The notes under the pieces: generated by a model
Databases searched by the model: none
What the model saw: only the letters and a program-made list of their open reading frames with translations
What the model was told of the DNA's origin: nothing
Position numbers and translations under genes: made by a program
NCBI GenBank assembly: GCA_903923395.1
Contig: CAIXXM010000022.1
Span: 1 to 32,728 of the forward strand
Origin: an uncultured Acidobacteriia bacterium
Lineage (GTDB): Bacteria > Acidobacteriota > Terriglobia > Bryobacterales > Bryobacteraceae
Direction of reading: 5' to 3'
DNA length: 32,728 bases
In this document: in pieces, positions 1 to 32,728 of the stretch
Position numbering within the stretch: the first letter of the stretch is position 1
Layout of the letters: each line of letters opens with the position of its first letter

Positions 1-678
1 ACCGCCAAGCGCGTGACGATCGACAAGGACAACACCACCATCGTCGACGGTGCGGGTGACGCGACTGCCATCACGGGCCGCATCAAGCAGCTGCGTGCGC
101 AGATCGAAGAAACCACGTCCGACTATGACCGTGAAAAGCTGCAGGAACGTCTCGCGAAGCTCGCGGGCGGCGTTGCGGTGATCAAGGTCGGTGCGGCTAC
201 CGAAACCGAAATGAAGGAAAAGAAGGCCCGTGTGGAAGATGCTCTCCACGCGACCCGCGCAGCAGTCGAGGAAGGCATTGTTCCCGGCGGCGGTGTGGCT
301 CTTCTCCGTGCGGCCGCTGCTCTGGCCGACCTCAAGGTTTCCGAAGATGAACAGATCGGTGTGAACATCATCAAGCGTGCCTGCGAAGAGCCGGTCCGCC
401 AGATTGTGAACAACGCCGGTGTGGAAGGTGCAGTGATCATCGGCAAGATCCGTGAGAACTCCAACACCAACTTCGGCTACAACGCGCAGACGGAAGTCTT
501 CGAAGATCTGGTTGCCGCCGGTGTCATCGACCCCGCCAAGGTGACCCGCTCGGCCCTGCAGAATGCCGGCTCCATCGCCGGTCTCATGCTGACCACCGAA
601 GCGATGATCTGCGAAATTCCCGAAAAGAAGGCAGCTCCTGCTCCCGGTGGCCACGGCCCCGAAGGCATGGACTACTAA
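1..678 (+). CDS. groL: Chaperonin GroEL, C-terminal part (5' end outside window)
   Basis: This is the last 225 codons of the 60-kDa chaperonin, which folds cytosolic proteins in the ATP-driven GroEL-GroES cage. The frame is open from the first base, where [13 protein letters not shown] matches the GroEL apical/intermediate region, so the gene is cut by the window edge. Further landmarks are the stretch [16 protein letters not shown] near codon 60, the [11 protein letters not shown] segment and the [17 protein letters not shown]-terminal core, all diagnostic of group I chaperonins. The tail ends in [10 protein letters not shown], a shortened version of the usual Gly-Met-rich tail. A strong intrinsic terminator follows 27 bases after the stop, so the transcript ends here. 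Identification is secure; whether this is the only groL copy cannot be seen. Confidence 0.97.
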
Positions 679-704
679 GCTTCGGTCAGTTTCGAACAAA
701 AGAG

Positions 705-737
705 CCGTCCGGTCCTTCGGGGCCGGACGGTTTTTTG
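705..737 (+). terminator. Intrinsic terminator of groL
   Basis: The arm CCGTCCGG (705-712) pairs with CCGGACGG (723-730). The inner bases 713-715 and 720-722 extend the stem to 11 bp around a TTCG tetraloop closed by C-G. A run of six T follows at once. This is a textbook rho-independent terminator. Confidence 0.93.
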
Positions 738-765
738 TTTGTCCATAAAGGTATCTTAGGAGTAG

Positions 766-1977
766 ATGCCTGCCATTGTTTTGGTTCTCCTCCTGCTCGC
801 GGCAAGTCCACTGCCGGGCGCTCCCCAGAACCAGCCGGACGAGCGGCTTGCGGCGAGTTTTCTGGCCTTTTACAATCTCGATTACGACACTGCCATCGCC
901 GGTTTTGAAGCGGCTGCCGCTGCCGACCCGGGGAGTGCCGAACTCCAGAATCATGTCGCACAGGGGCTGCTCTACCGCGAACTTTACCGGAATGGGTCTC
1001 TCGAAACCCAACTGGTCTCAGGCAATAATTCTTTTCTGCGCCGGGCCAAAGTAGAACCGCAGCCGGACGTGGAGAAAAAGTTCTTCACGGCCATCGACCG
1101 CTCGCTGGCCATATCCCGCGCGAAGCTGGCCAGGAATTCCAAAGACACGGCTGCGATGCATGCTTCCGGTGTGGCGCACGGCCTGCGCGGGAACTATAAC
1201 TTCCTCGTCCGCAAAGCCTGGAAAGATGCACTCTCTGATGCCACGGAAGCCCGGAAAATCGATGCCCGCGTGCTGGAACTCGACCCCTCATTCATTGATG
1301 CCAAGATGATTCCCGGATTGCATGACTACATCGTTGGAAGCTTGAGTTGGACCTACCGTACACTCGGCTTTCTGGCGGGTTTCCATGGCGACAGGGCGCG
1401 CGGCCTGAAGACCATCGAGGAGGTTTACCACTCCGGGCGCACCAACCGTGTGGATGCGCAGATCCTGCTCTGCGTGCTCTACCGCCGGGAAGGCCATCCA
1501 AAACTCGCACTGCCGCTGCTGGAGGATCTGATCCGGCTGTACCCGCAGAATTACCTTTTCCGTTTTGAGCAGGCGCAAATGTATTCCTTGCTGGGTGAGC
1601 GTACGAAGGCCATCGGGGTGATGGATGAGCTGACGCAACTGAAACAGTCCGGCGTGCCGGGCTTTGATCGGGTTCCGTGGGAAAAAATTTGGTTTCAGAA
1701 GGGGAATTTCCTGTTCTGGTTCAATGATCTGGACCGTTCTCTCGAAAACTTGAAGAAGGTGACTGCCACGCCCCGGCAGGTCAAGGAACTCGATCTCAAT
1801 ACCGGTGTTCTGGCCTACATGCGGCAAGGCCAGATTTATGACCTGAAGAATCAGCACGAACTGGCCGTCAAACAGTACGAACTCGCCATCAACTTCGCGC
1901 CTGAGGCGGAAGCAGCACGGGAGTCGCGGCACTACATTTCCACCCCCTATGACCGCAACAGCAAGTGGCGTCCGTAG
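766..1977 (+). CDS. Secreted TPR-repeat protein of unknown function
   Basis: A 403-aa protein with an N-terminal signal peptide (hydrophobic VLVLLLLAASPLPGA, probable cleavage about residue 19-20) followed by alpha-helical repeats. Segments such as FLAFYNLDYDTAIAGFEAAAAADPGSAELQNHVA and the later GHPKLAL/ALPLLEDLIRLYPQN and QIYDLKNQHELAVKQYELAINFAPEA have the tetratricopeptide spacing. TPR proteins scaffold protein-protein contacts; no enzymatic motif is visible. It is probably periplasmic. ATG 766 is preceded by AGGAG at 758-762, which is close but usable. It is followed after 27 bases by the sugar isomerase, so it may head a three-gene operon running to the cation exporter. I do not recognise a specific family. 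Confidence 0.8.
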   Translation: MPAIVLVLLLLAASPLPGAPQNQPDERLAASFLAFYNLDYDTAIAGFEAAAAADPGSAELQNHVAQGLLYRELYRNGSLETQLVSGNNSFLRRAKVEPQPDVEKKFFTAIDRSLAISRAKLARNSKDTAAMHASGVAHGLRGNYNFLVRKAWKDALSDATEARKIDARVLELDPSFIDAKMIPGLHDYIVGSLSWTYRTLGFLAGFHGDRARGLKTIEEVYHSGRTNRVDAQILLCVLYRREGHPKLALPLLEDLIRLYPQNYLFRFEQAQMYSLLGERTKAIGVMDELTQLKQSGVPGFDRVPWEKIWFQKGNFLFWFNDLDRSLENLKKVTATPRQVKELDLNTGVLAYMRQGQIYDLKNQHELAVKQYELAINFAPEAEAARESRHYISTPYDRNSKWRP

Positions 1978-2004
1978 GTGTATGGTTACGATGAAAAGAC
2001 CACG

Positions 2005-2895
2005 ATGAAAATCTCACTGGGCAGTTGGGCGTTTTCATTCGGGTCTTACGCCCGCAAACCAGTCCCGTTCCAGGACATTGCTGTGCGGCTGGCGAAGGCG
2101 GGCTATGACGGCGTCGAGATCTCGGGCTTTGCGCCGCAGGTCACTCTGGAAGCCTATCCCACCGTTGCTTCGCGCAAGGAACTGGTCGATTTCATCTCCA
2201 GCCATGGCCTGGGCATTTCGGGCTTTGATCCTGATCTTTCCGCGGTGAATCCCGCCATGGAAGGGAACTCCGGCAAATATCTGGACCTGTTCCGCGAGAA
2301 CCTGGAACTCGCGGCCGATCTTGGTGCTCCGTCCATCCGGGTGGATAGCGGCGCGGCTCCCGGTTCCATTGAAGAGCCGCTCTGTGAGGCAGCTTTCCAC
2401 CGGGTCGCTTCGGTGTGGCGCGATTGTGCCGCCGTGGCGGAAGGAGCGGGCGTCCGCATGGTCTGGGAGTTTGAGCCGGGCTTTGTCTTCAACCGTCCGC
2501 ACGATGTGGTGCGTATGCATCAGGAGGTGCGCCACCCGAACTTTTCGATTCTGTTTGACACGTCGCACGCCTACATGTGCGGCGTGGTGGGCGCGCGGCA
2601 ACACAGCGGGGCTGATGTGGTGGAGGGCGGCATTACGGGCTTTCTGGATATGCTCCACGGCAGAATCGGAGCCGTCCATGTCATTGACAGCGACGGCACT
2701 TTGCACCATGACGAAACCAGCACGCACCGGCCATTCGGTGAAGGCCTGATCGACTTCCCAAAAGTCGCGCCGAAGCTTCTGACTCTGCCGGGCATTGACT
2801 GGTGGACCGTGGATCTTTGCTTCTGGCCCAATGCCTGGGAACAGATCGAACCCAGTTTGTCCTACCTGCGCGCACTGCTTCGCGACAGGAAATAG
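2005..2895 (+). CDS. Sugar phosphate isomerase/epimerase (xylose isomerase-like TIM barrel)
   Basis: A 296-aa cytosolic TIM-barrel protein of the AP endonuclease family 2 / xylose isomerase-like group, which isomerises or epimerises sugars and inositol-type substrates using a divalent metal. The barrel starts with MKISLGSWAFSFG and GYDGVEISGF. Probable metal ligands are Glu in VWEFEPG, Asp-His in LFDTSHAYM, the VHVIDSD strand with its following His residues, and the C-terminal HRPFGEGLIDF segment. The open frame reaches back to a GTG at 1978, directly after the preceding stop, but the ATG at 2005 begins the barrel's first strand and is the better start. The exact substrate cannot be read from sequence. 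The stop is 3 bases before the next gene, indicating co-transcription. Confidence 0.88.
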   Translation: MKISLGSWAFSFGSYARKPVPFQDIAVRLAKAGYDGVEISGFAPQVTLEAYPTVASRKELVDFISSHGLGISGFDPDLSAVNPAMEGNSGKYLDLFRENLELAADLGAPSIRVDSGAAPGSIEEPLCEAAFHRVASVWRDCAAVAEGAGVRMVWEFEPGFVFNRPHDVVRMHQEVRHPNFSILFDTSHAYMCGVVGARQHSGADVVEGGITGFLDMLHGRIGAVHVIDSDGTLHHDETSTHRPFGEGLIDFPKVAPKLLTLPGIDWWTVDLCFWPNAWEQIEPSLSYLRALLRDRK

Positions 2896-2898
2896 ATC

Positions 2899-3762
2899 AT
2901 GCGCCGCGCCCGTATGATTGCCATCGTCGGCATGGTTGTCAGCGGACTTCTGGCTGCGTTGAAACTGACCATTGGCTGGATGGCGCATTCGAATGCGCTG
3001 CGGGCCGATGGTTTCGAATCTGCCGCGGATGTGCTGGCCAGCGGACTGGTCTATGTCGGGCTGACGCTGGCGGAGATTCCCGCGGATGATGACCATCCCT
3101 ATGGGCACGGAAGAATCGAAACGCTGACCGGGCTCCTGCTGGGCTTTCTGTTGATGACAGCGGGCGGGCTCATCGCCTGGCATGGCGTGGTTGGCGCGTC
3201 TGATGTCCTGACCGCGCCCGAACCCTACGCGGTATGGCCGCTGGTGATTTCCATCCTCGTGAAATTCGCTCTGATGGCCGTGAAGTACCGCCAGGGAAAG
3301 AAACTCGGGAGTTCGTCGTTGAAGGCGGATGCGGCCAATGACGGGATCGACATGCTTTCCGGTGCTGTCGCCCTCGTCGCTCTTGGCCTGACCTTGCGGT
3401 ATCCGGACCGCTTTCTGCGGGCCGATCACTATGGGGCGTTCGCGGTCGGCCTGATCATTATGGTGACTTCGGTTCGTGTGATCCATGAAGCATCTCTGCA
3501 ATTGATGGACACCATGCCGGATGACGAATCGATGCACAGTATCCGGCGTGTTGCTCTCAGTGTTCCGAATGCAAAAGGTGTCGAAAAGTGCTTCGCACGC
3601 AAGACCGGACTCCGGTATCACGTCGATCTGCATCTTGAAGTCGACGGGAACATCACGGTTCACCAGTCGCATGAGATCGCACAGCAAGTCCGCATCAAGA
3701 TCCAGTCCGAACTGCCCTGGGTGGCCGATGTGCTGGTCCACGTAGAACCTTTCCCCGGCTGA
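2899..3762 (+). CDS. Cation diffusion facilitator (CDF) family metal exporter
   Basis: A 287-aa inner-membrane protein with about six transmembrane helices and a C-terminal cytosolic domain of about 80 residues, the usual CDF/YiiP-like architecture. These proteins export Zn, Fe, Mn, Co or Ni in exchange for protons. Family landmarks are ADGFESAADVLASG in TM2, the PADDDHPYGHGRIET loop, and SLKADAANDGIDMLSG in TM5. The cytosolic domain carries LRYHVDLHLEVDGNITVHQSHEIA, typical of the CDF dimerisation domain. The TM2 and TM5 sites have Glu and Asn-Asp where the best-known zinc exporters have His or Asp, so the metal is uncertain. ATG 2899 follows an AGGAA at 2888-2892. It ends 12 bases from a convergent gene with no obvious terminator between them. 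Confidence 0.92.
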   Translation: MRRARMIAIVGMVVSGLLAALKLTIGWMAHSNALRADGFESAADVLASGLVYVGLTLAEIPADDDHPYGHGRIETLTGLLLGFLLMTAGGLIAWHGVVGASDVLTAPEPYAVWPLVISILVKFALMAVKYRQGKKLGSSSLKADAANDGIDMLSGAVALVALGLTLRYPDRFLRADHYGAFAVGLIIMVTSVRVIHEASLQLMDTMPDDESMHSIRRVALSVPNAKGVEKCFARKTGLRYHVDLHLEVDGNITVHQSHEIAQQVRIKIQSELPWVADVLVHVEPFPG

Positions 3763-3774
3763 AGGCAGGTGCCC

Positions 3775-4968
3775 TTAGCGGCTGCGCTGCCCGCGGGCCG
3801 TGGCGGGCCGGGCAATTTCACGCGCGGCGATCGCGGCCTGCACCACGGGAACTTCGGTCTCCGGTCCGCTGAATTGGGTGAGCATGTGATTGGGCAGGCC
3901 CTCTGCTTCCCGCAGAAACGTGAGTTCCCCGGCTTCGCTGTTGAGTCCGACAGAGATCAAATCGCCGGCGCGAATTTGGCACGAGGCAATCAGGTTCGAA
4001 AGCGGATGCATCAGGTTTCGCTCCACGGTGCGGCGCAGATGGCGTGCTCCGTATTTCATATCCGTACCCTCGCTCAGCAGGAATTCCTTCGCCTGCCGGT
4101 TGAGCTTGAACACGAAGGGTACGGAGGTCGTCGCGCGCAGGATTCTCTGCTGCACCTGCCGCAGTTCCAAATCGAGAATACGCTGCAATTCTTCGTTGCC
4201 CAGCGGGCGGAAGACAATGGTCTTGTCGATCCGGTTGATGAACTCCGGGCTGAACTTGCGCCGCGCGGCTTCCACCGCAGCCCTGGTGATTCTGATCCGC
4301 ATCTCTTCATCCGAGGCCCGGTCCGCACCACGCGCTTCCAGCGGTTGGGTTGCAAAGCCGAGGTGTGGACGCAGAATTGCGCTGATCTCGCTGGCACCCA
4401 GATTACTGGTCATAAAAATCAGCGCGCGGGAGAAATCGACCTTCCGGTTATCTCCCAGCGTCAACACCGCTTTATCCAGAATTCCGAGCAGCAGGTTCCA
4501 GAGCGTGTCACTGGCTTTTTCCACCTCATCGAAGAGAACGCAACTGACCTTGACCCGGTCGGTATGGTACTGCCCCAAAGCCTCCTGGCTCAGCAGCGCA
4601 TGGGTCTCCCGGTGTCCCAGATAGCCGGGCGGTGAACCCACGAGCTTGGCGATTTCATGGCTGTGTTGAAACTCGGCACAGTCGATTTTTACCACCGCCT
4701 TGGGGGTGCCAAGCAGAGATTCCGCGAAGGCTTCCACGAGCCGCGTTTTTCCCGTTCCTGTCGGACCCAGGAAGAGAAAGTTTCCAATCGGCCTGCCCGG
4801 CGCACTCATCCCGGCCAGATGACTTTGGTAACTGTTTACGATCTGGTGGATCGCATCGTCCTGCCCGACGATCCGCTCTTTCAAATTCTTCCGCAGTCTT
4901 ACGGCTTCTTGCCCGGGCTTCCCGGGGTCGAGTTGTTGATGCACGCGAACCAAGCTCTTTCTCCTCAT
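3775..4968 (-). CDS. Stand-alone AAA+ ATPase, ClpA/ClpB D2-like
   Basis: A 397-aa single-module AAA+ protein resembling the second ATPase domain of ClpB/ClpA. Visible are ERIVGQDDAI near residue 31, Walker A GPTGTGKT (68-75), the pore loop GSPPGYLGHR (111-120), Walker B VLFDEVEKA (144-152), sensor 1 TSN (187-189), the arginine finger FINRID (244-249) and sensor 2 KYGARHLRR (307-314). It has neither a Clp N-domain nor a D1 domain, so it is about half the length of ClpB. It probably unfolds or remodels a protein partner in the cytosol. ATG 4968 has only AGG directly before it; an AGGAG lies just inside the frame, 7 bases before TTG 4953, so translation may begin at codon 6. It follows the short-chain dehydrogenase by 40 bases on the same strand. 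Confidence 0.9.
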   Translation of the reverse strand: MRRKSLVRVHQQLDPGKPGQEAVRLRKNLKERIVGQDDAIHQIVNSYQSHLAGMSAPGRPIGNFLFLGPTGTGKTRLVEAFAESLLGTPKAVVKIDCAEFQHSHEIAKLVGSPPGYLGHRETHALLSQEALGQYHTDRVKVSCVLFDEVEKASDTLWNLLLGILDKAVLTLGDNRKVDFSRALIFMTSNLGASEISAILRPHLGFATQPLEARGADRASDEEMRIRITRAAVEAARRKFSPEFINRIDKTIVFRPLGNEELQRILDLELRQVQQRILRATTSVPFVFKLNRQAKEFLLSEGTDMKYGARHLRRTVERNLMHPLSNLIASCQIRAGDLISVGLNSEAGELTFLREAEGLPNHMLTQFSGPETEVPVVQAAIAAREIARPATARGQRSR

Positions 4969-5008
4969 CCTTTAGCACCCGCAACCCCTGGCGGGCCTGG
5001 CCTTTGGC

Positions 5009-5752
5009 TTAGCCTTTGCCGGGGGGCATTGACGGTCTCACTTCCACACGGCTGATCAACGTCCGCGCCGGCATTTCCAACATCCACACGGCAGTCGCAG
5101 CAATATCGTCTGGCGAGATCTTCCAGCCTTCGTGACCGAACTCTTCGCGGCCGCCGAAGCCGGTATCCACACTGCCGGGCAGAATTGCCGAGACACGCAC
5201 CCCGTCAGATCTGTGATCGAGCATCATGGCTTCTCCGAAACCTTTTAGCCCGAACTTGGACGCGTTGTAGCCCGCGCCCCCAACGAATGCGTTCTTTCCC
5301 GCCAGCGAACCGATGTGGATCACGTCCCCACCGCCCCGCTGTTTGAATATCGGCAGAACGGCGTGCGAGCAATAGTAGGGGGCCGAAAGATTCAACGCGA
5401 TCATGCGGTCCCAGTCCTCGGGAGGGAGATCCGCCGTCTTGCCGAAGATGCCGAGTCCTGCATTGTTGATGAGAATGTCAATGCCTCCAAAGTGCCCGGC
5501 GACCTTCGCAACCAATTGTTCCGCCTCCTCCCGCCGCGAAATATCCGCGGCTGCGCCAAAGACATTGCCGAAAGGCCGGAGCGCCTCCACCGCGGTTGCG
5601 ACGGATTCCGCTGTCCGGCCATTGATCGCCACGGGGGCTCCCTTCCGCAACAGCGCGCGGGCGATGGAAAATCCTATGCCCCGCGTGGCTCCGGTCACCA
5701 GGGCAATCCTGCCCGCGATCTGTTTGTAGGAATCCGTTCCGATTTCAGTCAT
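5009..5752 (-). CDS. Short-chain dehydrogenase/reductase (SDR)
   Basis: A 247-aa classical SDR, an NAD(P)-dependent oxidoreductase acting on hydroxyl or keto groups. It shows the Rossmann glycine motif TGATRGIG (20-27), NNAG (96-99), the active-site Asn in LNLSAPY (about 121), catalytic Ser149 in HIGSLAG, and Tyr162/Lys166 in YNASK. The PGSVDTGF segment after the substrate loop is also typical. An Arg (NGRT) after the second beta strand hints at NADP preference. The start is ATG 5752, 44 bases from a divergently transcribed gene, so that short gap must hold both promoters. It probably shares a transcript with the AAA+ gene downstream. The substrate is unknown. Confidence 0.92.
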   Translation of the reverse strand: MTEIGTDSYKQIAGRIALVTGATRGIGFSIARALLRKGAPVAINGRTAESVATAVEALRPFGNVFGAAADISRREEAEQLVAKVAGHFGGIDILINNAGLGIFGKTADLPPEDWDRMIALNLSAPYYCSHAVLPIFKQRGGGDVIHIGSLAGKNAFVGGAGYNASKFGLKGFGEAMMLDHRSDGVRVSAILPGSVDTGFGGREEFGHEGWKISPDDIAATAVWMLEMPARTLISRVEVRPSMPPGKG

Positions 5753-5796
5753 CTCTTCCTCTTCCTGCCTCGACAGGTTACAGCACGTGGCATACC

Positions 5797-7038
5797 ATGA
5801 AAACAGACATGCAGCCCGGCCCCCCGACTCTGTGGCGAGACATCGCCGCCAAACACCACGCTGCGTTTCTCGATGAGATGCAGGGCTTTCTCGATGCAGC
5901 CCTCGCTGATGCAGTTGCCACCACCACCGCTGCCATGCGGGCGGAGGCAGATCAAATGCTCGCGGCAGTCCGCGCCGAAGCTGAGGCGGCCCGTCTCGCC
6001 TCGGAAAACGCGCTCATCGAACAGCAGGAAACGCAGGAGAGACAGCGCAAAGAACAGGAAATGCAGCGCAAGGACGAGGTCGACCGGCTTCGCGCTGAAG
6101 CGCAGGCCTCCCTGGCCGAAGTCCGCACCGCCTTTGATCGCTCCAGGGAAAGTGAGATTGAGAAAACCCGCAAGGCAACCGGACAGTCTCTGGCGGAACA
6201 GTGGAATCAAACGCTGCGCCTTCTCCGCCAGTCTCAATCGTCGGAAGCCGCCGTGCAGATTCTGGCGGATGCAGCCGGCCGCCATGCCGATCGAATTGCC
6301 GTGCTGGTCTTTGAAGGAACGGAGGCACGCACTGCCGCCTCGCGCAATGTGGAACAGCCCGCCGCCTTCCCGGTGGCCGAAGCTCCCGCCGTTCAGTCCG
6401 TCATTGAAACCCGTGACCCTGTGGTGACGCTGGCTTCGGAGACGGAACTCTCCGCTCCCCTGCACAAAATGCTGCAGCCTGTGATTGGGGAACGCGCATA
6501 TCTGTTTCCCGTGCGGGGACAGCAGGCCGTGGTTGCGGTGCTTGCCGCACAGGGCAAAGTCGCTGCCGCGCCGCTTGAGTTTCTCTGTGAAGCCGCCGGG
6601 TTCCAGTTTGATGTTCTTTCCGGTGGCGGCGTAGTGCCCGAACCTGCTCCTGAACCGGAAGAGCCGCCCGTCTCCACCGCCAATCTCATTCAGATCTCGG
6701 GCGTTAAGCCCGCACCTCCGGCACCAGCCCCGTCCAGACAATGGAACGAACTTGATCCCGCCGAACGTCAGCTCCATTTGCAGGCGCAACGCTTCTCGCG
6801 GGTGCAGGCTGCGCAACTGCGCTTGTACAAGGGCAGCGCGGTGCAGGCCGGTATTTTGAACCGGCGGCTTTATCTGGAATTGAAGAGCGAGATCGATGAG
6901 GCACGCAAGCAGTTCCTGCAGCGCTTCCTTTCGGCCTCACCCAACATGGTGGATTATCTGCATCTGGAAATTCTGCGGAGTCTTGCCAATGACGATGACA
7001 GCCTTCTGGGGGATGATTATCCGGGTCCGATGGTTTAA
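5797..7038 (+). CDS. Coiled-coil protein with GAF-like middle region, unknown function
   Basis: A 413-aa soluble protein with three zones. Residues about 25-135 form an Ala/Glu/Gln-rich coiled coil (for example RQRKEQEMQRKDEVDRLRAE). Residues about 140-275 look GAF-like (RIAVLVFEG, ERAYLFPVRG, AVVAVLAA). After a Pro/Glu linker, residues about 320-400 are a conserved-looking helical module (LQAQRFSRVQAAQLRLY, then NRRLYLELKSEIDEARKQF). I associate this C-terminal module with acidobacterial proteins of unknown role; that is recollection, not a search. No Shine-Dalgarno is obvious at ATG 5797, and ATG 5809 is an alternative start. Its end overlaps the start of the lytic transglycosylase by 26 bases, which suggests translational coupling. 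Confidence 0.75.
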   Translation: MKTDMQPGPPTLWRDIAAKHHAAFLDEMQGFLDAALADAVATTTAAMRAEADQMLAAVRAEAEAARLASENALIEQQETQERQRKEQEMQRKDEVDRLRAEAQASLAEVRTAFDRSRESEIEKTRKATGQSLAEQWNQTLRLLRQSQSSEAAVQILADAAGRHADRIAVLVFEGTEARTAASRNVEQPAAFPVAEAPAVQSVIETRDPVVTLASETELSAPLHKMLQPVIGERAYLFPVRGQQAVVAVLAAQGKVAAAPLEFLCEAAGFQFDVLSGGGVVPEPAPEPEEPPVSTANLIQISGVKPAPPAPAPSRQWNELDPAERQLHLQAQRFSRVQAAQLRLYKGSAVQAGILNRRLYLELKSEIDEARKQFLQRFLSASPNMVDYLHLEILRSLANDDDSLLGDDYPGPMV

Positions 7039-9277
7039 GCCAGCATGGTTTAGTCCAGCATGGTTTATTAGTTCGGCATTGTGCTGCCTCCCGCTCCTAC
7101 ACGGCGCGGAGCCGCCGGTGGTGCGCCTTGGCCAGGGCGTCACGGATTACCGCGCCGAAAAATACCCTGCTGCCGTGCAGGACCTGAAGGGTCTGGCGCT
7201 GCCTGTCCTGTCCGACTATCTGGCTTACCACCTCGCCGCCGCGCAGGAACAAACGGGGGATTTCGATGGCGCAATCCAAGTCCTCTATGCTTACCGTCAG
7301 GCCCCGGTCGCCAGCACTCCTCTGTCTGGCAGAATCTCTCTGCTGACTGCGCGCGTGATGCTCGAAAAGCAGACCGCCGCACTGTCTGCCAAGGCTGTAC
7401 AGATCCTGGAATCGGATTACAAGACTCTGCCCCAACCCGAAGGCGATGCCCTGCTCGCCTCGGCCTATGCGTTCCAAAAGGAATACCCGCAGGCTGTTCT
7501 CGTCTATCGCAGGGTTTACTACGGCTATCCGAATACGAAGCAGGCCGCCGAGGCATGGACGGCACTCGAGCGAATCCGCGTCGAGCAGAAATATGAATTA
7601 ACCAAGGTTCCGGCCAGGCAACAACTGGAACGTTGTGAGAAGTGGCTCGCGGCCAAAGAGTATGGCAAGGCGCGGGCTGAATATGACGTGCTCAGCAAGT
7701 CTCTGCCGGAGCCGGAGCGTGACGAGGCCAAGGTTGGGCTGGGTGCGGCGGACTATCTCTCTGGGAACGTCACCGTTGCTTTGCGGTACTTGAAGGCCCT
7801 GCACGTCGCGAAGTCAGACGCCGATGCCCAGCGTCTCTATTACGCCACCGAAGCCGCCCGCAAGACCGGCGATGAGGCGGACATGATGGCCTTCATTAGT
7901 CAGTTGGGGCAGAAGTATCCGAAATCACCGTGGCGGCTCAAGGCTCTGATTACGGCCGGCAACCGCTACCTGGTGATCAACGATAAGTCCAAATACACAC
8001 CGCTCTACCGCACGGCTTCCGAAGCTTTCCCCGGAGACCCGGCCACGGCCTACTGTCATTGGAAAGTGGCCTGGGAAGCTTACCTGGATGGCCACCCGGA
8101 AGCCGCTACTCTGCTGCGCAACCACGTGGAGCAATATCCGGCTGACGGCAAAACCTCAACGGCGCTGTACTTCCTGGGCCGGCTTGCGGAATACCGCAAG
8201 GCCAGCACGGAAGCCAAGGCTTATTACGACCGCCTCAGTCTCCAGTTTCCCCATTATTTCTACGGCGTGGATGCCCGCGAACGGATTGCCGTGGCCAAGC
8301 TGAGCGCCGTGGTGCCGGACCCCGCCGTCAAAGCCTGGCTCGACCAGATCGCATGGCCACCCCACAGGGATCTCTCTGCCACCGAACCAAACCCCGCGAC
8401 CAAACTTCGCATGGAGCGTACCCGGCTCTTATCCGCCGCCAATCTGCAGGACCTTGCCGAAGCCGAGGTGCGTTTTGGCGTCAAACTCGATTCTGAGCAA
8501 CCCCAGCTCCTGGCCATGGAACTGGCCCGCACGGCCGATTCTTCCTTCCGCGCGCTCCGCGTCATGAAATCATTCAGCGCGGATTATTTGGCGATTCCCC
8601 TCGATAGCGCCCCGAAGAAGTTCTGGCAGATGTTATTCCCGCTGCCGTACAAAGAGGAAGTCTTCCAATACGCGAAGGCGAACGGGCTTGATCCCTACGC
8701 CGTTGCGGCGCTGATCCGCCAGGAATCCGAATTCAACCCGCAGGCACTTTCCAGGGCACGCGCCTACGGCCTGATGCAGCTCATCTTCTCCACCGGCAAG
8801 TTGATGGGCAAGCGGGAAGGTGTGGCCGTTGCGACTCCCAAGGCCCTCTTCAATGCTTCTCTCAACATCCGGCTCGGCACGAAATATCTCAAAGGCCAAT
8901 TGGATAACTGGGGCGGCGAGTGGGAAAAGACCCTGGCTGCATATAACGCGGGTCCGGGGCGCGTGAAGGAATGGACTTCATGGGCCACTTACCGGGAGCC
9001 TGCTGAGTTTGTCGAGAGCATTCCTTTCACGGAAACACGGGAATACGTGCAGGCGGTTCTCCGCAACGCGGATATGTACCGGCAAATCTATGGCGGGAGC
9101 AAGCCGGAACCGCCAACGCCTGCCGCCGCACGGGTCCCGGTTCCCGAATATGGCGCTGTTGCCGCTCCGGTGGGTAAAGCTGCTTCGGCCGCCCCCTCCA
9201 CAAAAGCCACTGCTGCCCCTTCGAAAAAGAAGAAGACTGTGCCGCATAAGACAGTCCGCAAGAATACTGACTCCTGA
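7013..9277 (+). CDS. Slt70-like soluble lytic murein transglycosylase
   Basis: A 754-aa periplasmic enzyme that cleaves the MurNAc-GlcNAc bond of peptidoglycan with formation of 1,6-anhydro-MurNAc. A signal peptide (ISSALCCLPLLHGA) is followed by about 500 residues of TPR-like helices (for example DYRAEKYPAAVQDLKG, QAPVASTPLSGR), matching the Slt70 superhelix. The C-terminal SLT domain has catalytic Glu571 in LIRQESEF, then ARAYGLMQLI, NIRLGTKYL and the AAYNAGPGRV motif. The last 60 residues are Ala/Pro/Lys-rich, ending in a basic tail that may bind the wall. The frame is open upstream to 6896, but ATG 7013 gives a normal signal peptide and sits behind a GGGGG tract, so it is chosen. It overlaps the preceding gene by 26 bases. 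Confidence 0.93.
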   Translation: MIIRVRWFKPAWFSPAWFISSALCCLPLLHGAEPPVVRLGQGVTDYRAEKYPAAVQDLKGLALPVLSDYLAYHLAAAQEQTGDFDGAIQVLYAYRQAPVASTPLSGRISLLTARVMLEKQTAALSAKAVQILESDYKTLPQPEGDALLASAYAFQKEYPQAVLVYRRVYYGYPNTKQAAEAWTALERIRVEQKYELTKVPARQQLERCEKWLAAKEYGKARAEYDVLSKSLPEPERDEAKVGLGAADYLSGNVTVALRYLKALHVAKSDADAQRLYYATEAARKTGDEADMMAFISQLGQKYPKSPWRLKALITAGNRYLVINDKSKYTPLYRTASEAFPGDPATAYCHWKVAWEAYLDGHPEAATLLRNHVEQYPADGKTSTALYFLGRLAEYRKASTEAKAYYDRLSLQFPHYFYGVDARERIAVAKLSAVVPDPAVKAWLDQIAWPPHRDLSATEPNPATKLRMERTRLLSAANLQDLAEAEVRFGVKLDSEQPQLLAMELARTADSSFRALRVMKSFSADYLAIPLDSAPKKFWQMLFPLPYKEEVFQYAKANGLDPYAVAALIRQESEFNPQALSRARAYGLMQLIFSTGKLMGKREGVAVATPKALFNASLNIRLGTKYLKGQLDNWGGEWEKTLAAYNAGPGRVKEWTSWATYREPAEFVESIPFTETREYVQAVLRNADMYRQIYGGSKPEPPTPAAARVPVPEYGAVAAPVGKAASAAPSTKATAAPSKKKKTVPHKTVRKNTDS
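7031..7070 (+). repeat. 15-bp tandem repeat inside a gene overlap/signal peptide
   Basis: TGGTTTAAGCCAGCA (7031-7045) is followed by TGGTTTAGTCCAGCA (7046-7060) and a partial TGGTTTA (7061-7067). The unit is in frame in the transglycosylase, encoding WFKPA-WFSPA-WFI just before the hydrophobic core. In the first copy the bases GTTTAA supply the last codon and stop of the upstream gene. Confidence 0.85.
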
Positions 9278-9409
9278 GGACCCAGCGCACAACGGCCTGT
9301 GCGGATAGACTCCGCAAAAAGAGGCTTTTCATTGGCTGCAATCTGTGCCAATCTGGGGGCGTCCTGCAAATCATTGCTTGAAGACAGTTTGTTCACGGGA
9401 GGGAAATGT

Positions 9410-9784
9410 ATGCTGCCGTGTTTTGTGCTGGAGGAAGTAACTCTTCGCGAGCCGGGTGAAAGCGCCGCTCTCGATCTGGGGGGAGCTTTCCCCCAAGACC
9501 TCACTCTGACCCTGCGGATCACGCATGCGGTCGAGCGCAGTACGTTGCATTTGGACGTTCTCGGTTCCGAGGATGGTCAGAAATGGCACCGCAAACCGCT
9601 GGCTGCTTTCGCGGCAAAGAATTACTGTGGCAGCTATGAAGCCCATTGTTTCGACAACCGCTTCCGTTACTGGAAGGCGGTTTGGCGCGTGACGGGCGGG
9701 GCGAAAGACGGAGCCAAGCCACTCTTTGAACTGTCCCTCAGTGTCAGCCGCCCTCAAATGAAGGCGATGGCCGGGGCCGCTTGA
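9410..9784 (+). CDS. Small protein of unknown function
   Basis: A 124-aa protein with no signal peptide or membrane segment. It looks mainly beta-stranded, with alternating segments such as LTLTLRITHAVERSTLHLDVLGSEDGQKW, and contains RYWKAVWRV, reminiscent of small beta-sandwich domains. The frame is open back to 9299, but GGAGGG at 9398-9403 sits 6 bases before ATG 9410, which fixes the start. It lies 132 bases downstream of the transglycosylase and 122 before the histidine kinase, on the same strand as both. I do not recognise the family. Strong codon structure and the good ribosome-binding site make it a likely real gene. Confidence 0.7.
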   Translation: MLPCFVLEEVTLREPGESAALDLGGAFPQDLTLTLRITHAVERSTLHLDVLGSEDGQKWHRKPLAAFAAKNYCGSYEAHCFDNRFRYWKAVWRVTGGAKDGAKPLFELSLSVSRPQMKAMAGAA

Positions 9785-9906
9785 ATCTGTACAGCGAAGC
9801 CATCTGTGCTGAACGGTGTGCGGCAAGTTGCCGCATCCGGGTTGTGCGGTAAACTTTCGCCGATGGTTATCCACTTCATTTCAAAGGCTTTGTCACCTCT
9901 GCCGTG

Positions 9907-12588
9907 ATGGGGCGGGAATTGCAATACCAGCACCCAGTGACTTCCCGACGGAACAATTCCGGCTTGGCGCGCGCATTTCTCGCGGGCGGCATCGCCGCAT
10001 CCTGCGCATTGCTGGGCATCTACGCCGGGTCCCGCCTGCCGGGTTTGAGTCTCAGCCTGCAGGATTCGCTCGCCCGGGCCGCCGGAGCCAACGCCGCCCC
10101 TGACGATATCGCCCTGGTCACCATCGATGAGAAAAGCATCGCCGAACTCGGCCGCTTCCCGTGGCCCCGCGGCGTTCTGGCGAAAGTCATCGACGCCGTC
10201 GCCCAACTGCAGCCGAAAGTCATCGCCCTCGATGTTCTGATCACAGACCGCAGCAGCCCGGAAGAGGACCGCCTTCTGAGCGAATCCGTCGCCCGCGCTG
10301 GCAACGTTGTGGTTTCGGCGGAACTTGTGGAAGACGGTGGCAGGGTCCGGTGGCTGCGCCCTCTGCCTTCGGTCGAACTGGCTGCGGCGGGCGTGGGCCA
10401 CGTACAAGTGGCCTCCGAATCTGACGGCGCGGCAAGAACGCTGCTCGCCGAAGCATCGGATGACGAAGGGCACGTCCTGCGGGCTTCTGCGGTTGAGGCG
10501 ATCCGTGTCGCCGGTGGCAGCCGCCCGGATTCGGTCATCTCCGGCGACGGTTTCCTGATGGTGGGGAATCTGCGCATCCCCGTCACCTATCCCGCGCCAA
10601 CCGCTTCGCTGCGGACGGAGCAGGGAAGTGCCGCCGTCCGCCGCGCCGCTTCGTTGCCGATACATTACCTGGGGCCAGCCGGTGCCTTCGCCGCCCGATC
10701 CTTCAGCGCCTCCGATGTTCTGCAGGGCCGTATCCCCGCCGGTGTTCTGCGGGGCGCTTACGTTCTCATCGGTGCCACGGCGGCATCAATGGGCGTGCGG
10801 TTCGCAACCCCCTTCGTGCACGCCGCGGATGCCCGTGGGGATCAGCATGGCGGACTGGTTTCCGGCGTGGAAGTGCTGGCCAACGCGCTTGATACCATCC
10901 TGCGCGGCCGTTTCTATTCCAGCACCGGAGACGGTCTCAACTTCCTGTTTTGTCTGCTGGCGGCGGTGCTGATGCTGGCCGCGGTGAACCGTTTCGAAGG
11001 TCTCTGGCTGGGTGGCGCCGCGCTGGGGGCCGCTGCCGCGTGGGTCCTGGCGGTGTTCGTCGCCTATACGGAATTGCGGCTCAGCCTGCCTCTATTTCCC
11101 GTGGCACTTTCGTTCTTTGCTGCCGGTGGCTGCGGGTTGATTTGGCGATCATTCGACGCCAGCGCGGCTCTTGACCAGGGCATTCTTGCTCTCGAAGCCG
11201 CACAGGGCCGCCTCATCCCCATGCCCGGAATCGAAGAGTCCCTTCGAACGGTCTGCAGTTTGCCCGGCATCCGCGGCGCGAAGGTGATTCGCGATGGCAA
11301 GGTCATCGCCGCCCATGGCTGGACCCCGGCCGCGGAGACTTCCGGCGTGCTGCAACTCCGCCCCGGCGTCTCGCTCTTCCTGACAGACGCGCAGGAGGGC
11401 GCGCCGCCGGACGAAGCTCACCGGAAACTCGCCGCCGTGGTCGTCAACGCAGCCCTCGATGGACCCGGAGCTTCCGCGCCCGCCGGGCTTCCCAACGGCC
11501 TCGAAGCCAAAGCCCGCGCCATCGAACAGGTACAGCGGAATGTCGCCCGCCAGATGACTTTCCTGACCTCCGCTTTCGGCTCCGTGGAGGACGGCATTCT
11601 CACCGCGTCGCCGGAGGGCATTGTCCGCTACGCCAATCCCAAGGCGGCAGCACTTCTCGGTGCCCGCGAACTGACCGGCCGGAATTTGCTCGAACTCTTA
11701 TTCGGTACCGCTTCTGATGCCCTGCTGATCCGGCTCCTCGTCGGCCGGGAATCCGATGAGCGGCAGATCCATGTCCGGGGCCGCATGCTCACCGTCAGAC
11801 TCGCTCCCATTGTGGGTGCTGGTGAGCAGGAAACTTTCGGCATTGTGGCCTCTCTGTCTGACGTCACACGCCAGCACGAACTCGCGCAGACCAAGAATGA
11901 CGTGATGAATCTGGTTTCCCATGAAATGCGAACCCCGCTCACTGCCATACAGGGCATGACCGAACTGCTCTCCCAATATGAGATTGAGCCGGTGCGCCGC
12001 AGGGAACTCCATCTTGCAATCCATGACGAAGTGAAACGCGTGGGCCGCATGATCAGCGAGTACCTCGACATCACACGTTTGGAGTCAGGCAAGTCGCCGG
12101 TGCGGTTTGAGCCGCTTCGTCTGGAACCCGTCATCGAACGTGCGGTACTGATGTTTGAACCCGTGGCCCTGCAGAAGCGCATCATGCTCCGCAGCCGCAG
12201 TGCGAACCTGCCGCCGATCCTGGGTGATGTCGATCTGCTGACACGCGCCCTGCAAAATCTGATTTCGAACGCCATTAAATACAGCGGACCGGAAACCGGC
12301 GTGGAGATTGCCGCATTCGCGGAAAACGGCCACGTCTTCCTGACCGTGACCGACGCGGGCCCGGGGATACCGGAAACTGACCGCGAGAAGATCTTCGAAA
12401 AGTTCTACCGCGTGCCGCGCTTGGCGGATGCCGATACCCCGGGTACCGGACTGGGTCTGGCACTGGTCCGGGAGATCGCCGGGATTCATGGCGGCTCCAT
12501 CGCAGTGGAGGCAAATCCAGCGGGAACCGGCTCCCGGTTTGTGCTCCAACTGCCTCTGGAACCGCACGGTCCAGCGGGTGCGCTGTGA
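9907..12588 (+). CDS. CHASE2-domain sensor histidine kinase
   Basis: An inner-membrane sensor kinase of about 893 aa. One N-terminal membrane helix (about 22-42) leads into an extracytoplasmic CHASE2 domain (about 60-330; DDIALVTIDEKSIAELGRFPWPR and YVLIGATAASMGVRFATPF are typical). A cluster of three membrane helices (about 345-420), a PAS-like region (about 555-660), HisKA and HATPase_c domains follow. The phospho-acceptor His is in LVSHEMRTPLTAIQG (about residue 672). The N box is NLISNAIKYSG, the G1 box DAGPGIP and the G2 box GTGLGLALV. GTG 9904 immediately precedes ATG 9907, and neither has a clear Shine-Dalgarno. The cognate regulator starts 19 bases after the stop. CHASE2 ligands are generally unknown. 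Confidence 0.94.
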   Translation: MGRELQYQHPVTSRRNNSGLARAFLAGGIAASCALLGIYAGSRLPGLSLSLQDSLARAAGANAAPDDIALVTIDEKSIAELGRFPWPRGVLAKVIDAVAQLQPKVIALDVLITDRSSPEEDRLLSESVARAGNVVVSAELVEDGGRVRWLRPLPSVELAAAGVGHVQVASESDGAARTLLAEASDDEGHVLRASAVEAIRVAGGSRPDSVISGDGFLMVGNLRIPVTYPAPTASLRTEQGSAAVRRAASLPIHYLGPAGAFAARSFSASDVLQGRIPAGVLRGAYVLIGATAASMGVRFATPFVHAADARGDQHGGLVSGVEVLANALDTILRGRFYSSTGDGLNFLFCLLAAVLMLAAVNRFEGLWLGGAALGAAAAWVLAVFVAYTELRLSLPLFPVALSFFAAGGCGLIWRSFDASAALDQGILALEAAQGRLIPMPGIEESLRTVCSLPGIRGAKVIRDGKVIAAHGWTPAAETSGVLQLRPGVSLFLTDAQEGAPPDEAHRKLAAVVVNAALDGPGASAPAGLPNGLEAKARAIEQVQRNVARQMTFLTSAFGSVEDGILTASPEGIVRYANPKAAALLGARELTGRNLLELLFGTASDALLIRLLVGRESDERQIHVRGRMLTVRLAPIVGAGEQETFGIVASLSDVTRQHELAQTKNDVMNLVSHEMRTPLTAIQGMTELLSQYEIEPVRRRELHLAIHDEVKRVGRMISEYLDITRLESGKSPVRFEPLRLEPVIERAVLMFEPVALQKRIMLRSRSANLPPILGDVDLLTRALQNLISNAIKYSGPETGVEIAAFAENGHVFLTVTDAGPGIPETDREKIFEKFYRVPRLADADTPGTGLGLALVREIAGIHGGSIAVEANPAGTGSRFVLQLPLEPHGPAGAL

Positions 12589-12607
12589 GATATTCGAGGA
12601 GCGGCTC

Positions 12608-14047
12608 ATGACGGAATCCCCCCACATTTTGATTGCTGATGATGACCGCTCCATCCGCCTGATGCTGGAGACGGGGCTCAGCCTGAATGGCTTCTCGGTC
12701 ACGTCCACCCGCAGTGGCAATGAAGCGGCGGAACTGCTCCGCCATGGCCGCTTCGACGCCGTGCTGAGCGACGTCTATATGCCGGATGGCGGCGGGCTGG
12801 ATTTGGTGGAATCCCTGCTGACCATCTCCCCGCAAACTCCCGTCATCCTGATGACCGCTCAGGGCTCCGTCGAAATCGCGGTCGAAGCCGTCAGCCGGGG
12901 CGCGGCGGATTTCATCGGCAAGCCCTTCGATGTCGCGACCGTGATCGCCCTGCTGCGCCGTCACATCGCCGCACGCCAGGAAGCAGAGAACCGGACCGAA
13001 GAACCGCCTGCGGATGTCTTCTCGAAATCGGGTCTGATTGGCCGCAGCGCCGCCATGATCCAGGTCTATAAACTGATCGCACAGGCTGCCAAGAGTGACG
13101 CCACGGTGCTGATCACCGGAGAATCCGGCACCGGCAAGGAACTCGTGGCCCGCGCGGTGCGTGATTTCAGCCCCAGAGCGAAGCGCCCGTTCCTTTCGGT
13201 GAATTGCTCCGGCCTGACGGACACGCTTCTCGAATCTGAGCTTTTTGGCTATGTACGCGGTGCCTTTACCGGAGCCGCGGGGGACCGCGCCGGGCTGTTT
13301 GAAGCGGCCGAGGGCGGCACTTTGTTTCTGGATGAACTGGCCTCCACCAGCCCGCAATTCCAGGCCAGCCTGCTGCGCGTATTGCAGAGCGGGGAAGTGC
13401 GCCGCGTGGGTGCCACACAGACCCGCCGTGTGAACGTGCGCGTGCTCGGTGCCAGCAATGCCTCTCTGCGGCAAATGGTGCAGGATAACCAATTCCGCGC
13501 TGACCTCTACTACCGCCTCAGCGTCTTCGCGGTGGATCTTCCTCCTCTGCGCCACCGCACCGGCGACGTGGAACTGCTGACCAGGCACTTTCTGCAAAAG
13601 TTTGCCGATCCAGGCAATCCGCCACACCTCACCCTCGCCGCGGCCAAGGCGCTGCAGGGCTACTCTTTTCCCGGCAATGTCAGGGAACTGGAAAACGCCG
13701 TCCGCCGCGCGGTCGCCCTGGCTCCGCATGGCGTCATCACACCCGATTGTCTTCCCGCGGAGATTGCGAGCCTTGCCAGGGAAGACGCGGTTGAATCCTC
13801 CCCGGCTCAGCAGGATCTCATCGCGGACCGCCCCACCATGGAAGAGCTCGAACGCCGCTACCTCCAGTTGGTGCTGGCGGAATCGGGCTGGAACCGGCGC
13901 CGCGCCGCAGCCGTCCTTCAACTTGACCGCCGCACCATCCAGCGACTCATTGCCCGTTACAAACTGCAGGGCATTCCGGAAGGGGATTTCGGGGAGAATG
14001 GAGCGGACTCCGATGCCTTCGGAGAGGAAACAGTCGGAGTGTTGTGA
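12608..14047 (+). CDS. Sigma-54-dependent response regulator (NtrC family)
   Basis: A 479-aa transcription activator that, once phosphorylated, uses ATP hydrolysis to open sigma-54 promoters. The receiver domain has the acidic pocket ADDD (10-13), phospho-acceptor Asp55 in LSDVYMPD and a conserved Lys in GKPFD. The central AAA+ domain has Walker A GESGTGKE (about 172-179), the sigma-54-contacting GAFTGA loop (about 218) and GGTLFLDEL. An FRADLYYRL segment is also present. A Fis-type helix-turn-helix ([20 protein letters not shown]) is near the C terminus. GAGGA at 12596-12600 lies 7 bases before ATG 12608, so the longer open frame back to 12428 is not the gene. It pairs with the kinase upstream and overlaps the next gene by 4 bases. 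Confidence 0.95.
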
Positions 14048-16176
14048 CGCAGGGGATCATTACATCATTTCGGACTGTGGGCTGCCTCGCAATCGCTTTG
14101 GCCTTTCCGTGGATCGCAGCAGCGCAGACACCAAGCCTCGAAGCCCGCGTCGCCAGCGTGTCCGGCAAGGCAGCATTTGTCCCCGCCGCAGGTGAACCCG
14201 TGCGCTCTCTCTCCCGGGGGGATCTGCTCCAACTCGGTGACCGTGTGGACACCACAGCCGGCGGCACCGCCATTATCGCGATGACGGATGGCAGCATGGT
14301 CACCATACAGTCCGGCTCCATCATCGTTTTTCAGGACTATAAAAGCGCCTCCAGCCTGCGGGAACTGTTCACCATCATCCTCGGGCGTGTGCGGGTCAAA
14401 ATCAACCACTTCGAGGGGAAACCGAACCCCTACCGGATGAACAGCCCCACGGCCTCCATTGCCGTCCGCGGCACGGAGTTTCTCATTACCGTGAAGCACC
14501 GCGGAGATACGCAAGTGGTCGTTTATGAGGGGCTTGTTGAAGTCAGCTTCCTGGAGAATCCAGCCAAGCGCACCCTCCTGCCGGGGGGCAGCGGACTTTG
14601 GCTGATTCCGGGCTTCGACTTCCAGTTCTTCACTCCCTCCGGCCGGGATATCGACGACAAACCGCAGGCGCAGAACAACGCCGGGCAGCAGAATAACCGC
14701 TCGGGCGGCAATAATTCCCAGGCTCAGGCCCAGGCCGCGCCCCAGACAGGGCCGCAGACAGGGCCGCAATCTGGCGGCAACTACCAGAACGCGCCACAGG
14801 TCCAACCCATGCGCCAGGGTGCCTTCGCGGATCATGATGAGGCTTCTCCCCGCTCCGGTGCCGGCAATTACAACCGTTATCTCGCCAGTCTGGCGGGTCT
14901 GGGGCAGATCCCGCTGCTGCTGCGGTTCAACGCTTTTCCTGAAGCTTATCTTGACAGTTTGGAGAACCCCGCCTACGCGACGAACTTTCACTCGCCCGAA
15001 GGCCGCGTGTATCTGCTGCCCTCCTTGAGCGGTGTGCCTGAATCGGCGGAGAACTCCTCCAGCTTCGCAGGTTCCGGCGGTGCGCCTGCCGACTTCGCTG
15101 GTTCCGCGCAATTGGCCTATTTCCGCCCCGTCAAAGAATGGACCTTCGGCGGCAGTGCTTCTTTTCTCTACATTGACAACGCGACAGGCGTGGATAGTGA
15201 CGGTGTCACCTCACCCAATGCAACGAATTCCACCAGCCGCTATGGCACCGGCAATCTCGTCGCCGCGCGGCGTTTCGGCAACGTGAGCGTGGGCTTCGAA
15301 GCCGAGTCTCTGCGCGGCACCAGTTCGCTGTTCAGTTCCACGCAGCTTCCTTCAGATCACAACCAGGCTCCGGTCACTCTGACCAGCACACTCAATTCCA
15401 CCACCCGGCAGGACCGCTTTACCGCAGGCGTGAAGTATCTGGCAGGCCGCAGTGAGGAAGGCGTCTTCGTCCGCTATGCCCTCATTGACGTTGGCAATAT
15501 TACTCTCGCGCCCTCTTATAACGGAAGTCCAACGGCCTTTAATTCGACGAACACTTCCGGCCATTCCCTCGAACTCGGTTCCCGCTGGCGGACTTACCTC
15601 ACTCCCAAGCTCTACTTCGGTCTCGAAGCGGCCTGGATTGGTCTGTCTCTGCGCGATACAGCAGCCGCCCGGCAGGCTTACATCAATCAGGTGGACCGCG
15701 CTTCACGGGAGTCCTTCGGTCTTGGCCTCGGGTATATCTTCCGCAAGACGAGTTCCCTGACGGCGGATTTCGCCTCTGGTCGCTCCAGCATCAGCGCGCT
15801 GAATGTCCTGCCCGACCGGTACAGTATCAACACAGCCACCGGCAATGCCTCCGGAAATTTCGCGTCTCTCCACTTCGCCATCCAGCGGGAATTCACCCGC
15901 AGGCTCTATGGCGTCGCTTCGTACGTCAATGTTTGGCAGAGCCAGAAGCTCGCTTACAACTGGACAGGTCAGGAACGCTTCACCCCCCTTTCAGATGGCT
16001 TTTTCTCAACCAGCACGTCGTCCTATCTCAATGCCAGCCACTACTCCGATATCGGCCTCGGCTGGCGCTTCAGCCCCAGGACGTATCTGCAATACGTCTT
16101 TTCCACGGATTACGGCTTCAGTTCCAACAGTCACACCCTGCTGTTGCGGTACACATTTGGGGGACGCACGGACTAA
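14044..16176 (+). CDS. FecR-domain protein fused to an outer-membrane-type beta-barrel
   Basis: A 710-aa secreted protein. A signal peptide (cleavage after AIALAFPWIAAAQ, about residue 28) is followed by a FecR domain at about 30-190 (GDLLQLGDRVDTTAGGTAIIAMTDGS, then NSPTASIAVRGTEFLI, the standard FecR hallmark). A 60-residue linker rich in Asn, Gln, Gly and Pro (residues about 205-265) leads to about 440 residues of alternating, aromatic-ended strands. These end in TLLLRYTFGGRTD, which resembles an outer-membrane barrel. The start is GTG 14044, overlapping the regulator's stop as GTGA, so the two are translationally coupled. Together with the kinase and regulator it forms an envelope-signalling operon. 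FecR domains often bind sugars, peptidoglycan or partner sensors; the fused barrel is unusual and its cargo is unknown. Confidence 0.8.
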   Translation: MTQGIITSFRTVGCLAIALAFPWIAAAQTPSLEARVASVSGKAAFVPAAGEPVRSLSRGDLLQLGDRVDTTAGGTAIIAMTDGSMVTIQSGSIIVFQDYKSASSLRELFTIILGRVRVKINHFEGKPNPYRMNSPTASIAVRGTEFLITVKHRGDTQVVVYEGLVEVSFLENPAKRTLLPGGSGLWLIPGFDFQFFTPSGRDIDDKPQAQNNAGQQNNRSGGNNSQAQAQAAPQTGPQTGPQSGGNYQNAPQVQPMRQGAFADHDEASPRSGAGNYNRYLASLAGLGQIPLLLRFNAFPEAYLDSLENPAYATNFHSPEGRVYLLPSLSGVPESAENSSSFAGSGGAPADFAGSAQLAYFRPVKEWTFGGSASFLYIDNATGVDSDGVTSPNATNSTSRYGTGNLVAARRFGNVSVGFEAESLRGTSSLFSSTQLPSDHNQAPVTLTSTLNSTTRQDRFTAGVKYLAGRSEEGVFVRYALIDVGNITLAPSYNGSPTAFNSTNTSGHSLELGSRWRTYLTPKLYFGLEAAWIGLSLRDTAAARQAYINQVDRASRESFGLGLGYIFRKTSSLTADFASGRSSISALNVLPDRYSINTATGNASGNFASLHFAIQREFTRRLYGVASYVNVWQSQKLAYNWTGQERFTPLSDGFFSTSTSSYLNASHYSDIGLGWRFSPRTYLQYVFSTDYGFSSNSHTLLLRYTFGGRTD

Positions 16177-16299
16177 ACCTGTCAAAACGGGTGGCAAATT
16201 GCCGCTGGCAAGTTCCCGTCGTGCGACTCCACACGAAAGAAATCAAAGACTTAACCCGGCTTAATATTTGGCCTGTGAGATGCATCCCGAAAGGCAGAC

Positions 16300-17676
16300 A
16301 TGAGCACGATGACCGCAACGGCGCAGGATCTTCCTGCCGTCACACAGGAAACCTATCTGGAGCATGTGAATCCACAGTGGGCCCGGCTGTTGAACCTGCT
16401 GCAGATGAACAAGGAGTACACCCGGTGCCAGGGCACGGAGCTGTTTACCTCCGAAGGCGATGTGAAGCTGGATTTCCTCTCCGGCTACTGCGTTCACAAT
16501 GCCGGCCACAATCACCCCGGAATTATTCGCGCCTTGCAGGACGAGTTGACCCGGCTCGGTCCGGCCATGCTGCAGAGCAACGTGCCGGATTATGCGGGCG
16601 ATCTTGCGAAGCGTTTGTGTGTTCTCGCCGGCGGCAAAGTCCGGAAGGTCTTCTTCGCCTGCTCCGGCAGCGAAGGCGTGGAATCTGCCATCAAGTTTTC
16701 CCGCGCGAAGACCGGACGTGACGGCATCCTCTACTGTAATGGTGCTTTCCACGGGTTGACATGCGGCGCACTTTCCCTCATGGACAGTTCTTTCTGGCGC
16801 GCCAAGTTTGGCACAATGCTGGCCGATACCAAAGGCCTGCCGTTTGGTGACATCCCAGCCCTGGAAAACGCGCTGGCCACGAAAAAATATGCCGCTTTTG
16901 TGGTGGAACCGCTGCAATCCGAGGCCGGCATCCGCACGGCGGGCCGCGATTATCTGCTCCGCGCGCAGGAGTTTTGCCGCAAGACAGGCACCTTGCTGGT
17001 GGCCGATGAAGTGCAAACCGGCATGTTCCGCACCGGCAAATTCCTCGCCTCCCATCACTTCGACCTGGAACCGGATATGGTGATTCTCGCCAAAGCTCTA
17101 TCAGGCGGCCTGATCCCCTGCAGCGCGTTGCTGATGTCCGATGCCATCTATGAAGCCGTCTTCGATTCCTTGAAGCGCTCGATCGTTCACACGTCGACAT
17201 TCAGCGAAAACGCCATGTCCATGCGCGCCGGTCTGGCCACTTTGGATGTGCTCGAAGGCGAACAACTCGGTGCGCGGGCGCTCGAAGCAGGCGACCGCTT
17301 CCGCCATGATCTCCGCAATGCTCTTGGTGCCTATGAGATGGTGGCGGATGTCCGCGGGCTGGGCCTGTTGACCGGAATCGAATTCCGCTCGCCCTCCACG
17401 CTCAAATTGAAGATCCCCTTTGAGACCTTCAAGGCGATTCACCCGGCGATGTTCGGACAGATCATCGTCATGCGGATGTTCCGCGATCATCATATTCTCG
17501 GCCAGATCTGCGGCAATAACTTCATGGTTCTCAAAGCCGCGCCCCCCTTGAATGCCACGGATGCCCAACTCGATCACTATGTCTCTTCCCTGCGCGATGT
17601 GGTCGATCTCATGCACACCTCGCCATCCTTCTGGTCAGAAGCTCTCAGTCTGGCCCGCCGCGCCGCGAATCTTTAA
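16300..17676 (+). CDS. Class III PLP-dependent aminotransferase
   Basis: A 458-aa fold-type I aminotransferase of the ornithine/acetylornithine/omega-amino acid group. It shows GHNHPGI, the cofactor-phosphate motif CSGSEGVESAIK (121-132), the ring-stacking GAFHG (148-152), ADEVQTGMFRTG with the pyridine-binding Asp236, the Schiff-base Lys265 in ILAKALSGG, and HTSTFSEN. AAGG at 16291-16294 lies 5 bases before ATG 16300. It starts 123 bases after the preceding operon, so it probably has its own promoter. The next gene, a type III polyketide synthase, follows 24 bases after its stop. The substrate cannot be read from sequence; the context suggests amination of, or precursor supply for, a lipid or aromatic product rather than plain arginine metabolism. 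Confidence 0.93.
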   Translation: MSTMTATAQDLPAVTQETYLEHVNPQWARLLNLLQMNKEYTRCQGTELFTSEGDVKLDFLSGYCVHNAGHNHPGIIRALQDELTRLGPAMLQSNVPDYAGDLAKRLCVLAGGKVRKVFFACSGSEGVESAIKFSRAKTGRDGILYCNGAFHGLTCGALSLMDSSFWRAKFGTMLADTKGLPFGDIPALENALATKKYAAFVVEPLQSEAGIRTAGRDYLLRAQEFCRKTGTLLVADEVQTGMFRTGKFLASHHFDLEPDMVILAKALSGGLIPCSALLMSDAIYEAVFDSLKRSIVHTSTFSENAMSMRAGLATLDVLEGEQLGARALEAGDRFRHDLRNALGAYEMVADVRGLGLLTGIEFRSPSTLKLKIPFETFKAIHPAMFGQIIVMRMFRDHHILGQICGNNFMVLKAAPPLNATDAQLDHYVSSLRDVVDLMHTSPSFWSEALSLARRAANL

Positions 17677-17700
17677 GGACCCAATTCCCCCGACCGAACA

Positions 17701-18750
17701 ATGCATATTTTGAGCGCGCAAAGCGCATTCCCGGAGAACTATTACACGCAGCAGGTTCTCCTCGGTGCCCTGAAGGCCTACTGGTCAGGGTCCCTCGATC
17801 ATCCTGAGATTCTGGACCGCCTGCATGTGCGCGCCTGCGTGGATGGCCGTTATCTGGCTTATCCCGTGGAACAGTACTTCGACCTCGAAACCTTCGGTGA
17901 CTTCAACCGCGCCTGGTTCGCCGCAGCAGAACAACTGGCGGAGACTGCACTGCACGGGGCGTTGGCCCGCGCCGGTCTCACCGTGTCTGACCTCGGGGCG
18001 ATCTTCTTCGTCACCGTTACGGGCGTGGCGAGCCCCACCATCGATGCCCGCCTGGTCAACCGCATGGGCCTGCCCAACTCGATCCGGCGCACTCCTATCT
18101 TTGGCCTGGGGTGCGTGGCCGGTGCAGCCGGCATCTCCCGTGCCGCGGATTATGTGAAGGCTTATCCAAATCAAGTGGCCGCCCTGGTTTCCGTGGAACT
18201 TTGCTCCCTGACCCTGCAGAAGACAGATCTTTCCGTTGCCAACCTGATCTCCTCCGGCCTGTTTGGCGACGGTGCCGCCGCGGTTCTCATCGGCGGTTCG
18301 GCGGTGGCCCGCACCGGCCCCAGGGTAGTGGCAACGCAGTCTTCGTTCTACCCCGGCACCGAAAATGTGATGGGTTGGGATATTACCGAGAAAGGCTTCC
18401 GCATTGTCCTCTCCCCCGAAGTCCCGTCCGTCATCCGCCAGCATCTTGCCAGCGATGCTGATCGTTTTCTGGCGGAGAACGGACTCACCCGCGCTGACAT
18501 CAGCTCCTGGATTCTTCACACCGGCGGCCCCAAAGTCCTCGAAGCAACGCAGGATGCTCTGGGGATTACCGCCGAAGCGCTGCAAGCCTCCTGGGATTGT
18601 CTGCGCACCGTCGGCAACCTGTCCTCTGCGTCCGTTCTCTGTGTTCTGGAACACTTCATGGAAAAGAAACGCCCCGAACCGGGCACCTGGAGCATCCTAG
18701 CTGCCATGGGTCCCGGCTTCTGCTCTGAACTCGTTCTGCTTCAATGGTGA
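17701..18750 (+). CDS. Type III polyketide synthase (chalcone/stilbene synthase family)
   Basis: A 349-aa homodimeric ketosynthase-fold enzyme that extends a CoA-linked starter with malonyl-CoA and cyclises the product to pyrones, phloroglucinols or resorcinols. The catalytic triad is visible: Cys138 in FGLGCVAGAAG, His273 in ILHTGGPKVL and Asn306 in TVGNLSSASVL. The C-terminal AMGPGF (335-340) matches the conserved GFGPG loop. The order and spacing fit chalcone synthase rather than KAS III, although FabH-like enzymes share the fold. It lacks a signal peptide. The stop overlaps the start of the FAD oxidoreductase gene by 7 bases (ATGGTGA), so the two are co-translated. Bacterial relatives often use long-chain acyl starters to make phenolic lipids. 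Confidence 0.9.
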   Translation: MHILSAQSAFPENYYTQQVLLGALKAYWSGSLDHPEILDRLHVRACVDGRYLAYPVEQYFDLETFGDFNRAWFAAAEQLAETALHGALARAGLTVSDLGAIFFVTVTGVASPTIDARLVNRMGLPNSIRRTPIFGLGCVAGAAGISRAADYVKAYPNQVAALVSVELCSLTLQKTDLSVANLISSGLFGDGAAAVLIGGSAVARTGPRVVATQSSFYPGTENVMGWDITEKGFRIVLSPEVPSVIRQHLASDADRFLAENGLTRADISSWILHTGGPKVLEATQDALGITAEALQASWDCLRTVGNLSSASVLCVLEHFMEKKRPEPGTWSILAAMGPGFCSELVLLQW

Positions 18751-19871
18751 TTGCGATGACCGGTCGAAATTACGATACCGATGTTTTTGTCATTGGCGGC
18801 GGCCCTGCCGGTTTGGCAGCGGCCATGGCCGCCCGTCAGCGTGGACTCCGCGTCATAGTGGCCGATGGCGGCAAGCCCCCGGCCGACAAAGCCTGTGGTG
18901 AAGGTCTCATGCCGGATTCGCTTGAAGCGGCGCACTCGCTCGGCATCTCCCTCACGCAACTGCCCGCCATGCCGTTCCGCGGCATCCGCTTCCACGGCGA
19001 GCAAAGCCGTGTCGAAAGTCTCTTCCCCTCCGGTCACGGGCTCGGTATCCGCCGCACCGTACTGCATACCGCTCTCACCTCGCAGGCGGAGTCGGCCGGC
19101 ATCGAGCTTCTTTGGTCCACGCCCGTGACTGGCATTGAAGACGGTACCGTCCACTTCGGCGGCCAGTCGATCCGCTCCCGGTGGATCCTCGGCGCGGATG
19201 GCGCCAATTCCCTCGTCCGCAAATGGATCGGCTGCAACGCCCCCATCCGCAACACGCGCCGCTATGCCTACCGGCGCCACTACGGTGTCGCCCCCTGGAC
19301 CGATCACATGGAAATCTACTGGGGCCGCGGTTGTCAAATCTACATCACGCCCGTCAACCCCGCAGAGGTTTGCGTGGCCCTGATCTCGCGAACCCCCAAT
19401 CTGCGTCTCGATGAAGCCCTGGAGCGCTTCCCGGTTCTGCAAACCCGCCTGCGTGGCGCGCAGCCCACCTCAACGGAACGCGGCGCGGTAACTTCCACAA
19501 TGCAGTTGCGCCGGATCACGCGCGGCAACACGGCGCTCATCGGTGATGCTTCCGGCTCCGTCGATGCTGTTACCGGCGAGGGCATCTGTCTGGCCTTCCA
19601 GCAAGCCCGCGCCCTCGGTGCCTCGCTTGCGCAGGAAAGTCTGCAGCCTTACGTCCGAGCCCACCGGAAGCTCGCCATCCGCCCCTCTTTCATGGCGGAT
19701 TTCATGCTCCTCATGGACCGTTCGAACTGGATTCGCGACCGTGCCCTGCATGCGATGTCAACGCATCCCGAAATCTTCGGGAATCTTTTGGCGATGCACG
19801 TGGGTCCCATGCACATTGGCCGCTTCGCAGGGACCGCAGGGTCTCTGGTTTGGAACATGCTGGCCGTCTGA
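18744..19871 (+). CDS. FAD-dependent oxidoreductase (geranylgeranyl reductase/aromatic hydroxylase-like)
   Basis: A 375-aa flavoprotein with the N-terminal FAD-binding motif VFVIGGGPAGLAAA (15-28), a central GADGANSLVR motif, and the second FAD motif LIGDASGSVDAVTGEGI (about 264-280). This is the layout of the PHBH-fold group, which includes aromatic-ring hydroxylases and prenyl reductases. The KACGEGLMP segment near residue 50 is typical of geranylgeranyl-reductase-like members. ATG 18744 overlaps the polyketide synthase stop; ATG 18756 is an alternative, and neither has a strong Shine-Dalgarno. By analogy with polyketide synthase/hydroxylase operons such as the Streptomyces srs locus, it may hydroxylate the polyketide ring. 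Reduction of an isoprenoid chain is the main alternative. Confidence 0.9.
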   Translation: MVIAMTGRNYDTDVFVIGGGPAGLAAAMAARQRGLRVIVADGGKPPADKACGEGLMPDSLEAAHSLGISLTQLPAMPFRGIRFHGEQSRVESLFPSGHGLGIRRTVLHTALTSQAESAGIELLWSTPVTGIEDGTVHFGGQSIRSRWILGADGANSLVRKWIGCNAPIRNTRRYAYRRHYGVAPWTDHMEIYWGRGCQIYITPVNPAEVCVALISRTPNLRLDEALERFPVLQTRLRGAQPTSTERGAVTSTMQLRRITRGNTALIGDASGSVDAVTGEGICLAFQQARALGASLAQESLQPYVRAHRKLAIRPSFMADFMLLMDRSNWIRDRALHAMSTHPEIFGNLLAMHVGPMHIGRFAGTAGSLVWNMLAV

Positions 19872-19893
19872 GCTTATCCTGAAATATTCCACT

Positions 19894-20466
19894 ATGAAAA
19901 CGTTTCGTACTACTATTGCCTGCTTCACCTTGTTCGCTGCCCTCGCATCCGCGGCAGAGATCAACGTGCAGGTCAGCCCTGTCAACGCCAAAATTGAATG
20001 GATTCTGGGGGGCGCGGTTCATACTTCCCATGGAACGTTCCGCTTGAAGAAGGGGGACGTCTGGTTTGACCCGGAATCCGGCAAAGCGCGCGGAGAACTG
20101 ATTGTGGATGCCACCAGCGGCGAAAGCGGCAACAGCGTGCGCGACGGCAGAATGCGCAACGGCATTCTCGAAGTGAAACAGTACCCGGATATCGTCTTCC
20201 GGCCGGATTCCATCATCGGCAAGGTCAATCTCACCGGCGATTCCTCCTTCTCCATGCATGGCAAATTCAGAATCCACGGCGAAGAACACGAGATCACCAT
20301 CCCGGCCACGACTTCCATCAAGGGCGATCTGGCCGAGACCCGTCTCGAATTCGACATCCCCTACGTCAAATGGGGCATGAAAGACCCCAGCGCTCTGATG
20401 CTCAAGGTCGACAAATCCGTGAAGATCAAGATCGTGGCGGAAGGTCACATCGGCCGCGGTCTTTAA
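19894..20466 (+). CDS. YceI-family periplasmic lipid-binding protein
   Basis: A 190-aa exported protein: a signal peptide (FRTTIACFTLFAALASA, cleavage about residue 20) and a YceI lipocalin-like barrel. Typical segments are AKIEWILGGAVHTSHGTF, a variant of the usual SxVxFxxxHxxxxxxxGxF, then SVRDGRMRNGILEVKQYPDIVFRPDSI, then GKFRIHGEEHEITIPA. Structures of the family hold polyprenyl or other long lipids. It begins 22 bases after the FAD enzyme's stop. The open frame extends far upstream inside that gene, but ATG 19894 with its signal peptide is clearly the start. Its place at the end of a putative lipid-biosynthetic operon suggests it carries or protects the product or its isoprenoid precursor; that link is inference. 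Confidence 0.92.
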   Translation: MKTFRTTIACFTLFAALASAAEINVQVSPVNAKIEWILGGAVHTSHGTFRLKKGDVWFDPESGKARGELIVDATSGESGNSVRDGRMRNGILEVKQYPDIVFRPDSIIGKVNLTGDSSFSMHGKFRIHGEEHEITIPATTSIKGDLAETRLEFDIPYVKWGMKDPSALMLKVDKSVKIKIVAEGHIGRGL

Positions 20467-20632
20467 GTCTCTTTACGAATTACCTATGCCCAGTTGTGGC
20501 ATCGCGTACTCATTCGCTGTAACCTGTTGAATTGGAACTGCGCCTAAACCACTTGAAGCGTACTGGCAACGGACCCCTCGCGGGTTCGAAATACTCCATG
20601 CGCGGACATTTTGGGGAAGAGTTGCGCGGCTG

Positions 20633-21253
20633 ATGCTCGTCGAATTTGAGCTCATCCAGAGAGCGCAGCAGGGCGATGCCGGGGCTTTCAATCAGGTCGT
20701 GACGGCCTACCGGCGCCGGATTCTCGGGACTATATCCCGCCTCATCGGCCGCCCTGAAGACGTGGAAGACGTCGCCCAAGAGGTTTTTATGCGGCTGTTC
20801 TTTTCTTTGGAACAGTTGCGGACTGCTGAGGTTTTCGAACCCTGGCTGTACCGGTTGACGGTCAACGCATCCTATGACTATCTGCGGAAAAGCAGACGGC
20901 GAATGGAATCGCGAATGGCCGATCTTTCCGAGCAGCAGGTGATGATCGCCGACGCAGTCGCCGGTACGCGGGCTCAAAGCGATGAGGGCGAGCGCCGCCG
21001 GGTTACAGATACGGTAAACGGGCTTCTCTCCTCGGTCTCCGAGGAAGACAGGCTCCTGTTAACGTTGAAAGAGGTCGAGGGTCTTTCTTTGAAGGAACTC
21101 GAAAAGGTCTACAACGTCAACGAGAATGCGCTCAAGGTGCGGCTGTTTCGTGCCAGACAGCGGGTTCTGAAAAAGTTTGGACAGCAGGAGGAGGAAGCGG
21201 CCTCGCGCAAGACGCGTCCCGCCGGTTCCGGTGGTGCCTCCGGAGGAGAATGA
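20633..21253 (+). CDS. ECF-type RNA polymerase sigma factor
   Basis: A 206-aa sigma-70 family factor with only regions 2 and 4. Region 2 (about 8-85) includes PEDVEDVAQEVFMRLF and FEPWLYRLTVNASYDYLRK. Region 4 (about 128-180) includes the recognition helix LSLKELEKVYNVNENALKVRLFRARQRV. A 25-residue charged tail follows. ATG 20633 is 12 bases after GGGGAAGA. The next gene, a one-TM protein, starts directly after the stop, the usual place for an anti-sigma factor. The 166-base upstream gap contains GGAACT followed by a poor -10 match, so autoregulation is possible but not shown. The stimulus is probably envelope stress, judging by the third gene. Confidence 0.94.
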   Translation: MLVEFELIQRAQQGDAGAFNQVVTAYRRRILGTISRLIGRPEDVEDVAQEVFMRLFFSLEQLRTAEVFEPWLYRLTVNASYDYLRKSRRRMESRMADLSEQQVMIADAVAGTRAQSDEGERRRVTDTVNGLLSSVSEEDRLLLTLKEVEGLSLKELEKVYNVNENALKVRLFRARQRVLKKFGQQEEEAASRKTRPAGSGGASGGE

Positions 21254-21613
21254 ATGATCGGGAATAGAAATTTCAAAGCAGGGAACGAAGCACTCGAAGG
21301 CCGGTTTGACGCCCTCATGGCTTCGTACCGCGATGCGCTGCCGGACCGCGATGCCTCACCGGATTTCATGCCGGAGATGTGGGCCCGCATCGATGCCCGC
21401 CGCAACCAGACCACATTCTTCACCCGTATGTCCCGCGCACTGGTCACCTTTGCGCTCGCTGCTTCCGTACTTTGCGGCATCCTTGTTGCTTCTTCGAATC
21501 ACCAGGCCGCGTCCTACTTCAACGGCACTTATATTGAAGTGCTGAAGATGGAGCACAACCTCGATTTGGACCCCATGCACCCCGACCGCATCGCGGAACT
21601 GGAGCAAGACTAA
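21254..21613 (+). CDS. Single-pass membrane protein, candidate anti-sigma factor
   Basis: A 119-aa protein with a cytosolic N-terminal part of about 60 residues (FMPEMWARIDARRN), one membrane helix (about 61-82, ALVTFALAASVLCGILVA) and a periplasmic tail of about 35 residues. It starts directly after the sigma factor stop, with GGAGGAG lying inside the sigma gene's last codons as its ribosome-binding site. That position and topology suggest it holds the sigma factor at the membrane. It lacks the zinc-binding HxxxCxxC of the common ZAS anti-sigma domain, so this assignment rests on context. I do not recognise a named family. Confidence 0.7.
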   Translation: MIGNRNFKAGNEALEGRFDALMASYRDALPDRDASPDFMPEMWARIDARRNQTTFFTRMSRALVTFALAASVLCGILVASSNHQAASYFNGTYIEVLKMEHNLDLDPMHPDRIAELEQD

Positions 21614-21618
21614 CTCAG

Positions 21619-22020
21619 ATGTCCCGGACCCGGTTGTCCGCAGCGATTTACCTCGTTCTGGTATTCGCCAGCGGTATTCTCGTAGGTGCAGCGGCGAACC
21701 GCCTTTACACCACAACCTCAGCCAGTGCCAACACTGCGCCCCGCACGCCGGACGAGTGGAAAAAGCGCTACCTGGAGCAGATGAAGAAGCGCCTCGGTGC
21801 TTCCGATGACCAGGTATCGAAGACTTCAGAGATCCTGGACAACACGCGCAAGCGCTTCGATGACGTGCACGCCCAGGAAAAGAAGCTGCATGATTCCATG
21901 TACGCCGAACAGGTCGACAAGATCAAATCCATTCTAACCCCCGCGCAGCAAACGGCCTTCGATGCCTGGCGTGCCGAACGCCAGAGAGAACGCGAAAAAG
22001 CCCAGAAGGCAAAGAAGTAA
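21619..22020 (+). CDS. Spy/CpxP-like periplasmic or membrane-anchored protein
   Basis: A 133-aa protein with an N-terminal hydrophobic segment (about 7-27, AAIYLVLVFASGILVGAAA) that is either a signal anchor or uncleaved leader. An all-helical, highly charged periplasmic region follows. The EWKKRYLEQMKKRLGASDDQ segment and ILTPAQQTAFDAWRAER resemble the LTxxQ pattern of the Spy/CpxP/heavy-metal-resistor family, whose members act as periplasmic chaperones or as sensors that control an envelope stress pathway. It starts 5 bases after the anti-sigma-like gene, so the three genes form one operon that ends at the terminator at 22040-22069. The family link is by motif only. Confidence 0.75.
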   Translation: MSRTRLSAAIYLVLVFASGILVGAAANRLYTTTSASANTAPRTPDEWKKRYLEQMKKRLGASDDQVSKTSEILDNTRKRFDDVHAQEKKLHDSMYAEQVDKIKSILTPAQQTAFDAWRAERQREREKAQKAKK

Positions 22021-22039
22021 AAGCCGCTCACCGGAAATG

Positions 22040-22069
22040 AAAAAGGCCACCCTCGCGGGTGGCCTTTTT
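22040..22069. terminator. Bidirectional intrinsic terminator between convergent genes
   Basis: AAAAA-GGCCACCC (22040-22052) pairs with GGGTGGCC-TTTTT (22057-22069) around a four-base loop. With A and T tracts on both sides the hairpin works on either strand, ending the sigma operon on + and rpmE on -. Confidence 0.93.
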
Positions 22070-22091
22070 CGTATTGTGCTTGTCTGCGGAG

Positions 22092-22331
22092 TTATGACTT
22101 CGCAGCGATCTTTTCGAGCTTGGCGGCACGGTGGGCGGCGAAGCGCTTCTCAAAGCGGTCCACGCGTCCGGCGGTGTCAATGAGTTTCTGTTTGCCGGTG
22201 AAGAACGGATGGCAATTGGAGCAAATTTCTACGCGGATGTCGCCCTTGTGGGTGGAGCGCGTTGAAAACACGTTCGTACACGCACAAATGACTTTCACTT
22301 CGTTGTAGGCAGGGTGGATTCCGGGTTTCAT
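22092..22331 (-). CDS. rpmE: 50S ribosomal protein bL31 (zinc-binding type)
   Basis: A 79-aa ribosomal protein that bridges the 50S and 30S subunits. It starts [12 protein letters not shown] and contains [13 protein letters not shown], both hallmarks of bL31. Cys16, Cys18, Cys37 and Cys40 form the zinc site, so this is the Cys-plus form. The C-terminal 25 residues ([23 protein letters not shown]) are a basic helix typical of longer L31 versions. The open frame extends to 22370, but ATG 22331, with AAAGG 8 bases before it, is the proper start. A structured transcription unit ending in a terminator lies 49 bases upstream. A weak promoter-like TTGAAT-15-TAAGAT occurs in that gap, so rpmE may be expressed by read-through, by its own promoter, or both. 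Confidence 0.96.
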
Positions 22332-22379
22332 TACAAGGCCTTTCAGGAACTTCGATCTTACCACATTCATTACGGATTC

Positions 22380-22430
22380 AAAAATGCAAAGCCCCCCTGA
22401 AGCCGCGCGCGACGGCTTGCAGGAGGGCTT
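22380..22430 (-). terminator. Terminator hairpin before rpmE
   Basis: On the minus strand a 17-bp stem with one bulged C pairs 22413-22430 with 22389-22405 around a 7-base loop. TTTTT (22380-22384) follows after TGCA. The hairpin is very stable, but the T tract starts four bases late. On the plus strand the same hairpin is followed by CTTTTA, so weak activity there is possible. Confidence 0.7.
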
Positions 22431-22563
22431 GCCTTTTACTACTTACTATTGCTTCGCCTTTAACATCTCTGAGGCGTTGCTCTCGTCTCAACGAGGCAGC
22501 CGGTCCACAGGAACGCGACCCCGCCACTGATAGCGGGCATCTTCAGCTTTTACAGCAGTCGAC

Positions 22564-22605
22564 TCAACAGTCGGCCACCTCGTTGGATTTACTGCCAGGA
22601 TTCAT
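22564..22605 (-). CDS. 13-codon candidate leader ORF
   Basis: ATG 22605 opens the frame MNPGSKSNEVADC and then a TGA stop. It is preceded by AAGGAGGTGG (22614-22623), nearly the full complement of the 16S rRNA 3' end, with 11 bases between GGAGG and ATG. Codons 7-12 lie in the 5' strand of the 14-bp helix, so a translating ribosome would melt that helix. The peptide ends in Cys directly before the stop. Such an arrangement resembles leader peptides used in attenuation, but translation is unproven. Confidence 0.4.
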   Translation of the reverse strand: MNPGSKSNEVADC

Positions 22606-22639
22606 CTTCTGGACCACCTCCTTCTTCAGTGATACCTAG

Positions 22640-22668
22640 AAGGTACGCCCGATTCACGCGGTTGTCAA
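22640..22668 (-). promoter_or_regulatory. Sigma-70 type promoter of the 250-nt RNA
   Basis: On the minus strand, TTGACA (22663-22668) is a perfect -35 box. It is followed after exactly 17 bases by TACCTT (22640-22645), a 3/6 match to the -10 consensus. Transcription would start near 22633. The -35 box lies directly after the stop codon of the TPR lipoprotein gene. Confidence 0.6.
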
Positions 22669-22672
22669 ATCC

Positions 22673-24958
22673 CTATTTCTTGCCCTCAAACAACGCCGCT
22701 ACTTCCTGCCTTGCAGGAGCCTGTGGAGCCTGTTTCACCCCAGCCTCATACTCCGTTCTGGCCCGGGCCGCACTGCCTGTTTTCAGGAACGCCGCCGCCA
22801 GATGGTAATGCGCCGTGGGGCGGTCCATCAGTCGCAAAGACGTTTCCAGGTGGGGCAGGGCAGCCTCATACTTGCCTGCGCGGAAGTAAGTCCACCCCAG
22901 GGTATCCGCTGCCGCCGGATTGTTTGGTGCAGCCGCCATGGCCTTCTGCGCCCAGAACAGAGCATCGTCATACTTCTTCTGCTTCGAGGCCAGCAGTTCC
23001 GCCAGATTATTCATCGCGTTCACGTTCTCCGGCTCCATCTGCATCACCCGCAGATATTGCTTGATCGCAGCTTCCGCGTCACCCTTCCGGATCGCAATAT
23101 CAGCCAGCAGCATTCTCGCCCGGCCGTTATCACGCGTCTTGATCAGCTCACTCAACCGCTGCTCCGCTTTGGGTGCCGCATTCTCCGCCAGATCCATTTG
23201 CGCCAGATCCAACTCGGCAGTGACCAAATCGCCCGCCTTCTTCGCCGCTTCCAGTTCGGAACGCGCCCCAGCCTTATCCCCTGTCGCCACCAACTGCCCG
23301 GCCAGAGTAATATGCAACTGCACGGACTGCGGATTCTTCCCCACCGCTTCCCGCAACATCGCGATGAACTTCGGCGTATCTTTCTGCTCCCGCATCACCT
23401 CGCCCAGCAAACCCAGCACCCCGGGCTCCGAAGGCGAAATCGCGAACGCCATTTCGAGTGACTTCCGCGCCCCGGCAATATCCTTCGCTCTACCCTTCAA
23501 AATTGCGTCCTGATAGAGGAAACCCGGCGACTTGAGGATCGCCAAACAAGCATCCACATCTTTCCTGGCCTGTTCGGTATCGCCCTTCGCCAGCAGCGCC
23601 GCATTGTGGTAGTAGCGGTATTCCAGAGAAACCTTCTCGTTCGGTGTCGCCTGCTCCAGCGTTTCCAGTGCCGCTTCCGGCTTGCCCGCAGCCACCAGCA
23701 ACTGCGCCAGTTCCAACCGCGCGATGAAGAAGCGCGGATTGTACTTCAGCGCTTCGGCCAGCAAATCACCCTGCCGGACCGTCTCCCGGCGTGCCGCAAA
23801 GATCCGCGACTGCTGGTAACTCAGCGGCGCAGAGAATGCCTTCATGTCCAGCAACTGCTTCACATCCTTGCTGGCCGCATCCAGTTTGCCCGCATCGATT
23901 TCCAGAGACACGCGCATCAGCAGCGCCCGCGGGTCCTTCTTGTTCTTATCGAGCGTGCCCTCAAGCACCGCTTCAGCCTCCTTCTTCTTGCCGGAGGTAA
24001 TCAGCGTCTCGGCATACTCATTCCGGACGTCGGCATCATCTTTGTGCTCCTGCAGCACGCGTTCATATTCCTTGATGCCGGGTTCAATCTTCTTTTCCGC
24101 GAACAACATGCGCGCGTAGGCGGTCCAAAGCTGCTTGCCGGGGAGTTTCGAAAGTCCCTTGGTGGTCTCTTCCGCACCGGCCGTGTTGCCGGTCATCAAC
24201 TGCCGCCGCAACTGCAACTGCATCGCCGGCAGGAAATCCTTCTTCAGAGACAGCGCCCGCTGGATTTCCGCATCAGCCCCCGCCGGATCTTTCGTTGCCA
24301 GTTCCACTTGCGCCAGCAAAACCGCCGCTTCAGGGGATTTCGGCAGCAGCTCGGTCATCCGTTTCGATACTTTCCTGGCGTCGTCCACATTGCCCCTGGA
24401 GGCGTAGTACTGCACGATCGCTGTCGCCGCCCGGTTCGCGCTGTCCGGCGCTTTTCCAGAGGCCGTCTCCAGCAGTTTGACTGCCTCATCCGGCTTGCCC
24501 TGTTCCGCTGCCGCAACTGCAAGCGCTGCTGTCGCTTCTCCATCGCCGGGGTGGCTCGCCAGATAATCCTCAATCGCTTTCTTGGCGTCCTCCACCTGCA
24601 ACACGTCATTGCTGAACACCCGCAGCAGCGCGATCTGATACCGCGTACCCAGGTGGTTCGGCACAATCTTCAGCGTCGCCTGAAAGGTCTGGAATGCATC
24701 CGGTACCGCGCCAGCCTTCAGGTAGGTCATCCCCAGTTGATAGCGGGGCTCCGGGTCCTTCGGCATATTCTGACTGGCAATCTTGTACTCAATGACGGCT
24801 TTCTTGTATTCCTTCTTGTCCACATAGGCTTTCGCCTTGTTCATGTGGTCCGCCTCGGCCTCCTGCGGTGTCTTTGAGCAGCCGGTGAGCACCAGTGACA
24901 GCCCTGCGAGTACACTTATTGCCGTTGTTCCTGCCAGTGGCAGTTTGAATTTGTTCAT
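22673..24958 (-). CDS. Large TPR-repeat lipoprotein
   Basis: A 761-aa lipoprotein. Its signal peptide ends in the lipobox LTGC with Cys27 as the lipid-carrying residue, so it is anchored to a membrane facing the periplasm. The rest is some twenty tetratricopeptide-like repeats, for example KKAVIEYKIASQNMPKDPEPRYQLG and ADTLGWTYFRAGKYEAALPHLETSL. No enzymatic domain is visible. The architecture resembles the PrsT-type TPR proteins of exosortase/exopolysaccharide loci, but no such genes are nearby, so that label is not used. The open frame reaches back to ATG 25021, overlapping the preceding gene; ATG 24958 gives a normal lipoprotein signal and is preferred, although no clear Shine-Dalgarno precedes it. 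It is probably co-transcribed with the upstream zinc-ribbon gene. Confidence 0.87.
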   Translation of the reverse strand: MNKFKLPLAGTTAISVLAGLSLVLTGCSKTPQEAEADHMNKAKAYVDKKEYKKAVIEYKIASQNMPKDPEPRYQLGMTYLKAGAVPDAFQTFQATLKIVPNHLGTRYQIALLRVFSNDVLQVEDAKKAIEDYLASHPGDGEATAALAVAAAEQGKPDEAVKLLETASGKAPDSANRAATAIVQYYASRGNVDDARKVSKRMTELLPKSPEAAVLLAQVELATKDPAGADAEIQRALSLKKDFLPAMQLQLRRQLMTGNTAGAEETTKGLSKLPGKQLWTAYARMLFAEKKIEPGIKEYERVLQEHKDDADVRNEYAETLITSGKKKEAEAVLEGTLDKNKKDPRALLMRVSLEIDAGKLDAASKDVKQLLDMKAFSAPLSYQQSRIFAARRETVRQGDLLAEALKYNPRFFIARLELAQLLVAAGKPEAALETLEQATPNEKVSLEYRYYHNAALLAKGDTEQARKDVDACLAILKSPGFLYQDAILKGRAKDIAGARKSLEMAFAISPSEPGVLGLLGEVMREQKDTPKFIAMLREAVGKNPQSVQLHITLAGQLVATGDKAGARSELEAAKKAGDLVTAELDLAQMDLAENAAPKAEQRLSELIKTRDNGRARMLLADIAIRKGDAEAAIKQYLRVMQMEPENVNAMNNLAELLASKQKKYDDALFWAQKAMAAAPNNPAAADTLGWTYFRAGKYEAALPHLETSLRLMDRPTAHYHLAAAFLKTGSAARARTEYEAGVKQAPQAPARQEVAALFEGKK

Positions 24959-24998
24959 TGCTGAATTGGTTTGCCGCAAGCGAGTCACCTTGGATTCC

Positions 24999-25565
24999 TT
25001 AACGTGTTGTATAGCTGGCATCGATCATCGCCAGGATCACTGACGGATCCAGGCCTTCCTTGCGCAGTTCAATGACTGAGGCTGCACTGACATCAAAGTC
25101 CGCATTCGACGTGCGGATCATCTGGAGAATAATGTTCACCGGCACCTGTGCCCGCCACAACTGGATCACCGCCTTGTTGTCCAGCGAGGAGCGCGGCCGC
25201 CGCGTCATCATCTTTTCGAACGCAGACAACTGGCCGCCGCTCATGGCAGACCGTGCGCGCGCCAGGGATTCCGCATCATCCCCGCCGCCACCTGCCGAAT
25301 CACCGCTGCGGAAGGGAAACGGATGCGATTGCAGGTAATACCCGCCGCCGGCAATGATCAGCAGCAGCAGGATCTGCACCACATTGATGAAGCCAAACCG
25401 GATGGAACTCTGGCGGTTCGAGCACTTCTTGCAACGGTAGCGCTGGCGGGCGAACAACAAATCGGGCAGCAGCCGCTCAAGCGTACGCAGGTCAGTGGAA
25501 CCGCACTTCCGGCACGCTCTCTTGTCCAATTTCGGATCTGCTTCCAACTCGCCCGTCGCTTGCAT
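24999..25565 (-). CDS. Zinc-ribbon single-TM protein of unknown function
   Basis: A 188-aa protein with three parts. An N-terminal zinc ribbon has Cys18/Cys21 (CRKC) and Cys45/Cys48 (CKKC). One membrane helix spans about 58-75 (GFINVVQILLLLIIAGGGYYL). A helical C-terminal domain (about 110-188) shows the two-repeat pattern WRAQVPVNIILQMIRTSNADFD and IELRKEGLDPSVILAMIDA, seen in many acidobacterial proteins of unknown role. The open frame begins at 25619, but GGAGAGG lies 7 bases before ATG 25565, which fixes the start. The zinc ribbon should be cytosolic and the C-terminal domain periplasmic. The TPR lipoprotein gene follows, so the pair may act together at the envelope. Confidence 0.75.
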   Translation of the reverse strand: MQATGELEADPKLDKRACRKCGSTDLRTLERLLPDLLFARQRYRCKKCSNRQSSIRFGFINVVQILLLLIIAGGGYYLQSHPFPFRSGDSAGGGGDDAESLARARSAMSGGQLSAFEKMMTRRPRSSLDNKAVIQLWRAQVPVNIILQMIRTSNADFDVSAASVIELRKEGLDPSVILAMIDASYTTR

Positions 25566-25811
25566 GAAAATCCTCTCCAGGGGCGTCAGAGTTCTCTGGT
25601 GCGAACTCCAACAATGCACTAGTACCCCCCGACAGATAGTGGCACAGTACCAACACTGCGGGCAATGGCTATTTCGTCGCTCCGGTTCTGGAACCGCACC
25701 AGAAAATTCCCTGATAGAAAATCCCTAAATTTGGGTTCTCTGCGACTCCTTAACCCAAACTCACGAAATTGTAACGGGCACCCTCAACCGGCCGTGCGAC
25801 ATATTGGAAGA

Positions 25812-27158
25812 ATGACCCACGCCGGAAGCCAGCCGCTCATTTCCGCCCAGGCGATCGAAAAATTCTACGACACGCCAGACGGCGGACGTATCCAGGTCAT
25901 CGCCCCCCTCGACCTCACCGTCCAGGAAGGCGAAATCGTTGCTCTGCTCGGCCCCTCCGGCTCCGGCAAATCCACCCTGCTGCGCATGCTCTCCGGCCTC
26001 TCCAAACCCTCCGCCGGCAAAGTTTATTGGAGCGGCAACCCGGAAAACCCCGGCAACCTCGCTATCGTCTTCCAGAGCTTCGCCCTCTTCCCCTGGCTCA
26101 CCGTACAGGAAAATGTGGAAGCCCCCCTCGAAGCCCGCGCCATCCCGCCCTCTGACCGCGAAGAGCGCAGCCTCGCCGCCCTGGAAACCGTCGGCCTCGC
26201 AGGCTACGAAGGGGCCTACCCCAAAGAACTCTCCGGAGGTATGAAGCAGCGCGTCGGTTTCGCCCGCGCCCTCGTCGTCGAACCAGAAGTCCTCTTCATG
26301 GACGAACCCTTCAGTGCCCTCGACGTCCTGACCGCCGAAAACCTCCGCACCCAGGTCATCGAACTCTGGGGCGACAAGAAGCTCCCCACCAGAGCCATCT
26401 TCATCGTCACCCACAACATTGAGGAAGCCGTCCTCCTTGCCGACCGCATCATTGTCCTCGGCAAAAACCCCGGCCGCATCCGCACCGATTTCCACGTCAC
26501 TCTCCCCCAGCCCCGCGACCGCAAAGAGCCCGCCTTCGAACGCTACGTCGACTACATCTACAAGGTGCTCACCCAGCCCGCCCTCGACCCCGCCCAGTTC
26601 GAACCCTCCGCCGACGGCAAACCCGCCCGCCGCAAACAGCAGATGCTGCCCCACGCGCTCCCCGGCGGCATCGCCGGCCTGCTCGAAATCCTCTTTGACG
26701 ACGAAGCCCAAACCGTCGATATCTACCGCCTCGCAGACGACCTCGCCCTCGAACTCGACGACATCCTGCCCACCCTCGAAGCTGCCCAACTCCTCGGCTT
26801 CGTCCTCGTCTCCGAAGGCGACGTCACCATCACCGAACTCGGCAAGCAATTCGCCGACGGCGGCATCACCGAAAAGCAGGAAATCTTCGGCCTCGCCGCC
26901 GTCGATCACGTCAACCTGCTCAACCAGATCACCCGCGCCCTCAACGCCAAGAAGAATCACTCCGTCCGCGAAGAATTCTTCCGCGACATGCTCGACGAAT
27001 ACTTCAGCAGTGAGGAAATCGACCGCCAGATGGACACTGCCATCAACTGGGGCCGCTACGCAGGACTCTTCGAATACGACGCCGACGAGCGGAAGTTCTA
27101 CCTTCCCGAGCCCGACGAACCCGAAGCCGAACCAGCAGCCAAGGCGGAGGCAGAATGA
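25812..27158 (+). CDS. ABC transporter ATPase (nitrate/sulfonate/taurine type) with AAA-associated C-terminal domain
   Basis: A 448-aa cytosolic ATP-binding subunit. The ABC domain has Walker A GPSGSGKST (47-55), the Q-loop in IVFQSFALFPWLTV, the signature LSGGMKQRVGFARAL (about 140-154), Walker B VLFMDEPFSALD and the H-loop IFIVTHNIEEAV. This matches the NrtD/SsuB/TauB group. Residues about 275-435 form an added domain (LLEILFDDEAQTVDIYRLADDL, then DHVNLLNQITRALN). It fits the AAA-associated C-terminal domain found on some of these ATPases and may regulate transport. ATG 25812 is chosen over the longer frame. The stop overlaps the permease start as ATGA. The gene is unusually rich in C-ending codons. 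Confidence 0.92.
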   Translation: MTHAGSQPLISAQAIEKFYDTPDGGRIQVIAPLDLTVQEGEIVALLGPSGSGKSTLLRMLSGLSKPSAGKVYWSGNPENPGNLAIVFQSFALFPWLTVQENVEAPLEARAIPPSDREERSLAALETVGLAGYEGAYPKELSGGMKQRVGFARALVVEPEVLFMDEPFSALDVLTAENLRTQVIELWGDKKLPTRAIFIVTHNIEEAVLLADRIIVLGKNPGRIRTDFHVTLPQPRDRKEPAFERYVDYIYKVLTQPALDPAQFEPSADGKPARRKQQMLPHALPGGIAGLLEILFDDEAQTVDIYRLADDLALELDDILPTLEAAQLLGFVLVSEGDVTITELGKQFADGGITEKQEIFGLAAVDHVNLLNQITRALNAKKNHSVREEFFRDMLDEYFSSEEIDRQMDTAINWGRYAGLFEYDADERKFYLPEPDEPEAEPAAKAEAE

Positions 27159-28876
27159 TCCGCCTCAACATGCTCGCCCGCTCCTTCTCCGGCAAACGCA
27201 CCTGGCCCCTCGGCGTCGATGCCGCCATCTTCGGCGTCGTCTTCGCCATCCTCTGGGGCATCACCGGACTCGCCAAATACTGGTGGGGCGCCGCCACCCC
27301 CGAAGTCCAAATCTCCCGCTCCCCCTGGGCGTTGCCGGGCTATGCCTTCTACTCCGTCATCCGCCTCTTCGGGGCTTACTTCCTGAGCCTGGTCTTCGCC
27401 ATTGGCTACGGCTACCTCGCCGCCCACCGCCCGCGCCTCGAACGCATCCTTATCGCTCTGCTCGATATCCTGCAGTCCATCCCCGTGCTGAGCTTTCTGC
27501 CCGGCGTGATGCTGGCGATGATCTCTCTGGTCCCCGGCCACCAGTTGGGGGTCGAACTCGGCTCCATCCTGCTCATATTTACCGGGCAGGTCTGGAACAT
27601 GGCCTTCAGTTTCTATTCGTCTCTGAAATCCATCCCCAAGGAATTGAAGGAGGCGTCCAAGGTCTACGGCTTCAGCCCCTGGCAGCGCTTCATTCAGCTC
27701 GAACTCCCTTATGGAGTGATCGGCCTGCTCTGGAACTCGATGGTCTCCGTCGCCGGCGGCTGGTTCTTCCTCATGGCCTGCGAAATGTTCGTCCTCGGCA
27801 AGCGCGATTTCCGCCTTCCCGGACTCGGCTCATACCTCCAAGTCGCCGCCGGCAATGGCGACATCCCCGCCATGTGTTGGGGCATCGCCACCATGGTCCT
27901 CGTCATCGTCCTCATCGACCAGCTCCTCTGGCGGCCGCTCATCGACTGGTCCAATCGCTTCAAATTCGAACAGGTCGAATCCGCCGATGCCAACAGCTCT
28001 TTCCTGCTCCCTCTGTTGCGCAAAAGCAAGTTGATGACTTATCCCGACAAGCTCACCACCTTCGCCGGAGAGCGCCTCACCCGCCACTTTGCGCGCCAGC
28101 ACTGGGCACCCCGCGCCGAAGTCCCTGTTACCCGCTGGACCGGACTCCTCCTCACCATTGCCGCCCTCTGTGCTGCCGCCTGGGGTGTCGTCGCCGGCGT
28201 CCATTTGCTCTCCGGCGTTTCCGGCAAGGATTGGCTCACCACCATTACCTCCGCCGGCGCCACCTTCCTCCGCGTCAACATCTCTCTCCTCATCGCCACG
28301 CTTTGGACTGTCCCGGCGGGCGTCGCCATCGGATTCAACCCCCGCCTGGCCCGCATCGCGCAGCCCATGGCGCAGATCGCCGCTTCCGTCCCCGCCACGG
28401 CACTGTTCCCGATCATTCTCGTCGTCCTGATCCAAGCGGGCGGAGGCTTGAACGTGGCGTCGATCCTGCTCATGCTTCTCGGCACGCAGTGGTACATCCT
28501 GTTCAACGTGATTGCAGGAGCCATCGCAATCCCCTCGGAACTCCGCGAAGTGGCGAAGGTCTACCAGTTCAACCGGACGCTGCGCTGGAAAGTGGTCATC
28601 CTCCCCGGGATTTTCCCGTATCTGGTTACCGGACTCATCACCGCCTCTGGAGGCGCCTGGAACGCCAGCATCGTGGCCGAATACTTCCACCTGAAAGGCA
28701 AAGTCTTCACGGCCTTTGGGTTGGGAGCCCAAATCAGCGCGGCCAGCGACGCCGGACGTTTCGACTTACTCCTGCTCTCCACCGTCATCATGGCCGCGAT
28801 GGTGGTTTGCATCAACCGCTTCGTCTGGCGGCCGATGTACCGTTTGGCCGGCACGAAGTACCGGCTGGATGCTTAG
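27155..28876 (+). CDS. ABC transporter permease with two fused transmembrane domains
   Basis: A 573-aa inner-membrane protein containing two binding-protein-dependent permease domains in tandem. Each has the EAA coupling loop that contacts the ATPase: ELKEASKVYGFSPWQRFIQLELP in the first half and ELREVAKVYQFNRTLRWKVVILPG in the second. Ordinary members of the nitrate/sulfonate family have one such domain and dimerise, so this fusion gives the whole channel in one chain. About 12 hydrophobic segments are visible. It overlaps the ATPase gene by 4 bases. No periplasmic substrate-binding protein lies next to it, so the substrate is unknown; an anion is the family expectation. Confidence 0.93.
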   Translation: MIRLNMLARSFSGKRTWPLGVDAAIFGVVFAILWGITGLAKYWWGAATPEVQISRSPWALPGYAFYSVIRLFGAYFLSLVFAIGYGYLAAHRPRLERILIALLDILQSIPVLSFLPGVMLAMISLVPGHQLGVELGSILLIFTGQVWNMAFSFYSSLKSIPKELKEASKVYGFSPWQRFIQLELPYGVIGLLWNSMVSVAGGWFFLMACEMFVLGKRDFRLPGLGSYLQVAAGNGDIPAMCWGIATMVLVIVLIDQLLWRPLIDWSNRFKFEQVESADANSSFLLPLLRKSKLMTYPDKLTTFAGERLTRHFARQHWAPRAEVPVTRWTGLLLTIAALCAAAWGVVAGVHLLSGVSGKDWLTTITSAGATFLRVNISLLIATLWTVPAGVAIGFNPRLARIAQPMAQIAASVPATALFPIILVVLIQAGGGLNVASILLMLLGTQWYILFNVIAGAIAIPSELREVAKVYQFNRTLRWKVVILPGIFPYLVTGLITASGGAWNASIVAEYFHLKGKVFTAFGLGAQISAASDAGRFDLLLLSTVIMAAMVVCINRFVWRPMYRLAGTKYRLDA

Positions 28877-29179
28877 GTGCGTTTGACTACTCCGTCCATC
28901 GGTTCGGTTGGCGCAACATCGCTACAAATTCTGCAAGAGACGGTGAAACTCGCGATTTGGCCTCTGATCTCCCGTTCCTGGCGTTTCAGCGTTCGACCTT
29001 GGGGCCCGCTTGCAAACCTCATCATCAACCGCGACTGTAATGTTCCGCCTGCCTTCACGGCATCAGCGCTTCCGCATGAGGTTCGGTGAATGCAAGAAGA
29101 CGGTGGCATTCTCGTGCGGACTGTTAACCACGCCATCGCAACCAGAGTTACACTGCATACGTAGACCAGCTATCCGGCA
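28877..29179. other. Intergenic stretch without recognised features
   Basis: I find no convincing gene, RNA or repeat here. A GTG-started frame of 70 codons at the left end has no ribosome-binding site and atypical composition. No strong terminator follows the permease stop. The promoter of the GWxTD gene is presumably within the last 100 bases, but no clear -35/-10 pair stands out. Confidence 0.5.
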
Positions 29180-30527
29180 ATGGCAGTGCGAAACTTACTT
29201 CCCTTCATCCTGATAATCACCGCCGGAACCTCCGCCGCGCAGGACTGGCGTAAGTGGCTGGAGGAAGATGTCACCTACATCATCACCGACCAAGAGCACC
29301 ACGTTTATGAGTTGCTGTCCACCGCGGAAGACCGGGATCAATTCATCGAACAGTTCTGGCTCCTGCGTGATCCCACACCCGAAACCCCTGAGAACGAATA
29401 CAAACAAGAGCATTACCGCCGCATAGATTACGCCAACCAGCACTTCGCCTCGAAAATCGCAGGTTGGAAGACTGACCGCGGAAGAATTTACATCATGTAC
29501 GGGTCGCCCGATGAGATTGAAGCCCCTCCGGGATACTCATACCCCGTTGAGCACTGGCATTACCGATACATCGCGGGCGTCGGCAGGGATGTTCAACTTG
29601 CGTTTGTTGATCCTGCGGCTACCGGCGACTTCACGCTTTCTATCGACGCAGGCCCTCTCCCCTCACGGGCTACCGCTTTGCAGTTCGGACAAAAAGTCAA
29701 CCCGGGTGATGGCGTTTACCTGGACAGTACTGTGCCCTTAAGTCCGGCAGGCATGGCGGAACTCGGACAATTGGAGTCGTACGCGAAATCTCGCCCGTCC
29801 GACGCCAACAGTTTTCCAGATCTTGAGAGAACCGTTGCATCCCGGTTTGTCGCGAACGGTATGCCCATGCACTTAGTTGTCCACTATTTGCGGTTGACCG
29901 GCAACATGTCCCAGGTGAACATATCGCTGGCGTTCGGCATGAAATCAGTATCAGTCTCTACGCTCTGGTAAGTACGCTTCAGGATCAACCCGTCACTTCC
30001 TTCCGCCGAATTTTCGAGGCATCTGGCTTTCAGGAATCGATAGCCCTGCGCCCCGGACAATACCGGCTGAACATCGGGGCCAGGAACATTGAATTAGAGA
30101 CGATGAACAGCACCGAAGTCTTTCTTGATGTCCCTGTGTTCGACGGGAAACATCTAAGTGCAGGCAGCCTGGTTCTTGCAGAAAGCATTCGGTTCCGGCC
30201 AGGCACCACAGATGTCCAACCACGCGTCGACTTGCGGTTCAAACAGTCCGAACAGCTGGGAGTATTTCTCCCGCTTTATAACTTCGCAGGTGACGAGTCG
30301 GGGGGGATGCCGGCCGGCACTGTTGAATACGAATTTGCAACCGGCTCGCGCTGTCCGAGGATCTTGCCACCTTTGCCCCCCGGTTTCCCCGCCAAATCAA
30401 AATCGCCAAGTATCTCGCGCTGAAGCAATTCGCCCCGGGCAATTACACCCTAACGATCCGCGCGTCCGACGCAATCCGCAAGCAATCAATCGAGCAGTAC
30501 GCCGACGTCATCATTACCGGGAACTAA
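29180..30527 (+). pseudogene. GWxTD-domain secreted protein, broken by two frameshifts
   Basis: The first 250 codons give a signal peptide (LLPFILIITAGTSAAQ) and a GWxTD domain, with EQFWLLRDPTPETPENEYK followed by GWKTDRGRIYIMYGSPDEIE. The frame then stops at 29971. The protein clearly continues one frame back, from about 29940 (HEISISLYALVSTLQDQP) through ALRPGQYRLNIGARN, and shifts again about 30330-30345 into NRLALSEDLATF, FAPGNYTLTIRASDAIRK and a stop at 30527. Joined, the three parts make about 449 residues with the usual beta-rich C-terminal half of the family. Each step is a -1 change, equal to one lost base. It is either a decayed gene or two base-calling errors. Its role is unknown; GWxTD proteins are exported and common in Acidobacteriota. 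Confidence 0.8.
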
Positions 30528-30578
30528 GTCGCCGTCTCTTGAAGGGTTTCATGAACCGTAAGACCACAGTCTCTCTTC

Positions 30579-31145
30579 TCATTTTGTGTCATCGCGGGCC
30601 GATTCAATCAACTGCTTCACCAAGGCCATTACTTCGGCAACATTCTGGGCATCACGCGTATAGGTCGCTTCGACCATAATCGCTTTACCTTTGACCTGGA
30701 ACATACAAGCTCGGTCACCCCTCTCCTTCGCTCGTGTTGGCGAGGTGAAGCAGCGGGCCTCGATCTTCCCAAAAACCGGGTTGGCAAAGGTCTCCTTCGT
30801 CTCCACGTGCTTCATGCCTTCCGGCACATCAATGATTGACCCGTGTTCAGTGGCTTCAATCCATTGGCTCAATGTCTGGTATTGGCGGGGACGGGGCAGG
30901 ATTTCGATTGTACTTTTTCCTGCCGGAATAGAGACCCATTGCGCCGGGTCCGGGTTGCGCGGAAAGTTTCCTACTGTGATCGCCTGCGGCGGATGACCTT
31001 CATCCACAATCTGCCAACCTGCTGGGCATGCAAACTTGATTCCACTGACCACCGGCTGGCATGGGGGCCCGTCTCCGGCGATCGTGGAGGGAGTGACAGT
31101 GAGCAGCGCCAAAGCGGCGATTATTCCTGGCGTTGGGTTTGACAT
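30579..31145 (-). CDS. Small exported protein of unknown function
   Basis: A 188-aa protein with a signal peptide (PGIIAALALLTVTPSTIAG, cleavage about residue 24). The mature part is mixed alpha/beta, begins DGPPCQPVVSGIKFACPAGWQIVD and contains WVSIPAGKSTIEILPRPRQY. Four cysteines (about residues 29, 41, 131 and 145) could form two disulfides. The open frame extends to 31370, but ATG 31145 begins the signal peptide. A TATATT lies 9 bases upstream of this ATG with no Shine-Dalgarno, so a leaderless or weak promoter arrangement is possible. I do not recognise the family. It converges on the broken GWxTD gene with a 51-base gap. Confidence 0.7.
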   Translation of the reverse strand: MSNPTPGIIAALALLTVTPSTIAGDGPPCQPVVSGIKFACPAGWQIVDEGHPPQAITVGNFPRNPDPAQWVSIPAGKSTIEILPRPRQYQTLSQWIEATEHGSIIDVPEGMKHVETKETFANPVFGKIEARCFTSPTRAKERGDRACMFQVKGKAIMVEATYTRDAQNVAEVMALVKQLIESARDDTK

Positions 31146-31269
31146 GCCTGTATCAATATAGCCAAAAGCTAGATAATTGTGACCCCGGCCACGCGGGTGC
31201 GATGGGCTCAGGCTGATCAGCAATCCGGCAACTCCCTTTCCCGGGTCGATAAGTATTGGCGGGTATACA

Positions 31270-31281
31270 CTGTATATACAG
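31270..31281. promoter_or_regulatory. Palindromic operator-like site before the brnT remnant
   Basis: CTGTATATACAG is a perfect 12-bp palindrome one base before the remnant's ATG at 31283, with a second short palindrome GTATAC at 31263-31268. Toxin-antitoxin promoters are commonly repressed by their ribbon-helix-helix antitoxin at such AT-rich inverted repeats. It also resembles a shortened LexA box, but the half-sites are four bases too close. Confidence 0.5.
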
Positions 31282-31282
31282 G

Positions 31283-31478
31283 ATGCGCTTCGAGTGGGGC
31301 GAAAAGAAGAACCGAACTGCGCTGTAGCACGATTGGCGCGGCGTTGGCCGGGTTCGTACTTGTGGCGCATACAGTAACGGAGTGGATCAATGAAGACGAG
31401 ATCGTCAGAATCATCTCTGCCCGATACGCAACCGCGAGAGAAAGGAAAGCTTATGAAGAAGACAATGACCGAATCTGA
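31283..31478 (+). pseudogene. BrnT-family toxin remnant with internal loss
   Basis: The frame from ATG 31283 reads MRFEWGEKKNRTAL and stops at 31327; this matches the usual BrnT beginning, M-F-E-W-D-x-x-K-N. In the next frame, from about 31320, STIGAALAGFVLVAHTV, VRIISARYATARERKAYEE and a stop at 31478 match the C-terminal half of BrnT, an RNase of the RelE fold. About 65 codons remain, whereas the family is usually about 90-95 residues, so roughly 30 codons from the middle are gone along with the reading frame. The protein cannot be an active toxin. Its end overlaps the antitoxin gene by 26 bases, the standard brnTA arrangement. Confidence 0.7.
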
Positions 31479-31752
31479 ATCCCTAAATTACAGGACCACA
31501 ATGCCAATCGCCACCAACCCTCCTGACGATCAGATCGATACCAGCGACATTCCCGAGATTACGGACTTCACCGGTGCCGTTCGGGGTGTATTTGCGCGCC
31601 CCGAGACCCGCCAGATCAGCATCCGGCTCAGCACCGCTGACCTGACAACCGCAAACAAACTGGCGTCCATGAAGGGCCTTCCTTATCAGACTTACATCAA
31701 ATCGCTGCTGCATGAGGCCTTGCGTGAAGAAGCATCGCGGCTGTTGGCATAG
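31453..31752 (+). CDS. Ribbon-helix-helix antitoxin (BrnA/CopG-like), orphaned
   Basis: A 99-aa DNA-binding protein. An acidic N-terminal half contains DTSDIPEITDFTGAVRG, the toxin-contacting type of segment in BrnA-like antitoxins. The C-terminal ribbon-helix-helix has the strand RQISIRLSTADL and helix LPYQTYIKSLLHEALREEASRLL. AAAGGA at 31441-31446 lies before ATG 31453. The partner toxin gene immediately upstream is a remnant, so this antitoxin appears to be left alone. It may still bind the palindrome at 31270-31281 and repress its own promoter, or counter a toxin encoded elsewhere. The family assignment is by motif and position. Confidence 0.8.
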   Translation: MKKTMTESESLNYRTTMPIATNPPDDQIDTSDIPEITDFTGAVRGVFARPETRQISIRLSTADLTTANKLASMKGLPYQTYIKSLLHEALREEASRLLA

Positions 31753-31764
31753 TTCCCCTCCCGC

Positions 31765-32349
31765 TCATTTCACAGCCTCAAAATAGTAATTCTGCCCGGC
31801 ATCCTCATACTCACCCACAACCCTCACCCCCGCCTCTGCAAGCAGCCGGCGATACTCCACGGCCCCCAGCGAACGCGACGGCATCCCCGTCATCATGTCG
31901 TCCCACACCCCCGCCCTCGCCGGAGCGGTAAAAAGCAACCGGCCGCCCGGTTCCAGGATCGCGGCCATCTTTCGTATCAACCGTTCCTGCTCCTCCCCGT
32001 CCAGCAGGAATAGTAACCCCCAAGCCAGAACCCCCGCAAAACTCCGCCCGAAGAACATCGAATCCTGCACCGCCTCGCAGGCCACCGGAATCCCCGGAAA
32101 ATTGCGACGGAACGCCGCAACCATCGACGGCGCGGCATCCACGCCGAAAACCTCCAGACCCCCGGCCACCAGCACTTCCGTCAGGGGAAACCCCGCTCCG
32201 CAGCCCAGATCAATCACCGCTGCTCCCTGCGGCAGCCTGCGCGCCCACTCCCGCACCTCCGCAGCGCCGATTCCCGCCGAACGACCGCTCCCCCGGCAGG
32301 CCAGAAACTCCTCTGCAACCTTTTCGTACCCGTTCGACCTGTCCACCAT
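31765..32349 (-). CDS. SAM-dependent methyltransferase (class I)
   Basis: A 194-aa cytosolic methyltransferase of the Methyltransf_11/25 type. Motif I is VIDLGCGAGFPLTEVL (about 45-60), followed by the acidic strand-2 end VFGVDAAPSM and motif-III-like ILEPGGRLLFTAPARAG. The last 40 residues hold a short substrate-proximal part (YRRLLAEAGVRVVGEYED). A GTG at 32358 opens the same frame, but AGGTGA at 32355-32360 fits as ribosome-binding site for ATG 32349, 5 bases downstream, so the ATG is used. It converges on the antitoxin gene with only 12 bases between them. The substrate is unknown. Confidence 0.87.
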   Translation of the reverse strand: MVDRSNGYEKVAEEFLACRGSGRSAGIGAAEVREWARRLPQGAAVIDLGCGAGFPLTEVLVAGGLEVFGVDAAPSMVAAFRRNFPGIPVACEAVQDSMFFGRSFAGVLAWGLLFLLDGEEQERLIRKMAAILEPGGRLLFTAPARAGVWDDMMTGMPSRSLGAVEYRRLLAEAGVRVVGEYEDAGQNYYFEAVK

Positions 32350-32688
32350 ACGGTTCACCTACCAGTCACGAACCTCGTCCCCCGCCTATCTCCAACAATC
32401 CAAAACAGTTCCCCCGCAAAAATCACAATACCCCGCCGTCCCTCGTGCTACAGTGCCACCGGCATGACAGACAGTGTCCCGCCCACGCTCTTTCACATCT
32501 GAATATCTCCTTCCATCCCGCCAGATCACCTTCGGCGGATGGCAAAATCGTCGGAACGAAACCACTTGATGAATTCTTTATCCGCCCTCAATCCTCCACG
32601 CCACCCCGCTCCACTGAAACCCAATCCCAACTTCCCGCGTCTGCGGTAAACTGAAAGAGCTATTTCCACGCCGAGGACACACTGCCGT
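32350..32688. other. Intergenic stretch without recognised genes
   Basis: Nothing with credible coding structure is visible on either strand; the short open frames lack ribosome-binding sites and codon bias. The left end must contain the methyltransferase promoter. No hairpin with a T tract or clear repeat was found. Confidence 0.5.
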
Positions 32689-32728
32689 ATGAAATCTCAG
32701 GGTCTTTGGGTCTCGTCCATTGGCTTGA
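32689..32728 (+). CDS. Possible start of a gene cut by the window edge
   Basis: ATG 32689 opens a frame MKSQGLWVSSIGL that runs off the right edge, with GAGGA 11 bases upstream at 32673-32677. It could be the beginning of a signal peptide. Thirteen codons are too few to identify anything. Confidence 0.35.
   Translation, partial: MKSQGLWVSSIGL

Follow-up and report, generated by a model that had tools for sequence, protein, structure and literature searches.

What is encoded between the TPR gene at 22673-25021 and rpmE in this acidobacterial genome? The region lies within the window, by which we mean the whole 32,728-nucleotide stretch of DNA that was analyzed, and the features of the RNA locus, like rpmE itself, are on its minus strand. 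A first-pass annotation had proposed a transcription unit here, downstream of the TPR gene. Its promoter is present in the sequence exactly as described: a −35 hexamer TTGACA (22663-22668), a 17-nt spacer and a −10 hexamer TACCTT (22640-22645), with a predicted start near 22633. The hairpin and T tract proposed to end the transcript near 22380 are likewise recovered as an intrinsic terminator at 22380-22431, and rpmE does start 49 nt beyond it, at 22331. Together with the fold and BLAST matches in the family, these signals predict an RNA of about 254 nt (22380-22633), in which the fold also places a small 3′ hairpin (GCCUC...GGC, 22455-22478). Since a generic promoter scan of the window listed no site at 22640-22668, the case for the promoter rests on relatives, where TTGAC[AGT] is found upstream at about the same distance as in the window in 111 of 114 family loci, versus 24 of 4605 control windows. 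The fold of the 254-nt RNA (-100.2 kcal/mol, z = -2.93; 2 of 200 shuffles equally good) is significantly, if modestly, more stable than that of shuffled sequence.

The region is widely conserved. Within the genus, BLAST matches occur in 12 of 19 genomes, counting the window's own; within the family, they occur in 153 of 200, representing 67 of 76 genera, with some of the matches being short. A covariance model of the window's family, R1, matches 13 of the 19 genus genomes; the six without an R1 match include near-complete assemblies, so the RNA can be lost. A set of 115 family loci was read, comprising 35 from the genus and family searches and 80 fetched from 87 listed extra regions. The window's genome has one copy by BLAST, and a repeated element was rejected. 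One other genome has two differing copies, each beside an rpmE; that assembly has 6% contamination, and the two copies are either a paralogue pair or the product of a mixed bin. In another locus (L007), the 5′ end of the RNA is partially duplicated in tandem directly upstream of the Shine-Dalgarno site, with TATCACTGA repeated.

What does the RNA contain? The first-pass annotation did not mention a short ORF (22564-22605) or the Shine-Dalgarno site that precedes it. The ORF has 13 codons, MNPGSKSNEVADC-stop, in a frame that is kept in the family. The Shine-Dalgarno element, AAGGAGGTGGTCCAG (22609-22623), can pair with the 3′ end of family 16S rRNA with one G-U. Specifically, the 16S rRNA of two family genomes ends in CUGGAUCACCUCCUUUCU, and all 15 nt of the window's AAGGAGGUGGUCCAG pair with it, one of them as G-U; for the family consensus the pairing is 18 nt. 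No such 16S 3′ end is shown in the window's own assembly. Within the ORF is a second, Shine-Dalgarno-like sequence, GAGGTG (22576-22581), 9 nt before the stop codon, a distance that is fixed in relatives. All 115 family loci have the Shine-Dalgarno element, an ATG 10-16 nt after GGAGGT and an ORF of 12-20 codons; a distance of 10-16 nt is longer than usual for Shine-Dalgarno sites. In 113 of the 114 loci that could be measured, the spacing between ATG and GAGGTG, or a variant of it, is divisible by three, L099 being the exception, and 108 of 115 loci have the exact GAGGTG 9 nt upstream of the stop. The stop codons themselves vary (TGA in 68 loci, TAA in 34, TAG in 13). The peptide ends in Glu-Val-x-x-x-stop in 113 of 115 loci, the others ending in KVADC and, in L099, RGVLS, and its N-terminal half is largely variable.

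We take length variation that keeps the frame as the mark of translation; conserved last codons alone are insufficient because these codons are also paired, and the most conserved residues coincide with the helix P2. Their conservation can therefore stem from P2 alone, with no role for the peptide itself. From these sequence comparisons we infer that the ORF is translated in this organism, and that the RNA is probably both structural and coding. In a separate acidobacterial family typified by L124 (about 1500-1592), and also including L128, L135, L136 and L137, the ORF unit is doubled (SEV...TREV) and looks as if GAGGTG had been duplicated.

The structural part of the RNA is dominated by P2. 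A helix between 22572-22585 and 22489-22502 had been predicted from the window alone and is exact, with 14 continuous pairs, two of them G-U. What had gone unnoticed is that it is built on the last codons of the ORF, its 5′ arm lying within the reading frame. Covariation had been suggested as a test of this helix, and P2 does covary in the family, with 8 of 13 counted pairs changed on both sides. Four further pairings are predicted. First, a hairpin, P5 (22518-22538), has 93.7% of cells paired in the family alignment and 4 of 7 pairs changed on both sides. Second, the P5 loop UCAGUG (22525-22530) pairs with CACUGA near the 5′ end (22626-22631), forming a pseudoknot-type pairing, PKa (94.8% of cells paired), whose last pair is A-U in 67 sequences and G-C in 18. 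Third, PKb joins GGUCCA (22610-22615), in the Shine-Dalgarno element, to UGGACC (22502-22507); it is seen in the sequence and the family alignment and is mostly invariant, with little covariation. Fourth, P3 (22561-22572), a small hairpin whose loop contains or adjoins the stop codon, is a weak candidate in the family, with 59.9% of cells paired. P2, PKa and PKb cross one another, and so would form either a compact pseudoknot or alternative pairings.

These values come from an alignment, A2, of 97 of the 115 family loci (96 distinct), tested against a structure drawn from one family member (L017) that comprises P2, P3, P5 and the two crossing pairings. The 18 loci left out were duplicate, truncated or misaligned after the ORF, the out-of-frame L099 among them, and their exclusion favours the covariation counts. 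Both-sided changes are seen at 18 of 36 pairs (10.6 in shuffles) and in 193 cells versus 63.0 in shuffles, and sliding the partners lowers the share of paired cells from 87.7% to 49.5% or less. RNAalifold on A2 returns 16 pairs only. A 3′ GGYUAYC element that could pair with the ORF or the Shine-Dalgarno site was dropped as a candidate; it occurs in 47 of 113 family loci and is missing from the window.

Is this RNA new? The first-pass annotation suggested a new small RNA, and this holds for the window itself, where an Rfam search at gathering scores gives no match, but not for its relatives, which belong to the Rfam family Ms_IGR-5 (RF02471), an actinobacterial sRNA. The source report of Ms_IGR-5 is said to be that of Li and colleagues in RNA in 2013. 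The RF02471 model does not match the window's RNA at E values up to 1 and finds nothing in the window's whole genome or in 14 control genomes, nor does it match two family members (L017 and L033) at its gathering score of 45 bits. Because the window fails this score, its RNA is not filed under RF02471. Among 14 further loci tested, eight reach the cut-off, with up to 128 bits over the whole model; L167, L168, L174, L187, L206 and L208 are below it. The acidobacterial locus L124 scores 44.8 bits, just short of the cut-off, and is also matched by R1 (1.0e-5), whereas other acidobacterial loci score 22-31 bits or nothing. Homology can thus be traced through intermediates, from R1 to L124 to RF02471, and from a second model, R2, to the window, the latter step being partly circular. 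The window also has the 5′ ribosome-site element followed by a short ORF ending in Glu-Val-x-x-x-stop, features by which we, rather than Rfam, delimit the group. On the strength of the intermediates and the shared 5′ part, the window's RNA is a distant relative of Ms_IGR-5.

The likeness extends beyond the score. Ms_IGR-5 shares the window's 5′ AAGGAGGUGGUCC, and its consensus can be read as a 12-codon ORF that starts with UUG and ends in Glu-Val-Ala-Ala-Arg-stop; actinobacterial loci that match the model have ORFs of 12-13 codons. As in the window's RNA, structure follows the ORF, there is a terminator and the RNA is a unit of its own. There are also differences. The 3′ strand of P2 is unpaired in the Rfam consensus structure, unlike in the window's family, and PKa, PKb and the rpmE neighborhood are established in the window's family only. 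Another Rfam family, the Caulobacter sRNA CC2171 (RF01867), has a consensus with the 16S-complementary GAAAGGAGGUGAUCCAG near its 5′ end, as in the window's RNA, and scores 24.5 and 25.5 bits in two relatives (cut-off 75), but no Glu-Val ORF was seen in its consensus. A deeper relation between CC2171 and Ms_IGR-5 is possible. Matches to RefA9, Pxr, sobemovirus and CRISPR models were weak and were judged to be chance. 6S RNA and tmRNA were also set aside: RF00013 has no match in the window, and ARAGORN, which looks for a tRNA-like domain with a tag ORF, finds no tRNA or tmRNA there. A 6S RNA candidate is present on another contig of the window's genome (4966-5159; 32.4 bits, cut-off 46.4).

Ms_IGR-5 is listed as validated by RNA-seq in S. 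lividans (PMC8079986). In S. avermitilis it is listed as the transcription unit of an sRNA (PMC8780764), and in M. smegmatis it overlaps ncMSMEG15794c (PMC10454040); the accessible part of PMC3828370 deals with other mycobacterial sRNAs. According to a Ribo-seq study (PMC4974804), the homologues of MS_IGR-5 in M. abscessus and M. smegmatis carry significant ribosomal reads; the same text also finds reads on tRNAs and a large number of further non-coding RNAs, and considers coding potential difficult to judge. In the accessible portions of the literature searched, neither an ORF in Ms_IGR-5 nor a function for it was found described.

How far does the arrangement extend? Across the phylum, R1 matches 24 of 297 genomes, of which three belong to the family. 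Among the 21 matches outside the family, 15 show, by eye, the 5′ element and a short ORF; the remaining six (L121, L130, L134, L138, L139 and L140) lack them and are probably chance matches. When GTDB genomes were scanned for the combination of the Shine-Dalgarno element, ATG and GAGGTG, with neither a frame nor a stop codon being required, at least 119 stretches were obtained. Among the 119 matches listed, which overlap the family set in that they include Bryobacterales records (for example, L173 and L005), a stop codon lies exactly 9 nt after GAGGTG in 107. At the other in-frame offsets there are no stops at 0, 3, 6, 15 or 18 and one at 12. The 12 matches listed that lack the fixed distance include all three Planctomycetes records among them (L174, L234 and L261). 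When the first 80 of the at least 119 stretches were sorted, 62 fell outside the records resembling the window's family, and 54 of these have the stop. Most of the matches listed from outside Acidobacteriota are titled Actinobacteria in the wide sense, with peptides such as MIDLRTCEVSVR; the layout also fits a single record each titled Rokubacteria and Deltaproteobacteria.

A collection of 64 sequences from outside the family was chosen by requiring that an ORF contain GAGGT[GA] and that a stop codon follow closely, which makes their ORFs partly circular as evidence; the counts from the GTDB scan are free of this selection. Alignment A3 consists of 27 of the 64; model R2 holds 27 sequences, none of them titled Acidobacteriota and one with no phylum in its title. 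R2 matches a single place in the window's genome, exactly at the Shine-Dalgarno site and the ORF of the window's RNA, with 30 bits (E 1.8e-6 genome-wide), a match that is itself partly circular because the R2 sequences were found by a motif that the window also has.

Is P2 also found outside the family? The end of the ORF, GGUGNNNNN, can pair there with a strand ending in ACC, often just before the terminator, and 45 of the 64 sequences reach 8 of 9 pairs, with 19 falling below. Own arms form 7.84 pairs on average and foreign arms 6.46, but the own arm beats every foreign arm in only 5 of 64 sequences, and some of the best sites are implausibly distant. In duplex energy, only 3 of 39 sequences have a real duplex matched by no more than 5 of 100 shuffles. 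In a cleaner test, the 3′ strand was chosen by a motif blind to the end of the ORF. This 3′ element is present in 63 of 107 of the matches listed, giving 28 distinct pairs, and 4.0 pairs form at 6 positions versus 3.38 after shuffling, with none of 2000 shuffles as high, a comparison in which relatedness was uncontrolled. For example, GGUGUCCGU can pair with ACGGACACC, and GGUGGUUGU with GCAACCACC. P2 is proven for the window's family only, and its presence in Ms_IGR-5 is probable.

We favor the reading that the locus encodes a stand-alone, translated and structured sRNA, distantly related to Ms_IGR-5, in which the ribosome and P2 are mutually exclusive, and give it a probability of roughly 60%. 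Conservation, frame-keeping, the fixed stop distance, covariation within the family and the promoter and terminator signals are demonstrated by comparison of sequences. The mechanism would work as follows. The RNA would be transcribed from its own promoter and ended at its own terminator. A 30S subunit would bind through the Shine-Dalgarno site, whose complementarity to the 16S 3′ end spans 15 nt in the window and 18 nt in the family consensus, and the ribosome would synthesize the 13-residue peptide. The last codons (GAG GUG GCC G) are also part of the 5′ arm of P2, so the helix would be incompatible with a ribosome elongating or terminating there. With the stop codon in the A site, GAGGUG lies 6 nt upstream of the P-site codon, which is an ordinary Shine-Dalgarno spacing, and a terminating ribosome may therefore be held there, with GAGGUG slowing its release. 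We infer both this holding of the ribosome and a two-state switch, in which ribosome supply or termination would determine whether the RNA is engaged by a ribosome or folded. Opening of P2 would free strands that could act in trans on other RNAs, which is a guess. There is a parallel in the internal Shine-Dalgarno element of prfB, likewise a Shine-Dalgarno-like hexamer in an ORF just upstream of a stop codon; that element is said to drive a frameshift with a 3-nt spacing, whereas in the window's RNA the P-site codon is 6 nt away and nothing implies a frameshift.

There are alternatives. The one that survives best, although we consider it unlikely, is that this is a conventional trans-acting sRNA and that what looks like an ORF is a side effect of a segment used for base pairing. 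A promoter and terminator of its own, covarying helices and relatives catalogued as sRNAs would all be expected of such an RNA. A base-pairing segment does not explain why the ORF changes length in steps of three, keeping its frame, while the stop codons interchange, or why the stop distance is fixed across phyla, and the ribosomal reads on relatives reported in the accessible text of PMC4974804 also speak against it. Less probable again is a ribosome decoy, in which the long complement to the 16S 3′ end (15 of 15 nt with one G-U; 18 nt in the family consensus) ties up 30S subunits, for example during slow growth. The length of the pairing fits, but the kept frame and fixed stop distance would be needless, and a very high copy number would be required.

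Could the RNA instead be a leader of rpmE? The first-pass annotation raised a conditional terminator, and in its fullest form this reading has bL31, or a ribosome bound to the ORF, deciding on read-through past the terminator into rpmE (22092-22331; Pfam Ribosomal_L31, 5.5e-33). A search with the window's L31 (tblastn) finds rpmE downstream of 91 of 115 family loci, whereas the upstream TPR gene, among 35 loci tested, was found only in the window's own. L31 leaders are also present in other phyla (PMC7247131, 2020). These motifs resemble the window's RNA in lying upstream of rpmE and, by the accessible text of that report, differ from it in that all five known are single hairpins, each confined to one phylum; its main text, as accessible, does not name Acidobacteria. 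Of the family loci, 111 hold enough sequence to tell, and in 20 of these, all with 962 nt or more downstream, rpmE is missing. The other four of the 24 rpmE-less loci (L044, L082, L085 and L103) end 131-531 nt past the site and are uninformative. In several of the rpmE-less loci, the longest downstream ORF, by mechanical ORF calls, is on the opposite strand. Outside the family, the same tblastn search, which has no positive control for other phyla, finds rpmE beside 0 of 70 loci. A terminator-like hairpin separates the RNA from rpmE in 86 of 91 loci, a count without a control. In the window, rpmE is preceded by an extended −10, TGGTAAGAT (22355-22363), and such a site is found in 82 of 91 loci versus 135 of 3020 control windows. 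The stem of the terminator varies, and no conserved antiterminator was noticed by eye.

The absence of rpmE from 20 loci, the terminator in between and rpmE's own extended −10 argue that the RNA is a separate gene, one that is kept adjacent to rpmE in much of the family. Conditional termination as a control of rpmE thus loses ground, and we would give it little chance; the constant one-transcript linkage expected of a bL31 leader is broken in 20 of 111 family loci and in all 70 outside. The independent RNA that had been offered as the alternative gains support: it has promoter and terminator signals of its own, its structure covaries, it is widely conserved and it persists where rpmE is missing.

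Other features lie nearby. In the window (22339-22347) and in many family loci, a CCTGAAAGG-like stretch is visible by eye in the short 5′ untranslated part of rpmE, and could be a small hairpin or a ribosome site. Between rpmE and the convergent ORF at 21619-22020 is a strong hairpin (22037-22072) flanked by a T run and, on the opposite side, by A's, perhaps a bidirectional terminator. The segment 20633-22020 holds, in a row, a gene for a sigma factor of the ECF type (Pfam Sigma70_r2 and r4_2), a 119-aa ORF with no Pfam match and a 133-aa ORF with none over the cut-off.

Finally, a micropeptide gene, with the 12-20 residue peptide as the product and the RNA merely its mRNA, would account for the very strong ribosome site and the conserved C-terminal Glu-Val, but is improbable given a mostly variable N-terminal half, best-conserved residues that coincide with P2 and a covarying structured RNA after the stop.

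What are the wider implications of a translated, structured sRNA? We suggest, tentatively and at less than even odds, that Ms_IGR-5 is more than a non-coding RNA of Actinobacteria and represents a single branch of an ancient, widespread kind of translated RNA that signals the state of ribosomes, marked by a near-perfect 16S-complementary start, a tiny ORF with its stop codon at a fixed distance behind an internal Shine-Dalgarno hexamer and a covarying helix, formed by the last codons and a strand further downstream, that closes only when there is no ribosome at the stop, with members in Actinobacteria and Acidobacteriota and single ones in Rokubacteria and Deltaproteobacteria. The same layout in distant phyla moves the question from the mRNA partners of an sRNA to the action of the ribosome on the RNA, a question that is open to test by mutants of the start, the stop and the helix. 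If the switch is true, the RNA would serve as a sensor for the supply of ribosomes or for termination.
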